Position numbers and translations under genes: made by a program. A stretch of DNA of 64,000 bases from Thermococcus sp. JdF3 (GTDB lineage Archaea > Methanobacteriota_B > Thermococci > Thermococcales > Thermococcaceae), in contig NZ_SNUK01000003.1 of the NCBI RefSeq assembly GCF_012027495.1, positions 186,001 to 250,000 of the forward strand, given 5' to 3'. The notes beneath the pieces were generated by a model. That model worked only from the letters and a program-made list of their open reading frames with translations, was not told where the DNA came from and did no database searches. This document shows, piece by piece, positions 1 to 64,000 of the stretch; positions within the stretch are counted from its first letter, which is position 1; every line of letters starts with the position of its first letter.

Positions 1-396
1 GGTATAGCGTTTCTCAACGCGCGCCTCGGCCTCTGCCATGCTATGAGCCACAAGGCGGCGTGGATTGGTCCGCACGGCCTCCTCAACGCGATACTCCTGC
101 CCCACGTCATGGAGTTCAACGCCACGAAAAGCGACTACGCGAGGAGGCGCTACGACGAGATAGCGAGGGAGCTTGGCTTCTCGACGGCCAAAGACCTCGT
201 GGAGGTAGTACGGGAGCTCAACGAGATGCTCGGTGTCCCGGAGCTGGGTGAACTGGTGGACGATGAAACTTTCGTGAGCAGGGTCGAGGAGATGGCCGAG
301 AATGCCTACCGCGACGGGCTCGTTGTCTTCAACCCCGTCGAGCCAAAGCCGGAGGAGATACGGGAGCTCTACCTGAGGGCCTACAGGGGAGAATAA
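1..396 (+). CDS. Iron-containing alcohol dehydrogenase, C-terminal part (cut by window edge)
   Basis: The reading frame is open from the first base, so this is the last 131 residues of a gene that starts upstream; the ATG at 43 is internal. The segment GLCHAMSH followed by GPHGLLNAILLPHVMEFN matches the metal-binding C-terminal signature of group III (Fe-dependent) alcohol dehydrogenases: the histidines in HAMSH and GPHG are expected to hold the Fe2+ or Zn2+ next to the nicotinamide. The rest is the helical C-terminal domain. The family reduces aldehydes or ketones with NAD(P)H, and the substrate cannot be told from this fragment. It converges with the MFS gene, with only 14 bases between the two stops. 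Confidence 0.88.
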   Translation, partial: GIAFLNARLGLCHAMSHKAAWIGPHGLLNAILLPHVMEFNATKSDYARRRYDEIARELGFSTAKDLVEVVRELNEMLGVPELGELVDDETFVSRVEEMAENAYRDGLVVFNPVEPKPEEIRELYLRAYRGE

Positions 397-410
397 AAGG
401 GAAAAAGAAA

Positions 411-1889
411 TCAGCCAACGGTTATCTCCTTTTCTCCACCGTTTTCAACCTCGTGTATCTTCCCGCCCTTCATGACCTCTACGATGGCAAGGCTCAGCAG
501 GGCGAGGAAGAGGTAGACGAGCGCTGAAGTGCCGAAGAGCACCTCGTAGGCCTTCTCCGTCGGTATCTTGATGGGCACCGGCACTTGAGGAATGTGCACG
601 AGTATGTAGTAGGTGCTCATGACGGTTCCCGCTATGGCCGGCCCCCAGGTGGAACCGAAGTTTCTGAACAGACTGTTCGCTCCGGTCGCCACTCCCATGA
701 CCCTCGGCGGGACAGAGAACACCAGCACGTTGATGAAGGAGACGTTCATCAGGGTTATTCCGGCCCCAACGACAGTTATGAGGGCCACGAACTGGGTGAG
801 GGATAGCTGCGTGGCGTACTGGGAGAGCAACGCCAGACCGGCGCTTGCTGTCAGGGCACCAGTTATGGCGAGGGGCTTTGCGCCTGTCCTGGGCATCAGC
901 TTGCCGGCGAGGGGAGCTACGACCAGCATCGCGAGGGCCATAGGGGTCATGAGCAGGCCGCTTTCGAGTATCGTCTTGCCGAAGCCGTAGGGCGGCTTCA
1001 TCTGGAAGATGTAGGTGTTCGCCTGGCTCATCATCGAGATGCCGAAGGCCGCGAACATTATGCCGAGGTTCACTATCGCGGGATTCCGGGAGGATATTAT
1101 GTCGAGCGGAATCAACGGATTGTCCGCCCGCTTCTCCCAGAGGTAGAGGAGGAGGGCCCCAACAATGGACACCCCGAAGAGCGCAAGCGTCTGCCCCGCC
1201 TGCCAGCCAACGTTCGGGGCGCGCGTAACGGCAACCAGGGCGGGAACAACAGCCCAGACCAGGAAGAGTGCACCGGGCCAGTCGAGCTTTCCGGGGTTCA
1301 CGTAGCGGCTCTCGCGGAGGATTCTCCACGCAAGGATGAACATGATGACAGCAAACGGTGCCGCCGAGTGGTACGTCCAGCGCCAGCCGAAGTTCTGGGT
1401 TACGTACGCGCCAAGGGGAAGAGCGATGACCATACCGACGCCGAACATCGCGCTTATCATCCCCTGAACCTGGGGCACCATCTCGGGCGGGAACTCCTCG
1501 CGGACGAGGCTGAAGGCGAGCGGGAATATTGCCATGCCGAGGCCCTGGATTGCCCTGCTGAAGAGGAGCCACTCGAAGCCCGGCGCAAAGCCGTTGAGTA
1601 TAACCCCCAGCGTGTAGAAGCCCAACGCAACCAGGAACATCTTCTTCTTGCCGTACATGTCCCCGAGCTTGCCGAATATGGCGGCACTTACCGTTCCGAC
1701 GAGGAGGTATATCGTCAGTACCCAGCTGACGTCGTTGGGGTTGATGGCGAACTCCTTCTGTATCGTCGGCAGTGCGGGGGTCAGCATCGCCTCCGTGTAC
1801 ATGACGAGGAGGGGCAGGATAACGACCACCAGCATCGCCCGCTTTGCATAGGCCATGTCGTAGGTCTCGATATTCCTCGTGACCTCCAC
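411..1889 (-). CDS. MFS multidrug-type exporter, 14-helix (DHA2) family
   Basis: This is a 492-residue integral membrane protein. The many hydrophobic segments, the early helix-2/3 loop GKLGDMYGKKKMF (MFS signature GxLaDrxGrkx) and the length fit the 14-helix drug:H+ antiporter DHA2 (EmrB/QacA) family. It probably exports a toxic compound using the proton or sodium gradient. The start is GTG at 1889, preceded by GGTGAT at a normal distance; the next start (MAYAKRAM) lies 11 codons in. The C-terminus ends in a charged cytoplasmic tail. The gene diverges from the Lhr helicase. A perfect palindrome next to its TATA box suggests repressor control, as is common for such exporters, but no regulator gene is adjacent. 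Substrate unknown. Confidence 0.85.
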   Translation of the reverse strand: MEVTRNIETYDMAYAKRAMLVVVILPLLVMYTEAMLTPALPTIQKEFAINPNDVSWVLTIYLLVGTVSAAIFGKLGDMYGKKKMFLVALGFYTLGVILNGFAPGFEWLLFSRAIQGLGMAIFPLAFSLVREEFPPEMVPQVQGMISAMFGVGMVIALPLGAYVTQNFGWRWTYHSAAPFAVIMFILAWRILRESRYVNPGKLDWPGALFLVWAVVPALVAVTRAPNVGWQAGQTLALFGVSIVGALLLYLWEKRADNPLIPLDIISSRNPAIVNLGIMFAAFGISMMSQANTYIFQMKPPYGFGKTILESGLLMTPMALAMLVVAPLAGKLMPRTGAKPLAITGALTASAGLALLSQYATQLSLTQFVALITVVGAGITLMNVSFINVLVFSVPPRVMGVATGANSLFRNFGSTWGPAIAGTVMSTYYILVHIPQVPVPIKIPTEKAYEVLFGTSALVYLFLALLSLAIVEVMKGGKIHEVENGGEKEITVG

Positions 1890-1904
1890 TTTTTATCACC
1901 GATG

Positions 1905-1930
1905 TATCGAACGATATATCGTTTATAAAT
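1905..1930 (-). promoter_or_regulatory. Promoter with palindromic operator for the MFS exporter
   Basis: AACGATATATCGTT at 1910-1923 is a perfect 14-base palindrome, inside a looser inverted repeat (TATCGAACGATA / TATCGTTTATA). It abuts the box read on the minus strand as GATTTATAAAC (about 1920-1931), which lies about 35 bases ahead of the exporter's GTG. A protein bound here would cover the TATA box or the transcription start, so repression by a dimeric regulator is the simplest reading. That is inference; the regulator is unknown. Confidence 0.55.
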
Positions 1931-1941
1931 CTAACGGTGGT

Positions 1942-1953
1942 TGGGCTTATAAA
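1942..1953 (+). promoter_or_regulatory. TATA box of the Lhr helicase gene
   Basis: GGGCTTATAAAC lies about 25 bases before the ATG at 1975. This spacing puts the transcription start at or within a few bases of the start codon, so the helicase mRNA is probably leaderless; no GGTG-type ribosome site precedes the ATG. Confidence 0.6.
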
Positions 1954-1974
1954 CCACGTACCCCATTTTTCACC

Positions 1975-4752
1975 ATGCACCCCCTCCTCAGAAAGGCCAT
2001 CAAAGAGCGCTTCGGAAGGCTCAACAGGCTCCAGCAGGACGCGTTCAGGGAGGTTAGCTCCGGAAAGGGCGTCCTGATAATAGCCCCCACCGGCTCGGGG
2101 AAGACCGAGGCAGCTGTTCTACCGGTATTCAATGAAATCCTTGAAGGGGGACTTAAGCCGGTTTCTGCGCTCTACGTCGCACCGCTCAAGGCCCTCAACA
2201 GGGATCTGCTTGAGAGGCTGGAATGGTGGGGAAAGAAGCTGGGAATAACCGTAGAGGTGAGGCACGGCGACACCTCAGCCTACAGGAAGGCAAAGCAGAC
2301 GAAGAATCCCCCGCAGATGCTCATAATCACTCCCGAAACGCTGGGGGTTATCCTGACGGTCAAATCCCTCAGGAAGCACCTGGAGAACGTGAAGTTCGTC
2401 ATCGTCGACGAGATAGCGGAGCTGGTGGACAACAAAAGGGGAGCACAGCTCCTCCTGAACCTTGAACGCTTAGCGGAGATAGCCGACTTCAGGAGAATAG
2501 GCATGACTGCAACGGTAGGCAATGAGGAGGAAGTGAGGGAGTGGCTGAAGGCGGACGTCATAGTCAAGCCGAACTGGAAAAAGCGCTACCGCTTCCACGT
2601 GCTCTATCCAAGGCCAACTGAGAAGGACTTAGAACTCGCCCGGGAGCTGAGCGTCTCGTCCGAGATAGCCTCTAGACTGAGGGCCCTGTGGGGGGTCGTC
2701 GAGGGGCACGGGAAAGCTTTGATATTCACCAACACGCGCCAGTTCGCGGAGATTCTGGCGCACCGCCTCAAGGCCTGGGGAAAACCCGTCGAGGTTCACC
2801 ACGGCTCGCTTTCGAGGGAAGCCAGAATCAAGGCCGAAAAGGCCCTCAAGGAGGGCAGAATTAAAGCGCTGATCTGCACGTCCTCGATGGAGCTCGGCAT
2901 AGACATAGGCGACGTTGACGTCGTAATCCAGTACATGAGCCCGCGCCAGGTGAACCGGCTCGTCCAGCGCGTCGGGAGGGCCAAACATAGAATCGGCGAG
3001 GTCAGCGAGGGCTACGTCATAGCGACGAACGTCGAGGACTACCTCCAGAGCCTCGTCATAGCGAAACACGCCCTCCAAGGCCGTTTTGAGGCGGTCGAGC
3101 CAATGGGCGGCCTTGACGTTCTGGCCCACTTCGTCGTCGGCCTGCTCATCGAGTATAAGAAACTCCCGCGCGAGAGACCCTATGAGATAGCGAAGCGGGC
3201 CTACGTTTACAGGGATTTGAGCTGGGAGGACTACCTCGACGTCCTGGGGGTTCTCGAAGATGCGAGACTCATGGGCTACGACGAGGAGAAAAACCTTCTC
3301 TATCTCCGCCGCGGCGCGTTCCAGTACTACTACGAGAACCTCTCAACGATTCCTGACGAAGTCTCGTGGAGGGTTTTCGACGCGGGGAGCGGGCACGTCA
3401 TTGGAAGGCTCGACGAGAGGTTCGTGATGGACCTGGAGGAGGGCATGGAGTTCGTCATGAACGGCTGGAGCTGGATCGTGCTTAAAATCGACGACGAGGC
3501 GAGACTTTTGAAGGTCCGCGAGAGCAAAAGTCTGGAGAGCGCGATACCGAGCTGGGAGGGCGAGATGATCCCCGTTCCCCTCGGAGTGGCCCTCGACGTC
3601 GGCAGGCTGAAGAGGGAGCTGGCCTTTGACTTCGAGAAGGCGAAGGAGCTCCTTGAGGGGGTTGAGTTCAGCGAGGAGGAGCTGAGGAGGGCGTTTGACG
3701 AGATCAGGGACGAGCCCTTCTCGACCGACCGCGACATCGTTGTTGAGAGCACGCCGAAAGCGCTGGTAATCCACGCGGACTTTGGAAACAGGGCGAACGA
3801 GGCTCTGGGAAGGCTTGTTCACTCGCTCCTCATCCTGCGCTACGGCAGGGTCTTCTCCGTGAGGAGCCAGGGGCATGCGGTGGTCTTCAAGACGCCCTTC
3901 CAGCTGAACCCGGAGGAGGTGAAGGGCTACCTCTACCAAGAGCCAGAAAGCCTTGAGTTCATAGTCTCCCGCGCGCTGAGGGATTCCCATGCATACAGGT
4001 GGCGCATGCTGAACGTGGCGAAGCGCTTCGGGGCCTTGAGGAGGGACGCGAAGATAAGGAAGGTCGAGAGGCTCTTCGAGGGGACGGTGATTGAGCGCGA
4101 GACCTTGAACGAGCTGTACCACGACAAGGTTGACGTAAGAAAGGGAGAGCTCGTCCTTGAGATGCTCAAAAGGGGCACGATGAGGGTGAAAACGGTTCTC
4201 AGGAAGGAACCCTCGACTTTGGCCAGGCTCAACATGACCGTCGGCGGCGAGTTCCTGCTGAGCGGGACGCTGGAGAGGGACGAACTGATAGAGCTGTTCA
4301 GGAAGAGACTGCTCGACCACGAGGTCGTTTTAGTGTGCACCAACTGCGGGTGGAGCGCGAAGACGAGGGTGGCGAGGCTTCAAAACATAGAGCTCAGACA
4401 GTGCCCGCGCTGCGGCTCGAAGATGCTCGCGGTTGCCCACCCGATAGATGCGGAGGAGTTTCTGCCGGTTCTTGAGAAGGTTCGCCATGGGAAGCCGCTG
4501 GAGAGGAGGGAGGAGAGAACCTACCGGAAGCTGCTGAAAGCTGCGGACCTCGTGGACTCCTACGGCTTCGAGGCAGTTTTAGCACTGGCCAGCTACGGAA
4601 CCGGGCCGGACACGGCGGCGAGGCTTCTGGCGCAGTACCGGGGCGAGGCACTCCTCGTCGCACTCATGGAGCGTGAGAGGCAGTTCATAAGGACGAGGCG
4701 CTTCTGGGTGGATAGGAAGGAGAAGGAAGAAGGTGGTGAAGAGGACTCATGA
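1975..4752 (+). CDS. lhr: Lhr-family ATP-dependent helicase
   Basis: This is a 925-residue superfamily 2 helicase of the Lhr (large helicase-related) type. In order: a Q-like N-terminus, Walker A APTGSGKTEA (about residue 37), Walker B VIVDEIAEL, motif III MTATVG, the second RecA domain with motif VI QRVGRAKHR, then winged-helix and Lhr-specific domains. Near the C-terminus two CxxC pairs (CTNCGW and CPRCGS, about residues 788-817) form a probable zinc ribbon. Archaeal Lhr proteins unwind DNA or RNA:DNA hybrids 3' to 5' in repair or RNA metabolism. The start at ATG 1975 is preferred over an in-frame ATG at 1879 because the extra residues are not helicase-like and would overlap both promoters. 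Confidence 0.9.
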   Translation: MHPLLRKAIKERFGRLNRLQQDAFREVSSGKGVLIIAPTGSGKTEAAVLPVFNEILEGGLKPVSALYVAPLKALNRDLLERLEWWGKKLGITVEVRHGDTSAYRKAKQTKNPPQMLIITPETLGVILTVKSLRKHLENVKFVIVDEIAELVDNKRGAQLLLNLERLAEIADFRRIGMTATVGNEEEVREWLKADVIVKPNWKKRYRFHVLYPRPTEKDLELARELSVSSEIASRLRALWGVVEGHGKALIFTNTRQFAEILAHRLKAWGKPVEVHHGSLSREARIKAEKALKEGRIKALICTSSMELGIDIGDVDVVIQYMSPRQVNRLVQRVGRAKHRIGEVSEGYVIATNVEDYLQSLVIAKHALQGRFEAVEPMGGLDVLAHFVVGLLIEYKKLPRERPYEIAKRAYVYRDLSWEDYLDVLGVLEDARLMGYDEEKNLLYLRRGAFQYYYENLSTIPDEVSWRVFDAGSGHVIGRLDERFVMDLEEGMEFVMNGWSWIVLKIDDEARLLKVRESKSLESAIPSWEGEMIPVPLGVALDVGRLKRELAFDFEKAKELLEGVEFSEEELRRAFDEIRDEPFSTDRDIVVESTPKALVIHADFGNRANEALGRLVHSLLILRYGRVFSVRSQGHAVVFKTPFQLNPEEVKGYLYQEPESLEFIVSRALRDSHAYRWRMLNVAKRFGALRRDAKIRKVERLFEGTVIERETLNELYHDKVDVRKGELVLEMLKRGTMRVKTVLRKEPSTLARLNMTVGGEFLLSGTLERDELIELFRKRLLDHEVVLVCTNCGWSAKTRVARLQNIELRQCPRCGSKMLAVAHPIDAEEFLPVLEKVRHGKPLERREERTYRKLLKAADLVDSYGFEAVLALASYGTGPDTAARLLAQYRGEALLVALMERERQFIRTRRFWVDRKEKEEGGEEDS

Positions 4753-4785
4753 GGGCCGCGCCAATGCTCGGGCGCCGCCGGGTAG

Positions 4786-5487
4786 TTAACCTCCCAGCTT
4801 CTTGATGCCCTTGATGTCGCCCTTCTGGACGAGTCTCAGCAGTTTGACCGCGTGGAAGAGCTGGGGGGCGTTGGCCTCGTCCTCCAGGAGCCCGTCCACG
4901 AGCCTGAGGAGTTCCTTCTCCGCCTTTTCCATCGCCCTCTCCGAGAAGTCCGAGAACTCGAGGGCCTTGACGATGGCGAGGAGCTCGGGGGGAAGGCCGG
5001 CAGAGCTTACGGGGCGTTTCGACTTGGCCCTCTTCCTCGACCCCCCTGGAGGTGCCCCCCTCGCCTTGGGCTTCTTTCCTGTGATCTCTGCGATGGCATT
5101 CCTTAGCTCCTCGACCTCTTTTGTAACGTCTATTCCTGCGGCTTTTAGAGTTCTTAGCGGATCTTTGATATCTGGCGAAAACGCCTCTTCCATCGCTCGC
5201 AGGTGCTTGACATCATGATCCTTTGGCCACATTTTATTGATGAGTTTTATCGTGGGGGGAATCGCTTCCTTTATTGCGCGCTCGGTGGACTTGGCAACCG
5301 ATGGTCCAAGTATTTCTCTTTCCTGTAATTTTTTCACAACAAGTTTTGCGAACTCTGAAGGCCTCTTTTCAACCTCCTCTATGCTTTTGTTTTTCATGAC
5401 GAGATAGTCGTATATTGCGTCACCTATGGCCCACCCGATATCTTCGTGTTCCTTGCCCAGATGGTTTGCAACAAGAACAGCGAGCAC
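4786..5487 (-). CDS. C-terminal frame of a split HExxH-motif protein, unknown family
   Basis: I do not recognise the family. The frame gives 233 residues from GTG 5487, but the same frame stays open upstream to a TGA near 5625, and that extra stretch encodes DHEYHHYIG at 5559-5533. This contains HEYHH, an exact HExxH zinc-protease motif. No ATG, GTG or TTG lies in this frame ahead of the motif, so it can be translated only by entry from the upstream frame (5580-5828) at the run of seven A at 5610-5616. The downstream part has a basic, Pro/Gly-rich linker (KPKARGAPPGGSRKRAKSKR) and a helical C-terminal domain. The joined product would be about 347 residues. The middle of the gene is visibly AT-richer than its neighbours, which suggests transfer. 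Confidence 0.6.
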   Translation of the reverse strand: MLAVLVANHLGKEHEDIGWAIGDAIYDYLVMKNKSIEEVEKRPSEFAKLVVKKLQEREILGPSVAKSTERAIKEAIPPTIKLINKMWPKDHDVKHLRAMEEAFSPDIKDPLRTLKAAGIDVTKEVEELRNAIAEITGKKPKARGAPPGGSRKRAKSKRPVSSAGLPPELLAIVKALEFSDFSERAMEKAEKELLRLVDGLLEDEANAPQLFHAVKLLRLVQKGDIKGIKKLGG

Positions 5488-5579
5488 TCCGTGGAGTATA
5501 TGGTATCCCCGTGACTTTGGGTCCCTCTCTCTCCCAATGTAATGATGGTACTCATGGTCAAAGAGTGCTCTAGCAGTTT

Positions 5580-5828
5580 TTAAGTCGCCAGTTTCATCAA
5601 CTGCAAGGGTTTTTTTACCCTTTCATAGTTTCTTTCAGGGTCTATTTGCCTTACGAACTCTATGTATCCGTTGAACGGCATATGCGCGCCTTCTATGGAC
5701 TCTATAACTTCTTCGGGTAGCCCATACTTCTTCGCCAGTTCTTTACGTATTTCTCTCCAAGGCTTCCTTTTTTTCTTCCCCCCGAATATGAACATCCCGG
5801 TCAAGGCCAGAAGCGACAAAGCCACCAC
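5580..5828 (-). CDS. N-terminal frame of the split HExxH protein: membrane anchor
   Basis: This 82-codon frame starts at GTG 5828 behind a GAGGGGTG ribosome site. Residues 2-17 (ALSLLALTGMFIFGG region) are hydrophobic and are followed by KKKRK, which is a single N-terminal membrane anchor. A charged helical region follows (WREIRKELAKKYG, then PEEVIESIEG). After residue 73 the frame crosses seven A; unshifted it ends after nine more residues (PLQLMKLAT), and shifted -1 it continues into TLAVDETGDLKTARALFDHEYHH. The shifted continuation reads naturally as protein while the unshifted tail does not, so the full gene is taken to be 4786-5828. It lies 140 bases downstream of the palindrome-flanked ATPase on the same strand. 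Confidence 0.6.
   Translation of the reverse strand: MVALSLLALTGMFIFGGKKKRKPWREIRKELAKKYGLPEEVIESIEGAHMPFNGYIEFVRQIDPERNYERVKKPLQLMKLAT
5610..5616 (-). other. A7 run: slippery heptamer or frameshift site
   Basis: Read on the minus strand the upstream gene runs GTA AAA AAA CCC. The A AAA AAA heptamer is a consensus -1 slippery sequence. A -1 slip gives AAA AAA ACC CTT and joins the 5580-5828 frame to the open frame encoding HEYHH. One A missing from the true genome or from the reads would look the same. Confidence 0.55.
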
Positions 5829-5875
5829 CCCTCAAACTTCATCGCTATTGGAGATAAGGTTTTCGAAGTCCCGGC

Positions 5876-5938
5876 GGGCCCCCCAAACCCCCGGTTCCAT
5901 GCAAGAAAGGGTTCCACTTTCCGGGGGTTTTGGTGCCC
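5876..5938 (-). repeat. Long imperfect inverted repeat between ATPase and split gene
   Basis: GGGC plus CCAAACCCCCGG (5876-5894) faces CCGGGGGTTTTGG plus GCCC (5921-5938), giving a GC-rich stem around a 26-base loop. It sits in the 139-base gap between the ATPase stop and the next gene and could be a terminator, an attenuator or part of a mobile-element end. Confidence 0.5.
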
Positions 5939-5946
5939 TTAACCCC

Positions 5947-5963
5947 CCACCAGTTACTGGTGG
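5947..5963. repeat. Palindrome copy 1, just after the ATPase stop
   Basis: CCACCAGT-T-ACTGGTGG is a perfect 8+1+8 inverted repeat ending 5 bases from the ATPase stop codon. The identical core recurs at 7038-7054 over the ATPase start, with six preceding C shared by both copies. Confidence 0.8.
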
Positions 5964-5967
5964 CCCC

Positions 5968-7032
5968 CTACCTGAAAGCCAGTTCCACGAGTGGGTCGGG
6001 GATCACGTAGCCATCAACGGTCTTTTCAAGGTAGCCGTAACGGACGAGGTTGCTGAGGACGTTGGAGAAGTTCTTGTCGTCTATCCTCTTCCCCTCAAGA
6101 ATCTCCACGGTCTCCTTTATCTCCTTCCAGCGGTGCTTCCCGTTGGCCACCGCCCGCATCGCCAGCTCGTAGCGGTGGGATAGCTCCCTCAGCCGGGAGA
6201 ACTCCGCCAGAATCAGCCTCTTAGCGTCCTCCTTGAGCCTCTGGAGAGCCCGGGAGTGGCCCAGCCCGAGGTAGCGGTTGTAGCCGTAGAGGGTGAGCCA
6301 GCCGACTATGCCGTCCAGCTCATCGACCGCCTCATCGATCTCCTCCCGTGAAACCCTAAGGCCGAGCTCGTCAAAACCCCTCTCAAGAAAATCCACGCTC
6401 TGGTGCCTCTCAAAACGCTTCAGCCTGATCTCCAGGTGGGGCCTCCCAAAGAGCGCCGAGCCCGGGTCATGAAGCCTCAGAAAGTCCTCCAGCAGGCCAA
6501 CCTCCGAGCCCGTCAGCACAAAGCTCACGTTCTCAAGCTCGTCGATGGCCCACGCGATGAGCTCGGGGTAGCGGGAATTCGAAAATCGCAGGTACTGGGC
6601 CTCGTCTATCGCGATGACAAAGCGCTCTCCGAGGGAGTTTATGCGCTCAAGGAGGCCGTAGAGGTTTACTCCCCTCTCGACCTCAACCTCAACGCCGAAT
6701 CCAAGGAGGCGCACGCCCCTGATGCTTCTCGCTAGCTCCCTGGCCCGCTCCTTTCCCGACCTCTTCAGGAACCCCTCGAGGATGAGCTTTGCCAGGGCCT
6801 CCCTCGGCACGTTGCCGAACTCGGAATAGACCTTTCTCGCGTCGATCTTGACGCTTCCGTAGGGTAGTTCGTTCAAAGCAACGTTCAGGAGTGAGCTCTT
6901 TCCAAGGCGCCTGATTCCGAGGATCGTAACGAGGCCAAGGACCTTCCTCAGGCCGTCCTCAACACGCTCAAGCTCATCTCTTCTGTCGTACAGTTCTTCC
7001 CTTCTGGTCTTCGGCCTCGGGTTGAAGAGCAT
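5968..7032 (-). CDS. Archaeal ATPase (ATPase_2/STAND-like P-loop NTPase)
   Basis: This 354-residue protein begins MLFNPRPKTRREELYDRRDEL, the typical opening of the archaeal ATPase_2 (PF01637) family. Walker A is GIRRLGKSSLL (near residue 41). Walker B is VIAIDEAQYL, followed by the family's sensor-like FVLTGSEVGLL. The C-terminal third is helical and ends in a winged-helix-like segment (KNFSNVLSNLVRYGYLEKTVDGY). Such proteins occur in many divergent copies per archaeal genome and are related to STAND NTPases; their partners are mostly unknown. ATG 7032 is chosen over GTG 7041 because homologues start with MLF; the G run of the flanking palindrome would serve as its ribosome site. The split HExxH gene follows on the same strand. 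Confidence 0.85.
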   Translation of the reverse strand: MLFNPRPKTRREELYDRRDELERVEDGLRKVLGLVTILGIRRLGKSSLLNVALNELPYGSVKIDARKVYSEFGNVPREALAKLILEGFLKRSGKERARELARSIRGVRLLGFGVEVEVERGVNLYGLLERINSLGERFVIAIDEAQYLRFSNSRYPELIAWAIDELENVSFVLTGSEVGLLEDFLRLHDPGSALFGRPHLEIRLKRFERHQSVDFLERGFDELGLRVSREEIDEAVDELDGIVGWLTLYGYNRYLGLGHSRALQRLKEDAKRLILAEFSRLRELSHRYELAMRAVANGKHRWKEIKETVEILEGKRIDDKNFSNVLSNLVRYGYLEKTVDGYVIPDPLVELAFR

Positions 7033-7033
7033 A

Positions 7034-7058
7034 CCCCCCACCAGTTACTGGTGGGGGG
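7034..7058. repeat. Palindrome copy 2, over the ATPase start
   Basis: Six C, then ACCAGT, T, ACTGGT, six G form a perfect 12+1+12 inverted repeat, two bases from the ATG of the ATPase. It replaces the usual ribosome site. As RNA the hairpin would bury the start region; as DNA it could be an operator or an element end. Confidence 0.8.
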
Positions 7059-7090
7059 CCTTCCTTAAAAAGGTGATGGGAAGAGAAAGT

Positions 7091-8146
7091 TCACCCGCTC
7101 TTCCCATAAATCTCGTTCAGTGCCTTCAGGAACTCGCTGGCGGTAACCACGTCCCTCACGTCGATGTGCTCGTTCTTGGTGTGGGAGATGTCGAGGTTTC
7201 CGGGGCCGAACACTATGGTTCTGGTTCCGTTGTACATGAAGTTTATGGCATCGGTCCAGCTCCTCATCCCGCCGAACTCGTCTATCTCCGTGACTTCCAT
7301 CGCCTTCTTCGCCAGCTGAACTATCTCCTCGTCCGGCTCCAGCCGGTAGCCGTCCCATATCTCGGTGTACTCGTACTTCAGCGTGTACTCGTCGAATATC
7401 GGGTCGAGCAGGTCGAGTATGTCCTCTACCTCCTGCTCGGGCAGAAGCCTCGCCTCAAGCCTTCCCCTGCAGAGGGCGGGGATTAAGTAGACCGGGTTCT
7501 CACAGACCAGCTCCTGGATTCCGATGTGAGGGTCGAAGAACTCGCCCCTGGCCTTGAAGGGCTCGAGCTTCTTCATCTCCTCCAGCATCTTGTAGGTCTC
7601 CTCTATCGCGTTCACCCCGCTCTCGGGGCACGCTCCGTGGGCCTCTTTGCCGTCCACCTCGAAGTAGGCCTCGATGTTGCCCGCGTGGGCTATGTGAACC
7701 TCCAGGTCGGTCGGTTCCAAAACGACGGCCATCTTTGGCTTGTAGCGCTCCATGAAGAGCGCACTCCCTTGGCCGCCCAGCTCCTCGTCGCTGACGAAGA
7801 CTATGCCGACGTTGAGTTCCTTCCCTTCCCTGCGGAGGTTCTCCAGCATGAGGAGTATAGCCGCCGCCCCGCCCTTGATGTCGCTCGCTCCGGTTCCGTA
7901 GACGATGTTGCCCCTCACGAAGGGCTCCGCGCGAATCGGTATCGTGTCGATGTGAACCTCATAGAAGAGCTCGGCCTCGGGGTTGACGACGAGGTCGATG
8001 ATCTGCCCGTCGCTCTCGATATGGACGTCGTAGTTCAGTTTGTGGAGGAACTCCATTATGTGGAGCATTATCCTGTCTTCCTCCCCGGATGGGGAGGGTA
8101 TCTTCAAAAGCTGAAGGAGTATCTCCTTCGCGCGCTCGGTTTTCAT
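7091..8146 (-). CDS. M20 family metallopeptidase / deacylase (ArgE/DapE/LysK-like)
   Basis: This 351-residue protein is a two-metal M20 amidohydrolase. Recognisable ligands and catalytic residues are YEVHIDT (metal His, catalytic Asp), GASDIKGG (bridging Asp), SDEELGG (catalytic Glu pair), VLEPTD (metal Glu) and the C-terminal SHTKNEH (metal His). A dimerisation domain lies between them. Members release amino acids from acylated precursors such as N-acetylornithine, succinyl-DAP or LysW-lysine. The gene stands alone here, away from any lysW or arg genes, so the substrate is open. ATG 8146 follows GGTGACCCAA and is preferred over the in-frame GTG at 8155. A TATA box shared with the divergent gene lies at 8179-8186. 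Confidence 0.85.
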   Translation of the reverse strand: MKTERAKEILLQLLKIPSPSGEEDRIMLHIMEFLHKLNYDVHIESDGQIIDLVVNPEAELFYEVHIDTIPIRAEPFVRGNIVYGTGASDIKGGAAAILLMLENLRREGKELNVGIVFVSDEELGGQGSALFMERYKPKMAVVLEPTDLEVHIAHAGNIEAYFEVDGKEAHGACPESGVNAIEETYKMLEEMKKLEPFKARGEFFDPHIGIQELVCENPVYLIPALCRGRLEARLLPEQEVEDILDLLDPIFDEYTLKYEYTEIWDGYRLEPDEEIVQLAKKAMEVTEIDEFGGMRSWTDAINFMYNGTRTIVFGPGNLDISHTKNEHIDVRDVVTASEFLKALNEIYGKSG

Positions 8147-8178
8147 TTGGGTCACCTAATTCAACCTCCGCGGTTGAG

Positions 8179-8186
8179 TTTATAAA
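8179..8186. promoter_or_regulatory. Shared palindromic TATA box
   Basis: TTTATAAA is its own reverse complement and lies 33 bases ahead of the M20 start on one side. On the other side it is about 26 bases ahead of position 8209, where the folded leader of the metallo-beta-lactamase gene begins. It can serve both directions. Confidence 0.55.
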
Positions 8187-8201
8187 CATCCCCCGCGTAA
8201 T

Positions 8202-8275
8202 TCGAGGGGGTGATGAAGAGTTTGACCCCTCCCGACGGGGTTTGCCCTCCGTATGAGGAGGCGGTCCTCCCTCGA
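8202..8275 (+). ncRNA. Structured leader (three-way junction candidate) before the MBL-fold gene
   Basis: The stretch between the TATA box and the GTG at 8297 can fold into three stems. P1 is TCGAGGG (8202-8208) with CCCTCGA (8269-8275). P2 is GACCCC (8224-8229) with GGGGTT (8237-8242). P3 is GCCCTCC (8244-8250) with GGAGGC (8257-8262) closing the loop GTATGA. The ribosome site GGAGGTGA at 8285 lies just beyond P1. I match it to no known riboswitch class. The predicted transcription start (about 8209) would cut off the 5' arm of P1, so P1 needs a slightly earlier start. Confidence 0.35.
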
Positions 8276-8296
8276 GCCCCTTTTGGAGGTGAAAGC

Positions 8297-9016
8297 GTGA
8301 GGATAAGCTCCATCGAGGAGTTCCCCCGCGAGATAGTGCCCGTTGAGATTCCTCCCCACACCACGATGCTGAGGGGCATAGGCTGGGACTCGAACGTCTA
8401 CCTGGTGAGGGACGGGAGAGAGGCCCTCGTAGTGGACACCGGCACCGGCGTTAACTGGCACGTCTACGCTGAAATCTGGGAGAGGGAAGGTCTCCTCAAC
8501 GGCGTTGAGAGGGTCACGATATTCAACACCCACGAGCACTTCGACCACGTGGGCGGGAACATGGCCCTGGCGGACTGGCTGAAGAGGAAGGGCATTGAGG
8601 TTCTCTTCGCCGCCCACGAAGCCACGGCAAAAACGCTGGAGAAGGGAGACGACTACGTGATTCTGGCCTACTCCTACGGAAGGAGGTTTGAACCGCAGAA
8701 GGTTGATCTCCACATGAGGGAGGGCGATGCGCTCAAGGTCGGCTCACTGGAGCTTGAGCTGATTCACACGCCCGGCCACACGGCGGGAAGTTCGTGCCTT
8801 TACCTGGACGATGGTGAGACGAGGGTGATGTTCACAGGGGATACAGTCTTCAACGGCACGGTTGGAAGGACGGATCTGCCGACAGGGAACGGCTGGAAAC
8901 TTCAGGAGAGCCTCGAAAGGCTCAGGGATTACGACGTTGATTTCGGTCTTCCTGGACACGGATGGGTCATAAAGGACTGGAGAGAGAACATCGATGAAAT
9001 CCTGGGGTGGCTCTGA
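8297..9016 (+). CDS. Metallo-beta-lactamase fold hydrolase (glyoxalase II-like)
   Basis: This 239-residue protein has THEHFDHVGG (HxHxDH zinc motif, about residue 80), HTPGHTAGS (third metal His), FTGDTVF (bridging Asp) and LPGHGW near the end. That makes it a complete two-metal MBL hydrolase of the hydroxyacylglutathione hydrolase type. Such enzymes cleave thioesters or phosphodiesters; the substrate is unknown. GTG 8297 sits behind a strong GGAGGTGA. An in-frame GTG at 8210 would add 29 residues, but that stretch is better read as a folded leader. The stop overlaps the ATG of the UPF0248 gene (TGATG), so the two are translationally coupled. Confidence 0.88.
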   Translation: MRISSIEEFPREIVPVEIPPHTTMLRGIGWDSNVYLVRDGREALVVDTGTGVNWHVYAEIWEREGLLNGVERVTIFNTHEHFDHVGGNMALADWLKRKGIEVLFAAHEATAKTLEKGDDYVILAYSYGRRFEPQKVDLHMREGDALKVGSLELELIHTPGHTAGSSCLYLDDGETRVMFTGDTVFNGTVGRTDLPTGNGWKLQESLERLRDYDVDFGLPGHGWVIKDWRENIDEILGWL

Positions 9017-9279
9017 TGCGGAAGGGCTCCGTGAAGGAGGTTCTCGCGAAGCTCAAGTACGACCCGAGGGAGGACGAAGGGGACTACTACATCGTTATCG
9101 AACATCGCGGGGCCTACGGGGATATAAAAAAGATCCCCGTCGAGATGATAGAGCTCGGTCACGGCTACTTCTTTGTCGGGGACGCCCAGATACCCTACCA
9201 CCGCATTCTGAGGGTCGTTAGAAAAGATGGAGAGGTAATATGGGAGACCAGAAAGGACAGGAGGGGAGAGAGTGATTGA
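9016..9279 (+). CDS. UPF0248 (DUF504) family protein
   Basis: This 87-residue protein has the features of the archaeal DUF504/UPF0248 family: basic N-terminus MRKGSVKEVLAKLKYDP, then the VIEHRG segment and the GDAQIPYHRILRVV core that gives the family its conserved IPxHRI motif. Function is unknown; a small basic beta-rich fold suggests nucleic-acid contact, but that is conjecture. The start at ATG 9016 overlaps the stop of the MBL gene, and its own stop overlaps the GTG of the TatD gene by 8 bases, so all three are one operon. Confidence 0.85.
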   Translation: MRKGSVKEVLAKLKYDPREDEGDYYIVIEHRGAYGDIKKIPVEMIELGHGYFFVGDAQIPYHRILRVVRKDGEVIWETRKDRRGESD

Positions 9280-10030
9280 TGCCCACGCCCACTTCGAGTT
9301 TTACAAGAAGGACGCACCGAAGATCATAAAGGAGTGCCGGAAGGATCTCGCCGCTGTGGTGGACTCAATCACCGAGTACAGGAAAACCCACGTCTGGAAG
9401 AGCTGGGAGATGCTCAGGCCGTACTTCGGCTTCATCTTCCCCACCCTTGGGTACCATCCGAACGAGGCCAGAAGGGGCAACTGGGAGAAGGTGAAGCGGG
9501 TTGAGGAGTTCATACTGAACCACAGGAACGAGATAGTGGCGATAGGAGAGATAGGGCTCGACTACCACTACGCGGAAAACGAAAGGCAGCGGGAGAACCA
9601 AAAGGAAATTTTCCGGTATTTTCTGGAGTTTGCCGCCGAACTCGACCTCCCGGTTGTCATACACGCCAGAGAGGCCGAAAGGGAGGCCTTTGAGATGGTT
9701 CAGCGCGCGGGCGTTAGGGCGTACTTCCACTCCTTCGCCGGGAGCGTTGAGCTGGCGGGGGAGATAGCGGAAAACGGGCACCCCATCGGGATAAACACGG
9801 GGATAGTTTTCATCCCAGAGGTAATGGCGGCGGCGAAGGCAGTTGAAGTCGAAAACATGCTGGTGGAAACGGACGCTCCCTACATGAGTCCCATCAAGGG
9901 GGAGAGAAACAGACCGTGCAACGTCCGCGTTGCCATTGAAGAGGTGGCAAAGCTTAAGGGCATGGAGTTTGAGGAAGTCGAGAGGGTCACCGAGAGGAAC
10001 GCGGTGAGGTTCTTCAATCTGAGGCTGTGA
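9272..10030 (+). CDS. TatD-family metal-dependent hydrolase
   Basis: This 252-residue TIM-barrel hydrolase begins at GTG 9272 with the HxH metal motif MIDAHAHFE. It continues with GEIGLDYH (metal Glu), PVVIHAR (metal His), YFHSFAG (His) and ETDAPYMSP (catalytic Asp). These are the five hallmark sites of the TatD/YcfH family, whose members are 3'-5' exonucleases or deacylases. It overlaps UPF0248 by 8 bases and is followed after 9 bases by a small unknown gene. Confidence 0.88.
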   Translation: MIDAHAHFEFYKKDAPKIIKECRKDLAAVVDSITEYRKTHVWKSWEMLRPYFGFIFPTLGYHPNEARRGNWEKVKRVEEFILNHRNEIVAIGEIGLDYHYAENERQRENQKEIFRYFLEFAAELDLPVVIHAREAEREAFEMVQRAGVRAYFHSFAGSVELAGEIAENGHPIGINTGIVFIPEVMAAAKAVEVENMLVETDAPYMSPIKGERNRPCNVRVAIEEVAKLKGMEFEEVERVTERNAVRFFNLRL

Positions 10031-10039
10031 GGTGATGGT

Positions 10040-10336
10040 ATGGCGATCGATATACCCGAGGTGACGGAGGTCAGGAACCTGCTGGAAGAGCTTGGAGAGG
10101 GGGCGCTAATAGCGAGGCTCGATTCGTTCGTGACCCTCAACGAGGGGCTTGAGAGCAAGAAGGGCGAGGACTTCATAAAGGTCTCGATACTCGGCTTCTT
10201 GGAGGGCATAACCACGACCCTTATGATGAAATACCCCGAGAACGAGCGTGTGGCCGGGCTCCACGAGCGGATACGGGCCAGGCGGGCGGAGCTGGACGAA
10301 CTTTTCAGAAAGCCGGCGATGCAGAACCTGAGGTAA
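10040..10336 (+). CDS. Small helical Thermococcales protein, function unknown
   Basis: This is a 98-residue, soluble, mainly helical and charged protein. It may belong to the Thermococcales DUF3216 group, but I hold that loosely. There is no metal or nucleotide motif. ATG 10040 follows GAGGTGATGGT, a good ribosome site, 9 bases after the tatD stop, so it is the last gene of the MBL-UPF0248-TatD operon. Confidence 0.7.
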   Translation: MAIDIPEVTEVRNLLEELGEGALIARLDSFVTLNEGLESKKGEDFIKVSILGFLEGITTTLMMKYPENERVAGLHERIRARRAELDELFRKPAMQNLR

Positions 10337-10568
10337 GTCAGCCAGCCAAAAAAGGTGCACACCGGGGGGCGCATACGTCCCGGGATGCCTTGCTGTATAT
10401 TTTCCAACATTTCGCAGCCTCACCAAAAGCCTATTATACCTTAAACTCGTTATATGAAGTATACGTATCCGACACAGGAGGGGCCCTAACTGTTGCCTCC
10501 AATCAAGGCCCCTCTAATCACCCTCACACACCCGACAGCTAGGGTCTCTTCTTCGAGAAGGTGAGAAA
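10337..10568 (+). promoter_or_regulatory. Intergenic region: operon end, promoter and hairpin leader of the giant gene
   Basis: After the operon there is an imperfect CCGGG/CCCGG hairpin near 10362-10383. TATA-like ATTATAC (about 10432) and TTATATG (about 10450) would start transcription around 10460-10480. The leader then holds a perfect 8-base stem, GAGGGGCC (10478-10485) with GGCCCCTC (10507-10514), and a small hairpin CTTCT-TCG-AGAAG (10548-10560) touching the GGTGA ribosome site of the giant gene. Leaders this long are unusual in this window. Confidence 0.5.
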
Positions 10569-13500
10569 ATGAGAAAAAGGGTTATATTTCTTATTTACCT
10601 CCTCTTAGCCTCCTATCTAAACGTGGGCTTCGTCGGCGTTTCCCATGTTGTCGGGGCCCAGGAAACGTACGTTTTTCAGGACGACTTCAACGACAACAGC
10701 CTCGATACGGATAAGTGGACAGAGGATGTTGTCGGTAGCGGGAACAGCTACACCGAAGCAAACGGAGAAGCCCAATTCATTACCTATGGGCATCAGGGAA
10801 TCGAGAACGGGCATGCGTTCCTTCGGAGCTCTATGATTCCCATAAACAACTGGAGTTACGTTATCTTCTCGGGAAGCTGGAAGTTCACAGATCCGGGAAC
10901 AGCAGAGATGTGGTTCAGGATTTATGACACTAACTCTGGCAACTACATCGGTGTACGCTATGTCAGCTGGCCAGCGGATAAGATAACATACGACCGGCCT
11001 GAGGGCTCGATAACGAACTATAGAGCCATTCCCAGAGATTACGTCACATTCAAGGTAGTTCTCTACAAGGATCACTTCGAATACTGGGAGGGCGGGAGTT
11101 TGGTCAAGACAGTGCCAACCACAGGCCTGGAGAACGCAACAAACTTCCAGCTGGTTATAGGAGGCTGGGACTATTCTTCCATCTACTCCCACATGTACTT
11201 TGACAACGCCGCGGTTGAGTACGAGCCGGCCCTTCCGGAGGACGAGCCCCTTGAGGTGACCATCGTTTCCCCGGAGGAAAGGGAGTACGACACGTCCGTG
11301 ATAGACCTGAACGTCACCGCCAACAAGCCGGTTGATGAGTGGCGCTACTCGCTCAACAGTGGAGAGAACGTGACGTTCACCCCGAACACCACCATAACGG
11401 CGCCGAACGGGGAGAACCTCCTCGTGGTATACGCCCTGGCCGGCGACGAGAGAGGAATGGCTCAGGTGAACTTCTATGTGAACGCGAGCGAGGAAGACAC
11501 AACTCCGCCGGGAACCGTTGAGAACCTCACCCACGAGGTTGGGACCGACTATATACACTGGACGTGGAAGAACCCGGAGGATGAGGACTTCGAGACTGCC
11601 CTCGTTTACATCGACGGGGAGTTTCAGGGCGAGACCGACGAGGGTGAGTGGTGGCTCGACGAGCTGTCACCGGGCGAGACCCATACGATTGGAATCCTCA
11701 CGAGGGATTATTCCGGGAACGTGAACACCACCTGGGTGAACGACACGGCAACGACGCTCACACCGGCCGAAACCGTCTACGTAAACGAGAGCGGCTGGTG
11801 GTACGAGGGAGGCGAGCTGAACCCCAGCGAGACCCCGCTCCAGGACGGCATAGACGGGGCTGTCAAGGGCGGGACGGTAATGGTCCTCGCCGGGACGTAC
11901 CCGGAGAGCGTCGAGGTGGACAAGCCCCTGACCGTGGAAACGGGCGAAAATGCCCGCGTAACCGGCGACGGCTCCGAATGGGAGAACGGGAAAAAGCCGG
12001 TCTTCTACGTGAGTTCGGACAACGTCACGCTGAGGGGGTTTGAGATAGACTCGTCGGTTTCCAACATCGGGGTCTGGCTCGATGACGTGGGGAACTGCAC
12101 GGTCGAGAACAACAATATCATCATAAGGGAGGCCGGGGAGAGCGAGCGCTACGGAATCTACCTCAGCTACGGTGGAAATCACGTGGTCAGGAACAACGAG
12201 GTGAGCGTCTCGGGCTTCCAGGGGGTCGGAATCTACGTCTACGAGACGGACGGCGAAAGCGACGTTTACGGGAACACCGTTGTAACTGAGGGCGACAGCG
12301 CCGATGGGATAGAGGTGTTCTACTCCTCGGCACGGGTTTACGACAACACGGTCTCGATAAGCGGCGTGGGGGAAACCCCCGGCTACGCGCTCTATCTGTA
12401 CCTGGCGGAAGATTCCTCGATAGACAACAACGGACTGACGACCAACCTGTCGGAGGAGAACGCGTGGGCGATACTCGTTATCGGGGAGTTCAAAGGTTCG
12501 CTGAGCGGAAACAGGATAAACGGAGTACAGACTGAGATAGTCTGCCCTGAAAACTGTCTCCTGAGGGGTGTTTCGCCGGAGAACAGACCCGCTCCCCCGG
12601 AGGGCTACGGGGACGTTGGGGAGTACCTGGAGATAGACGCCGATTCCTGGCTCCATCTGGGCCTTTACTACGACGATTCATCGCTGGGAGGCCTCAGAGA
12701 GGACACCCTGGAGATATGGCGCTTCAATGAGGACTGGACGCTCGATGGGACGAGCGGAGGGAGCCTGGACACATCGAAGAACCTTGTCGAAGCGAACCTG
12801 ACGCAGTTCAGCATCTTTGCCCCGCTGGCCCAGGAGGAGAACGACGTTACGCCTCCGGTTCTGACCTTCGTTGAGCCGACTCCAGAGAATGGTGCCCTCA
12901 TCGGATACTCCCATGTAGTTATCAACGTCACCTCGAACGAGAACCTAAGTGAAGCCCTCATCGAGTTCGATGGAGCAAACCACACCATGCTCGGCTCCGG
13001 GAGGAACTGGCACTACGAGGCCGACGTTTCGGACGGGGTTCACACTTTCAAAGCTTACGGGACTAACTTAGCTGGCAACAACGGAACGAGCGAGGGACGG
13101 AGCTTTGAGGTTGACACGAAGGCACCGGAATACTCGGAGGTTGGGCAGGACAAAGCTGGAATCCCACCCGGAGGGGAGCTTCACGTTCACGCCCTCTGGA
13201 GCGACCCGCATCTCAGCTACGCGAGGCTCGTCACGAACGCAACCGAGGGAGGGGCATGGGACTGGATAGACGATACCTTCTTCGAGGGGAGCGAGGGATG
13301 GAGCAACTTCACGATTTCAACCGAGGGGCTTGATCCGGGTCTCTACTGCTGGCGCATAGAAGCATCGGACTCCCTGGAGCACTGGAACTCGACCCCAACC
13401 GAGTGCTTCCGGCTTTATGAGCCGCCGGAGATAGTTTCTCACTCCCCCGAAAGCCCCGTCGAGAGCTACGTCGGCGATACCGTGACTTTCAGCATAACCG

Positions 13501-16500
13501 CGAGCCAGGTCGTGAACGTCACATGGTACCTCGACGGGAGCCCCGTGAAGACGGAGCAGAACGTCGAAACGTCCACCTACACCAACTCCGACGCTGGAGA
13601 GGGCGAGCACGGGGTAAGGGCGGCGGTAGAGAACGCCAACGGCTCGGCGAGCCAGTTCTGGGCGTGGTACGTCTATCCGAGGCCGGGCCTCACGGTGAGC
13701 TTCGTCGAGCCAACGCCGGAAAACGGGGCAAGGCTCAACGTGAGAACGGTGGTTATAAACGTCACCTCGTCGCTCGACCTTGAAAGCGCAACCCTCGAAT
13801 GGAACGGCGTCAACGAGAGCATGAGCGGCTCCGGAAGAAACTGGTGGGCAACCAAGGAGAACCTCGCCGATGGAACCTACACCTTCCGCGTTTACGGCTC
13901 GGCCGACGGAGTTAGCAACGCCACCGAGGAGAGAACGATAGAGATAGATGCAACGGCCCCGGGGTTCATCGAATACGGCCAGAGTTCGGACGAGGTTCTT
14001 GAAGGGGAGAGCATTGAGGTATTCGCGAGGTGGAGCGATGCCCATCTCGACGGGGCCGTTCTGGTGACGAACGCGACCTTCGTTGATGGAGCCTTCGTCT
14101 GGAGCGAGGTTCCTCTCGAAATCGCCGGCGGCTGGAGCAACTGGAGCATAAACACCGACGGGAACTTCGCGGGGAAGGTCTTCTGCTGGTACATCAGGGC
14201 AAACGACACCTTCGGGAACGAGAACGAGACACCGGAGCTGTGCTTCCGCGTCGGGGAAAGGCTGAGGATAATCTCATTCTCCCCAGAGGGCAATGAGGTG
14301 GAGCTTCCCCACAGCGGGACAGCGGTCTTCTCGGTGGAACTCAACCAGATTGCAAACGTCACGTGGTTCGTTAACGGGACGGAGGTTTTTGAAGAGGTAG
14401 GAAACGAATCCACGTACACGAACTCGACCCTGATTCCGGGCCTCTGGAACGTGAGCGTCATCGCCGGTAACGGGAACGGTCTCGCGAGGCACTGGTGGCT
14501 CATGAGGGTAAGGAGACCAGAGGCACCCCTTGATGTGATCATCACCGCGCCCGGGAACGGGTCGAGGGTGAAGGGGAACCATGTGGAGGTCAGGGTTGAG
14601 GCGAACAGGGAGCTCTCATCGGCGGTTCTGGAGCTGGACGGAGTAAACCACACGATGCTCGGCTCCGGAAAGAGCTGGAGCCTGAACGTTTCCCTGACTG
14701 ATGGTCACCACGTCATCAGGGCGTACGGAACGGACGAACGCGGAAACGGGGCAGCGAGCGGGGAGGTGGCTTTTGACTCCGACGGAAAGCCTCCGGAAAT
14801 AACGGTGAACTGTCCGGGGGAGGTGGACGAGGGGACATCGGTGACCGTGGAAGCGGTGATAAACGACGTCCACCCGGACAGTTACAGGGTGTACCTTGAC
14901 GAAGCCCTCCAAGAGGAAGGAGGGTACCCCAGCAACTCCACGCTCAGATTAACCTTCCAGGCCTCCGAACCCGGAATCGTGGAATACAGGATCTGGGCCA
15001 ACGACACCTTCGGATGGGAGAGCGAGAAAACCGTGGAGATTAGGGTGAGGGACAGAACGCCTCCGGCCCTTGCCCTGCTCCCGCCCACCCCGGAGAACGG
15101 CTCGATTCTGAACGAGAGCACGGTGGAGTTCAGGCTGCTCTCGAACGAGAACCTTTCGCAGGCCCTGCTTTACCTGAACGGGACCGCGTACGAAATGAAC
15201 GGCTCCGGAAGGAACTGGAGCCTGTCGATGGCGCTTGAGGACGGGGAATACAGCTTTTACATCGAGGCCTCGGACATAGAGGGCAACACCAACGAAACGG
15301 AGCGCAGAACCTTCAGGATTGACACCACCCCGCCAGCGCTCCGGTTCGTCCCGCCAACACCGGAAAACGGCTCCCTCATCAACACCTGCACATTCACTGT
15401 CACGGTAAACGCCAGCGAGCCCCTCGGCTCTGCCGTCCTGGAGATGGACGGAGGGAACTTCACGATGTCAGGATCGGGGAGGCTCTGGAGCTACACCGGA
15501 GAGCTCTGCTCCTCCGATGGTGAATACTCCTTCATGGTTTACGGCACCGACCTTGGGGGCAACAGGGGAACGAGCGGGAGGAGGACAATAGCGGTCGACT
15601 CAACCCCGCCGCTTATTGAATGGGTGCATGGGAGAAACATGAGCCCCATCGCGCCGGGAACCTTTGAGGTGGAGAGGCTCTCCAGAGCGTCCATCGAGGT
15701 GAACGCCACCGACGAGCACCCGCTGGTCTACGAGGTCTACCGTAACCCGCTTCCGAACCTGCTGGAGCCGCCCGTATGGAGAGGAAGCTACGAGAGCGGT
15801 GTTCCCTTTGGCTTCCCTGTCAGGACCCGGGAGGTGGGGGATGATGTTTACCTCATCGTCGTGAGGGACAGGGCAGGGAACGAGGCCAGGCTTAGATACA
15901 CGGTTCACGTCGTCGATACCACTCCGCCAGAGCCGGTTGCAGACCTGACGGTCAGCACGAGCACTTCGGGGTTCACCTCAAGGTGGAGGAACCCCACCAA
16001 CGATGACTTCGAGAGGGTTGAACTGTACCTCGATCCGAAGGAGATTGAGGGCGAGAAGGGAGAGAAGGTCATGGACTGGAACTCCTCACTCGTTGCCAAC
16101 CTCACGGGGGACCCGGGTGAGGAAATGGAGTTTTCGATGAACCTCGCCCACGGGAGGCACGTCCTGTACGTGAGGACCTTCGACAGATACTGGAACATCG
16201 GAAAGCCGGTGAGTATAGCTTTCACGGTGCCACTGCCAAACTTTGTGATTTACTACGTGAAACCCACCCCCGAGAACGGAACTGTCCTTGAGAGCGAGGT
16301 TCGGGAGGTCACGGTGGCTGTGGCATCGAGCGTATCGCTCAGGGAATGTCAGGTTACCTGGAACGGTGTATCGCTGCCGGCTGGGGTGACCAGGAACGCC
16401 TGCAGGGCGAGGTTCACCGTTATCCCCGGCGGAGAGTACAGCTTCTCGATATCGGCGACGGACGTGTACGGAAGAACCGCAAGGACTACCGTCCGGAGGT

Positions 16501-19500
16501 TTTCGGTAAAAAGGGAATGCTTTGCCGATGGAAGCTCCCTGACGATAGAATCCACAGGAGGACAGGACTCTCTCCTCTTCCCGGTGGAGTTCACGTTCGT
16601 AACAAACAGCCTCGCGAGGGAGTACTCCTACAGGGCTTCCGTCCGGGGTGAGAGCGTAAACGGCACCTTTGAGCCGGAGTTTGAGGTGGTTGGATTTAAA
16701 GAGGTCGAGGATCCCTTCTGGGGGAAGGTAGGGAGGCTCTACATCGTCAGGGCCATTTTCACCCTCGACCTCTGGGGGATAAGGGACGCCGTTTTGAAGG
16801 GAGCCGAGGAGAAGATCCCCGTGCACCTTGAGGTAAGGGCTACCGACGACTGTGCCCGCTCGCTCACGGCAGAGAAGGAGCTGACCGTCTGTGAAAACCC
16901 GGAGAAGCCCGACCTGTCGGTGAACCTGAAGGACTTCTACTACCGCGATGAAGAGGTCATCGTGTCCGCGGAGGTCACCAACGGTGTTCCTGTGAGGGAG
17001 TTCTACTACTCCATCAACGGGGGGCCATGGGGGGAGTTCAACGGGAGTGCAAACCTCACGGGCCTTCTGAGGCCGGGTGAGAACACGGTCTCGGTTATAG
17101 CCGTGAGCGGGTGCGGTGTAGAAGCGAGACGGGATGTTTCAGTGTTCCTCGGTCCGCCGAGCGACGGCGACTGGCTTGTGAACGATACAGAAGAGTGCAT
17201 CGGCCACGAGTTCACCGTGAACGGTGGACTGGCCGTGGATGAAACCGGCAACCTGACGCTCAGGGGCTGTAAGGTTCATCTCCGCGGAGGAGTGGGGGTG
17301 AATGGAAGTCTGAGAGTCCTTGAGGGCTCGCTGATAGGAAACGCAAGCGGACTATGGGGCGACTCCGGAAAGCTGGAGGTAGAGGACTCAACCCTTGAGG
17401 GCGGTAAAGTTGGGAGCTTCGTTGATGGAACGGTAAGGGTTGAAAGGGCACTGCTCGCGGGGGAGTTCACCTTTGAAATTTCCGAGGTTAGTATTGACTC
17501 AAGCAGGATTGAGGGCGGCCTCTTTACAGGTGGGAGCTTTGATATCACAAACACCCTCGTCACGGGCGGGGGAGGAATAGCGATCGGCGACGTGAGCGAG
17601 GGAAGGATCGAAAACGTAACTGTAAGGGACTGTACCTACGGGATCCATCTCATAAACGACAACGGGAGGAACGCGGTCTTCAGGGACGTCCTCGTGGAGA
17701 ACCCACGCGAGGCGGGGATTTTCATCGACCTGAGAGGAGGCTACTGGAGCGGGGAAGCGGTCTTCACGAACCTGAGCGTTGTCGGGGGCAACGTGGTGGT
17801 AAACGGGGGGAGCGCGACCTTCAACCGCTCAAAGATAGAGCCCGGGGAAGGCTACGCGGTGCTGGTGGATTCGGCGGGAAAAATCCTGACGTTCAAAAAC
17901 TCCAGCGTGGGAGGTAAGGGCTTCCTGATAAGGGAGCTGAGCACCCTCTCCCTCCGGGACAGCAACCTGAGTGGAGACATCAGGGGAAGCGTCGGCTACA
18001 CCGAGGTTCTGGTGAGTCCGGGAGCGAGGGCGTCGCTGAAGGGAGGTGCTGCGGACGAGGTCAGCTGCGACGTGAGGGGCGTTCTGTCCGTAGTCAGCTA
18101 CACCCTGAACCGCGGAAGTATAACCGTGCACGGCGGTGGGACGCTCAGGGTGGAGGACGAAGACGGCATTCCGGCCACAGACCCCGCCGATGGGGACGCC
18201 AGCGTCCTCAAAGGGGTTCTCATCCAGGAGGCTTCCGGCGAGGAAAAGGCACACCTCGTCTTCCTGAACTCCAGGCTCCAGAACGGCAGCATCGTCACCG
18301 ACTCCAGATGGTTCCTGATAAGGGGCAGCGTAATCGACGGCGAGCTGAGCTTCAACACCGACGACGAGTCCCTGAGCGGGGGTCTCAGCGGTGAGGTGGC
18401 CTTCGGCTCAAACGCCGGATGGTACTACAGCACGAATACGCTCCCGGAGAACTGGTACTACTCGCGGGACGTGGAGGGCATGAGCCTGGGCACAGGCCCC
18501 TTTGTTGCACGCTCCTCGACGGCACCGCTGGGCTGGAACTCTGGTACGGAACTTGGAACCTTCACCCTGCTGTATCTCAAGAGGACGTTCAGCGTGGAGG
18601 AGCTTCCGGTGAGGGCCACTCTGTTCTACTCCGCCGTCGGAAGGGTGGAGGTTTACGTGAACGGGCGGAGGGCCGTGAACGATGGAAGGCTCGGAGGCGT
18701 TTCGTTCGCAGGATTGGGCGCACACGGAAAGCCCCACTCGGGAAGCGTTGATGTGGCCCCCTACCTGCTTCCGGGGGACAACCTGATAGCCGTCCTCGTT
18801 AAGGTCCCCTCCGGCTACCCGTACCCGGAGTTCGGAGCCTTCAGGGCCTCCCTGACGCTGGAGAGCGGCCTGGCCTCCGTAACTGACAGCGTTCTCAACG
18901 GGAAGGTGAGCGGCTACGGGAGCAGGGTTATGTTCGCGAGGGACGAGATCAACACTGGGATGAGCTTCGGATACCTCTCCCGGGTCACCGTCTCGGACTC
19001 CCGGATACACGGCACCCTGCAGGCCGTCGGGAGGATTGAGCTTATCAACAGCGAGCTAATCGGCCAGGGAAGCGGAACGGGACTCAAGATGACCGATTAC
19101 GGGATGATGAAGGTGGAGAACTCCCGGATACACGGGTTTGACTGCGGAATAGTGGCCACGAGCGAGGTCAACGTAACCGGAAGCGAGGTGTATGACAACG
19201 ACGTCGGGATAAGACTGAAGAGTGCAAGGATCGTGGTTAAGGATTCCTACGTCATGAACAACGGCGTTGGGATAGAGACCTCCAACGTCACCGGCCGGAT
19301 AGACAACAGCGTGATCTACGGCAACAACATCGGCATAAGGGTTAACGCAGGGGGAGACGCCTACACGAGGGGCAATCAGCTGTCCATAACGCACGGAACC
19401 ATCGTCGGGAACTCCGTTGGGGTTCTATTCGAGGGAAGGGACGGGAGCGGCTACGTTGAGCTCACGAAGAGCCTGATCCAGAACAACGACCTTGGGTTGC

Positions 19501-22500
19501 TCATAAACTCGACTCCAACGCCAGGAATACGCTCCGATTCCCTGGTGAACGAAAGGGACGTGCTCGTAGAGGGCCCCTCCGCCCAGATGCTCTTCAACAT
19601 TGACTGGGGCGGTGAGGAGCCGGAGATGGTGCAGAGTTACCAGGAGGGGCTAATGTACACCCGCGATGGCACCATCAGGGAGGACTACGACATACTCGCG
19701 AGGAACTGGAAGCCGGTTGTGTACAACTCAACCGAGACCGGGGAAGATTGGGGTTCCAGCCTCCTCTCGGCCTTTTTGGAGGTAATCCCCGTTGAAAACG
19801 GGTCCGTGAAAGGAGTGATAACCCTAGCCGGAAAGGCCGTATCCAGGGACGGCATCTCAAAGGTCACCTACTCCCTTGAGAGAAACGGAAGCGTGGAAAC
19901 GCTGGCCGAGGTTTCCGTCGGCTCGACCACCTACGACGACTACATACTCGTGGACACGCTCGGGATGAACCTCACCGGTCCGGGGGTTCTGAGGTTCACG
20001 GCCACGGATTCAACCGGCAAGAATCTCACGAGCTCCGTGAGGGTTTACTTCGCCAACGCCGAGGTTGTGCTGGAGAACGTCAGCGTCAAAAACGCCACCA
20101 ACGTCTACTCGCTCTACACGGTTAAATACGACGACTACACGGAGGGGCCGCATGACTTCGCCCTGAACTGGGACAGGATGGCGTGCGTCACGGTGAGCCT
20201 GAGGAACACCGGGCTGATGAACGGAACGGCGAGGGTCGTGCTGGAACTGCCGGAGTACATCGAGAGGCACACCGGAAAGGTCGAGGGAATCGCCTACCTG
20301 CCGCCCAACGGGTCCCTGAACCTGGAGTTCGTGATACCTGTCGTTGAATACGACTGGGGAACCATGACGTGGGACGTGCTGCCCGATGAACTGCCGGACC
20401 TGGAAAGGTTCACCGTCAGGGTCAAGCTCTACGACGAGGACAACCTGCTGAGGGCAGATGTACCCGTGAGGGTGGGCTTCACCCTCGGCCCGGTCTTCGA
20501 GATAACACACTACACCATGTACCCGTACTCCAGGGCCTACTGCGAGAGCTTCCCCAACGACTGCCACAACACCCCGCCCTACGACGGGGACGGCGACGAT
20601 ACCGTCGAAGCTGCCGAAAGCCACCACTTCGACCTTAGCTACGAGAACATCGGCGACAGGGATGCGGAGGTGCTGATGATAGACCTGACGGACCATATAC
20701 CCGAGAGGTATCCCGGGGAGAAGATACTCCGCGGGCAGAGCGCATACATATTCCCGAACTCCTCGGCCCTTGCGGACACTAGCCCCGGCTCCTTTGACCT
20801 CCTCGGAAGCGCCCCCGTCGGGGTCGAGAAGAGCGGCAAGTATCTCTTCATCGACTGGTGGGCGGACGTTCCTCCCGTGATAATCCCGCCTGTGAACTTC
20901 AGCGGGGACTACCTCACGAACGCCATGTTCTACTACAGGAGCGAGGACGAGAAGACCTACTACACCCCTAGCCTGAACTACAAGGAGAGACCGGTGAAGG
21001 CCCTGAACAAGACCTTCGTGGTTCAGAACGTCAGGATGGACCCGATAGAGGTCAAGGTGCTCGCGGTGAAGAACGGCAAAACCTACGTTGAGCTGCACAA
21101 CACCAACGGGAACGTGTACTACGACTACTTCGTCCAGGGCTCCTACGGGCCGGGCGAGGGCTACCTGTGGTACCACTTCATACCGCCCGACTTCACGATG
21201 AGGGCGATAGCCGACAACAGCCTCGAACCCAACAGGACGATACCCCACTACAGGATCGTAGTGGGTGCCATGCCCTCGATGACGGGGAACATCCTCAAGG
21301 TCTTCGCATCCACGCTTGAGGCATTCCTGGGAGTGCTCGGTGTGGAGGTTCCGGCCGAAACGATAACCATCGCCCTCGCCCACACCGCCGTGAAGGTGGT
21401 GAACCTGGCCGAGACCGTGGACTTCCAGACGGAGTCTGAGAGCTTCGAGTCGATAAACTCCAGCGCCAGGAGGGACGAGGTAGACGCGGCCATCATAGCG
21501 AGCAACGAGACGGCCATAGCCCCTGTCGGTATAGACACCTTTGCCAGGCTCGAGGAGAACTACGGCATGGACAGGGAGTACTACAACAGCCTGGAGAACC
21601 TTGAGGAGCTTCCCGTTGCCCAACAGGCAGAGGTTCTTGGAAAGCTCGTCAAGGCGATAGTGCTGGACGAGGACCTTCAGATACTCCTCCTGGAGACGAT
21701 AATAGCGCTCAACAACATGAACCTCTACTACAACCTCGCCAAGATAGCCAAGGGAATCTACACGGGGGACAGGGGTGAGGTCGTCGGCGCTGGAAGTGCC
21801 GTGGGAACGGCCGGGCTGAAGAAGGGCCTGAAAAAGGCCGCCAAGAAGGCGGTTCTAAAGGAGCTGAAGAAGACGAGCTACTACAAGGGACTGACGCCCG
21901 CTGAGCAGGATGAATACGAGAAGAAAGTGGGGAAGGGCGTTGGGGCGATAGTGACCTACACCTTCGACATGTCCCAGTTCGTCACATACGTGGTTCTGGC
22001 CCCGGTTCCAGGGAGCAGAACGATATACGTCCTCGACCCGCCCGGCAACTTCACGGTGCACGCTGAGAGTTCCAATGTGACGGTGCTCGGAGGGGGAAGC
22101 GTTGGAGCGGGCATTGGAAACGTGTCGCTGTCCCTGGGCGATGTGGACGTTTACCGCGCCAGCTACGTGAGCTCCACGGAAAGCCTGCCCACAGCGGCCC
22201 TCTTCAACGGAACCCTGCTCTGGATAAGAACCAGCGTGAGGGGCCGGAGAAGGGGCGAGATGCTCGGCAACGTGACGATAACCATGAAACCCACGGCCGA
22301 GGGGGCGGGGCGTCTCCTGAGGGCACTCAGGGACGAGGGCACCATGGGGATGCTCCTTGGGGCATACTTCGCGGAGAAGCCCCTCTGGAACGTTTCCACT
22401 GCGGGGGGAGTTGTGACCATCACAGCCTCCGGAATCCTGAACTCCCTTCCGTGCGAGGAGGAAACGGGGATAGAAATCTTCGCGAACGCAAACGTCACCC

Positions 22501-23453
22501 TGGCCAACGTAACCCGGATTGGACACTACGGGGACGTCATCGAGATAAGGCCCTCCTTCGTCCCACTGAACTCGACGACGATCCACGTGACCGGTAACGC
22601 CTCCGTCGGGGTTCTGGACGACGTTGTAACAGTTGTCAGGGGAAGCGTGAAGGCCCCGGAGCTGAATGCTTTTCCGCTGACACTCGAAGCGGGAAAGAGA
22701 ATCACCATAACGGCACCGGAAGAATGCGTGGTGGAGTGGAGACTCGACGGAAGGACCGGAAGAGGAATCTTCGTGCCCACCGACGGCCTGAAGGTAGGAA
22801 AGCACACACTTGGGGCCACCTGCATGGCCGGAAACTTCAGCACATCGAGGGACTTTACGGTCGAGATAATAGAACCCCGGATCGCGCCGGAAAAAGCCTC
22901 CGGAACGCTTGTAAAGGGCTCCGGGTTTATGGTGTTTGAGTTCGGGACGGACCTCAACATGATCTCCCTCGTGGCCCCGGAGGAGGTTGAAGGCCCAATA
23001 GCCGTCTCTCAGGAGCCAGGAGGAGAGATCACGGGCTACGCGGTGTACTCGACCTTCAATGTCACCCATCCGGGGAACTGGAGCGTGGAAAACGTCACCC
23101 TGTACTTCAGGGTTCCGAAGAGATGGTTCGAGGAGAACAATGCCAGCCCCGAGAACCTCGCTCTTCTCCGCAGGGGTGGGGGCTGGGAGGAATACGTCCC
23201 GGTTCTGGACTACGAGGACGTAAACTACCTCCACTACCACGCGGAGGTCCCGTCCCTCTCCATCTTCGCCGTTGCGGTGAAAGTCACACAGGAGGAACAT
23301 GAGATCCAGGAAGAGACGGAAACACCGACCCACACGGAAAGCCCGACCGAAACGGCCCCCGCGGGGGCTCCGGAAGGGAGTAACACGACCTATTACGTTC
23401 TTGCGGCGCTGGCTATTCTGGCGCTTTTAGCCTACGCATACAGGAGGCGGTGA
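10569..23453 (+). CDS. Giant secreted membrane-tethered beta-helix / Ig-like surface protein (4294 aa)
   Basis: A signal peptide (residues 1-30, cleavage near VVGAQE) starts this exported protein. A lectin-like sandwich (DDFNDNSLDTDKW, to about 215) and fibronectin-like modules follow. A first right-handed parallel beta-helix spans about 404-694 (FEIDSS, VENNNIII, VVRNNEV repeats). Six Ig-like units are marked by (P/T)PENG or APGNG near 769, 1046, 1323, 1506, 1595 and 1898. A second, longer beta-helix spans about 2200-2980 and is interrupted at 2617-2768 by a sandwich like those of glycosidases. Near 4100-4240 is a domain resembling PGF-pre-PGF (YFRVPKRWFEEN, SLSIFAVAV), then a Thr/Glu-rich stalk and a final helix ending YAYRRR. 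N-glycosylation sequons are very frequent. It could be an adhesin, a polysaccharide-binding or a sheath protein; no catalytic site is evident. Confidence 0.9.
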   Translation: MRKRVIFLIYLLLASYLNVGFVGVSHVVGAQETYVFQDDFNDNSLDTDKWTEDVVGSGNSYTEANGEAQFITYGHQGIENGHAFLRSSMIPINNWSYVIFSGSWKFTDPGTAEMWFRIYDTNSGNYIGVRYVSWPADKITYDRPEGSITNYRAIPRDYVTFKVVLYKDHFEYWEGGSLVKTVPTTGLENATNFQLVIGGWDYSSIYSHMYFDNAAVEYEPALPEDEPLEVTIVSPEEREYDTSVIDLNVTANKPVDEWRYSLNSGENVTFTPNTTITAPNGENLLVVYALAGDERGMAQVNFYVNASEEDTTPPGTVENLTHEVGTDYIHWTWKNPEDEDFETALVYIDGEFQGETDEGEWWLDELSPGETHTIGILTRDYSGNVNTTWVNDTATTLTPAETVYVNESGWWYEGGELNPSETPLQDGIDGAVKGGTVMVLAGTYPESVEVDKPLTVETGENARVTGDGSEWENGKKPVFYVSSDNVTLRGFEIDSSVSNIGVWLDDVGNCTVENNNIIIREAGESERYGIYLSYGGNHVVRNNEVSVSGFQGVGIYVYETDGESDVYGNTVVTEGDSADGIEVFYSSARVYDNTVSISGVGETPGYALYLYLAEDSSIDNNGLTTNLSEENAWAILVIGEFKGSLSGNRINGVQTEIVCPENCLLRGVSPENRPAPPEGYGDVGEYLEIDADSWLHLGLYYDDSSLGGLREDTLEIWRFNEDWTLDGTSGGSLDTSKNLVEANLTQFSIFAPLAQEENDVTPPVLTFVEPTPENGALIGYSHVVINVTSNENLSEALIEFDGANHTMLGSGRNWHYEADVSDGVHTFKAYGTNLAGNNGTSEGRSFEVDTKAPEYSEVGQDKAGIPPGGELHVHALWSDPHLSYARLVTNATEGGAWDWIDDTFFEGSEGWSNFTISTEGLDPGLYCWRIEASDSLEHWNSTPTECFRLYEPPEIVSHSPESPVESYVGDTVTFSITASQVVNVTWYLDGSPVKTEQNVETSTYTNSDAGEGEHGVRAAVENANGSASQFWAWYVYPRPGLTVSFVEPTPENGARLNVRTVVINVTSSLDLESATLEWNGVNESMSGSGRNWWATKENLADGTYTFRVYGSADGVSNATEERTIEIDATAPGFIEYGQSSDEVLEGESIEVFARWSDAHLDGAVLVTNATFVDGAFVWSEVPLEIAGGWSNWSINTDGNFAGKVFCWYIRANDTFGNENETPELCFRVGERLRIISFSPEGNEVELPHSGTAVFSVELNQIANVTWFVNGTEVFEEVGNESTYTNSTLIPGLWNVSVIAGNGNGLARHWWLMRVRRPEAPLDVIITAPGNGSRVKGNHVEVRVEANRELSSAVLELDGVNHTMLGSGKSWSLNVSLTDGHHVIRAYGTDERGNGAASGEVAFDSDGKPPEITVNCPGEVDEGTSVTVEAVINDVHPDSYRVYLDEALQEEGGYPSNSTLRLTFQASEPGIVEYRIWANDTFGWESEKTVEIRVRDRTPPALALLPPTPENGSILNESTVEFRLLSNENLSQALLYLNGTAYEMNGSGRNWSLSMALEDGEYSFYIEASDIEGNTNETERRTFRIDTTPPALRFVPPTPENGSLINTCTFTVTVNASEPLGSAVLEMDGGNFTMSGSGRLWSYTGELCSSDGEYSFMVYGTDLGGNRGTSGRRTIAVDSTPPLIEWVHGRNMSPIAPGTFEVERLSRASIEVNATDEHPLVYEVYRNPLPNLLEPPVWRGSYESGVPFGFPVRTREVGDDVYLIVVRDRAGNEARLRYTVHVVDTTPPEPVADLTVSTSTSGFTSRWRNPTNDDFERVELYLDPKEIEGEKGEKVMDWNSSLVANLTGDPGEEMEFSMNLAHGRHVLYVRTFDRYWNIGKPVSIAFTVPLPNFVIYYVKPTPENGTVLESEVREVTVAVASSVSLRECQVTWNGVSLPAGVTRNACRARFTVIPGGEYSFSISATDVYGRTARTTVRRFSVKRECFADGSSLTIESTGGQDSLLFPVEFTFVTNSLAREYSYRASVRGESVNGTFEPEFEVVGFKEVEDPFWGKVGRLYIVRAIFTLDLWGIRDAVLKGAEEKIPVHLEVRATDDCARSLTAEKELTVCENPEKPDLSVNLKDFYYRDEEVIVSAEVTNGVPVREFYYSINGGPWGEFNGSANLTGLLRPGENTVSVIAVSGCGVEARRDVSVFLGPPSDGDWLVNDTEECIGHEFTVNGGLAVDETGNLTLRGCKVHLRGGVGVNGSLRVLEGSLIGNASGLWGDSGKLEVEDSTLEGGKVGSFVDGTVRVERALLAGEFTFEISEVSIDSSRIEGGLFTGGSFDITNTLVTGGGGIAIGDVSEGRIENVTVRDCTYGIHLINDNGRNAVFRDVLVENPREAGIFIDLRGGYWSGEAVFTNLSVVGGNVVVNGGSATFNRSKIEPGEGYAVLVDSAGKILTFKNSSVGGKGFLIRELSTLSLRDSNLSGDIRGSVGYTEVLVSPGARASLKGGAADEVSCDVRGVLSVVSYTLNRGSITVHGGGTLRVEDEDGIPATDPADGDASVLKGVLIQEASGEEKAHLVFLNSRLQNGSIVTDSRWFLIRGSVIDGELSFNTDDESLSGGLSGEVAFGSNAGWYYSTNTLPENWYYSRDVEGMSLGTGPFVARSSTAPLGWNSGTELGTFTLLYLKRTFSVEELPVRATLFYSAVGRVEVYVNGRRAVNDGRLGGVSFAGLGAHGKPHSGSVDVAPYLLPGDNLIAVLVKVPSGYPYPEFGAFRASLTLESGLASVTDSVLNGKVSGYGSRVMFARDEINTGMSFGYLSRVTVSDSRIHGTLQAVGRIELINSELIGQGSGTGLKMTDYGMMKVENSRIHGFDCGIVATSEVNVTGSEVYDNDVGIRLKSARIVVKDSYVMNNGVGIETSNVTGRIDNSVIYGNNIGIRVNAGGDAYTRGNQLSITHGTIVGNSVGVLFEGRDGSGYVELTKSLIQNNDLGLLINSTPTPGIRSDSLVNERDVLVEGPSAQMLFNIDWGGEEPEMVQSYQEGLMYTRDGTIREDYDILARNWKPVVYNSTETGEDWGSSLLSAFLEVIPVENGSVKGVITLAGKAVSRDGISKVTYSLERNGSVETLAEVSVGSTTYDDYILVDTLGMNLTGPGVLRFTATDSTGKNLTSSVRVYFANAEVVLENVSVKNATNVYSLYTVKYDDYTEGPHDFALNWDRMACVTVSLRNTGLMNGTARVVLELPEYIERHTGKVEGIAYLPPNGSLNLEFVIPVVEYDWGTMTWDVLPDELPDLERFTVRVKLYDEDNLLRADVPVRVGFTLGPVFEITHYTMYPYSRAYCESFPNDCHNTPPYDGDGDDTVEAAESHHFDLSYENIGDRDAEVLMIDLTDHIPERYPGEKILRGQSAYIFPNSSALADTSPGSFDLLGSAPVGVEKSGKYLFIDWWADVPPVIIPPVNFSGDYLTNAMFYYRSEDEKTYYTPSLNYKERPVKALNKTFVVQNVRMDPIEVKVLAVKNGKTYVELHNTNGNVYYDYFVQGSYGPGEGYLWYHFIPPDFTMRAIADNSLEPNRTIPHYRIVVGAMPSMTGNILKVFASTLEAFLGVLGVEVPAETITIALAHTAVKVVNLAETVDFQTESESFESINSSARRDEVDAAIIASNETAIAPVGIDTFARLEENYGMDREYYNSLENLEELPVAQQAEVLGKLVKAIVLDEDLQILLLETIIALNNMNLYYNLAKIAKGIYTGDRGEVVGAGSAVGTAGLKKGLKKAAKKAVLKELKKTSYYKGLTPAEQDEYEKKVGKGVGAIVTYTFDMSQFVTYVVLAPVPGSRTIYVLDPPGNFTVHAESSNVTVLGGGSVGAGIGNVSLSLGDVDVYRASYVSSTESLPTAALFNGTLLWIRTSVRGRRRGEMLGNVTITMKPTAEGAGRLLRALRDEGTMGMLLGAYFAEKPLWNVSTAGGVVTITASGILNSLPCEEETGIEIFANANVTLANVTRIGHYGDVIEIRPSFVPLNSTTIHVTGNASVGVLDDVVTVVRGSVKAPELNAFPLTLEAGKRITITAPEECVVEWRLDGRTGRGIFVPTDGLKVGKHTLGATCMAGNFSTSRDFTVEIIEPRIAPEKASGTLVKGSGFMVFEFGTDLNMISLVAPEEVEGPIAVSQEPGGEITGYAVYSTFNVTHPGNWSVENVTLYFRVPKRWFEENNASPENLALLRRGGGWEEYVPVLDYEDVNYLHYHAEVPSLSIFAVAVKVTQEEHEIQEETETPTHTESPTETAPAGAPEGSNTTYYVLAALAILALLAYAYRRR

Positions 23454-23460
23454 GGCGCTT

Positions 23461-25026
23461 TCATTTTTCCACACCTTTATCCGGTGGAGCGTAGAAGTCC
23501 GGGAAAAGCTTGACCTCCTGGACGTAGCTCCTACGGAGCCTTAAAGCTGTGTAAGCCCTCTCAAGCTCCCTGCCGAGGTAGAAGGCGTGCCTTGGACCTA
23601 TCTCAAAGCGCTCAAGGATCGTGTCGATTATCGCGTTCGGCTCGTCGCCCACTATCGTCAGAATGGCCTCGGTTCCTCGATGGGCGTTCACCCATATCCT
23701 TCCGTTTTCGACCCAGATGCGAAAGTAGAGTGGCTCAAGCTCCACCGGCCTTTCCCTGGCCTCGACGACCTTTTCAGCCGGCTCGAAGCTCCACTCCGGG
23801 CTTCTCTTCTCCTTTAAAATCAGCAGGTCGAAGCCTAAATCCTTCGGCATCTCAAAGAGGTTCATGTCTATTGCCCTTCTAAGCTCCCTTACAGAACCCC
23901 TCGCCTTTGCGCTCGTCTCCGTTGTGAGAAGCAGGTTTATTGAAAGCTCCCTCGCGATTCCAGCGAGCAGGGCGTTCATCCCGACGCTGTCGGCGTCGTA
24001 GAGCTCGACGACGTTTCCAACCCCCGCCAGAAGAACATCGTCCGGATTCCTCTCGCGGTAGAGCTGGAATGCCGTTACAGAGCGCGCCAGATGGGGGACG
24101 TGCTCGAGTATTAAATCCGGGATCACCACCTTGTAACCGAGGTCAAGGGCCCTTTCCTTCAGCCCCTCAAGGAACTCGACCCTCTCAGCAGGTTTGGTCG
24201 GGAAGAAGCCTTCCTTCTGGTTGGTCGGGATTAAAACGACGGGCTTTTCGGTTACGAGTTCCTCAAGGTTGCCGGCATCAACGCTCAGGAGGAGGTCGGC
24301 GTAGCTCAGGGCCTTCTCGATTTCGGCCGTGTTGAGCGAGTCAAAACTTACCGGGACGTCGAAGCCCTTCTCTTTAAGCCTCTCGCGTATTTCAGGGATC
24401 AGCTCGATGAAGTCGAGGTTCGTCTCGCCCGCTATCATCCCGATGTCGATTATATCGGCTCCCTCGCGGAGATAGTGGAGGGCCTTCTCAACGGTTCCCT
24501 CAACTCCGAGCCTCGGGGCATCGACGACCTCGCCGAGTATCCTCGCCGGAAAGTCCCTTCCGACCGGAAGATTCCCTATGAGGACGTTCCAGGGCTTTTT
24601 GAGGGCTTTCTCAATGTAGTTCCTGTTCCTCGTTTTGTTCCTTATGTCCTCAACCCTCCTGAGGGCGTCGAAGGAGAAGAGCTCGTCGGCCGGAACCTCT
24701 TTGCTCAGTTTGAAGCCGTTTTCAACCGCCTTCAGCGTCTGGGGAATGTCCATCGCGTTCCTGGGCCCCTTGAAGGCGGGGATTCCGAGTTCGTCTTCTA
24801 TGATTTGAGCAGAGCCGCGAACGAGACCTGGAATCAGAATCAGGTCGTAGTCGTCGCTCTTTATACCGGCCTTTTTTAGATAGCGGACTATCATCCCGGG
24901 CGTTAGGAAGGCGGCAACGCTCACCGGTGTAACGAAGACGTCGCAGCCTTCTCCGTACTTTCTAACGAGGGGTTCCGCGAGCCTGCCCGTAACCAGGAGA
25001 ATCCTTTCACAGGGGATTTCGCTCAT
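23461..25026 (-). CDS. Dihydropteroate synthase-like protein (TIGR00284 type)
   Basis: This 521-residue protein resembles the archaeal dihydropteroate-synthase-related family (MJ0301/TIGR00284). It has an N-terminal flavodoxin-like domain (RILLVTGRLAEPLVRKYG) and then a TIM-barrel core with GADIIDIGMIAGETN and VPVSFDSLN, the counterparts of the DHPS pterin-binding strands. A C-terminal extension follows. It is much longer than bacterial FolP and its reaction is not established; a pterin-related role is inferred from the fold. ATG 25026 is preferred to the upstream GTG-type extension because MSEIPCERILL begins the conserved domain and the extra residues would overlap the divergent herA promoter. 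Confidence 0.75.
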   Translation of the reverse strand: MSEIPCERILLVTGRLAEPLVRKYGEGCDVFVTPVSVAAFLTPGMIVRYLKKAGIKSDDYDLILIPGLVRGSAQIIEDELGIPAFKGPRNAMDIPQTLKAVENGFKLSKEVPADELFSFDALRRVEDIRNKTRNRNYIEKALKKPWNVLIGNLPVGRDFPARILGEVVDAPRLGVEGTVEKALHYLREGADIIDIGMIAGETNLDFIELIPEIRERLKEKGFDVPVSFDSLNTAEIEKALSYADLLLSVDAGNLEELVTEKPVVLIPTNQKEGFFPTKPAERVEFLEGLKERALDLGYKVVIPDLILEHVPHLARSVTAFQLYRERNPDDVLLAGVGNVVELYDADSVGMNALLAGIARELSINLLLTTETSAKARGSVRELRRAIDMNLFEMPKDLGFDLLILKEKRSPEWSFEPAEKVVEARERPVELEPLYFRIWVENGRIWVNAHRGTEAILTIVGDEPNAIIDTILERFEIGPRHAFYLGRELERAYTALRLRRSYVQEVKLFPDFYAPPDKGVEK

Positions 25027-25113
25027 GTTACCAGATAGCACCCGGGGCCTTTTAGGGTTTTGGCCGGCGAAAGGTTTTTGTTTCCCCAAATCCAATCAAC
25101 TCAGGGTGGTAAT

Positions 25114-26784
25114 ATGGTCGGAAACGGTGCCGTTGGAATAGTTTTTGGTGAATCAAGCACGGATCACTTCACGTTCATAGTGAACCCGAGGAACGAGCTG
25201 CCCCGCTTCGGGGAATTTCTGGTTGTTAAGAACCGGGACGGGGATGAGGTTTTGGCGCTTCTGAAGTCAATTAGAAACGTAAACTGGCTGATGGACGCCG
25301 GCAGGGGGAGCTATGACTACGTCGAGAAGACCGTGAACGTATTCTCAAAGGGAGTCCTGGACAAGAGCGAGGCGATTCTGGCGACGGCGAAGGTTCTCGG
25401 TGTGCTGAGGAGGCACGACGGTGAGTTTCTGACGAAGCCCGCCCCGAACCGCGTCCCGATAAAGCCGGGCGAGAAGGTCTACCTCGCGAGGGACGAGGAC
25501 CTCCAGAAAATCTTCTCGGAAGGGCACATACGTCTCGGCAGGCTCATCGCAAGGGAGAACATAGAGGTGGGGCTGGACGCCAACAGACTCGTCTCGAGGC
25601 ACTTCGCGGTCCTGGCCGTCACGGGTGCAGGAAAGTCCAACACGATAGCGGTTCTCACGAAGGAGCTGGTGAGCAGCGTCAACGCTACGGTTGTTATTCT
25701 CGACCCCCACGGGGAATACCAGAGGCTCAGCTGGCCCGGCGCGCGCGTGAACCCGATAAGGGCCACGATAGATCCGGGGAGGATAAGGCTCAGCGAGTTC
25801 GCCACGCTGCTCGGGATAGCTGAAAACGCCAGTCTGCAGAGACGCTTCCTGGGGCTGGTTTACAGGACGGTCAGGGAGGAGATGCGGAGGAAAGGGCAGG
25901 TCGTCGGCGGAATTGCCTTCATCCACGAGATGGAGGATAAGATAGAGGAGTGGATAAGGGTTTACGAGAACACCGACGACAAGATCATCCACTACTACGA
26001 CGAGAAGGGCATAGAGACGCCGAGGAAAATACAGTCAAGGGACATAGAGGCCCTCATAAGGCTGAAGGACTACCTCAGCGAGCTCAGGGCCAACTTCGGC
26101 GAGTTCATAAGCCCCGTCAACGTGCTGAGCGAGATAAGACCGGGGATGGTGAACGTTATAGACCTCAGCGGAATGGAAGAGGAGCAGATGATAACGCTGG
26201 CGAGCTTCGTTCTTCGCGGAATCCTCAAGAACAGGATAGACTACGTTAAGGGCGTCAGAACCAACGACAGGGCCCTCGTTAGGGAGGTTTCCGAGAGGTA
26301 TCCCGCCCTAACGAGGCCCGTGCTGATCATAGTGGAGGAGGCACACATATTCGCGCCGAGGGGCGAGAAGAACCCCGCAACTCTGTGGCTCGGCAAGATA
26401 GCGCGCGAGGGCAGGAAGTTCGGCGTCGGCCTCGGAATAGTGTCGCAGAGGCCGAAGAAGCTGGACGACGATATACTCAGCCAGACGAACACCAAAATAA
26501 TCCTGAAGCTCGTCGAGCCGAACGACCAGCGCTACGTCCAGCAGGCGAGCGAGCAGATAAGCGAGGATCTGCTGAGCGACATTGCCTCCCTCGGCGTTGG
26601 TGAGGCCGTCCTAGTGGGTTACGCGATAACGATCCCGGCGATGGTGAAGATATACAGCTTCGAGAGGGATATGAACGGCCACTACGGCGGCGGGGACATA
26701 GACATCGTCGGCGAGTGGCTCGCGGGGAGGGATGAGGAAGAGGAGATAACCGAGGAGGAGGCCATAGAGGCCCTCCCGCTGTGA
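25114..26784 (+). CDS. herA: HerA DNA translocase/helicase
   Basis: This 556-residue hexameric P-loop ATPase has an N-terminal HAS-barrel (about 1-100), Walker A VTGAGKSNT (about residue 169), LDPHGEY, Walker B PVLIIVEEAH, the arginine-finger region KIAREGRKFGVGLGIVSQRPKKL, and an acidic C-terminus. HerA pumps DNA and drives the NurA nuclease to resect double-strand breaks with Mre11-Rad50. ATG 25114 follows GGGTGGTAAT; an in-frame ATG at 25060 is too far upstream. It heads the herA-mre11-rad50-nurA operon, the standard order in thermophilic archaea. Confidence 0.95.
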   Translation: MVGNGAVGIVFGESSTDHFTFIVNPRNELPRFGEFLVVKNRDGDEVLALLKSIRNVNWLMDAGRGSYDYVEKTVNVFSKGVLDKSEAILATAKVLGVLRRHDGEFLTKPAPNRVPIKPGEKVYLARDEDLQKIFSEGHIRLGRLIARENIEVGLDANRLVSRHFAVLAVTGAGKSNTIAVLTKELVSSVNATVVILDPHGEYQRLSWPGARVNPIRATIDPGRIRLSEFATLLGIAENASLQRRFLGLVYRTVREEMRRKGQVVGGIAFIHEMEDKIEEWIRVYENTDDKIIHYYDEKGIETPRKIQSRDIEALIRLKDYLSELRANFGEFISPVNVLSEIRPGMVNVIDLSGMEEEQMITLASFVLRGILKNRIDYVKGVRTNDRALVREVSERYPALTRPVLIIVEEAHIFAPRGEKNPATLWLGKIAREGRKFGVGLGIVSQRPKKLDDDILSQTNTKIILKLVEPNDQRYVQQASEQISEDLLSDIASLGVGEAVLVGYAITIPAMVKIYSFERDMNGHYGGGDIDIVGEWLAGRDEEEEITEEEAIEALPL

Positions 26785-26799
26785 AGCCGGTGATGAGCC

Positions 26800-28206
26800 A
26801 TGAAGTTCGCGCACATCGCCGACGTCCACCTCGGCAGGGAGCAGTTCAACCAGCCCTTCCGCTACGACGACTACCTCAAGGTCTTCAGGGAGTCCATCGA
26901 GAAGGCCGTGAAAGCCAGGGTGGACTTCATACTCATCGCCGGCGACCTCTTCCACGTGAGCAGGCCGTCCCCAAAGACGATACGCGACGCGGTTGAGGTC
27001 CTTGAGCTTCCGAGGCGGAAGGGAATCCCGGTCTTTGCGATAGAGGGCAACCACGACAAGACCATAAGGGAAACCTCGGTCTTCGACCTCCTCGAGCATC
27101 TCGGGCTGATATACACCGTCGGGCTGAAGAGGGAGCCGAGGGAGGGCGAGTTCCAGAGGAGCAGGAAGATAAGTGAGAACCGCTACCTCGTCTGGGGACA
27201 GGTCGGGGACGTTGAAATCCACGGCCTCAGGCACCACACCCGCTGGCAGCTCATAAGGCAAGACGGCGCTGTAAACGTTCTCAGGGCACTCTTCAAGGGA
27301 AAGAAGGGCATCCTGATGCTCCACCAGGCGGTCGATTACCTCGCCAAGGACACGCCCTACAAGGACGCCTTTGACCTGAAGCTCAACGAGCTTCCCGACG
27401 GCTTTTCCTACTACGCCCTCGGCCACATCCACGTGAGGAGGATAGCGGAAACGGCCCAGACAGGCCTGAGCGGGCCTCTGGTCTATCCGGGCTCGCTGGA
27501 GAGGACGGAGGTAAGGGAGGCGAGCCACATAATCCGCTACTCCCTGAGGGACAAAAAGCCGAAGGTAATGGAGAGCAGAGAGGGGCCGAAGGGTTTCTAC
27601 ATCGTCGAGGACTTTCAGCCGGAGTTCGTAGAGGTCGATGCGAGGCCGTTCTACTCGATCAGGGTGGAGGGGAGCAGCAAGTCCCAGCTCAGGAAGAGGG
27701 TTGAGGAGGCCGCCTCGCTCGTCCCGAAGGACGCGATAGCGGTTATAACGCTCGAAGGGACGATTAAAGGCGGAGTGAGCCTGGCCGAGTTCAACGACCT
27801 CCTTAAAGATTCGGGGATAATGTACTACACCTTCAGGAGCAGGGTCGTCGGGGAGACGGTGCTTTCCAGGGAGAAGCTGAGCGAGGAGGAGCTGTTCACC
27901 GAATGGGAGCGGGAGCTCCTTCTGAACCTGAGGGTCTCCCCGAAGGAGTTCTCCGAGGGGCTCACCGAGTTCGTCTCCTGGCTGATTGGGAGGTACGAGA
28001 AGGGAATCCCGGAAAAAGCTCAGAAAGTTCTGGAGACTGAAAGGAAGGAAGAACTCGAGGAGAAAGTGTCCAAGAGCACCTCCAAGCCGGAGAAGCCCAA
28101 ACCGGAAAAAGATCCGGGGAAAGAGCCTCCCAAAAAACCCAAACCCGTTTCCAAGCCCAAAAACCCATCGAGCCTCGACGCGTGGCTCAGGAGGGGTAAG
28201 CCGTGA
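26800..28206 (+). CDS. mre11: Mre11 double-strand break repair nuclease
   Basis: This 468-residue phosphoesterase has its two-Mn site spelled out: DVHLG (Asp8, His10), AGDLFH (about 48), GNHDK (about 83), HQAVD (about 175) and GHIHVR (about 208). After the capping and Rad50-binding parts comes a Lys/Pro-rich tail (about 400-450), then SSLDAWLRRGKP at the end. That SLDAWL closely resembles SLDAFL in Hef of this same window and looks like a PCNA-interacting peptide. It is longer than the Pyrococcus protein (about 426), mostly through this tail. The start ATG 26800 lies 15 bases after herA, and the stop overlaps the rad50 GTG by 4 bases. Confidence 0.95.
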   Translation: MKFAHIADVHLGREQFNQPFRYDDYLKVFRESIEKAVKARVDFILIAGDLFHVSRPSPKTIRDAVEVLELPRRKGIPVFAIEGNHDKTIRETSVFDLLEHLGLIYTVGLKREPREGEFQRSRKISENRYLVWGQVGDVEIHGLRHHTRWQLIRQDGAVNVLRALFKGKKGILMLHQAVDYLAKDTPYKDAFDLKLNELPDGFSYYALGHIHVRRIAETAQTGLSGPLVYPGSLERTEVREASHIIRYSLRDKKPKVMESREGPKGFYIVEDFQPEFVEVDARPFYSIRVEGSSKSQLRKRVEEAASLVPKDAIAVITLEGTIKGGVSLAEFNDLLKDSGIMYYTFRSRVVGETVLSREKLSEEELFTEWERELLLNLRVSPKEFSEGLTEFVSWLIGRYEKGIPEKAQKVLETERKEELEEKVSKSTSKPEKPKPEKDPGKEPPKKPKPVSKPKNPSSLDAWLRRGKP

Positions 28207-30866
28207 GGATAAGGAGGATAAAGATCAGGAACTTCAGGGCACACGAGATGAGTGAGGTGGAGTTCAGCGACGGCATAAACCTGCTGATAGGACAGAACGG
28301 CGCAGGCAAAAGCTCGATACTCGAGGCGATTTTCGCGGCCCTCTACATGGGGCACCCGAGCTTCCCGAGGGGCTACCTTCAGGCAAACACCCGCGTGGGC
28401 TCGACCGGCGGACTGGGATTAACGCTGGAGTTCGAGCACAACGGGAAGAGCTACAGAATCGCCAGGGACTCCAAGAAGAGCGAGCTCCTTGAGGACGGGA
28501 ATATGATAGCGGAGAAGAGCTCCGACGTGGCGCGCTGGGTCGAGAGGAACGTCTACCCGATTCAGGTGTTCACCAACGCGCTCTACATAAGGCAGGGTGA
28601 GATAGAGGGCATAATCACGAACCGCGAGGTAATGGAAAAGGTCCTGCGCAAGGTTCTGGGCATAGAGGACTACGAGAACGCCGAGAGGAACGCGGCTGAC
28701 GTGATAAGGGAACTCAAGCGGAGGAGGGAGTACCTCAGGAAGCTCATCGAGAGAAAGGCCGAGGTGGAGGAGAACCTCCGCGAGGCTCAAAGGCGCTTCT
28801 CCGAGACGCTGAGGAGGATAAGCGAGCTCCGGAAGCGGGTTGGAGAACTCGAAGAGGCCTTCAGGAAAGCGGAGGAGGATTACTCGCGCCTCAAGACCCG
28901 GAAGGGAGAGCTTGAGAGCCTGGAGAAGAAGAGGGCAGTCCTGGAGCAGAGGATAGAGGCCGAGAAGGGTAGAATAAAGGACTATGAAGCCCAGATCGAG
29001 GAAGTAAAGAAGGAGATAGGAGAACTTGAGGAGAAACTCGCACGCCTCAGGGAGCTCGAACCCCTCGAAAAGGAGTACCTGAAGCTGAAGTCGCTCCTCT
29101 CCCTCAAGAACGAGCTGTCGAAGCTTGAAACCGCCGAAGCAAGACTGGCAGAGAAGAAAAAGGTCTTTGAGGAGAGGGTCGCCAGGATCGGTGAGGTCTC
29201 CGCAAAGATAGCGGAGCTCGAAGGGGAGGAAAAGTCCCTCCGCGAGACCTACGAGGAGCTGAAGAGGAAGAACGGCCTCTACCAGCGCGCCCTCCAGAGG
29301 AAGGCCGAGGCGGAGCGGTACCTGAGGGAGCTCGAGCGGGCAGGGGTTACCCCCGAGAGCCTGGAAAAGGAGCTAAAAGCGGTTGAGAACGCCAAGGAGG
29401 AGCTTGAGAACCTCCGCGGGGAAGTGACCGGAATAAGGGAGGAGATCGCGACTCTCAACGGACTGAAGGAGAGCCTCATCGAGAACCTCTCGAAGCTGGA
29501 AGGCGCCAGGGTCTGCCCGCTGTGCAAGAGGCCCATCGAGGAGCACGACGAGGAGGAGATACGGGCCGAGTACGACGCCGAGATAACCTCCATCGAGAAG
29601 AAGCTGAATAAGTTATCAAAGAAGCTCAAACAGCTCAATGAACGGGAAATCGAGCTCAAGGGGATTATCAAGAGGGAGTCAAAGCTCATAAGGCTGAAGA
29701 AGACGGCGGACCTCCTGAGGGAGGTCGAGGAGAAACTGGCGAAGTACGACCTGGAGGAACTCGAGAAGGCCGCGGAGGAGTTTGAAAAGGCCAAGGCAAG
29801 GCTCATCGAGATAAAGAAGGAGCTGAGGCACCTCAGGGAGGAGCTTGAGGAGCTTGAGAAAGCAAAAGACGAGCTGGGGAGGATAGAGAAAAAGCTCCAG
29901 GAGATAGGCAGGGAAACGAGGAGGATAATGGAAAGGCTGAAGAACGAGGGCTTCGGCTCGTTCGAAGCTGTTGAGGAAAGGATGAAGGAGCTCGAACCAT
30001 CTTACCGCGAGTACCTCTCGCTCAGGGACGTCCCGGCCCGGCTTGAGAGGACAAAGAAGAAGCTATCTTTCCTGGAGAAGAAACACGATGAGAGTGTTGA
30101 GGCCCTGGGAAAACTGGGGGAAGAGCTCAAGAAGCTGAGGACAGAGATGGAAAAACTCTCGCGGGAGTTCTCGGAGGAAGCCTACGCCGAAGCGGAGAAG
30201 AGATACATGGCAACCATGAGGGAACTTGAGAAAGCCAGAACGGAGCTCAAGGGCGCTGAAGAGCTGAGGGACGAGGTAATGAAGCTCCTCGACGAGCTGA
30301 AGGCAAAGAAGAAGGAGATAGAAGGGGCCGAAAAGGAGCTGGAGACCGTCGAGAAGGCCATGGCAGACATGATCGCTTTCAAGGAGAAGGTAGCGAGGCT
30401 CAAGGCCGAGGAGGAACTCAGGGGGCTCGAGGAGGTACAGAAGCTCGCCGGCGAGACCTTCTCGGAGATGACGGAGGGCAAGTACCAGGGGATAAAGCTC
30501 AAACGCGAGAAGAAGTTCGGAAAGGAGCGGATAGAGCTGAAGGTGCTCTACGCCGGCAACGAGGTCGGTCTGGAATTCCTGAGCGGTGGGGAGAGAATAG
30601 CGCTCGGCCTGGCCTTCCGCCTGGCGCTCTCGCTCTACAAGGTGGGGAACCTTGAGCTTCTGATCCTGGACGAGCCCACGCCCTTCCTGGATGAGGAGCG
30701 CAGGAAGAAGCTCGTGGAGATTATATCGAGCCAGTTGAGGAAGATACCGCAGGTCATAATAGTCTCCCACGACGAGGAGCTGAAGGACGCGGCGGACTAC
30801 GTGATAAGGGTCCTGAACGTCGGCGGCAAGAGCCGCGTGGAGGTGGAGAGCATTGGAGCGTATTAG
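28203..30866 (+). CDS. rad50: Rad50 SMC-like ATPase
   Basis: This 887-residue protein has an N-lobe with Walker A GQNGAGKSS (about residue 30), two long antiparallel coiled coils, and a zinc hook CPLCKRP (about 438). The C-lobe carries the signature LSGGERIALG (about 793) and Walker B LLILDEPTPFLDEE (about 820). It dimerises through the hook, tethers DNA ends and controls Mre11 by ATP binding. GTG 28203 overlaps the mre11 stop, a tight coupling that fits the fixed stoichiometry of the complex. The usual family length is about 880. Confidence 0.96.
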   Translation: MRIRRIKIRNFRAHEMSEVEFSDGINLLIGQNGAGKSSILEAIFAALYMGHPSFPRGYLQANTRVGSTGGLGLTLEFEHNGKSYRIARDSKKSELLEDGNMIAEKSSDVARWVERNVYPIQVFTNALYIRQGEIEGIITNREVMEKVLRKVLGIEDYENAERNAADVIRELKRRREYLRKLIERKAEVEENLREAQRRFSETLRRISELRKRVGELEEAFRKAEEDYSRLKTRKGELESLEKKRAVLEQRIEAEKGRIKDYEAQIEEVKKEIGELEEKLARLRELEPLEKEYLKLKSLLSLKNELSKLETAEARLAEKKKVFEERVARIGEVSAKIAELEGEEKSLRETYEELKRKNGLYQRALQRKAEAERYLRELERAGVTPESLEKELKAVENAKEELENLRGEVTGIREEIATLNGLKESLIENLSKLEGARVCPLCKRPIEEHDEEEIRAEYDAEITSIEKKLNKLSKKLKQLNEREIELKGIIKRESKLIRLKKTADLLREVEEKLAKYDLEELEKAAEEFEKAKARLIEIKKELRHLREELEELEKAKDELGRIEKKLQEIGRETRRIMERLKNEGFGSFEAVEERMKELEPSYREYLSLRDVPARLERTKKKLSFLEKKHDESVEALGKLGEELKKLRTEMEKLSREFSEEAYAEAEKRYMATMRELEKARTELKGAEELRDEVMKLLDELKAKKKEIEGAEKELETVEKAMADMIAFKEKVARLKAEEELRGLEEVQKLAGETFSEMTEGKYQGIKLKREKKFGKERIELKVLYAGNEVGLEFLSGGERIALGLAFRLALSLYKVGNLELLILDEPTPFLDEERRKKLVEIISSQLRKIPQVIIVSHDEELKDAADYVIRVLNVGGKSRVEVESIGAY

Positions 30867-32079
30867 CGACGCCCACGTAAGGGCGATGAGGGACTACCTG
30901 AAGAACCAGCTGGAGCTCATGGAAGAACTCACCCGGGAGATATCGAAGAGCTACCAGTGGCTGCCCTTCCCCGAGCCCAAAAGGGCCAGCGTTTACGCCG
31001 TTGACGGCAGCAGAATGATGAAGCGCCTCAGCGGGGCGATAATCTACGGCGTCGCCTCGGTCGCCATCGGGGAGAACCTGTACCACTGGAGCGAAGTCGG
31101 CTTCGTGTCGCCGTACAAGCACGTTGACGAGAGGATAAGGATTCACATGGAGCTCCTAGAGAAGCGCATAGGGGCCATGGCATCGGAGATGGGGGCCGAG
31201 CTGGTGCTGATGGACGGCACGATAAGCGGCTCGATAATTCGCCCTCCCAGTTACATAGGAAGTAACACCGATAAGATGTTCAGGAGGCACAGCGACGAGC
31301 TGGTCGCCCTGGCGGATGGCTTTCTGAAGCTCCTGGACGAAAAATGGGAGTCCTGGCTGGAGACCCTTGAGAGGGACGGCATCATAAACGCCCCGACTCT
31401 CGTTGCGAGGGGGGACGGCAGGAAGGGAATATTCACGCTGCTCAAGGAGAGGGGCGTCGAGGAGGCCAAGATAACCCGCTGGCAGGACGATTACGAGGAC
31501 GTGATAATCCTCCTGGAGTACCTCGAGTTCCTCCACGCCCTCGACAGGCTCCTCGCATCCAGAACTGCCGCGATAGCCAAAACCTTCTACCGCGACGATA
31601 TAGTAAGGCAGGTAAGACCGGGCACCCCGATGCTCGACGTCCCTGTCCTAGACATGATTTCAAAGGAAGCGGGCTACGTACCGTTCAGGTACTCGAGGGA
31701 GGAGAAGAGGAAGTTCCCAGATGTCGTGGAGAAACTTATGGACATGGGGCACTTCGGGAACCTCATGAGGCTCCTCGACAAGACCAAAGACGGCTACAGA
31801 GTAAAGGTGCAGCCTTTCTACGTTCGCTTCGTGGACGGCGGCGTCATATACCTTCTGGAGGTACCCGGTGAGAGCGAGCGGGATGCCCTCGAAACCCTGT
31901 CGATGATACTCTCCGTCGCAGAGGATGAATACGTTATCCCGCTGGAGTACGCCCACCATTCGGTGGTCATTAAAAAGAAGGAGTTCGACGCCTACGTGAG
32001 CGCCGTGCTGAGCGCGCTGGTGGGGGAGGACGAGGGGTTCCTCAGCTTCCTCCGCTACGGCAGGGAGCCGCTGGAGTGA
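30853..32079 (+). CDS. nurA: NurA 5'-3' nuclease
   Basis: This 408-residue NurA-fold nuclease shows the catalytic aspartates in YAVDGSRMM (about residue 51) and VLMDGTISG (about 120), with the C-terminal AHHSVVIKK region closing the RNase H-like core. A NurA dimer sits on HerA and degrades 5' strands at breaks. The TTG at 30853 has GGAGGTGG in front at good spacing and overlaps the rad50 end by 14 bases. An ATG at 30886 is the alternative. It is the last gene of the operon. Confidence 0.92.
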   Translation: MERISDAHVRAMRDYLKNQLELMEELTREISKSYQWLPFPEPKRASVYAVDGSRMMKRLSGAIIYGVASVAIGENLYHWSEVGFVSPYKHVDERIRIHMELLEKRIGAMASEMGAELVLMDGTISGSIIRPPSYIGSNTDKMFRRHSDELVALADGFLKLLDEKWESWLETLERDGIINAPTLVARGDGRKGIFTLLKERGVEEAKITRWQDDYEDVIILLEYLEFLHALDRLLASRTAAIAKTFYRDDIVRQVRPGTPMLDVPVLDMISKEAGYVPFRYSREEKRKFPDVVEKLMDMGHFGNLMRLLDKTKDGYRVKVQPFYVRFVDGGVIYLLEVPGESERDALETLSMILSVAEDEYVIPLEYAHHSVVIKKKEFDAYVSAVLSALVGEDEGFLSFLRYGREPLE

Positions 32080-32169
32080 GACCCATCCAGCGGGCCAGCC
32101 CCCCATCGGTGGGTTAAGAATCATCCTGGAACAGCTTCACGGGAGGTTTAAAACAAGAAAAGCCCGAGG

Positions 32170-33174
32170 TCACTCAAACCCCGGCTTTCTAATTTTCACA
32201 ACCTCTCCATTGACCAGCGTCGGCGGAACCTCGCCGTTTTTGAAGGCTATGAGATTCCTGGCCACGAGCTCGGCCATGCCTTCTCTGGCACCGTGGGTGG
32301 CGCTACCTATGTGGGGGGCCAGAACCACGTTGTCGAGGCTGAAGAGCTCCTCGTGGTAGTACGGCTCCTCTTCGTAGACGTCCAAACCGGCCCCGGCTAT
32401 CCAGCCCTCCTTGAGTGCCCTTACGAGCGCCTCCGTGTCGACGACCTTGCCCCTCGCTATGTTGACGAGTATCGCGGTGGGCTTCATGAGCTTAAGCTCC
32501 CGTTCGCCCATCATGCGGTGGGTCTCCTTCGTCAGCGGGACGGCCAGAACCACGAAGTCGCTCTCGCGCAGGAGCTCGTTGAGGGGCCTGAACTCCGCGT
32601 TGAGTTCCTTTTCTACCTCCGGCTTCCTCGCTCTTGAACTGTAGAGTATCCTCATGCCGAAGCCCCTGGCGCGCCTTGCTATCGCCTGGCCGATTCTCCC
32701 GAAGCCGACTATGCCGATGGTCTTTCCGTAAACGTCGTGGCCCAGCAGCATCCTTGGGTGCCAGGCTATACCGCGCTTTTTCCATTCGCCCGAGCGGATG
32801 AACCCGTCCGCCTCTATGAGCCTCCTTGCGGCGGCGAGCAGAAGCGTCCAGGCGAAGTCAGCGGTGGCGTTGGTTAGGACGTCGGGGGTATTGGTGACGT
32901 ATATCCCGCGCCTCGTTGCTTCCTCAACGTCTATGTTGTCGTAGCCCACCGCATAATTGGCCACTATCCTCAACCTGGGGGCGCTGTCAAAGACTTCAGC
33001 GTCAATCCTCTCGCTCAGCATGGTAACGAGGGCGTCAACGTCGCGAACCTTCTCGAGCAGGACTTCCCGCGGAATCTCGTGCTCGTCCTCCCAGACCTCG
33101 ACCTCAAAATGCCGCCTCAGGAGTTCGATGCCGTTTTCGGGAATGGCGCGCGTGATGAAGACCTTCGGCCTCAC
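32170..33174 (-). CDS. gyaR: Glyoxylate/hydroxypyruvate reductase-type D-2-hydroxyacid dehydrogenase
   Basis: This 334-residue enzyme opens [18 protein letters not shown] like the Thermococcus and Pyrococcus glyoxylate reductase. It carries the NAD(P) motif [10 protein letters not shown] (about residue 156) and the catalytic trio Arg (NIARGKVVD), Glu (YEEEP) and His (APHIGSA). It reduces glyoxylate and related 2-oxoacids. GTG 33174 follows GGAGGTGAGACT, a strong site. It stands alone, 48 bases downstream of the minD stop on the same strand. Confidence 0.92.
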
Positions 33175-33222
33175 AGTCTCACCTCCGCATGGAATTCAGA
33201 GAGTTTGAAAGGGAACGGATAA

Positions 33223-33960
33223 TCACACCATCACTTTTGCCTTGAGACCGGCTATCCTGGTTATCCTCTCCGCCAGCTCCATGAATGCCCGGGCACCGGC
33301 AGAGTTCGGCCTGTACTCGACGACGGGAATGCCCTCAAGCGTCGCCTCCCTTACCGGCGGGTCCTCCGGGATAACCGCCAGCAGGGGAATCTCCATGACC
33401 TCCTCCGCCACATCGGGCGGGATGTCGTTATCGCTCCTGCCGTAGCGGTTGAGCACGAAGCCCAGAACAACAAGGCCGGCTTTTTTGAGAACCATCCCCA
33501 CCTTCATCGTGTCCGTGATGCAGGATATCTCGGGGTTCGTGACGAGCAGAACCTCCTCCCCGCTCATCATTGCGTTCATGGCGTCCATCTGGAGCCCCGC
33601 GGGGGAGTCGATTATCACGAAATCAAAACTCTTTTTGAGGGGTTTTATGGTTTCGGGAAGCTTCCTCGGATCCGCCCGAATGACGTGCTCCCAGTCTATA
33701 GAGGCAGGAATAATGTGGACGTTCTCGTAGGTCGTGGCGTATATGGCATTGTTTATGTCCGTCCTGCCGGCGAGGACGTCGTGGATCGTCGTGTAGGCGT
33801 CGTCTATTCCCATAACCAGACTCAGGTTTGCCATGGTTAAATCCGCATCCACGGCACAGACCTTGTATCCCATTTTACCAAGTGCTATGGAGAGATTCGC
33901 GGTCGTGGTGGTCTTTCCGGTGCCCCCCTTGCCGGAGGCTATTGAGATAAGCCTTCCCAT
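33223..33960 (-). CDS. minD: MinD/ParA-family ATPase
   Basis: This 245-residue protein has the deviant Walker A SGKGGTGKTTTTAN, switch I DADLTMANLS and the Walker B region FDFVIIDSPAG. These are hallmarks of MinD, which dimerises on ATP. The C-terminus lacks a clear amphipathic membrane helix, so it may position soluble cargo instead. ATG 33960 follows GGGTGGGACG; the in-frame ATG at 33972 lies within that site. It diverges from the PIN-KH ATPase gene across a perfect inverted repeat. Confidence 0.88.
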   Translation of the reverse strand: MGRLISIASGKGGTGKTTTTANLSIALGKMGYKVCAVDADLTMANLSLVMGIDDAYTTIHDVLAGRTDINNAIYATTYENVHIIPASIDWEHVIRADPRKLPETIKPLKKSFDFVIIDSPAGLQMDAMNAMMSGEEVLLVTNPEISCITDTMKVGMVLKKAGLVVLGFVLNRYGRSDNDIPPDVAEEVMEIPLLAVIPEDPPVREATLEGIPVVEYRPNSAGARAFMELAERITRIAGLKAKVMV

Positions 33961-33981
33961 CGTCCCACCCATTCTGTTTTT

Positions 33982-34009
33982 CGGCTAAACCTTTATGAAC
34001 CTTTAGCCG
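33982..34009. promoter_or_regulatory. Divergent promoter with inverted repeat (minD / PIN-KH ATPase)
   Basis: CGGCTAAA (33982-33989) and TTTAGCCG (34002-34009) are perfect inverted arms around a CCTTTATGAACC core; the octamer AACCTTTA also occurs twice in direct orientation. The likely TATA element lies inside, so a dimeric repressor here would control both genes. Confidence 0.45.
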
Positions 34010-34043
34010 CAGAGGCCGTTGAGCGAGAAAAGAGGTGAGAGAG

Positions 34044-37000
34044 ATGAAGGTATTCGTTGTAGATACGAGCGTTATCGTCGATGGCAGGCTCACGCAGTTC
34101 CTATCAACGCTCAGCGAGAAGGTCAAGGTTGTCATTCCCGAAGCCGTCATCGCCGAGATAGAGCACCAGGCCAACGAGGGAAAGGCCATAGGGCACGTGG
34201 GCCTCGAAGAGCTCAAAAAGCTCCGCGAGATGGCGGACAGTGACAGAATCCTCCTCGAGTTCTACGGAGAGCGGCCCGAGCTCTGGCAGATACGGAGGGC
34301 GAAGTCCGGCGAGATAGACAGCATGGTTCGCGAGGCCGCACAGGCCCTCGGAGCGACGCTCATCACGGGCGACAGGGTTCAGAGGGACGTGGCCATCGCC
34401 AAGGGGATAGACGTGGTCTATCTGACCGCGAAGAAGGAGGTACAGCACCGCCTCGAGGACTTCTTCGATGAGACCACGATGAGTGTTCACCTCAAGGGCG
34501 GCATGAGGCCGTTCGCAAAGAAGGGTCGGCCCGGCGAATGGAGGCTCGTGCCCGTCCGCGAGGAGCCGCTGAGCGATGAGGAGCTGGAGGAGATAGCCGA
34601 CGACATAGTGGAGAGGGCCAGGCGCGACCCCGAGAGCTTCATAGAGCTCGACGAGCCCGGAGCAACGGTGGTTCAGCTCCGCAACTACAGGATAGTCATC
34701 GCCAAGCCACCCTTTGCGGACAGGATAGAGATAACGGCAGTTAGACCCGTCAGGAAGCTGAGCATAGAGGAGTACGAGCTGAGCGAGAAGCTGTTGGAGA
34801 GACTCAAGGACAGGGCGGAGGGAATCCTCATCGCCGGAGCGCCGGGAGAGGGGAAGTGTTTGCCGCCGGACACACCGGTTCTCCTCGCGGACGGAACCTT
34901 TGCTCCCATCTCCTCCCTGAGGCCCGGGGAAGAGGTCATAACACTGTCCCATAATGGTGTGAGCGTCCAGAAAGTCGAAAGGGTTTACAGGAGGGAGGAA
35001 GGGCGGCTTATCAGGCTGAGAACCGCAACAGGGAGGGAGATAGTTCTCAGCCCCAACCACCCAGTCCTGACGATAAGGGAAGGTTTCGTCGTCTGGGAGG
35101 ATGCAGGAAACCTTGAGGTGGGGTCCCCCATAGCGGTTCCGGGCAGGATTGCAGTGAGAGCAACGCTTCCAAAGCGAGTTTGGGTCGGGGAACTTGTGGG
35201 TGAGGGCTTTTTCGCGCGGTTGAGGGACGGGAAAGTCGTTCCACTCTCTGAGGCAGTCCCTGAGGAGACCGTTGGCGTCTTCTACAGGGGCAAAAACAAC
35301 AGGAACTCGCGTGAGATACCACCGTTCATCCAACTCAACGAGGACTTCTTTGAGTTCCTGGGCCTGATGTGGGCGGAGGGCTCTGGGAGTACCTTTGAGT
35401 TCAACAACTTCGACGAGAACCTCGTGAGGCACTTCAAGCGCCTGGTGACGTCGATCTTCAGGGTCCCGAAGGAGGAGTTCTACTACGTCAGCCCAGGAAG
35501 ACTGCGCCTCAGAAACTCCAAAACGATTGAAAAGCTCCTGCGCGCCCTGGGCTATCCCGAAAAGAAAAAGGCGAGGACAGTAGGGATTCCCCCCTTGGTG
35601 TTCAGGGCAGATGAGCGCAGGATAGCGTCCTTCCTAAGGGGCGTGTTCGAAGGGGACGGGTACGTGGGGAAGGAGCTCGAGATAGCAACGGCAAGTAAAA
35701 GTTTTGCCTTCGGGCTTCAGTACCTTCTCCTGAGGCTCGGTATACCCTCCATAGTGGCCGAGAGGGAAGTTAAGGGTCTCCCCCAGTACAGGGTGCTCAT
35801 AAAGAACTCCGAGGGTATAAAGAGGTTCTACGAAACGGTCAGGCCAAGGTTCAAAGTGGCCGGGTTTGAAAGGCACCTCAACGTCCGCTCGAATCCCAAC
35901 ATAGGAACCATCCCCGCCGGTGAAGCCGTCAAGTCCCTCGGAATTCTCCTCAGAAAGCCCATGAAGGGCCCCCTCAAGAGCTCATACTCCAAGGACAGAC
36001 TCAGGAGGGTTTACTCGGAATACCTCCAGCTCTACAGGGAATACCTCGGAATAGAGTGGGCAGTCAAAAAGCTCGCCCTTTACTCAAAGGAGCTTGGCAG
36101 GTGGAGGGAGGTAGTGGAGTTCATTCACTCGAGGGTTCCGATGGACTTCTACAAGAGGAACGGCATCGATCCCGCGGGGCCAGAGCTGTGGCTGGAGGAG
36201 AAGAGAACCCCGATGCCTTCCACGATAGGGAAGCTACTGGACGCGTTTTACCGAGAAACCGGGCTCCTGAAGGAAGAGGCCGAAACATGGGGGGTAATTT
36301 CCAGTGAGATCCGGGGCCTGCTGTCCATCGTGTTCGAGAAGATAGGGCGTGCCACGTGGGGAGCTGTTTCACGGCCCATGCTGAGCCTCTTCCTGTCCGG
36401 CTCCGAGATGCGGGTTACATCACTCAAAAAGCTTGTTGACGGGGCGGTCGAGGAGTACTACACCAGGGCCAGCTTCATCGAGGAGTATCTGGCCCACCTA
36501 GAGCTCATGCTCGACGAGAACCTCTTCTGGGACAGGGTCAAGGGGGTTGAAGAGCTGACGGGCAGCTTTGAGGTCTACGACATAACCGTGCCAAACCACA
36601 ATTTCATAGCAGGAACCGCGCCGGTTCTTGTCCACAACTCGACCTTCGCCCAGGCCCTGGCGGAATGGTACGCGGGCATGGGTAAGATAGTGAAGACCAT
36701 GGAAAAGCCCCGCGATCTCCAGGTGGGCGAGGAAATCACCCAGTATACGGCCCTGAGCGGCAGGATGGAGCTGACCGGCGATATACTGCTCCTCGTCAGG
36801 CCGGACTACACGATATTCGACGAGATGAGAAAGACGAGCGACTTCAAGATCTACTCGGATTTAAGGCTCGCCGGCGTTGGAATGGTCGGTGTCGTGCACG
36901 CAACGAAGCCGATAGATGCAATCCAGCGCTTCATCGGAAGGGTCGAGCTGGGAATGATTCCCCAGATAGTTGACACGGTCCTGTTCATCAAGGCAGGGAG

Positions 37001-37634
37001 GGTCGCGAAGGTTCTCACGCTGGAGTACCTCGTCAAGGTGCCGAGCGGCATGAGGGAGGAGGACCTCGCCAGGCCCGTCATCGAAGTCCGCGACTTTGAG
37101 ACCGGCGAGCTCGAGTACGAGATATACACCTACGGCGAGGAGATAAGCGTCGTCCCGGTGAAGAAGGAGGAGAAGGCCCCCGCACTAAAACTCGCGGAGA
37201 AGAGGCTCAAGCAGGAGATAAAGAAGTTCCTGCCCGATGTCTATGCGGAGGTCGAGATAGTCAGTCCCCACAAGGCGGTGATCTACGCGGACGAGTTCGA
37301 CATCCCCGCGATAATCGGAAAGAAGGGCAAGAGAATCACCGAGCTGGAGAAGAGGATAGGGATAAGCATAGACGTCAAGAGCTTCACCGAGCGCGAGGAA
37401 GCCAAGCCCAGGGAGAAACTCCCCGTGGAGATCGAGGAGAAGAAGAAAACCATAGTCCTCCGCGTCTCACCGGACTACGCGAAGAGGCCGCTCAAGTTCT
37501 ACGGCGGCGAGCAGTACGTCTTCACGGCCACACCGAGCAAGAAAGGGCTCGTGAAGGTCAGCAAGAGCACGCCCATAGGTAAGGAACTCAAGAGGCTCAT
37601 CGAGGCGGGGATACCCATCTGGGCGACAGCCTGA
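34044..37634 (+). CDS. PIN-domain/KH-domain ATPase (PINA-like) with an intein in its Walker A
   Basis: The precursor has 1196 residues, about 602 after splicing. The N-terminal PIN domain has KVFVVDTSVIVDGR (catalytic Asp near 9), EIEHQ and TGDRVQRDVA. A PilT/VirB11-like ATPase core follows, with Walker A GAPGEGK broken by the intein and resuming with STFAQALAEWY. It continues with the Walker B region LLLVRPDYTIFDEMR and a C-terminal KH domain (IPAIIGKKGKRITELEK). Archaeal PINA proteins are hexameric ATPases linked to Holliday-junction handling and RNA or DNA cleavage. ATG 34044 is preferred because GAGGTGA lies at 34032-34038. Activity must depend on splicing, since the P-loop Lys and Ser are separated. 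Confidence 0.92.
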   Translation: MKVFVVDTSVIVDGRLTQFLSTLSEKVKVVIPEAVIAEIEHQANEGKAIGHVGLEELKKLREMADSDRILLEFYGERPELWQIRRAKSGEIDSMVREAAQALGATLITGDRVQRDVAIAKGIDVVYLTAKKEVQHRLEDFFDETTMSVHLKGGMRPFAKKGRPGEWRLVPVREEPLSDEELEEIADDIVERARRDPESFIELDEPGATVVQLRNYRIVIAKPPFADRIEITAVRPVRKLSIEEYELSEKLLERLKDRAEGILIAGAPGEGKCLPPDTPVLLADGTFAPISSLRPGEEVITLSHNGVSVQKVERVYRREEGRLIRLRTATGREIVLSPNHPVLTIREGFVVWEDAGNLEVGSPIAVPGRIAVRATLPKRVWVGELVGEGFFARLRDGKVVPLSEAVPEETVGVFYRGKNNRNSREIPPFIQLNEDFFEFLGLMWAEGSGSTFEFNNFDENLVRHFKRLVTSIFRVPKEEFYYVSPGRLRLRNSKTIEKLLRALGYPEKKKARTVGIPPLVFRADERRIASFLRGVFEGDGYVGKELEIATASKSFAFGLQYLLLRLGIPSIVAEREVKGLPQYRVLIKNSEGIKRFYETVRPRFKVAGFERHLNVRSNPNIGTIPAGEAVKSLGILLRKPMKGPLKSSYSKDRLRRVYSEYLQLYREYLGIEWAVKKLALYSKELGRWREVVEFIHSRVPMDFYKRNGIDPAGPELWLEEKRTPMPSTIGKLLDAFYRETGLLKEEAETWGVISSEIRGLLSIVFEKIGRATWGAVSRPMLSLFLSGSEMRVTSLKKLVDGAVEEYYTRASFIEEYLAHLELMLDENLFWDRVKGVEELTGSFEVYDITVPNHNFIAGTAPVLVHNSTFAQALAEWYAGMGKIVKTMEKPRDLQVGEEITQYTALSGRMELTGDILLLVRPDYTIFDEMRKTSDFKIYSDLRLAGVGMVGVVHATKPIDAIQRFIGRVELGMIPQIVDTVLFIKAGRVAKVLTLEYLVKVPSGMREEDLARPVIEVRDFETGELEYEIYTYGEEISVVPVKKEEKAPALKLAEKRLKQEIKKFLPDVYAEVEIVSPHKAVIYADEFDIPAIIGKKGKRITELEKRIGISIDVKSFTEREEAKPREKLPVEIEEKKKTIVLRVSPDYAKRPLKFYGGEQYVFTATPSKKGLVKVSKSTPIGKELKRLIEAGIPIWATA
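34857..36638 (+). mobile_element. Intein with LAGLIDADG homing endonuclease
   Basis: This 594-residue intein starts with Cys1 (CLPPDTPVLLADG, block A) and ends with block G APVLVHN before extein Ser. Block F-like DITVPNHNFIAGT precedes it. Two LAGLIDADG motifs, FLGLMWAEGSG (intein residue about 167) and LRGVFEGDGYV (about 262), mark a dodecapeptide endonuclease that appears complete. The insertion is exactly between Lys and Ser of the Walker A, a favourite intein site because the target is highly conserved. Cys1, the penultimate His, the terminal Asn and the +1 Ser are all present, so it should splice. Confidence 0.93.
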
Positions 37635-37692
37635 CCTCTTGACTTCGAAAACCTTTTATAGTTTGTTTTCTTCTTTTCCATGGTGGTAAGCA

Positions 37693-37926
37693 GTGGGAGA
37701 GAGGTACGACCCCCTTGAAACGCTCGGTGCCGTTTTGAGCGCCCTTGGGCTGGCGGGTGTTCTGATAACCGAGGGCCGTGCCCTGGGGCTTGGTCTCCTC
37801 ATCATCACCTTTGGCACCGTCGTCTGGAAGATGGGGGAGATGAGGAGGGAGTTCAACGAGAAGCTCGAATCCCTGAGGACGGAGCTGGAATCCCTAAAAG
37901 GCCGGGGGAATGCCGCCGATGGCTGA
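37693..37926 (+). CDS. Small membrane protein with coiled-coil tail
   Basis: This 77-residue protein has two hydrophobic segments (LGAVLSALGLAGVLI and GLGLLIITFGTVVW) followed by a charged heptad-like tail (MRREFNEKLESLRTELESLK). It looks like a small inner-membrane hairpin with a cytoplasmic coiled coil. Family not recognised. GTG 37693 follows GGTGGTAAGCA, and CTTTTATAG at about 37651 is the TATA box. A 21-codon frame overlaps its stop. Confidence 0.7.
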   Translation: MGERYDPLETLGAVLSALGLAGVLITEGRALGLGLLIITFGTVVWKMGEMRREFNEKLESLRTELESLKGRGNAADG

Positions 37927-37984
37927 TATCTCCACCAGGGGTGAGATAAAGGCGCTGGAGAGAAAGGTTGAGGGGATGGAGTGA
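37919..37984 (+). CDS. 21-codon coupled mini-ORF
   Basis: ATG 37919 overlaps the stop of the preceding gene (ATGGCTGA) and opens a 21-codon frame, MADISTRGEIKALERKVEGME, whose sequence resembles a helix of the same charged type as the preceding coiled coil. It may be a coupled micropeptide or the remnant of a longer partner. It is too short to judge coding by itself. Confidence 0.25.
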   Translation: MADISTRGEIKALERKVEGME

Positions 37985-38044
37985 ACCGGTGGCTTTCTTC
38001 CTCCGTCTCGCAAGATTTTTTAACCCTTTCCGGAAGGGAATACC

Positions 38045-38605
38045 ATGCTGGTTCTGGCATCTGCCTCACCGAGGCGGCGGGAGATACTCGCCAGGTTCAT
38101 ACGGGAGTTCGAGGTTATTCCGAGCAATGCGAGCGAGGAGTGCAGCATAGAAAACCCCGCCGAGTACGCGCTCGAGCTGGCGAGGAGGAAAGCCAGGGAG
38201 GTGCACGGCCGCGTTAGCGGAACCGTCATCGGTGCCGACACCGTCGTCAGCATAGACGGCCACATCCTCGGCAAACCGGGGAGCAGGGAGGAGGCCTACG
38301 AGATGCTCCGGCTCCTCAGCGGAAGGGTCCACAGGGTTACGACGGGCTACTGTATAATCCACGAGGGCCGGGAGATTTCGGGGGTTGCCGTTACGGAGGT
38401 CAAGTTCCGCGAGCTGGACGACGATATCATCGGGGCGTACATCGACACCGGCGAGCCGATGGACAAGGCGGGAGCCTACGGTATACAGGGGAAGGCGGGC
38501 CTCTTCGTCGAGTGGATCCGCGGGGACTACTACAACGTCGTCGGATTCCCGCTTGAGATAATCTGGAAGCTGAGGGAGCTGGGATTTGAGGTTCTATCAC
38601 GCTGA
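38045..38605 (+). CDS. maf: Maf-family nucleotide pyrophosphatase
   Basis: This 186-residue protein begins MLVLASASPRRREIL, the Maf signature, followed by ADTVVSIDG (catalytic Asp), GKPGSREEA and DKAGAYGIQG. It hydrolyses dTTP/UTP or modified NTPs to NMP and PPi as a house-cleaning enzyme. A TATA-like TTTTTTAA about 25 bases before ATG 38045 suggests a leaderless or nearly leaderless mRNA. Its end borders the CRISPR leader. Confidence 0.92.
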   Translation: MLVLASASPRRREILARFIREFEVIPSNASEECSIENPAEYALELARRKAREVHGRVSGTVIGADTVVSIDGHILGKPGSREEAYEMLRLLSGRVHRVTTGYCIIHEGREISGVAVTEVKFRELDDDIIGAYIDTGEPMDKAGAYGIQGKAGLFVEWIRGDYYNVVGFPLEIIWKLRELGFEVLSR

Positions 38606-39059
38606 TTTTTCCCAGATCTTGGTTCCAGGATTTTAGGTTTCTCCCCGAAATGAATGGAACCCGTGGGAAGGGTTGGAAATCGGTTTTTGTGTTTTTAGGA
38701 TTGTGCCTTTTTGTTATGTTTTTGCATGCTAATGTAACGAATTTTCTTCGGAGTTTTGGGAACAGTGATGGGGCCGGTTGAAAATCGGCATTCCCTATGG
38801 AAAACGAATTTTTTCGATTTTCGGACCAATACAATGGAGTTTCCATGATTTGATGGTCTTTCATCAGCCAGGAAATCTTGTGCATGTTTTTGTTCATTGA
38901 GGTGGGGAAGCCTTGAGGTGTCGGTTTGTGGGTTGGACTCTTTTCTGCTTCCCCGAGGTTCTCCCCCCTCAGGGCTGTTTTTGGTGCGATTTCCAGAAAG
39001 GTTTAAATATTCAAACCTGGGTAGACCTTTAATGGGCAAACGGGCGAAATTCCCGCCCT
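38606..39059 (+). promoter_or_regulatory. CRISPR leader
   Basis: These 454 bases hold no convincing gene and are clearly AT-richer than the flanks, with many T and A runs. The region ends directly at the first repeat. TTTAAATATTC at about 39002-39012 is a good TATA box, putting pre-crRNA transcription about 30 bases before the first repeat. New spacers should enter at this end, as the opposite end carries the decayed repeats. Confidence 0.8.
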
Positions 39060-42000
39060 GTTGCAATAAGACTCCAGGAGAATTGAAAGAAGCGGGCGAC
39101 GAACCAGTCCTTGAACTCCCTCGCGTTGCAATAAGACTCCAGGAGAATTGAAAGGAGCATCCTGGGCGCCATCGACAATGAAGAGGCCCGTTGCAATAAG
39201 ACTCCAGGAGAATTGAAAGGTTACGGGAAGGGGATTATATCAGCGTGGAGGGGAGCGTTGCAATAAGACTCCAGGAGAATTGAAAGTTGAAAAACTCGAC
39301 GTTCTGGCCAAGACTCGGGGGCAGTGTTGCAATAAGACTCCAGGAGAATTGAAAGCGGCTGGCTGCATTAGGCAGGAAGGGGGCGTTATCATCGTTGCAA
39401 TAAGACTCCAGGAGAATTGAAAGGCTCTACGCGAACGAGACTAAGACTGTGAGCGGCTGGTTGCAATAAGACTCCAGGAGAATTGAAAGTCGTATTTGAG
39501 GAACGCGAGGAGGTTCTCCCAACCGAGTTGCAATAAGACTCCAGGAGAATTGAAAGAAAGTATAAGTCACTTCATAAACATCGGGTTCGAACGCGGTTGC
39601 AATAAGACTCCAGGAGAATTGAAAGTCACGTAATCATTGAGCACCTGGATTAGGAAGAAATGGTTGCAATAAGACTCCAGGAGAATTGAAAGACTCTTGG
39701 GACGGAAGTCCGAATCGGCTCGAATCCAAAGTTGCAATAAGACTCCAGGAGAATTGAAAGATTTTGAGAGTTCAACCCCCGTAGCGTTCACGATTTATGT
39801 TGCAATAAGACTCCAGGAGAATTGAAAGATTTTGAGAGTTCAACCCCCGTAGCGTTCACGATTTATGTTGCAATAAGACTCCAGGAGAATTGAAAGTGGG
39901 TTCAGCCGTTCAGCTATCTGGCCGTTGAGGTCGTTGCAATAAGACTCCAGGAGAATTGAAAGCGTTAATGTAATGGCTTATCACATCATCCAAAAGCGGG
40001 TTGCAATAAGACTCCAGGAGAATTGAAAGTGCCCAGTATCTTTTCCGCGTATTCTATCCTCGACCTGTTGCAATAAGACTCCAGGAGAATTGAAAGTTAT
40101 CTTTTTCAACTGTGCTTTGAGCTTCTCTTCCTTGTTGCAATAAGACTCCAGGAGAATTGAAAGCCGAAGCACGAGGAGCATCAGCGCCGAGTTGGTTCTG
40201 TTGCAATAAGACTCCAGGAGAATTGAAAGTGAACTCTTCAAAGCTCATCTCAGTTATGTGGAAGTGTTGCAATAAGACTCCAGGAGAATTGAAAGGTTAA
40301 AATCGTCGTCATTGGGGCGGGCGGAGCTGGAGTTGCAATAAGACTCCAGGAGAATTGAAAGAACGATTGTTGATGAGGCTCGCGTTGTAGTCTATCGCGT
40401 TGCAATAAGACTCCAGGAGAATTGAAAGTGACACGACAATGTTAGTATTATCTCCCGTGAGTTGCAATAAGACTCCAGGAGAATTGAAAGTATCTCCTGC
40501 TCTGTGAAGTATTCTCCGGTCTCTTCGTTGCAATAAGACTCCAGGAGAATTGAAAGTATTTTCCGGAGATCCACTCGACTCTGGGCTTTACCTCGTTGCA
40601 ATAAGACTCCAGGAGAATTGAAAGACTGCAAAAGCGAAGGAACTTCATCTGTAGTCCTGAACGTTGCAATAAGACTCCAGGAGAATTGAAAGCGGAACAG
40701 GGGGTATGCGATTTCGAGTGGTGGTTCTCGTTGCAATAAGACTCCAGGAGAATTGAAAGGCCTTGTTCTGCAACTCGCTATAAATCCTTGAAAGCATGTT
40801 GCAATAAGACTCCAGGAGAATTGAAAGTTTAATCGTAGGGGTGATTATACTCCTCAATTTTACCGTTGCAATAAGACTCCAGGAGAATTGAAAGATATAA
40901 AGCTTTCGGTCTATGGGAGAAAAGAGAGGGGTTGCAATAAGACTCCAGGAGAATTGAAAGCGGAACAGGGGGTATGCGATTTCGAGTGGTGGTTCTCGTT
41001 GCAATAAGACTCCAGGAGAATTGAAAGATATAAAGCTTTCGGTCTATGGGAGAAAAGAGAGGGGTTGCAATAAGACTCCAGGAGAATTGAAAGGCACTAA
41101 CAGTTGCGTTTGAACTTGCATCAACATAAGTTGCAATAAGACTCCAGGAGAATTGAAAGTGTCATGCTGTACTAGTACCTGAGCACTAAGAGTGTTGTTG
41201 CAATAAGACTCCAGGAGAATTGAAAGCCTCATGGAAGAACTGTACAAGTTCCGCAAGTTCAAAGTTGCAATAAGACTCCAGGAGAATTGAAAGGGAGAAG
41301 AGGTTCACGAGCACTGGCATACTTGCCCGAGTTGCAATAAGACTCCAGGAGAATTGAAAGGGAGAAGAGGTTCACGAGCACTGGCATACTTGCCCGAGTT
41401 GCAATAAGACTCCAGGAGAATTGAAAGGGAGAAGCTTATTGACGACTTCATGAGACTTAGGGGTTGCAATAAGACTCCAGGAGAATTGAAAGTGAGTTAC
41501 AGGTTCCACAAAAGTTACTGTCATATCAGTGTTGCAATAAGACTCCAGGAGAATTGAAAGTGAGTTACAGGTTCCACAAAAGTTACTGTCATATCAGTGT
41601 TGCAATAAGACTCCAGGAGAATTGAAAGGAAGAGCCTGAGGAAGACGACCTCATAGAGAAGGCAAGTTGCAATAAGACTCCAGAGAATTGAAAGGGGCAA
41701 CGCTTATAATCAGTTTCAGCGCGTAGTTCGTCGGTTGCAATAAGACTCCAGGAGAATTGAAAGAAGTGGGCGATTAAGGAGATGAGGCGCAGGCTTGAGA
41801 GTTGCAATAAGACTCCAGGAGAATTGAAAGTCACCATTCTCACTCATTATCTCCGCCGTAATGAAATGTTGCAATAAGACTCCAGGAGAATTGAAAGGGG
41901 GGTTCTGTCCTTTGTCGTCCTGCTTTCTTTTGTTGTTGCAATAAGACTCCAGGAGAATTGAAATGAGACTCCCCCAAGATCAAGTATTGCCTTGTCGAAG

Positions 42001-42184
42001 TAGAGTTGCAATAAGACTCCAGGAGAATTGAAAGGAGTCTGCATCGGAGTAAGATGGCCGTTTAGTCTGGTCAGGGGTTGCAATAAGACTCTGGGAGAAC
42101 TGAAACTAAACCCCAGCGAAAGTTCGAGGGAGTGTGGGGGGACGGAACGTCCCCCGGACAATAGGACTCTAAGAGAATTGAAAG
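39060..42184 (+). CRISPR. CRISPR array, 47 repeats / 46 spacers
   Basis: The repeat is 30 bases, beginning GTTGCAATAAG and ending GAATTGAAAG, the Thermococcales type. The first copy is 39060-39089. Repeats 1-45 are nearly perfect: repeat 40 (41666-41694) lacks one G, and repeat 44 (41935-41964) ends in T. Repeats 46 (42077-42106) and 47 (42155-42184) are degenerate and mark the old end. Spacers are mostly 35-40 bases. Five spacers are exact duplicates (11=12, 25=29, 28=30, 34=35, 37=38), leaving 41 distinct. No cas gene lies in the window, so processing and interference proteins must be supplied from elsewhere on the chromosome. The repeat family in Thermococcus is served by type I and III systems. 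Confidence 0.98.
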
Positions 42185-42211
42185 TTGGAACGGGCATGGA
42201 AAAGTCCGGGC

Positions 42212-42868
42212 TCACAGGAACTCCCCGAACAGCAGGTCTTCCCTCGCCCCGCCCGCCTTCTTGAATATCCTCTCGCTCCAGGAAACGCCGCCCACCTTCC
42301 CCGGTGAGTGGGCATCGCTCGCGAAGGTGAGCTTTATCCCGCGCCTTATGCATTCACGGATGAAGTCGATGTCCGGTACCCGGTAGCGGGAGCTTATCTC
42401 AAAGGCCTTGCCCCTCGCCTCCGCCAGATGGAGTATTTCCTCCAGCTCGTCGGCGGACGGAAAGCCGATGTAGGGGAAGCTGGCTCCGAAGTGGCCGATG
42501 ATGTCAACGTTGTCGTCTTCGAGGGCGAGCTTCACCAGCTCCACGTATTCCTCCGGCCTATCGAGCCACTCGTGGACGCTCGCTATCACGTAGTCAAGCT
42601 TCTCCGCCATGAAGTCCGGGACATCGACGCCCCCTGCAGTTATGTTGCCCTCCAACCCGGCCAGAATCGTCAGCTCCGCGTCCTCGCCCCAGTACCTGAC
42701 CTCCCTGATGTAGCGGCTGAGGGTTCCGGGTTCGAAGTAGTGGCTGTGGTCGGTTATCCCGAGCATCCCCAGCCCCCTCGCCTCCGCCGCGGCCACGCTG
42801 TCGGCTATTGATCCCGTGCCGTCTGAGTATGCGGTGTGGGTGTGGGCATCGTGGGGAAACTTGAGCAT
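42212..42868 (-). CDS. PHP-domain phosphoesterase
   Basis: This 218-residue protein has the PHP metal motifs: DAHTHTAYSDG (HxH plus Asp), ITDHSHY (DH), ASVHEW (His), GHFG and FASDAHSP (DxH). It is close in layout to the PHP domains of PolX and to histidinol-phosphatase-like proteins, but stands alone without a polymerase domain. It may be a phosphatase or exonuclease; the substrate is unknown. ATG 42868 lies about 25 bases after CTTTATAATG, consistent with a short leader. Its 3' end lies 28 bases from the last CRISPR repeat. Confidence 0.85.
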   Translation of the reverse strand: MLKFPHDAHTHTAYSDGTGSIADSVAAAEARGLGMLGITDHSHYFEPGTLSRYIREVRYWGEDAELTILAGLEGNITAGGVDVPDFMAEKLDYVIASVHEWLDRPEEYVELVKLALEDDNVDIIGHFGASFPYIGFPSADELEEILHLAEARGKAFEISSRYRVPDIDFIRECIRRGIKLTFASDAHSPGKVGGVSWSERIFKKAGGAREDLLFGEFL

Positions 42869-42989
42869 GCTCTATCCTCTCGTGGGGACATTATAAAGCC
42901 TTCTGGACAAAATATCCAACGTAAAGCTTAACCTTGAGTTTTGACAATCTTTAAATACCGCGGGAAACAAAAGTGGGGCGGTGGTGAAA

Positions 42990-43421
42990 ATGGTCGAGCG
43001 CTCCAAGGTTAGGGTTCTCGTTGCGAAGCCGGGACTTGACGGTCACGACAGGGGGGCCAAGGTCGTCGCCAGGGCCCTGCGCGATGCCGGTTTTGAGGTC
43101 ATCTACACTGGAATCAGGCAGACCCCCGAGCAGATAGCCGAGAGCGTTGTTCAGGAGGACGTTGATGTCCTTGGGATAAGCATACTCTCCGGCGCCCACA
43201 TGGTTCTCATACCGAAGATACTCAGGCTCCTCGAAGAGCGCGGCCTGAAGATCAACGAGGACGTTCTCGTTATAGCCGGTGGAATAATCCCGCCCGACGA
43301 CGCCGAACAGCTCGAGAAGATGGGCGTGGCAAGGGTTTTTGGCCCCGGCAGCCCGATTGAGGATATAATCGGCTTCATAGACAAGAACGCGCCGAAGCTG
43401 AAGAAATTCAGGGAGAACTGA
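42990..43421 (+). CDS. Methylmalonyl-CoA mutase, B12-binding (small) subunit
   Basis: This 143-residue flavodoxin-like domain has the cobalamin motif DGHDRG (DxHxxG, the His replacing the lower axial ligand), then ILSGAHM (SxL) and AGGIIP (GG). It is the separate B12-binding subunit of archaeal methylmalonyl-CoA mutase, which isomerises methylmalonyl-CoA and succinyl-CoA. The large TIM-barrel subunit is not in the window. ATG 42990 follows GGTGGTGAAA; TCTTTAAATAC is the TATA box. It leads the operon with meaB and the epimerase. Confidence 0.9.
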   Translation: MVERSKVRVLVAKPGLDGHDRGAKVVARALRDAGFEVIYTGIRQTPEQIAESVVQEDVDVLGISILSGAHMVLIPKILRLLEERGLKINEDVLVIAGGIIPPDDAEQLEKMGVARVFGPGSPIEDIIGFIDKNAPKLKKFREN

Positions 43422-43468
43422 GCAAACTTTATAATTTCTTACCTGGATAATTTGTCCCAGTGGTGGCG

Positions 43469-44428
43469 ATGTTAGACGGTCTCATAGAGAGGATGCTCAC
43501 CGGCGACAAGCGCGCCACTGCGCGCCTCATAACCCTCGTTGAAAACGATGAGGAAAAGGCGAGGGAGATAATCTCGAAAATCTATCCCCACACGGGCAAC
43601 GCCTACATCGTTGGCATCACCGGCCCGCCCGGAGCCGGAAAGTCCACCCTTCTCGACAAGCTCATCCGCGTTGCGAGGGCGGAAGGCAAGGTCGTCGGCG
43701 TTATAGCTATAGACCCCACCTCACCCTTCACCGGCGGCGCCCTTCTCGGAGACAGGATAAGGATGCAGAGGCATTCGACTGACCCGGGCGTCTTCATCAG
43801 GAGTATGGCGACGCGCGGCTCCCTCGGGGGCCTTGCCAAGGCCACGGCCGATGCCATCAAGGTCCTCGATGCCTATGGCTGTGATGTGATCTTTGTGGAG
43901 ACCGTCGGCGTCGGCCAGATTGAGATCGACATCGTTAAGACCGCCGACACGGTCGTCCTCGTCACGGTCCCGGGTCTGGGCGACGACATACAGGCAATAA
44001 AGGCCGGGCTCATGGAAATAGCCGACGTATTCGTCATCAACAAGGCCGACAAAGAGGGGGCCGATGCCACGTACTTCGAGCTCAACATGATGCTTGACCT
44101 TGAGAAAGAGCGCTGGGAGAGACGGGGCTGGCGGCCGCGGATCGTGGAGACGGTCGCGACGACCATGCGGGGAATACGCGACCTCTGGAATGCGATCAGC
44201 GAACACAGGGAATTCCTTAAGAGGAGCGGGGAGATAGAGCAGAAGAGGCAGTTCAGGGCTGAGGAGGAAGTCAAGACGATAGTCTCGGGGAGGATATCAA
44301 GGATAGTGGGGGAGAAGCTCGGCGAGGAAGAGATTTCGTCTTTGATAGGGATGGTTGTGAGACGCGAGATCGACCCGTACTCTGCCGCGGATAGGATACT
44401 CGAAAAAGCCCTGGGGGTGAAGGCATGA
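43469..44428 (+). CDS. meaB: MeaB-type G3E GTPase, chaperone of methylmalonyl-CoA mutase
   Basis: This 319-residue P-loop GTPase has Walker [13 protein letters not shown], switch [32 protein letters not shown] (Walker B/G3 region) and the guanine-specificity motif NKAD. MeaB proteins load and protect adenosylcobalamin in the mutase. ATG 43469 follows GTGGTGGCG; the GTG at 43460 lies in the ribosome site. It lies 47 bases after the B12-binding subunit and its stop overlaps the epimerase ATG by 4 bases, which fits a joint role. Confidence 0.93.
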
Positions 44429-44826
44429 TAAAGAAGATAGACCACGTTGGTATAGCCGTTAAGAACCTGGAAGAGGCCATAAAGGTCTGGGAGGGCCTCG
44501 GTCTCAAGGTGGAGGAGATCGAAGAGGTGCCCGACCAGAAGGTGAGGACCGCGATAATCCACGTCGGCGAGAGCAGGATTGAGCTCCTCGAGCCGACCGC
44601 TGAGGACTCGCCTATAGCCAAGTTCATCGCCAAGCGCGGTGAGGGAATACACCACATAGCCCTGGGTGTTGATGACATCGAGGGACAGCTTGAGAAGCTC
44701 AAGGGGGAGGGTTACAGGCTGATCGATGAACAGCCCAGGATTGGGGCTGGAGGTGCAAGGATAGCCTTCGTTCACCCGAAGGCCGTAACCGGTGTGCTTC
44801 TCGAACTGTGTGAAAGAAAAGAGTAA
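44425..44826 (+). CDS. mce: Methylmalonyl-CoA epimerase
   Basis: This 133-residue VOC-fold metalloenzyme has two beta-alpha-beta-beta-beta modules with metal ligands in KIDHVGIAV (His), [10 protein letters not shown] (His) and LLELCER (Glu). It interconverts (S)- and (R)-methylmalonyl-CoA, feeding the mutase. The start overlaps the meaB stop (ATGA). It ends the operon. Confidence 0.92.
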
Positions 44827-44911
44827 TCAAAGGAACCCACCCGGTTTTGAGGTCCCTACCCCCTTTTCCCTTTAACCCAATGGATCGTGTATTTGTCTGT
44901 TCAATCTCACG

Positions 44912-44956
44912 CAGTAACGTTTATAAGCGGATTAACAAACTTACTGTGCCCAGTAA
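44912..44956 (+). promoter_or_regulatory. Promoter region of the DUF835 gene with repeated CAGTAA/TTACTG half-sites
   Basis: CAGTAA (44912-44917) borders the TATA box TTTATAAG (44920-44927), and TTACTG-TGCC-CAGTAA (44941-44956) is a perfect 6+4+6 inverted repeat just downstream, around the expected transcription start. Three copies of one hexamer around a promoter suggest an operator. Little else is seen in the 176-base gap. Confidence 0.4.
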
Positions 44957-45002
44957 TAGGATGTAGATTAAAACCTAGTGAATCCGTACGAAGTGATGAC
45001 TT

Positions 45003-45428
45003 ATGCGGTTTAGGGGGCGACCCCTTAAGAAAGACTCAAAGATACTGGATTACCGGCGTCTCGACGAGATTCTGAAGAAAAACCCCAACAAAGGAAAGAT
45101 TCTCATAACCCGGAGGCCCCCCTTTGAGGTCAGCCGCCCCAACGTCTATCTGATGTGGATCACCAAAGTCTCCCACCCTAACGCGGTATCACCTTCGAAG
45201 CTCCATGCCATCGAGCAGATGGTGTGGGAGCAACTCCAGGATGAGGACGTGGACGTCATTCTAGACGCCATAGAGTACCTCATGATAGAGAACGGGGTCG
45301 AGCCGACGCTCAGGTTCGTCAGCAAGCTTCGGGACATGACCCTTCTCACGGACTCCGAGTTTTACGTCACCGTCAGCGACGGCCTCGACAGCAGGGTTCT
45401 GAACATCCTCCGCAGGATAGTCGAGTGA
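45003..45428 (+). CDS. DUF835-family protein
   Basis: This 141-residue protein carries the features of archaeal DUF835 (PF05763): GKILITRRPPFEV, then ITKVSHPNAVSPSKLHAIEQM, and the central DVILDAIEYLMIENG with a conserved LRDMTLLTDS segment. These domains often occur fused to sensor or signalling proteins; here it stands alone, soluble and without an anchor. Role unknown. ATG 45003 follows GTGATGACTT after a leader of about 55 bases. Confidence 0.7.
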   Translation: MRFRGRPLKKDSKILDYRRLDEILKKNPNKGKILITRRPPFEVSRPNVYLMWITKVSHPNAVSPSKLHAIEQMVWEQLQDEDVDVILDAIEYLMIENGVEPTLRFVSKLRDMTLLTDSEFYVTVSDGLDSRVLNILRRIVE

Positions 45429-45523
45429 GCACGCAGCCGAGTACTTCCCGCCCAGGGACGGGGCTTTCAAAAGGAGTAAAGTTATATAACCCTCTTCGCC
45501 ATTCTCCCGTTTAGGTGTAGGGC

Positions 45524-48500
45524 ATGCCGTACATTGAGAAGATTGAAATGAAAGGCTTCAAATCTTACGGTAACAGGAAAGTCGTCGTTCCGCTTTCTAA
45601 AGGATTCACAGCGATCGTTGGTGCCAACGGTTCTGGAAAGAGCAACATCGGTGACGCCGTGCTCTTCGTTCTCGGTGGCCTGTCCGCCAAGGCGATGCGT
45701 GCCACGAGGATAAGCGACCTCATATTCGCGGGTACCAAGACGGAAGCGCCGGCAAAGTACGCTGAGGTTGCCATGTACTTCAACAATGAGGACAGGGGAT
45801 TTCCCATCGACGAGGACGAGGTCGTTATAAAGCGGCGCGTCTATCCCGACGGCAGGAGCACCTACTGGCTCAATGGAAAGAGGACGAGCAGGAGCGACAT
45901 CCTCGACGTCCTCAGCGCGGCGATGATTTCCCCAGAGGGATACAACCTCGTTCTGCAGGGGGACATCACCAAGTTCATCAAGATGAGTCCCACCGAGAGG
46001 AGGATGCTCATAGACGAAATCTCCGGCATAGCGGAGTACGATGCCAAGAAGGAGAAGGCCCTGAAGGAGCTCAAGCAGGCGGAGGAGAACCTCGCGAGGG
46101 TCGATCTGCTCATCCGCGAGGTCAAGACCCAGCTCGACAAGCTTGAGAAGGAGAGAAACGACGCGCTCCGCTACCTTGACCTCAAGGACCGCGTCGAGAG
46201 GGCAAAGGTCACGCTCCTCCTCGGCGAGATAAGAAAGCTCGAGTCCCTGATAGAGGAGAGCAACCTGCGCGACAAGGAGATAGAGGCGGAGATAGCCGCC
46301 ATGGAGGCCCGCCTCACGGATATCGCCAGGGAGATCGTGGCGAGGGAGAAGGAGCTGAACACGATCGAAAGGGAGCTCGAGGAAAAGAGCGAGGACGGCA
46401 TCCTTGAGGTAACCAGAAAGATAAGCGAGGTCAAGTCCAAGATAGAGATGGCGGGAAAGAACATCGAGCTGGCCAGGAAGGAAATCGAGGACGGCCAGCA
46501 CCGCCTTGCCAAGGCAAAGGAGGAGCTCAAGAAGGTTTCCGAGGAAATAGAGAAGAGCAGAAATGCCATAAGCCGCTGGAGCAAGAGACGCGAGAAGCTC
46601 AGGGCGGAAATAAAGGAGAAGGAAGTCATCAAGAACGAGCTGGTTGTTAAACTGGGCGAGATAGACCGGGATTTTGCCATCGCGAAGCAGGACTTTGACC
46701 GCGTGGTCGAGGAGCTGGAGGAGGCCAAAAAGGAGCTCTACATGAAGGAGAGCGATATCAAGAAGTTCGAGGAGGAAATAGAGCGCGCAAGGGGCAGGAT
46801 AGCCCAGAACAACGCAAAGAAAGTCGCGCTCAAGTCCAAGATCGATGAGGCCAAAAGCGCCCTTGAGACCAAACGCTCGGAGCTTGGAGAGGTAGAGGGC
46901 AGGATGGGCAGGGCCGAGGCGAGGCTGAAGAAGGCCGAGAAGGAGCTGGAGGAGAAGAGCAGAAAGCTCAAGAAGATCGAGGGCGAACTCTCAAAAGCCA
47001 GGGAGGAGCTCATCAAAGCCGAGGCGCAGCGCGAGGTCCGCGGGAACCGTGCTATAGAATTCCTCAAGGCTCAGAACATCCCGGGCCTCTACGGCTCCCT
47101 CGGTGAGCTGATCACCGTTCGTGATGAGAGCTACGCCCTGGCCGTCGAGGTCGCCCTCGGTGGAAGCTACGATCACGTGGTCGTGGAGGACGACCGCGTT
47201 GCCGAGAAAGCCATAAGGCTGCTCAAGGAGAAGAAGCTCGGCAGGCTAACTTTTCTCCCCCTCAACAAGATAAAGCCGCGCTCCATGAAGGGGGAGCCCG
47301 CCCTCGGGGTTCCGGCCCTGGACGTCGTTCAGTACGACCCGCGCTTCAGAAACGCGGTGGCCCATGCCCTCGGGGACACGCTGATAGTGAACGACATGGA
47401 TGAGGCCAGGGCTGTCGGCATAGGGAAGGTCCGCATGGTGACCCTTGGAGGGGAACTCCTCGAGCGGAGCGGGGCGATAACCGGTGGTCACTACAGGCTG
47501 AGGGGGAAGCTCGGGGTAAACGTGGACGAGATAAGGAAAAGGGTGGAGAAGCTCGAACGTGAGAAAGAGGCCCTGGAATCGGCCGTTAATGCCCTTAGGG
47601 TTGAGGTTAAGGGTCTTCAGAACGAGCTCTTTGAGCTCCGCATGAAGAGGAGTGAGCTGAGCAAGGATCTCCAGGTGACCCAGCGTGAGATGGATCGCCT
47701 CCTTGCGGAGGACAGGGCCCTCAGGGAGGAAATCAGAGAGAACGAGGCCCTCATAGAGGCCCTGGAAAAGAAGATTCATGATACCCGGGGCGAGATGGCA
47801 AAGCTCCGCGGCAGGATTGAGCGGCTGGAGAAGAAGAGGACGAAGCTGAAGAAGGCCCTGGAGAACCCGGAGGCCAGGGAACTGAACCAGAAGATCAGGG
47901 AGGTCGAGGCCGAGATAAGCAAGCTCCGCGAGGAGCTCGGCAAGGTCGAGAGCAAACTGGAGGGCCTCGACGTCAGGATAAACGAGGAGCTGCTCCCGAG
48001 GAGGGCGGATCTGGAGGAGGAGATAGAGGGCCTGATCAACAGGATAAACGCTCTCAGGGCCAACATCGAGGAGAACGAGAGGGCCATAACAGACTTTGAG
48101 GCCGAGCTGGAGGAGCTCAAGAAGGCGGAGGAGAACGTCAAGGATGAGCTCAAGGAGCTCCGTGAGAGACGCGAGAGGCTCAAGAACGAGATCATCGATC
48201 TACGCGCCGAGAAGGACGAACTGAGCTCCAAGCTTCAGGAGCTCCGCATAGAGGCAAACACCCTCAAGATAAAGCTCGCACAGTACGAGGCCGCGCTGAA
48301 GGAGAAGAGGGACGAGCTGAAGCACTTTGACCCCAAGCTCATAAAGAGTATCAAGGAAGTGCCGCTCGAGCTCGAGGCGCTCCGCGAGCAGATAGAGAAA
48401 ATGGAGGAGGAGATACGCGCCCTCGAACCGGTCAACATGAAGGCCATCGAGGACTTCGAGGTCGTTGAAAGACGCTACCTTGAGCTGAAGAGCAAGCGCG

Positions 48501-49090
48501 AGCAGGTCATCGCCGAGAAGGAGAGCATAGAGGAGTTCATCGAGGAGATAGAGGGCCAGAAGAAGCAGGTCTTCCTCCAGACCCTCAACGAGATAGCCAG
48601 GAACTTCTCGGAGCTCTTCGCCAAGCTCTCCCCGGGAGGAAGCGCAAGGCTCATCCTTGAGAACGAGGACGATCCCTTCGCTGGAGGCCTTGAAATTGAG
48701 GCCAAGCCTGCCGGAAAGGACGTTAAGCGCATAGAGGCCATGAGCGGCGGCGAGAAAGCTCTAACGGCTTTGGCATTCGTGTTCGCCATACAGCGCTACA
48801 AGCCGGCACCGTTCTACCTCTTCGATGAAATCGATGCCCACCTCGACGACGCCAACGTCAAGCGCGTTGCCGACCTCATCAAGGAGGCCTCCCAGAACAG
48901 CCAGTTCATAGTCGTTACCCTGAGGGACGTCATGATGGCCAACGCGGACAAGATAATCGGGGTCAGCATGAGAAAGGGCGTCTCGCGCGTCGTTGCCCTC
49001 AGCCTCGAGAAGGCCATGAAGATACTGGAAGAAGCGAGGAAGAGGAGTGAGGCCGAGCACGCGGAGATGTTCGGCCACCTGGGCGGGTGA
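45524..49090 (+). CDS. smc: SMC chromosome condensation ATPase
   Basis: This 1188-residue protein has Walker A GANGSGKSN (about residue 33), long coiled coils, and a hinge (about 510-660: GLYGSLGELITV to GAITGGHYR). The C-lobe has the signature MSGGEKALTALAF (about 1072) and Walker B LFDEIDAHLDD (about 1097). It dimerises at the hinge and with ScpA forms the archaeal condensin-like complex. Promoter AGTTATATAAC at about 45479 and site TAGGTGTAGGG precede ATG 45524. A HEPN/MNT pair lies between smc and its partner scpA. Confidence 0.96.
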   Translation: MPYIEKIEMKGFKSYGNRKVVVPLSKGFTAIVGANGSGKSNIGDAVLFVLGGLSAKAMRATRISDLIFAGTKTEAPAKYAEVAMYFNNEDRGFPIDEDEVVIKRRVYPDGRSTYWLNGKRTSRSDILDVLSAAMISPEGYNLVLQGDITKFIKMSPTERRMLIDEISGIAEYDAKKEKALKELKQAEENLARVDLLIREVKTQLDKLEKERNDALRYLDLKDRVERAKVTLLLGEIRKLESLIEESNLRDKEIEAEIAAMEARLTDIAREIVAREKELNTIERELEEKSEDGILEVTRKISEVKSKIEMAGKNIELARKEIEDGQHRLAKAKEELKKVSEEIEKSRNAISRWSKRREKLRAEIKEKEVIKNELVVKLGEIDRDFAIAKQDFDRVVEELEEAKKELYMKESDIKKFEEEIERARGRIAQNNAKKVALKSKIDEAKSALETKRSELGEVEGRMGRAEARLKKAEKELEEKSRKLKKIEGELSKAREELIKAEAQREVRGNRAIEFLKAQNIPGLYGSLGELITVRDESYALAVEVALGGSYDHVVVEDDRVAEKAIRLLKEKKLGRLTFLPLNKIKPRSMKGEPALGVPALDVVQYDPRFRNAVAHALGDTLIVNDMDEARAVGIGKVRMVTLGGELLERSGAITGGHYRLRGKLGVNVDEIRKRVEKLEREKEALESAVNALRVEVKGLQNELFELRMKRSELSKDLQVTQREMDRLLAEDRALREEIRENEALIEALEKKIHDTRGEMAKLRGRIERLEKKRTKLKKALENPEARELNQKIREVEAEISKLREELGKVESKLEGLDVRINEELLPRRADLEEEIEGLINRINALRANIEENERAITDFEAELEELKKAEENVKDELKELRERRERLKNEIIDLRAEKDELSSKLQELRIEANTLKIKLAQYEAALKEKRDELKHFDPKLIKSIKEVPLELEALREQIEKMEEEIRALEPVNMKAIEDFEVVERRYLELKSKREQVIAEKESIEEFIEEIEGQKKQVFLQTLNEIARNFSELFAKLSPGGSARLILENEDDPFAGGLEIEAKPAGKDVKRIEAMSGGEKALTALAFVFAIQRYKPAPFYLFDEIDAHLDDANVKRVADLIKEASQNSQFIVVTLRDVMMANADKIIGVSMRKGVSRVVALSLEKAMKILEEARKRSEAEHAEMFGHLGG

Positions 49091-49095
49091 GCTCG

Positions 49096-49500
49096 ATGTT
49101 TGACAGGGAGGAATTCGAGCGATGGCTCTCCCAGGCCGAGTACACCCTCAGGAGTGCTGAAAACGACATGAAGTCTGGGTTCTATTCGTGGGCATGCTTC
49201 AAGGCACAGCAGGCCGCGGAGTATGCCGTCAAGGCCCTGCTATTTGGGCTTGGAATCATGGCGTACGGTCACTCAATAAAGAGGCTACTCGACGTGCTCT
49301 CTAAAGAGGTCGATGTTCCAGAGGAACTCTTTGACAGCGCCAGATTGCTGGACCGGCATTACATCCCCCCGAGGTACCCGGATGCGTATATAGAGGGCGC
49401 CCCCCATGAGTACTACGGGGAAAAAGATGCCGTGGAGGCCATCAACTCATCGCTCGCGATAATAGCCTTCGTCAGGAGGGTTGCCGATGAGGCCCAGTGA
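49096..49500 (+). CDS. HEPN-domain protein (toxin of HEPN/MNT pair)
   Basis: This 134-residue, all-helical protein has the HEPN layout: WLSQAEYTLRSAENDMKSGFYSWACFKAQQAAEYAVKALL, then RLLDRHY. The last matches the RX4-6H ribonuclease motif (Arg, four residues, His), so an RNase toxin is likely. ATG 49096 follows GGGCGGGTGAGCTCG and lies 5 bases after the smc stop. Its end overlaps the MNT gene by 14 bases. In the best-known pairs the MNT protein AMPylates the HEPN toxin. Confidence 0.85.
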   Translation: MFDREEFERWLSQAEYTLRSAENDMKSGFYSWACFKAQQAAEYAVKALLFGLGIMAYGHSIKRLLDVLSKEVDVPEELFDSARLLDRHYIPPRYPDAYIEGAPHEYYGEKDAVEAINSSLAIIAFVRRVADEAQ

Positions 49501-49906
49501 CATTCCCTACGGGCGGGAAATCCGGGAGTACGTTGAGGCCATCAAAAAGGCCCTCAATCCAAAACTGATACTTCTGTATGGCTCCGTTGCCAGGGGGACG
49601 TTCGGCCTGGGAAGCGACGTGGACGTTCTGGTGGTTGCGGAGGACCTTCCCAGGAATCCGAACGAGCGTCTGAGACTTCTCTACGACCTCGACAGAACCC
49701 GCGCTCCGATTGATGCGAAGGCCTACACCCCGGGGGAGGTCAGAAAAATGCTCCTCAGGGGGCATCCACTCATACTCGACGCCCTGTCCGATGGGAAGGT
49801 TCTCTACGCTGATGAGGAATATCTTGAGGAACTGACGGCGATGTTCAACGCCGTCAGAAGAAAGTTCCGCCGTTTTGAGCGGGGTTGGATTAGAATTGAG
49901 AGGTGA
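49487..49906 (+). CDS. MNT-type nucleotidyltransferase (antitoxin of HEPN/MNT pair)
   Basis: This 139-residue minimal nucleotidyltransferase has GSVARGTFGLGSDVDVLV, the GS-X10-DxD active site, with a third carboxylate (Asp in APIDAKAY). It should transfer AMP to the HEPN partner and neutralise it. ATG 49487 lies inside the HEPN gene. It ends 5 bases before the scpA ATG, so all four genes from smc to scpA look co-transcribed. Confidence 0.85.
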   Translation: MRPSDIPYGREIREYVEAIKKALNPKLILLYGSVARGTFGLGSDVDVLVVAEDLPRNPNERLRLLYDLDRTRAPIDAKAYTPGEVRKMLLRGHPLILDALSDGKVLYADEEYLEELTAMFNAVRRKFRRFERGWIRIER

Positions 49907-49911
49907 AACTC

Positions 49912-50571
49912 ATGGAATCCCGTCGCGAGGAGGAAATAACGCCCGTTGACATTCTCCTCCAGCTCGTCACCATGGGGAAGGTTGACCCCTGGAACATCGA
50001 CATCGTGGATTTGACCGAGAAGTACATCGAGAGACTCAGGGAGATGAAGGAGCTCGACCTCCGCGTCTCCGCCAGGGCCATCCTCGCCGCATCCATACTC
50101 GTCAGGATGAAGAGCGAGGCCCTGCTCTACGGCGACGAGGAGGAAGAGGAGGAGCACGAGGAGAAGCTCCACGTTGATGTCGAGCCGCTGGCCCCGCCCC
50201 TCCGCAGGGTGGAGCGCTACTACACCTTCGACGACCTCCTGGACGCCCTCATGGATGCCCTTGAGGAGGCTGAGAAGAGAAAGCCGCGGAAGAAAAAGAA
50301 GGTCGAGATTGAAGAGGAGGTCTTCGTCGTCGATGACTTCCGCGTTGACATCGAGAAGCACGTCTACCGCCTCCACGAGATAGTCGTGAACATGTACCGG
50401 GAAACAAGGGAGCCAATAAACTTCTGGGACCTGGTGTTCGACCCGACGCCGAAGATAGTAGCCAGAACCTTCCTCTACCTCCTCTTCCTCTCCAACATGG
50501 GGAAGGTGGACCTCATTCAGGAGGAGCCCTTTGGGGAGATACTGGTCGTGCCCGTGGGGGAGAGCGCCTAG
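49912..50571 (+). CDS. scpA: ScpA segregation/condensation protein (kleisin)
   Basis: This 219-residue protein has an N-terminal helical domain with [22 protein letters not shown], typical of ScpA, and an acidic middle ([11 protein letters not shown], later basic KPRKKKKVE). The C-terminal winged-helix domain ([34 protein letters not shown]) contacts the SMC head. ATG 49912 follows AGGTGAAACTC. It overlaps the converging next gene by 4 bases. Confidence 0.9.
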
Positions 50572-50999
50572 TCCGCGCATTCCCTCTCGCTTTTCTTCGC
50601 CGGCCGCAGGGTTATCGCAAGCAGCGGCGGGGCGCTGCCTATGTAAATGCTCCGCTTCTCCCTGTTGATATAGAAGCAGTACTCGCCGTCCGGGACGGAC
50701 TCGAGAAACTTTCTGGGGATGGTTTCTCTGGCGGTTCTCCCATCGAGAAAAACGCACTCATAGGCTCTGGAGATGCCCCCAACGCGCTCTTTTATTTCCT
50801 CGAGTGGAAGTCTCTCGCAGTCGAGCCTGGAGCAGACCAGACTCTTTGTCCCGTCCGTGAAGATTACGATACCCCTGTTTACATCGATCCTCCTCGAGCG
50901 GTCCAGGAATGCCCACAGCAGAGGGTAGAATCTCTCGGGTTTCCTGTTCTTTGCCAGCCTCTTGATCAGCCTTTCCCTTGCGTGTCTCGTGAGGAGCAT
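50568..50999 (-). CDS. Conserved-looking hypothetical protein, unknown function
   Basis: I do not recognise this 143-residue soluble protein. The N-terminus is basic ([20 protein letters not shown]), the core is beta-rich ([28 protein letters not shown]), and cysteines occur at CSRLDC, YECVF, EYCFY and near the end. ATG 50999 is about 25 bases after GGATTTAAGC on its strand, so the mRNA is probably leaderless. The start-region basic helix might bind RNA or DNA, but that is a guess. Confidence 0.65.
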
Positions 51000-51043
51000 G
51001 GTGATCGATGGGGCGAGCGGCTTAAATCCTTTGCCTGTTCCCA

Positions 51044-51101
51044 GTGTACGTACCTATGTTTGTACACATGTAGGTTCTGACTACGGAGTAAAGTATTTAA
51101 A
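51044..51101. promoter_or_regulatory. Divergent promoter region with interleaved inverted repeats
   Basis: GTGTAC (51044-51049) faces GTACAC (51062-51067), and ACCTA (51052-51056) faces TAGGT (51071-51075); the two interleave. TATTTAAA at 51094-51101 is the TATA box of the + strand gene, and TTAAAT near 51022 serves the minus-strand gene. The repeats therefore sit between the two promoters. Confidence 0.4.
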
Positions 51102-51134
51102 GGGAACGACGTAGATAACAGTGTGGTGAAGGGG

Positions 51135-51551
51135 ATGCGAGGCAAAGTGTACGCAGGATTTTTTGTGGCGTTTTCGGTTCTTGATATGCTTACAACCTGG
51201 TTTGGCGTGAGTAGAGGGTTCTCCGAGGCAAATCCCGTCATAGCCCAGAGGATCTCAGACCCCGCCCTTTTCTTCGGAAGCTTTGCCCTCTTCACGGCCC
51301 TGGGTGTTGCCCTGATCCTTGCATCCTCCGCCTTAACAGGCATCTCCAGTGTCTTCGGATACTTCCCCGCGGTCTTCGTGCTTCTTAAAGCCGCCCCCGC
51401 GGTCAACAACCTCTACCTGCTATTCGGCTTTGGATTCCTGATACCGTTCGTTCCAGTGCTTCCTCTCGCGGCGATGCTCATTGCCGGGTCCGAAAAGCCC
51501 GCATCCACCCGGGACGTCAGGAAAGCTTTTATTCGCTCCCTCCAAGCTTAA
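51135..51551 (+). CDS. Small DUF5658-like membrane protein
   Basis: This 138-residue protein has four hydrophobic segments and the motif DMLTTWFGVSRGFSEANPV, as in DUF5658 membrane proteins (D..TT...G...E.NP). Function unknown. ATG 51135 follows GGTGAAGGGG; GTG codons at 51123 and 51126 fall within the ribosome site. It ends 3 bases before the hef ATG, so it may be co-transcribed with hef. Confidence 0.7.
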   Translation: MRGKVYAGFFVAFSVLDMLTTWFGVSRGFSEANPVIAQRISDPALFFGSFALFTALGVALILASSALTGISSVFGYFPAVFVLLKAAPAVNNLYLLFGFGFLIPFVPVLPLAAMLIAGSEKPASTRDVRKAFIRSLQA

Positions 51552-51554
51552 ACC

Positions 51555-53900
51555 ATGTACCTTCGCCGAGACCTCATCGAGCCCCGCGTTTACCAGGAGA
51601 TAATCTACGCCCGCTGTAAAGAGACCAGCTGCCTCGTCGTTCTCCCGACGGGGCTGGGAAAGACGCTGATAGCGATGCTCATAGCCGATTACCGGCTCTC
51701 CCGGTACGGCGGTAAGGTCCTCATGCTCGCGCCAACCAAACCCCTGGCCATCCAGCACGCCGAGAGCTTTAGGCGCCTCTTCAATCTCCCCCAGGAAAGA
51801 ATAAACGTCCTCACCGGAGAACTCTCCCCCGAAAAGCGCAGACGGGTGTGGGGGGAGAGCGTGATCATCACCGCCACCCCCCAGACCGTCGAGAACGACA
51901 TCCTCACGGGCAGGATTTCGCTGGAGGACGTTTCCCTTCTGGTAATCGACGAGGCCCACAGGGCCGTTGGCGGTTACTCGTACGTTTTCATCGCCAGGGA
52001 GTACCTCAAAACCGCCAGGCACCCGCTGGTTCTCGGCTTGACCGCATCCCCAGGGAGCGACGCCGATAAAATTCGCGAGATAGTGGAAAACCTCGGCATC
52101 GAACACGTCGAGGTGAGAACCGAGGCTTCTCCCGACGTTAAACCCTACGTCCAGAGCATTGCATTTGAGTGGGTGAAGGTCGAGCTGCCCGAGATATACA
52201 AGGAGGTTAGAAAACTCCTCCGCGAGATGCTGAAGGAGAGTCTCAAGCCCCTCGCCCAGTTCAAGCTCGTCTCGACTTATTCCCCGGACATCTCAAAGAG
52301 GGAAGTGCTTCAGGCGGGGTCAAAGATCAATCAGGAGGTCGCGAGGGGCAACTATGAGATCGGCCGCCTCAGACTCCACCAGGCCAAGGCCGTCAAGCTC
52401 CAGCACGCGATCGAGCTCCTCGAGACTCAGGGGCTGACCGCCCTGCGCACCTACCTCAGGAAGCTTCGGGAGGATAAGCGGGCGAAGTCGAGCAAGCAGC
52501 TCATGGAAGACCCGCACATGAGGAAGGTGGTTTACCTCCTCGTTCAGGCAAAGGAGAGCGGGGTGGACCATCCGAAGATGGAGCGGCTGAAGGAGCTCGT
52601 CAAAAGGCAGCTCGAAAGAAAGCCGGACTCCAAGGTAATCGTCTTCACCAACTACCGGGACACAGGGAGGAGAATAGTGGAGGAGCTGGAGGCGATGGGG
52701 ATCGCGGCCGAGAGGTTCATCGGCCAGGCGAGCAGGGGGAAGGACAAAGGGATGAGCCAGAAGAAGCAGAAGGAAGTCCTCGACCGCTTCTCCCGCGCTG
52801 AGTTCAACGTCCTCGTCGCCACAAGTGTTGGCGAGGAAGGACTGGACGTTCCCGAGGTGGACCTGGTCGTTTTCTACGAGCCGGTGCCTTCGGCCATACG
52901 GAGCATCCAGAGGCGCGGCAGGACCGGCAGGCACAGGCCGGGGAAGGTTGTAATCCTGATGGCCCGGGGGACGAGGGACGAGGCCTACTACTGGAGCTCG
53001 AAGCGAAAGGAGAAGGGGATGTTCGATGCCATAAGGGCCATAGCGAGGGAGCTTGAAAGGGCCCGCCCCAGGGGGCGGTCGGGACCTGCTGAAATCGTTG
53101 AAAAAACACCGGAGCGTGCCGGGATGAGCAGGGGGAAGATAACTTCCCTTGATGCGTTTCTGAAGCCGAAGGGGGTCCAGAAAACCGAGGAGAAATCCGG
53201 GGCTTCCGAAAAGCCTCCGAAGAACCCCGTTTTCGTAAAGAAACAGAAGGGTATAGTGATCTACGCCGACAGCCGCGAGCTGAGGAGCGGGGTGCCGAAG
53301 CACCTCCGCGAGCTTGGCGCCGAGGTTGAGGTCAGGACACTCGACGTTGCCGACTACGTGGTGAGTGAGGACGTCGGCATAGAGCGCAAGAGCGCCAACG
53401 ACTTCATCCAGTCAATCATCGACGGCAGACTCTTCGACCAAGTTGAGAGGCTCAAAAGGGCCTACGAAAAGCCGGTCATAATCATTGAAGGAGGCCTCTA
53501 CGGGGTAAGGAACGTACACCCCAACGCGATTCGCGGGGCGATAGCGGCGGTGACCCTCGACTGGGGGGTGCCCATTCTTTTCTCCTCAGGAATCGAGGAG
53601 ACGGCACAGTTCATATACCTGATGGCAAAGCGCGAGCAGGAGGAGAGGAAGAAGGAGGTCCGCCTCAGGAGCGAGAAGAAGGCCCTAACCCTGGCGGAGA
53701 GGCAGCGCCTGATAGTCGAGGGCCTGCCCAACGTCTCGGCAACACTCGCCAAGCGCCTCCTCACGCACTTCGGCAACGTTGAACGCGTTTTCACTGCAAC
53801 GGAGGAGGAGCTGAAGGAGGTCGAGGGAATAGGTCCGAAGAAGGCGAGGGAGATAAGGAAGGTGATAACCGCACCCTACGTAGGGGAGGATAAAATTTAA
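51555..53900 (+). CDS. hef: Hef helicase/nuclease (FANCM/XPF family)
   Basis: This 781-residue protein has an N-terminal SF2 helicase with Walker A LPTGLGKT (about residue 35), VIDEAHRAVGG, LTASPG and motif VI QRRGRTGRH. A linker follows (about 510-570) that contains KITSLDAFLKPKG, a PCNA-binding-like peptide. The XPF nuclease domain has the ERK motif GIERKSANDF (about 612), and tandem HhH domains (LPNVSATLAKRLL, VEGIGPKKAREI) end the protein. Hef processes stalled forks and branched DNA and is known in Thermococcales to bind PCNA through its linker. The start is ATG 51555. Confidence 0.96.
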   Translation: MYLRRDLIEPRVYQEIIYARCKETSCLVVLPTGLGKTLIAMLIADYRLSRYGGKVLMLAPTKPLAIQHAESFRRLFNLPQERINVLTGELSPEKRRRVWGESVIITATPQTVENDILTGRISLEDVSLLVIDEAHRAVGGYSYVFIAREYLKTARHPLVLGLTASPGSDADKIREIVENLGIEHVEVRTEASPDVKPYVQSIAFEWVKVELPEIYKEVRKLLREMLKESLKPLAQFKLVSTYSPDISKREVLQAGSKINQEVARGNYEIGRLRLHQAKAVKLQHAIELLETQGLTALRTYLRKLREDKRAKSSKQLMEDPHMRKVVYLLVQAKESGVDHPKMERLKELVKRQLERKPDSKVIVFTNYRDTGRRIVEELEAMGIAAERFIGQASRGKDKGMSQKKQKEVLDRFSRAEFNVLVATSVGEEGLDVPEVDLVVFYEPVPSAIRSIQRRGRTGRHRPGKVVILMARGTRDEAYYWSSKRKEKGMFDAIRAIARELERARPRGRSGPAEIVEKTPERAGMSRGKITSLDAFLKPKGVQKTEEKSGASEKPPKNPVFVKKQKGIVIYADSRELRSGVPKHLRELGAEVEVRTLDVADYVVSEDVGIERKSANDFIQSIIDGRLFDQVERLKRAYEKPVIIIEGGLYGVRNVHPNAIRGAIAAVTLDWGVPILFSSGIEETAQFIYLMAKREQEERKKEVRLRSEKKALTLAERQRLIVEGLPNVSATLAKRLLTHFGNVERVFTATEEELKEVEGIGPKKAREIRKVITAPYVGEDKI

Positions 53901-53925
53901 GTTCCCGTCGGAATTACAAGACAAC

Positions 53926-53993
53926 GCCCCCGGAAACCGCGGGGAGGGAGCGTCTTGGCGAGCCGTGACCTCCCTTCGCTCCCCGGGGGCACA
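53926..53993 (+). ncRNA. Candidate H/ACA guide RNA
   Basis: Lower stem GCCCCCGG (53926-53933) pairs with CCGGGGGC (53983-53990) and is followed at once by ACA (53991-53993). Inside are two unpaired 8-base strands (AAACCGCG and TTCGCTCC) forming a pocket. The upper stem GGGAGG/CCTCCC is capped by a GA/TGA arrangement like a K-turn. The lower stem plus right pocket strand is 16 bases, near the 14-16 expected between ACA and the target uridine. ATAAAATTTAA at about 53890-53900 would start a transcript near 53925. It lies between the converging hef and PhoU-TrkA_C genes. Confidence 0.5.
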
Positions 53994-53997
53994 ACCG

Positions 53998-54576
53998 CTA
54001 CTCCTCCTCATCCACTTCCTCGCCGGCGAGCTTCCTCAGCCTGTCGAGGTCGGAGCCAACCGCTATGAGAACGTCGCCCTCCTTAATAACGTCGTTCCTT
54101 CCGGGGTTGTAGATGTACCGGCTCCCGCGCTTTATGGCGAGTATCCTCGTGCCTATCTTGCTCGGAAGCTTGAGCTGCTCCAGGGTCTTGCCGTGCAGAA
54201 CGGAACCGGTGTGAACCGTCACCCTTCCGAGTTCCTCCTCCGTGTCTTCCATAATCTTCCGGATTATCGGGTGGGGCTCCACATCGCGCAGGATTAGGTC
54301 GGATATCTTGTAGGCCGCGTCGCTTATCTGCTCGTTTATCTCGGCCATGTCTATGACGCTGAGAAGCTTCACCGGGTCCTCCTCACTCTTGGCGAGCCTC
54401 AGGGCGAGTTTCTTGACCTTAAGCGTCAGCTCGTCCATGCGCTCCTCAAGCAGGTAAACCTCCTCCGCGATGTCTTCGCTCTTGTACATGACGGAAGAGA
54501 ACGCCAGGTCAACCATCAGAGACGAGAGGTCCTTCATCTCAATGAGGCAGTTTCTGATCTCCTCAAGCTCACTCAT
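53998..54576 (-). CDS. PhoU-like / TrkA_C regulatory protein (second copy)
   Basis: This 192-residue protein has an N-terminal PhoU-like helical bundle (IRNCLIEMKDLSSLMVDLAFSSVMYKSEDIAEEV) and a C-terminal RCK_C/TrkA_C domain (GKTLEQLKLPSKIGTRILAIKRG to GDVLIAVGSDLDRL). Such proteins bind small ligands and gate cation transporters. It overlaps its paralogue by 8 bases (ATG 54576 inside that gene's end, after GGTGATGTCC). Both diverge from an MgtE/SLC41 transporter, so Mg2+ or other cation regulation is inferred. Confidence 0.85.
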   Translation of the reverse strand: MSELEEIRNCLIEMKDLSSLMVDLAFSSVMYKSEDIAEEVYLLEERMDELTLKVKKLALRLAKSEEDPVKLLSVIDMAEINEQISDAAYKISDLILRDVEPHPIIRKIMEDTEEELGRVTVHTGSVLHGKTLEQLKLPSKIGTRILAIKRGSRYIYNPGRNDVIKEGDVLIAVGSDLDRLRKLAGEEVDEEE

Positions 54577-55177
54577 TGGACATCACCTTGATGTTGCCCC
54601 GGGCTATCTCCTTGAGGTAGTCCACCGAGGTGTTCGTTCCCCTTCCTATGAGTATGTCCCCGGGGAATATCTTGAAGTCCCCGTCGGGGTCAAAAATCCA
54701 GCGTTTGCCTCTCCTCACAGCGACTATCCAGACGCCGGTGTTGGCCGCGAGGTCCAGCTCCCCCAGCGTTTTTCCGACGAGTATGGACTCGGCCGAGACA
54801 AAAATCTTGCCGATTATCTCCTCGCTGCCGAGGATCGCCTCGGTTATGACGGGGTGGAGCTCGACGCCGTCGATGACCATTTTCGCGAGGTCCGCCGCCG
54901 CGTTGGACATGTCGTCTATGGCGTGCGCCATGTGGAGAATGGACGTTATCTGCTCCGCCTCCTTCGGCCGCCTTGCGGCAAGAACCGCATGGACCATGAG
55001 GTGGTAGTTGAGCAGATCGAGGTACTCCTCGAGTTCGAGCACCTCCTCGGCCATCTCCTCCTCGTTGAAGAGTATGGAGGAGTAGGCCAGGTCAACCATC
55101 AGCTCGGCGGTGTTCTTCATCTCAACGAAGATGTCCTTAACGTTCCTCGGAACCTCGATTTCGTCCCACTCTTCCAC
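54569..55177 (-). CDS. PhoU-like / TrkA_C regulatory protein (first copy)
   Basis: This 202-residue paralogue of the next gene has the same order: PhoU-like bundle (MKNTAELMVDLAYSSILFNEEEMAEEV), then TrkA_C (GKTLGELDLAANTGVWIVAVRRG to GDILIGRGTNTSVDYL). The two copies probably act as a heteromer or respond to different signals. GTG 55177 follows GGTGAGAGCCGG. It is divergent from the transporter, with 109 bases between. Confidence 0.85.
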   Translation of the reverse strand: MEEWDEIEVPRNVKDIFVEMKNTAELMVDLAYSSILFNEEEMAEEVLELEEYLDLLNYHLMVHAVLAARRPKEAEQITSILHMAHAIDDMSNAAADLAKMVIDGVELHPVITEAILGSEEIIGKIFVSAESILVGKTLGELDLAANTGVWIVAVRRGKRWIFDPDGDFKIFPGDILIGRGTNTSVDYLKEIARGNIKVMSNE

Positions 55178-55286
55178 CCGGCTCTCACCGATGGGGGGAG
55201 GGAGGGAAATCTTATTTAGTTTTCGCCTTCGAAAAGTTTAATACCCGCAAGGGCCAACGTCCACGGGGTGAGGGTGATGGAGAGTG

Positions 55287-56480
55287 ATGGCAGTGATCGG
55301 CGGAGAGGTCAGGGAGGAGCTGAAGGGAAAGATCAAGGAAGCCTACAGGGTTACGCTGCCGTCCCTGTTCACCTCCCAGATATTTGGCCTATTCGGCGGC
55401 ACGTTTCTGGGTAAGTACTTCGAGACCATAAGAACCCAGTTCCCGGGCCTCCTGGTGGTTCTGCCGGGCATAATGGGCCTCCGCGGGAACGTTTTCGGCT
55501 CGATGGCATCGCGCTTCTCCACGATGCTCTACCTCGGTGACCTCGAACCCTCCATGAGGGACAAGAAGGTTCTCAAGGAGATAGTCCTGAGAATGCTCAT
55601 CTCGCTCATCCCGATACTCCTTCTGTGGGCCATAGGCGTCGCCACCGGTGTGAGGAAGAACGCCTTTGACGTCCTCCTCATAGTCGTCACCTCAACGATA
55701 CTGGTCTCCTTCATCCTCGGATACTTCACCTCATTCGTTACGATATTCGCCTTCAGGCGCGGCACAGACCCCGACAGCGTTGCGGCCCCGCTGGTCGCCT
55801 CAATGGGCGATTTCCTGACGGTTCCCTCGCTGGTGCTGTTCATCCTCCTCATAGAGCACTCCCCAGAGGGCTTCAGGGTCTTCAACTACGTCGTGCTCTT
55901 CCTGTTTGCCGTCGTCGCCGCGATAAGCAGGGTAAGGAAGGAGGAGTTCCTTGAACTCAAACAGGTCTTCATAACCATAACCGGGCTGGCGCTCCTCTCG
56001 ACGATATCCGGTTCAATACTCGCCAGATTCAGCGGGATAATCCAGGCCTCCGTGATACTGAGCTTCATCTACCCCTCGCTCCTCAGCAGCTTCGGCAACT
56101 ACGGCTCAATAATAGCCGCCAAGACCTCAACGAAGCTCCACCTCGGCGAGATAGAGGGCTTTCTCTGTCCCAAGGCATTCACCGACATCCTGGCGCTCTT
56201 CACGACCGCACCGGTCATTGGAACGACGAAGCTCTTAATAGGCATCGCCCTTGTGAAGCTGACTACCGGTATGGCGGTTCCCGGCTCCGCGTGGGTAGTG
56301 GCTCTCACGTATCCGTTCATGGTCCTGTTCATCATGCTCTACTCCTACACGGTATCCTACTTCCTGTTCCGGAAGAACATAGACCCCGACCACGTGGCCA
56401 TCCCCCTCATATCAAACAACAGCGATATATTCGGGACGATATACGTCGTGCTGATGGCCAAGCTGATGGTGGGAGCATGA
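55287..56480 (+). CDS. MgtE/SLC41-type divalent cation transporter
   Basis: This 397-residue membrane protein has two repeated MgtE transmembrane domains. Each carries the family motif: FPGLLVVLPGIMGLRGNVFGSMASR with LYLGDLEP in the first half, and FIYPSLLSSFGNYGSIIAAKTSTKLHLGEIE in the second. This tandem form without the cytosolic N and CBS domains is the SLC41/archaeal type, so gating may depend on the divergent PhoU-TrkA_C proteins. ATG 55287 is chosen; GTG 55284 is equally in frame. The TATA box is AGTTTAATAC (55235-55244). It overlaps the next gene by 4 bases. Confidence 0.88.
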   Translation: MAVIGGEVREELKGKIKEAYRVTLPSLFTSQIFGLFGGTFLGKYFETIRTQFPGLLVVLPGIMGLRGNVFGSMASRFSTMLYLGDLEPSMRDKKVLKEIVLRMLISLIPILLLWAIGVATGVRKNAFDVLLIVVTSTILVSFILGYFTSFVTIFAFRRGTDPDSVAAPLVASMGDFLTVPSLVLFILLIEHSPEGFRVFNYVVLFLFAVVAAISRVRKEEFLELKQVFITITGLALLSTISGSILARFSGIIQASVILSFIYPSLLSSFGNYGSIIAAKTSTKLHLGEIEGFLCPKAFTDILALFTTAPVIGTTKLLIGIALVKLTTGMAVPGSAWVVALTYPFMVLFIMLYSYTVSYFLFRKNIDPDHVAIPLISNNSDIFGTIYVVLMAKLMVGA

Positions 56481-57244
56481 TCGGCCTTTCGATGACCGCC
56501 TATTCCGGAAAGGACCTCTCCGGCCTGGAGGGATGGGTCCAGAGGGTAAGACAGCTGGGCTTTGATTTCGTGGAGATTCTGAGCGAATGGCCCCACTACC
56601 TGACGAGGGACAACCACCGCCTCTTCGAGGAGGTTCTTGACGGCTGGAGCATGAAGAGAACCGTTCACGCGCCGTTCAGCGACGTCAACATAGGCTCTTT
56701 CAACGACAGGCTGAGGAGAACATCGCTGGAGGTAATCCGCGAGGCCATCGAACTGGCGGCCGAGCTCGACGCCCTCTCCGTCACGATACACCCGGGCCAC
56801 TGCTCGCCGGTGAGCGTGAGGAACAGGAGAAAGTACCTGGAGATACACAGGGAGTCCCTGAGGAGAATCGCCGAATGGGGACTGGAGTACGGGGTCAGGA
56901 TTGGCGTTGAAAACATGCCCCGCTTCGTAATCCTCGATGCACAGACGTGCGAGAGGCTGTGGGAGATACTTGAAGACGTCGAGATTGGGGTGACCTTCGA
57001 CGTCGGGCACCTGAACACCACAACAGGGAATTTTGAGCGCTTCATCGAGCTCTTTGGGGACAGGATAGTCCACGTCCACCTCCACGACAACCGCGGCCAG
57101 AAAGACGACCATCTCGCCCTGGGGGACGGCACAGTCCCGTGGGTCAGGGTGCTCCCAAAACTCCCCAAGGTGACGCGGACCCTCGAAGTCAACGACCTCG
57201 AATCCGCCCGGAGAAGCCTCGAATTTCTGAAAAGCCTGCATTGA
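56477..57244 (+). CDS. Xylose isomerase-like TIM-barrel protein
   Basis: This 255-residue protein of the AP endonuclease 2/sugar isomerase-like superfamily has LGFDFVEILSEWP, SVTIHPGHCSPVS, IGVENMPRF (metal Glu), VTFDVGHLN (Asp, His), IVHVHLHDN (His) and LEVND. The ligands suit an isomerase, epimerase or endonuclease IV-like enzyme; the activity is not decided by sequence. ATG 56477 overlaps the transporter stop (ATGA); a longer in-frame upstream ORF runs through the transporter gene and is not real. Confidence 0.85.
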   Translation: MIGLSMTAYSGKDLSGLEGWVQRVRQLGFDFVEILSEWPHYLTRDNHRLFEEVLDGWSMKRTVHAPFSDVNIGSFNDRLRRTSLEVIREAIELAAELDALSVTIHPGHCSPVSVRNRRKYLEIHRESLRRIAEWGLEYGVRIGVENMPRFVILDAQTCERLWEILEDVEIGVTFDVGHLNTTTGNFERFIELFGDRIVHVHLHDNRGQKDDHLALGDGTVPWVRVLPKLPKVTRTLEVNDLESARRSLEFLKSLH

Positions 57245-57347
57245 TGGACTTTTCAGTTCATTGGCGTCCAGTTTTTACAAAACGCAACTCTTTTATACAT
57301 TTAAAATGAAGTTCTTGCGAGAAGCAGTTTCTGGCGGAGGGATACCA

Positions 57348-58766
57348 ATGGTGGAAAAGATAGTTGAGGAAATGAGGCCCTTCTTCGACCCAAAGGCGGT
57401 CGCTATCATCGGTGCAACCAACAAGAAGGGTAAGGTTGGAAACGTCATTTTTGAGAACTTCAAGATGAACAAGGAGCGTGGAATCTTCAAGGGCAACATA
57501 TACCCCGTGAACCCCAAGCTCGACGAAATAGAGGGGTACAGGGTCTACAAGAGCGTCGATGAGCTCCCCGAGGACACCGACCTGGCGGTCATCTCGATTC
57601 CGGCCCCGTTCGTCCCGGACACCATGAGGCAGGTGGCAAAGAAGGGGATAAAGTCCGTCATCATCATCACCGGCGGCTTCGGTGAGCTCGGCGAGGAAGG
57701 TAAGAAGCTGGAGCGCGAGATTCTTGAGATAGCCAGGGAGAACGGAATAAGGATCATCGGCCCGAACTGTGTCGGCGTCTACGTTCCGGACACCGGCGTT
57801 GACACCGTCTTCCTGCCGGAGAGCAAGATGGACAGGCCGAAGAGCGGCCCGATAGCCTTCGTCAGCCAGAGCGGAGCCTTCGCGGCCGCGATGCTCGACT
57901 GGGCCGCGATGGCCGGGATAGGCATAGGCAAGATGGTTAGCTACGGCAACAAGCTCGACGTTGACGACGCCGACCTCATGGACTACTTCATACACGACGA
58001 TGGCATAAACGTCGTCACCTTCTACATCGAGGGAGTCAAGGACGGCAGGAAGTTCATAGAGGCCGCCAGGAGGATAACCCAGGTCAAGCCCGTCATAGCC
58101 CTCAAGAGCGGAAGGACCGAGTACGGTGCCAAGGCCGCCTCTTCCCACACCGGTTCGCTCGCCGGTGCCGACACGATTTACGATGCCGTCTTCAAGCAGA
58201 CCGGTGTCATCCGCGCCGAGGACTTCGAGCACATGTTCGACCTCGCGAAGGCATTTGCCGCACTCAAGGACAAGCTCCCGAAGGGCGACAGGATAGGAAT
58301 CATCACCGATGGCGGTGGAGCGGGAGTCATGGCCAGCGATGCCGTTGCCAGGTTCGGTCTCAGGATGGCCGACCTCAGCGAGGAGACCCTCAGGTTCCTG
58401 AAGGAGAACTTCCCGCCGCACGCGGTGGCAGGAAACCCCACCGACGTGGTTGGAGACACCGACGCCGAGAGGTACAGAATCGCCATCGAGGGCTTCGTGA
58501 ACGACCCGAACGTCGATGCGATACTTGTCATAGTCCTCTTCCAGGTCCCGCTCCTCGAGGAGGAGAAGATAATCGACATCCTAGCCGAGTACCAGAAGAA
58601 GAGCGACAAGCCGATCGTTGCGGTGGCGATGGGCGGTAAGAAGACCGACCACTACGCCAGAATCCTCGAGGACAAGGGAGTTCCCGTTTATCCAACCCCT
58701 GAGAGGGGCGTCCGCGCCCTGGCGGGCCTTGTTAAGTACGCTGAATACCTCAGGAGGGGGGCCTGA
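57348..58766 (+). CDS. acdA: ADP-forming acyl/acetyl-CoA synthetase, alpha subunit
   Basis: This 472-residue protein has a CoA-binding Rossmann domain (FFDPKAVAIIGATNKKGKVGN), then succinyl-CoA-ligase-like domains with SQSGAFAAAMLDW and the phosphohistidine motif SSHTGSLAG (His at about residue 267). It makes ATP from ADP, Pi and acyl-CoA, the main substrate-level step of peptide and sugar fermentation in Thermococcales. ATG 57348 follows GGAGGGATACCA, with TATA TTTTATAC at about 57290; an in-frame ATG at 57261 lies before the TATA box. The beta subunit follows. The isoform and preferred acid are not determined. Confidence 0.93.
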   Translation: MVEKIVEEMRPFFDPKAVAIIGATNKKGKVGNVIFENFKMNKERGIFKGNIYPVNPKLDEIEGYRVYKSVDELPEDTDLAVISIPAPFVPDTMRQVAKKGIKSVIIITGGFGELGEEGKKLEREILEIARENGIRIIGPNCVGVYVPDTGVDTVFLPESKMDRPKSGPIAFVSQSGAFAAAMLDWAAMAGIGIGKMVSYGNKLDVDDADLMDYFIHDDGINVVTFYIEGVKDGRKFIEAARRITQVKPVIALKSGRTEYGAKAASSHTGSLAGADTIYDAVFKQTGVIRAEDFEHMFDLAKAFAALKDKLPKGDRIGIITDGGGAGVMASDAVARFGLRMADLSEETLRFLKENFPPHAVAGNPTDVVGDTDAERYRIAIEGFVNDPNVDAILVIVLFQVPLLEEEKIIDILAEYQKKSDKPIVAVAMGGKKTDHYARILEDKGVPVYPTPERGVRALAGLVKYAEYLRRGA

Positions 58767-58792
58767 CCCCCCAATCTTCCGGTGGTGGTATC

Positions 58793-59503
58793 ATGAAGGA
58801 GGAAGCCCTTAAAGTTATTGAAGAGGTTTTGAAGTCCGGAAGGACTTCGCTCGTTGAGTACGAGGCAAAGCAGGTTCTCAAAGCCTACGGCCTCCCGGTT
58901 CCGGAGGAAAAGCTCGCCAAGACCCTGGACGAGGCTCTCAAGTACGCCGAAGAAATCGGCTACCCCGTCGCCATGAAGCTGATGTCCCCGCAGATTCTCC
59001 ACAAGAGCGACGCCAAGGTCGTCCTTCTCAACATCAAGACCCCCGAGGAGCTGAAGGAGAAGTGGGAGCTCATCCACGAGAACGCGCGCAAATACCGCCC
59101 GGACGCTGAAATCCTGGGTGTTCTCGTGGCCCCGATGCTCAAGGTCGGAAGGGAGATCATCATAGGCGTCACCGAAGACCCGCAGTTCGGCCACGCCCTC
59201 ATGTTCGGTCTCGGCGGAATCTTCGTCGAGGTTCTCAAGGACGTCACCTTCCGCATAGTGCCCATAACCGAGCGCGATGCCAGGAAGATGATAAGGGACA
59301 TAAAGAGCTACCCGATTCTCGCAGGGGCCCGCGGCGAGGAGCCGGCGGACATAGACGCAATAGTCAACCTCCTCCTCAAGGTCAGCGAGCTCGTCAACGA
59401 TCTCGACGACTACATCAAGGAGATGGACCTCAACCCCGTCTTCGTCTACGAGAAGGGCAAGGGTGCCGTCGTCGTTGACGCCAGGATAATCCTGAAGGGC
59501 TGA
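58793..59503 (+). CDS. acdB: ADP-forming acyl/acetyl-CoA synthetase, beta subunit
   Basis: This 236-residue ATP-grasp subunit has TSLVEYEAKQVLKAYGLPVP, GYPVAMKLMSPQILHKSDAKVV, VAPMLKVGREIIIG, HALMFGLGGIFVE and the Mg-binding EMDLNPVFVY. Length fits the family (about 235). It forms the alpha2beta2 enzyme with the preceding gene, which it follows by 26 bases with the ribosome site GGTGGTATC before ATG 58793. It ends the operon; the next gene converges. Confidence 0.94.
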   Translation: MKEEALKVIEEVLKSGRTSLVEYEAKQVLKAYGLPVPEEKLAKTLDEALKYAEEIGYPVAMKLMSPQILHKSDAKVVLLNIKTPEELKEKWELIHENARKYRPDAEILGVLVAPMLKVGREIIIGVTEDPQFGHALMFGLGGIFVEVLKDVTFRIVPITERDARKMIRDIKSYPILAGARGEEPADIDAIVNLLLKVSELVNDLDDYIKEMDLNPVFVYEKGKGAVVVDARIILKG

Positions 59504-59525
59504 TTTCCCTTTTTCCCCACCATTT

Positions 59526-60659
59526 TCAACGGTTGATTCCCCGCGAAAAACCGCTGTTGGCCCGCAGGAGAAAAACCGCCAATGCCCCCAATCCAAACAC
59601 CCCCACGAAGAGAAATCCTGTTCTAAACCCGAGAAATCCTATCAAAACCGGCCCCAGCGCCTGGCCGATGTCCTTTACGCTCTCCAGAAATCCCAGTGCC
59701 GTTCCGCGAAGCCTCGATACCTCGGTGGCCAGGGGCTTCGTTGAGGCCTCACTTATCGAGGCGCCCACCGAGAAAAGCACCGCACCCAGAACCACAAGAG
59801 AAAGGGAGTCTGAAAGGGCGAACACAAACATCGCCAGGCCCACCATCGTCATGCCGGCCACTATCGGTTTGATTCTTCCCACCCTGTCGCTTAGGTAGCC
59901 CGCGTAGGGCTTGACGACCGCCATTATGGCTATCTCAACGGTGAGTATCAGCCCGGAGAGCCACGCCTTGTCCTGGAGGTAGTAGAATAGGGGTAGAAAG
60001 GTCTCTATACCCTGGTAGGCCATGTAAACGGCCGCGTCCAGAAGGCCTATCAGGAGGAGTTCTCCGCTGAACGTGAACTCAAACCTCTTCAGCTCTCCAC
60101 CAGTTTCAGGGAACCTGAAGGTAAGGGCAAAAACGACCAGTCCCGTCAGTGAGCAGAGGACAAAGACCACCGAGAACCCCAGGAAATAGATGATGCTCCC
60201 CGCGAGAACAGGAGCTAGGGCGCGGCCAACGAGGGTTGATGAGCTCAGGAAGCCCATGAAGGTGCCCTTACGGTCCGGGTACAGGTCACTGACCAATGCG
60301 AAGGACACCGGGACGAAGATTGCCGTCGCAACGCCGTAGTAAACCCTGACGAGGGCGAGGGTCAAAGCGTCGCCCGCGAGAAAGTACAGCAGCGGGGCGC
60401 TGAGAAAAACGAAGCCGCTCATCTTGAGGAGCCTCTTCCGTCCGTAAACGTCGCTGAGAAGGCCCGACGCGAAGTTTATGAAGATGCCCGTCACCGTAGA
60501 GGCGGCGGCAACGAGGCCGATTTCTCCCTTTCCGAGCCCGATGCTCTGGGAGTAGAGGGGAAGGGTCGGGGACTTGCCCATGGTGGAACCTAGGATCGCG
60601 AAGAATCCCGCGATAAGGATGGGATAGAGGGCCTTGGAGTCGGTTCTCACTCCCCGCAT
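59526..60659 (-). CDS. MFS transporter, 12-helix, drug-efflux-like
   Basis: This 377-residue membrane protein has about 12 helices. The loop-2/3 motif GLLSDVYGRKRLLK and the counterpart GYLSDRVGRIKPI in the second half are MFS signature A. It resembles DHA1-type efflux or unknown-substrate MFS carriers. The start is taken as ATG 60659; a GTG 9 bases in is possible. It lies 28 bases after a small membrane gene and the cysteine synthase on the same strand, so the three may share a transcript. Confidence 0.85.
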   Translation of the reverse strand: MRGVRTDSKALYPILIAGFFAILGSTMGKSPTLPLYSQSIGLGKGEIGLVAAASTVTGIFINFASGLLSDVYGRKRLLKMSGFVFLSAPLLYFLAGDALTLALVRVYYGVATAIFVPVSFALVSDLYPDRKGTFMGFLSSSTLVGRALAPVLAGSIIYFLGFSVVFVLCSLTGLVVFALTFRFPETGGELKRFEFTFSGELLLIGLLDAAVYMAYQGIETFLPLFYYLQDKAWLSGLILTVEIAIMAVVKPYAGYLSDRVGRIKPIVAGMTMVGLAMFVFALSDSLSLVVLGAVLFSVGASISEASTKPLATEVSRLRGTALGFLESVKDIGQALGPVLIGFLGFRTGFLFVGVFGLGALAVFLLRANSGFSRGINR

Positions 60660-60687
60660 CCCCAGTCGTTGACGAGAGACAGCTCAT

Positions 60688-61029
60688 TCATTCCCCCGCG
60701 CCGGCTTCAGGCTTCTCCCCCTCATCTTCCAGGGCCACCTCTTTGATGTAGCCCAGGATGTCGTGGAGTATGAAGAAGCTTATCGCGGCATCGATCGCCG
60801 AAAAGAGGTTGCCTGCGATAAGGAACAGCAGGGCAAAGAAGAACTCCACGGCCGCGTAGATGAGCGCCACCTTTACCGCGGTTCTGTTCTCCGCTCCCAC
60901 ACCGTATGCAAGGACCAGGCTCAGGAGGGCAAAGGCCAGGTAAACCAGGGACCCCCAAGAATAGGCGTAATACAGTAGCAGTACTCCATTGATTGAAAGA
61001 AGGAGAGTGGCAAGGGCAAGTCGCTTCAT
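60688..61029 (-). CDS. Small four-helix membrane protein, unknown
   Basis: This 113-residue protein has four hydrophobic segments and an acidic C-terminal tail (LEDEGEKPEAGAGE). Family not recognised; it is similar in layout to small archaeal DUF membrane proteins. ATG 61029 overlaps the stop of the cysteine synthase gene by 4 bases, so it is translationally coupled. Confidence 0.65.
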   Translation of the reverse strand: MKRLALATLLLSINGVLLLYYAYSWGSLVYLAFALLSLVLAYGVGAENRTAVKVALIYAAVEFFFALLFLIAGNLFSAIDAAISFFILHDILGYIKEVALEDEGEKPEAGAGE

Positions 61030-61844
61030 GTCATCCCCAGATAGCCCTCAAATACCTCAACGTATTTAAACCCATCGTCGGGGAATATGAGGACGTAGGT
61101 ACCCTCGCCTAGCTCTCCGACGACTTTCTCATAACCCTTAACAACGGCACCGGAGCTGAGGCCTATGAGAAGGCCATCGCTTCTGGCAACGCGGATGGCC
61201 CCTTCGATGGCCTCTTTCCTCGTGATCTCCACGACTCTGTCTATCTCAACCTGGAAGTACCACTTGGGCTTCGTCTCGAGGCGCTTTATACCGGGGATCT
61301 TCTCTCCTTTGGCGGGGACAACGCCGATGATCCTTGTGTCGTAGCGCTCCTTGAAGTAGCTCGCTATGCCGGCTATGTGTCCGGAAGTTCCGATGCCGGC
61401 TATTATGACGTCGGGCGTTTTCCCTATGCTCCTCAGCTGCTCGTCTATCTCCCCCGCGGTAAAGCGGTAGTGGGCGTCGAAGTTGTCGTCGTTCTCGAAC
61501 TGGTTGAGGTTCATCGCACCGGCTTTTCTGGCTTCTTCCTGCACAAAGCGCACCATCGTCGGGTCTATCGTCTCGAAGTCCGTCATAACGACCTCTGCAC
61601 CGAGAACCCTCAGGAGAATCTGCGTCGCCCTGGGTGTTGGCTTCGGCAGGTAGGCTCTGAACTCGATGCCAAAAACGTTGCTTAAAGCGGCCAGAGAAAT
61701 CCCAACGTTGCCGGAGGTGGCCTCAAAAAGGGCCGTGCCGTTGATGTCCCCGCGCTCGATGGCCTTCATAAGCATGTTAAAAACGGCCCTGTCCTTGATG
61801 CTCCTGCTGAAGGGGTTAAAGAACTCCAGCTTGGCAAAATACAT
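61026..61844 (-). CDS. Cysteine synthase-like PLP enzyme, main frame (N-terminus shifted out)
   Basis: This 272-residue fold-type II PLP enzyme starts abruptly at MYFAKLEFFNPFSRSIKDRAVFNML, where the PLP lysine SIKDR is already near residue 17. The pyridoxal-phosphate-binding loop (GIGTSGHIAG), the substrate loop EATSGNVGIS and the C-terminal GLSSGA are intact. The missing opening (VFNSTLELFEKYKPTPLVKLSAE) is encoded just upstream in another frame, separated at a run of six G (61845-61850). ATG 61844 has a GGAGAGGGGGG in front, so reinitiation could give this shorter form. The family makes cysteine from O-acetylserine or O-phosphoserine plus sulfide. Confidence 0.75.
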   Translation of the reverse strand: MYFAKLEFFNPFSRSIKDRAVFNMLMKAIERGDINGTALFEATSGNVGISLAALSNVFGIEFRAYLPKPTPRATQILLRVLGAEVVMTDFETIDPTMVRFVQEEARKAGAMNLNQFENDDNFDAHYRFTAGEIDEQLRSIGKTPDVIIAGIGTSGHIAGIASYFKERYDTRIIGVVPAKGEKIPGIKRLETKPKWYFQVEIDRVVEITRKEAIEGAIRVARSDGLLIGLSSGAVVKGYEKVVGELGEGTYVLIFPDDGFKYVEVFEGYLGMT

Positions 61845-61926
61845 CCCCCCTCTCCGCCGAGAGTTTGACCAGGGGGGTCGGCTTGTACTTCTCGAACAGT
61901 TCGAGGGTGCTGTTAAACACGTTCAT
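61816..61926 (-). pseudogene. N-terminal fragment of the cysteine synthase gene
   Basis: ATG 61926, with GGTGATGGCAA in front and a GTTTTTAAAG TATA box near 61960, opens 36 codons. The first 25 (MNVFNSTLELFEKYKPTPLV then KLSAE) are a normal cysteine synthase N-terminus. The frame then passes the six-G run and ends at TAA 61816-61818. One fewer G would join it to the main frame as SAERGMYFAKLE. The gene as read is therefore broken, or the G run is one base too long in the assembly. Confidence 0.75.
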
Positions 61927-62004
61927 TTGCCATCACCGAAAACGGGTGAGAGAAGGGCTTTAAAAACTTTCCTAAAACGAACAGTTGTGGACAAAATTGG
62001 GTAA

Positions 62005-62595
62005 TCAGGGCACCCCTTCCCTCACGAGCCTTTCCTTTATCCTCTCAAACTCACCGAGTGAACCCCTCACTATCGGGTGCCTCGGCACGAACGGGCACGG
62101 CTCCTCCCGCTCGATGCTTATCGCAAACGTGCCAATCTCCTTGGCAATTCTAACTATCTCCTCCTTGTCGAGGCCGATGAGGGGCCTCAAAATAGGCAGG
62201 TCGCTCGCGGTGCTTATGATAAGAAGGTTGTCGAGGGTCTGCGATGCCACCTGCCCCAGGGAGTCGCCCGTAACTATAGCCCTTGCCCCGATTTCGTGTC
62301 CCACCCTGCACGCCTTCCTGAGCATCGTGTATTTACAGAAGAGGCACGTCCACTTGGCCTTTCCAATCTCGGCGAGCTTCGAAAAAACCGGAGCCTGTTC
62401 CTCGTAGGCATCTACTATAACCGGCTCATTCAGCTTTCCGTACTTTCCGAGAACCTCGCAGAGCTCAAAAACCTTGGACTCCTTCGTACCGCTCTGCCGG
62501 AAGTGAACGGGGGTTATCTCAAAGCCTTTCCTGAGCATGAGGTATATCGCCACCGGCGAGTCTATGCCCGAGCTGAGCAGCGCCACCGCTTTCAT
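62005..62595 (-). CDS. Stand-alone ThiI-like PP-loop protein
   Basis: This 196-residue PP-loop ATP pyrophosphatase has the adenylation motif LLSSGIDSPVAI at the N-terminus, CLFC (a CxxC) near residue 90, and a ThiI-like end (IGTFAISIEREEPCPFVPRHPIVRGS). There is no THUMP domain. It fits the archaeal group related to the ThiI C-terminal half (COG2117-like) and probably thiolates tRNA or a nucleobase. ATG 62595 follows a CATATATCC promoter element. A clear relative begins off the right edge of the window. Confidence 0.82.
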   Translation of the reverse strand: MKAVALLSSGIDSPVAIYLMLRKGFEITPVHFRQSGTKESKVFELCEVLGKYGKLNEPVIVDAYEEQAPVFSKLAEIGKAKWTCLFCKYTMLRKACRVGHEIGARAIVTGDSLGQVASQTLDNLLIISTASDLPILRPLIGLDKEEIVRIAKEIGTFAISIEREEPCPFVPRHPIVRGSLGEFERIKERLVREGVP

Positions 62596-62637
62596 GTTCG
62601 GAAGAAGGGACGGAGGATATATGAAGCTTTCCTCAAC

Positions 62638-63192
62638 TCAGAGTTTGAAACCCTTGAGCTGGAGCAGGCCGATGTAGACGAACCAGGCCAGTATCGTGGC
62701 GGCGCCAACCAGCTCTGGAATCGCGAGCCCCTTAAAGACCCCAGCCTTCACGAGGTATAGCATCAGGACGAAGGTGAGAACCGCCAGAACGCTCCAGGCG
62801 TAGCCGGCCGAAAGTCCGTTTCTCCCGAGCTTTATGCCAACTATCGCTATATCCGCCAGGGCCAGAACGTAGAAGAAGACCGCCGCCGGGGCGTGCGGCG
62901 CGTACTCCTCAGGAAAAACTCCAACGAGGAACAGGAGAACCATCGCGAGGGGCATCAGGTAGGAGAGACCACGCCTGAGGGCCCCGATGGAGGCAATGAA
63001 ACCGATGACCGCGAAGACCATCAGAAAGCCGTTGAAGTAGTAGTTCACCGGATTCCGTATTGAGCCCATGTCGCTCAGGGCGTTTCCCTTGAAGGAGAAC
63101 CATGGGTTCTGGCTCACAACGATGAGCAGTCCCACGATAAAGATAATGGGGAGGGAGATGGCCACGTACGACCATAAACGCTGGAGAGTCAT
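62638..63192 (-). CDS. DUF998-like membrane protein
   Basis: This 184-residue protein has about six hydrophobic segments, with ISLPIIFIVGLLIVV, WFSFKGNALSDMGSIRNPVNYYFNGFLM and VFPEEYAPHAPAAVFFYV. The LSDMG and the P..HAPAA histidine region match DUF998 (PF06197). Function unknown. ATG 63192 follows GTGATCCCC; an in-frame GTG at 63201 lies inside the vapC stop region. It follows the toxin gene directly. Confidence 0.75.
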   Translation of the reverse strand: MTLQRLWSYVAISLPIIFIVGLLIVVSQNPWFSFKGNALSDMGSIRNPVNYYFNGFLMVFAVIGFIASIGALRRGLSYLMPLAMVLLFLVGVFPEEYAPHAPAAVFFYVLALADIAIVGIKLGRNGLSAGYAWSVLAVLTFVLMLYLVKAGVFKGLAIPELVGAATILAWFVYIGLLQLKGFKL

Positions 63193-63197
63193 GGGGA

Positions 63198-63575
63198 TCA
63201 CTTCACAAATTCCACGTTTTCCATGTTTACAAACTCTTTATCGCCCGTGAGAAACCTCATTTCCATGCCCTTTGCTAGAACGTAACCCAGACAATCTATC
63301 AGAGACAGCTTTTTCCCTTCTTTCCTCGTCTGGAGCCTGAGCGTTGAGGCCGTGACATAATGCTGGATATCCGGCGTCAGCACGATAAGAATGCTCCTCA
63401 CGAGTTCCACGGTAGCTTTGGCTTTCTTCTCTCCAAAGTCCCTTGTCAGGGCATACGACAGCTCTAGCAGGTTGAATTCGGTTGTATACAGTTCCTCTTC
63501 AGCATATGTTGAGTAGTTGGGGTTTCCTCTGAGGATTTCAACGAGGGCGTAGGTATCGGCGAAGAACTTAGCCAT
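63198..63575 (-). CDS. PIN-domain toxin (VapC type)
   Basis: This 125-residue PIN ribonuclease has an N-terminal Asp in MAKFFADTYALVEIL, a conserved Glu in TEFNLLELSYAL, and C-terminal acids in LSLIDCLGYVLA and FLTGDKEF. It overlaps the upstream antitoxin-like gene by 8 bases. VapC toxins cleave tRNA or rRNA. The start is ATG 63575. Confidence 0.88.
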   Translation of the reverse strand: MAKFFADTYALVEILRGNPNYSTYAEEELYTTEFNLLELSYALTRDFGEKKAKATVELVRSILIVLTPDIQHYVTASTLRLQTRKEGKKLSLIDCLGYVLAKGMEMRFLTGDKEFVNMENVEFVK

Positions 63576-63735
63576 GTACCTCCCTCAGCTCATCCTTCAG
63601 CTTTTGAGGGTCAACGTCCCAGTCCTTCAGCAGTCCGAAAATCTCAACCTTTATGAGCACCCTGCTCTTTTCAGGCAGGTTGAGCTTCTTTACGGGTTTT
63701 AAAATTCCGTTTTCATACACTGCCTCAACAACCAT
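63568..63735 (-). CDS. AF2212-like (DUF104) antitoxin
   Basis: This 55-residue protein, MVVEAVYENGILKPVKKLNLPEKSRVLIKVEI then a helical tail, is the typical DUF104/AF2212 beta-barrel antitoxin paired with PIN toxins. ATG 63735 is preferred over an in-frame start at 63759, since MVVEAVYENG begins all members. GGTGAG lies upstream. It partners the overlapping PIN toxin. Confidence 0.85.
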   Translation of the reverse strand: MVVEAVYENGILKPVKKLNLPEKSRVLIKVEIFGLLKDWDVDPQKLKDELREVHG

Positions 63736-63783
63736 CGGCACGTTCTCACCCCATAACAACTTGTTTTTCCCATTTTTAACCTT

Positions 63784-64000
63784 TCAGCACCCCCTCTTCC
63801 CCGGCTCTTCACCAAAAACCGCCCGGTAGAGCTTCCTGAACTCCTCCCAGGAGCCCCTTATAACCGGGTGCCTCGGTATGAACGGAATCTCATCCTCCGG
63901 CAGGGTTGAGAGCTCGAAGGTTCCTATCTCCTTCGCTATCCTGACGATTTCCTCCTTGTCCATGCCGATGAGCGGGCGGTATATTGGCAGATCCGTCGCC
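63784..64000 (-). CDS. ThiI-like tRNA sulfurtransferase, C-terminal part (cut by window edge)
   Basis: The minus-strand frame is open to the window edge and gives 71 residues: [21 protein letters not shown], then [26 protein letters not shown] and a tail ending KRGC. It aligns with the end of the 62005-62595 PP-loop gene ([32 protein letters not shown]) but has Ile where that gene has Cys before PF. It is probably the C-terminus of ThiI. The two paralogues are 1.2 kb apart. Confidence 0.8.

Follow-up and report, generated by a model that had tools for sequence, protein, structure and literature searches.

The split gene and its product

The locus near the start of the window (by which we mean the whole 64,000-nucleotide stretch of Thermococcus sp. 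JdF3 DNA analysed here) raises the question of why a single gene should lose its reading frame at a run of seven adenines, and whether the interruption is an error, a recoding signal, a mark of decay or a switch. The upstream frame carries GTA AAA AAA CCC, in which the A-run is exactly seven bases long, while the -1 frame is open down to the stop codon at 4786-4788 (translation TLAVDETGDLKTARALFDHEYHH) and offers no start codon until the GTG at 5487, deep within the core (Table 1). Continuous relatives (L021/L073, L008/L076) align with the two parts over their whole length as one protein, which makes the two frames a single gene and the A7 run the place where its frame breaks. Up to this point the sequence-only reading, which had joined the two frames at this run into a product of 347 aa, holds good. 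The product is likely to be 344 aa long, with translation starting at TTG 5819 rather than at GTG 5828, since three relatives have an ATG at exactly that position and the promoter and GGTGGTG block precedes it. The promoter block is conserved in an alignment of about 50 upstream regions, and its pattern was matched in 19 of 61 congeneric genomes, against 0 for a reversed-pattern control. A second such block lies elsewhere in the window's genome (G000:C1:348243, L156), followed by a scrambled remnant of another family member.

Table 1. Features of the split gene and its surroundings in the window
Feature	Position	Strand	Remarks
ORF1, N-terminal part	5580..5828	minus	82 aa with the GTG start, 79 aa with TTG 5819; its end is out of frame
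ORF2, C-terminal part, -1 frame, ~275 aa	4786..5612	minus	helical core finishing in GIDVTKEVEELRNAIAEITGKK
A7 run at which the frame is lost	5610..5616	minus	A8 in L072, L074b, L118 and L024; A7 in L070
First A7 run, in the lysine-rich N-terminus GGKKKRK	5768..5774	minus	
GAGAGAGAG tract, encoding GRERDPK	5525..5533	minus	in frame in the window; broken in L072, L070 and L118
HEYHH (HExxH string)	5542..5556	minus	not conserved among relatives
Exchangeable C-terminal domain (GLPPELLAIVKALEFSDFSE...)	4786..5001	minus	
Probable start codon TTG	5817..5819	minus	ATG in L074, L099 and L118; conserved place after GGTGGTG; inferred
Promoter block GAAAACCTTATCTCC...GAAGTTTGAGGGGTGGTG: BRE/TATA-like element and GGTGGTG ribosome-site-like stretch	5823..5864	minus	common to paralogues
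AAA ATPase gene upstream, intact	5968..7041	minus	ATPase_2 PF01637 and MCM_C winged helix

The two A7 runs of Table 1 are the only A or T runs of at least 7 nt in the entire window. The G+C content of the gene lies between 0.37 and 0.51 (about 0.45) and rises to 0.63 near the border of the C-terminal domain. Elsewhere in the window, a single ORF of 4294 aa (10569-23453) apparently encodes a giant protein, secreted or on the cell surface, whose domains are repeated.

The product had been read from its sequence as a membrane-anchored HExxH protein, perhaps a protease. The HEYHH string is indeed present, though in just 1 of 53 copies of the gene; with the motif unconserved, no Pfam or NCBIfam family (peptidase profiles included) matched in profile searches, and no fold matched in the PDB, a zincin protease was rejected. 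The putative anchor is doubtful as well: its hydrophobic stretch of about 13 residues is short, is dispensable in that several relatives lack it and begin at MFFKKK or MLFRKK, and comes out disordered when an intact relative is modelled, and this idea too was abandoned. Sequence searches, and fold searches against PDB and BFVD, gave chance-level matches only. The AlphaFold model of that intact protein (L073; pLDDT 87, pTM 0.69) is all-helical and is predicted to consist, in order, of a disordered tip at the N-terminus, a helical N-terminal part, a small hairpin at the zone of the repeats, a core and a separate C-terminal domain.

A family of mostly broken copies

The window gene belongs to a hitherto uncharacterised family of heat-loving archaea. 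By tblastn and profile searches its relatives occur in Thermococcaceae only, in 48 of the 94 genomes of that family; no match was found among 72,556 plasmids or in IMG/VR viral contigs, and a plasmid or viral origin was accordingly rejected. Sixty regions were taken, their loci labelled with L and a number, and the proteins were aligned to the DNA by a frame-aware dynamic programme. The genes share a common anatomy. Behind a BRE/TATA-like promoter of their own and a TTG or ATG start come some 75-90 residues of helical N-terminal sequence, then the repeat-rich zone and the helical core, followed by a conserved linker (GIDIEPELEEFRQFLAEISGKK) and finally a C-terminal domain subject to exchange among copies.

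Six of the approximately 53 copies are fully in frame (L073, L076, L093, L103, L104 and L111) and about 46 are broken, while L074b is in frame over the part present on its contig. The in-frame share of 6/53 is rarer than the 1/3 expected of a freely drifting frame, and the on and off labels are scattered over the family tree (6 changes, against a shuffled mean of 5.8). True decay is real in some copies, with further lesions or deletions in L075, L089 and L074. Three loci (L139, L152 and L154) hold remnants, their N-terminal tip cut short or fused directly to the C-terminal domain, the join in L152 falling between two stretches coding for GGKK and SGKK.

Repeat tracts at the break

The breaks are concentrated in one place. 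Under a uniform frameshift penalty, the first break fell at residues 65-105 in 33 of 44 broken copies and inside a run of at least 6 nt in 26 of 44, with 7.7% of positions qualifying; the copies being related by ancestry, these break statistics and the tract statistics below are not independent and are descriptive rather than strict tests. A second pass with a lower penalty at repeats gave a repeat-only count of 31 copies, which is biased by that penalty, as the first pass is not. In-frame stops within the break zone mostly sit between two slips at adjacent tracts. The usual break sites are A6-A8, (TA)n or (GA)n runs, of which A7/A8 encodes VKK, (TA)n YIYI and (GA)n RER.

Repeat runs are 40-130 times denser in the break zone than in the flanking DNA, for which 454 kb around the loci served as background: A or T runs of at least 7 nt number 3.15 per kb in the zone versus 0.073 per kb in the flanks, and TA runs of at least 8 nt 2.6 per kb versus 0.02, while tract density in the core is at the background level. 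The 48 tracts observed compare with 14.8 +/- 3.3 when synonymous codons are shuffled gene-wide and 31.4 +/- 3.4 when they are shuffled within the zone only, and AAA makes up 62% of Lys codons in the break zone versus 41% downstream. Codon choice thus adds to tract density beyond what the amino acids need.

It had been expected that orthologues with eight adenines at the window's A7 would be ordinary genes. The A8 copies of Table 1 are indeed continuous at that run, but they do not become ordinary genes, since most are broken at a second repeat, namely the GA run whose frame is kept in the window, and since similar breaks turn up throughout the family. In other subfamilies the break lies at (TA)4 or (TA)5, or at A5-A8, and L111 is in frame with (TA)9. 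In one subfamily of about nine members (including L082, L087, L089, L106 and L112), the run is A7 five times and otherwise A5 or A8, but never the in-frame A6, a bias that would be unexpected under plain random switching.

Near-identical alleles differ in the length of these tracts. The comparison covered one genome per species. L093 (on) and L096 (off) are 93.8% identical and differ in tract lengths, as do L074b (on as far as it can be read) and L118 (off) at 95.2% identity. L024 and L070 (95.9% identical) are A8/A7 and one GA unit apart, with other gaps besides, and the window gene and L072, which occupy the same chromosomal site in sister species and are 96.2% identical, likewise differ in tract length and by other gaps. 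The crude indel total across all pairs was set aside, being dominated by alignment gaps in the recombined C-termini.

Exchanged C-termini and the AC-tract proteins

Cores that are 0.90-0.98 identical carry C-termini that are mostly 0.2-0.45 identical. No C-terminal domain was recognised by Pfam, and no toxin domain, secretion signal or immunity gene by Pfam or PADLOC. The C-terminal domain is also found on proteins with unrelated bodies, several of them under the same promoter block, and these proteins break at an (AC)4-6 tract encoding THTH, many ORFs beginning exactly at the AC run (L128, L129, L101, L164, L126, L179, L125, L161, L169 and L177). L128 (on) and L129 (off) are 93.6% identical over 1,143 nt, and their sole indel is two AC units. 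L101 (on) and L164 (off) differ by a 4-nt step at the AC tract, as do L126 and L179, with further gaps in both pairs only elsewhere. Downstream dN/dS of the AC pairs is 0.22 and 0.20, with no stops. This set is the strongest evidence that the tracts themselves matter and are not a quirk of one sequence. The N-terminal tip is also found on an unrelated body, in that an upstream ORF of 541 aa (L104:3332-4957) begins with the same tip (VVSLSLLALTGMLIFEGKK).

Selection on broken copies and their neighbours

Both halves of the broken copies are under purifying selection. Where two broken copies are compared, the downstream halves stay open with few stops at dS of up to about 1.5, the dN/dS of the C-terminal part is 0.06-0.44, and that of the upstream part is mostly lower still. 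About 29 copies have an ATPase gene immediately upstream and in the same orientation, often 4 nt away; the neighbouring ATPases are of several types (PF01637, often with DUF234/PF03008), and they give single uninterrupted alignments at every locus that has one, save for L081 and L082 at contig ends. Taken together, the downstream dN/dS values and the uninterrupted ATPases mean that general decay or bad sequence fails as an explanation.

The PADLOC candidate PDC-S27 matches the neighbour of L021 and, weakly, the window's own ATPase. The site between an M20 peptidase gene and a helicase gene, which in the window (4786-9016) holds the ATPase and the family gene, carries different subfamilies and ATPases by species and is a variable hot spot, seen at L072, L074, L075, L078, L079, L081, L102, L105 and L106 as well as in the window.

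Proposed repeat-based switching and its rivals

The best explanation of these findings, to which we give a probability of roughly two in three, is that the window gene is one out-of-frame allele of a phase-variable gene, i.e. a simple-sequence contingency gene. Three traits of such genes were found in this family: dense coding repeats, near-identical alleles differing by repeat units, and selection in the off alleles. Replication slippage would add or remove repeat units, so that a tract in frame would give the full protein and a tract out of frame a truncated N-terminal piece, and the switch would let one population carry both states. We infer that slippage is the source of the length steps and that it is reversible; Pyrococcus replicative polymerases are known to slip in vitro (PMC4134008). 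Slippage is probably left uncorrected by repair, since the window's genome has NucS and no detectable MutS (no match to MutS_III), and mycobacterial NucS does not repair indels of 1-2 nt (PMC11551767). As to function, our guess, held less firmly, is a polymorphic conflict or defence-type protein, given the AAA ATPase neighbours, the swapping C-terminal domains and the off state in most sequenced genomes, which would suit a costly effector. The chances are evenly balanced for a broader proposal, in which Thermococcales would have a dedicated multi-locus contingency system: a superfamily with exchangeable domains and a common promoter type, each body with its own tract (A, TA, GA or AC), a random subset of effectors expressed per cell, and mismatch repair blind to small indels.

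The main rival, which we consider unlikely, is that a fast-turnover family is dying repeatedly, with indels landing first in slippage-prone sequence, and that the off copies are young and irreversible pseudogenes. Off is after all the majority state, and truncated and internally deleted remnants exist alongside copies with several lesions. Such pseudogenes should not, however, keep their downstream halves open and under purifying selection to a dS of about 1.5 in broken-broken pairs, nor would decay explain a codon choice that keeps tracts beyond the need for amino acids, the tracts borne independently at the same relative place by unrelated N-terminal modules, or adjacent ATPases without decay. 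An error of sequencing or assembly, with one A missing from the window's genome, was the plain alternative from the outset, the run being a homopolymer in a single assembly whose nearest orthologue has A8. It could hold for the window's one base without changing the result for the family, for which it cannot account: another genome shares the A7 (L070), the breaks extend to dinucleotide tracts, and the assemblies concerned have intact neighbouring genes. As a rival explanation we regard it as very improbable.

The sequence-only reading had favoured a programmed -1 shift, and we considered more generally that RNA polymerase slippage or ribosomal frameshifting might yield some full-length protein from every off allele. 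The A AAA AAA at the break lies in frame, qualifies formally as a -1 heptamer and would shift in the direction required (the run recurs in L070), the C-terminal part is under selection though out of frame, and one subfamily clusters at A7 without A6. Across the copies, however, restoring the frame at the first break takes a -1-like shift in 24 and a +1-like shift in 22; many copies break at TA, GA or AC runs, which are no ribosomal slippery sites; and in- and out-of-frame alleles coexist in near-identical genes. The RNA 3' of the A7 run (89 nt) is no more structured than shuffled sequences (z -0.09). With its direction unconserved among homologues and no stimulatory structure, programmed -1 ribosomal frameshifting was rejected, and recoding of any kind seems to us improbable. 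That the two frames are translationally coupled genes, sometimes fused, is scarcely credible: in the model the break does fall where the helical N-terminal part gives way to the core, but an ATG or GTG lies near the ORF1 stop in only 13 of 46 copies, about as often as chance would give, on which ground coupling was rejected, and in the window the first start is the GTG within the core.

Significance and comparison with known systems

To our knowledge, on/off switching driven by repeats has been described almost exclusively in bacteria and hardly at all in archaea. A literature search, which took in few subscription papers, returned no report of repeat-based phase variation in Thermococcales, and a 2025 review treats the extent of such switching in archaea as an open matter (PMC11868660). 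If repeat-based switching is the right reading, archaea too would bet-hedge by means of hypermutable tracts, in their case tied to NucS-type repair, and a set of uncharacterised proteins that shuffle rapidly, and that may act in conflicts with viruses, would be opened to a simple genetic test in laboratory Thermococcus. Dozens of apparent pseudogenes or frameshift errors in Thermococcaceae genomes may in that case be switchable genes.

Among the known features of these genomes, the VARTIG loci (arCOG07710) are hypervariable islands of Thermococcales, centred on a large Ig-domain protein with membrane proteins, in which some genes have been called fragments or pseudogenes (PMC8416519). They resemble our family in being variable genes of the same archaea, but the family has no Ig match, is all-helical in the model and stands beside AAA ATPases; membership of VARTIG, taken from its published description, was rejected on the first two counts. 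The archaeal AAA ATPase genes (PF01637, DUF234/PF03008, PDC-S27) are neighbours only, of several types, and stay intact. Polymorphic toxin systems share the plan of a conserved body with exchangeable C-terminal domains, but in this family neither Pfam nor PADLOC recognised a toxin domain, a secretion signal or an immunity partner.

Closer in mechanism is the homopolymer phase variation of Mycobacterium (Vargas et al. 2023, as cited in PMC11551767), where NucS-type mismatch repair likewise leaves 1-2-nt indels alone, although the genes and the domain of life are different and the tracts described here belong to one dedicated gene superfamily. The bacterial SSR contingency loci, with slipped-strand phase variation in Neisseria, Haemophilus and Campylobacter (PMC11868660, PMC3711429), differ in that the host here is an archaeal hyperthermophile, that the tracts (A7-A8, (TA)4-9, (GA)n and (AC)4-6) are short by bacterial standards, that C-terminal domain exchange is added, and that switching within a clone is here a proposal. 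With those loci the family nevertheless shares coding repeats, unit-step differences between near-identical alleles, on and off alleles, multiple loci and otherwise intact frames.
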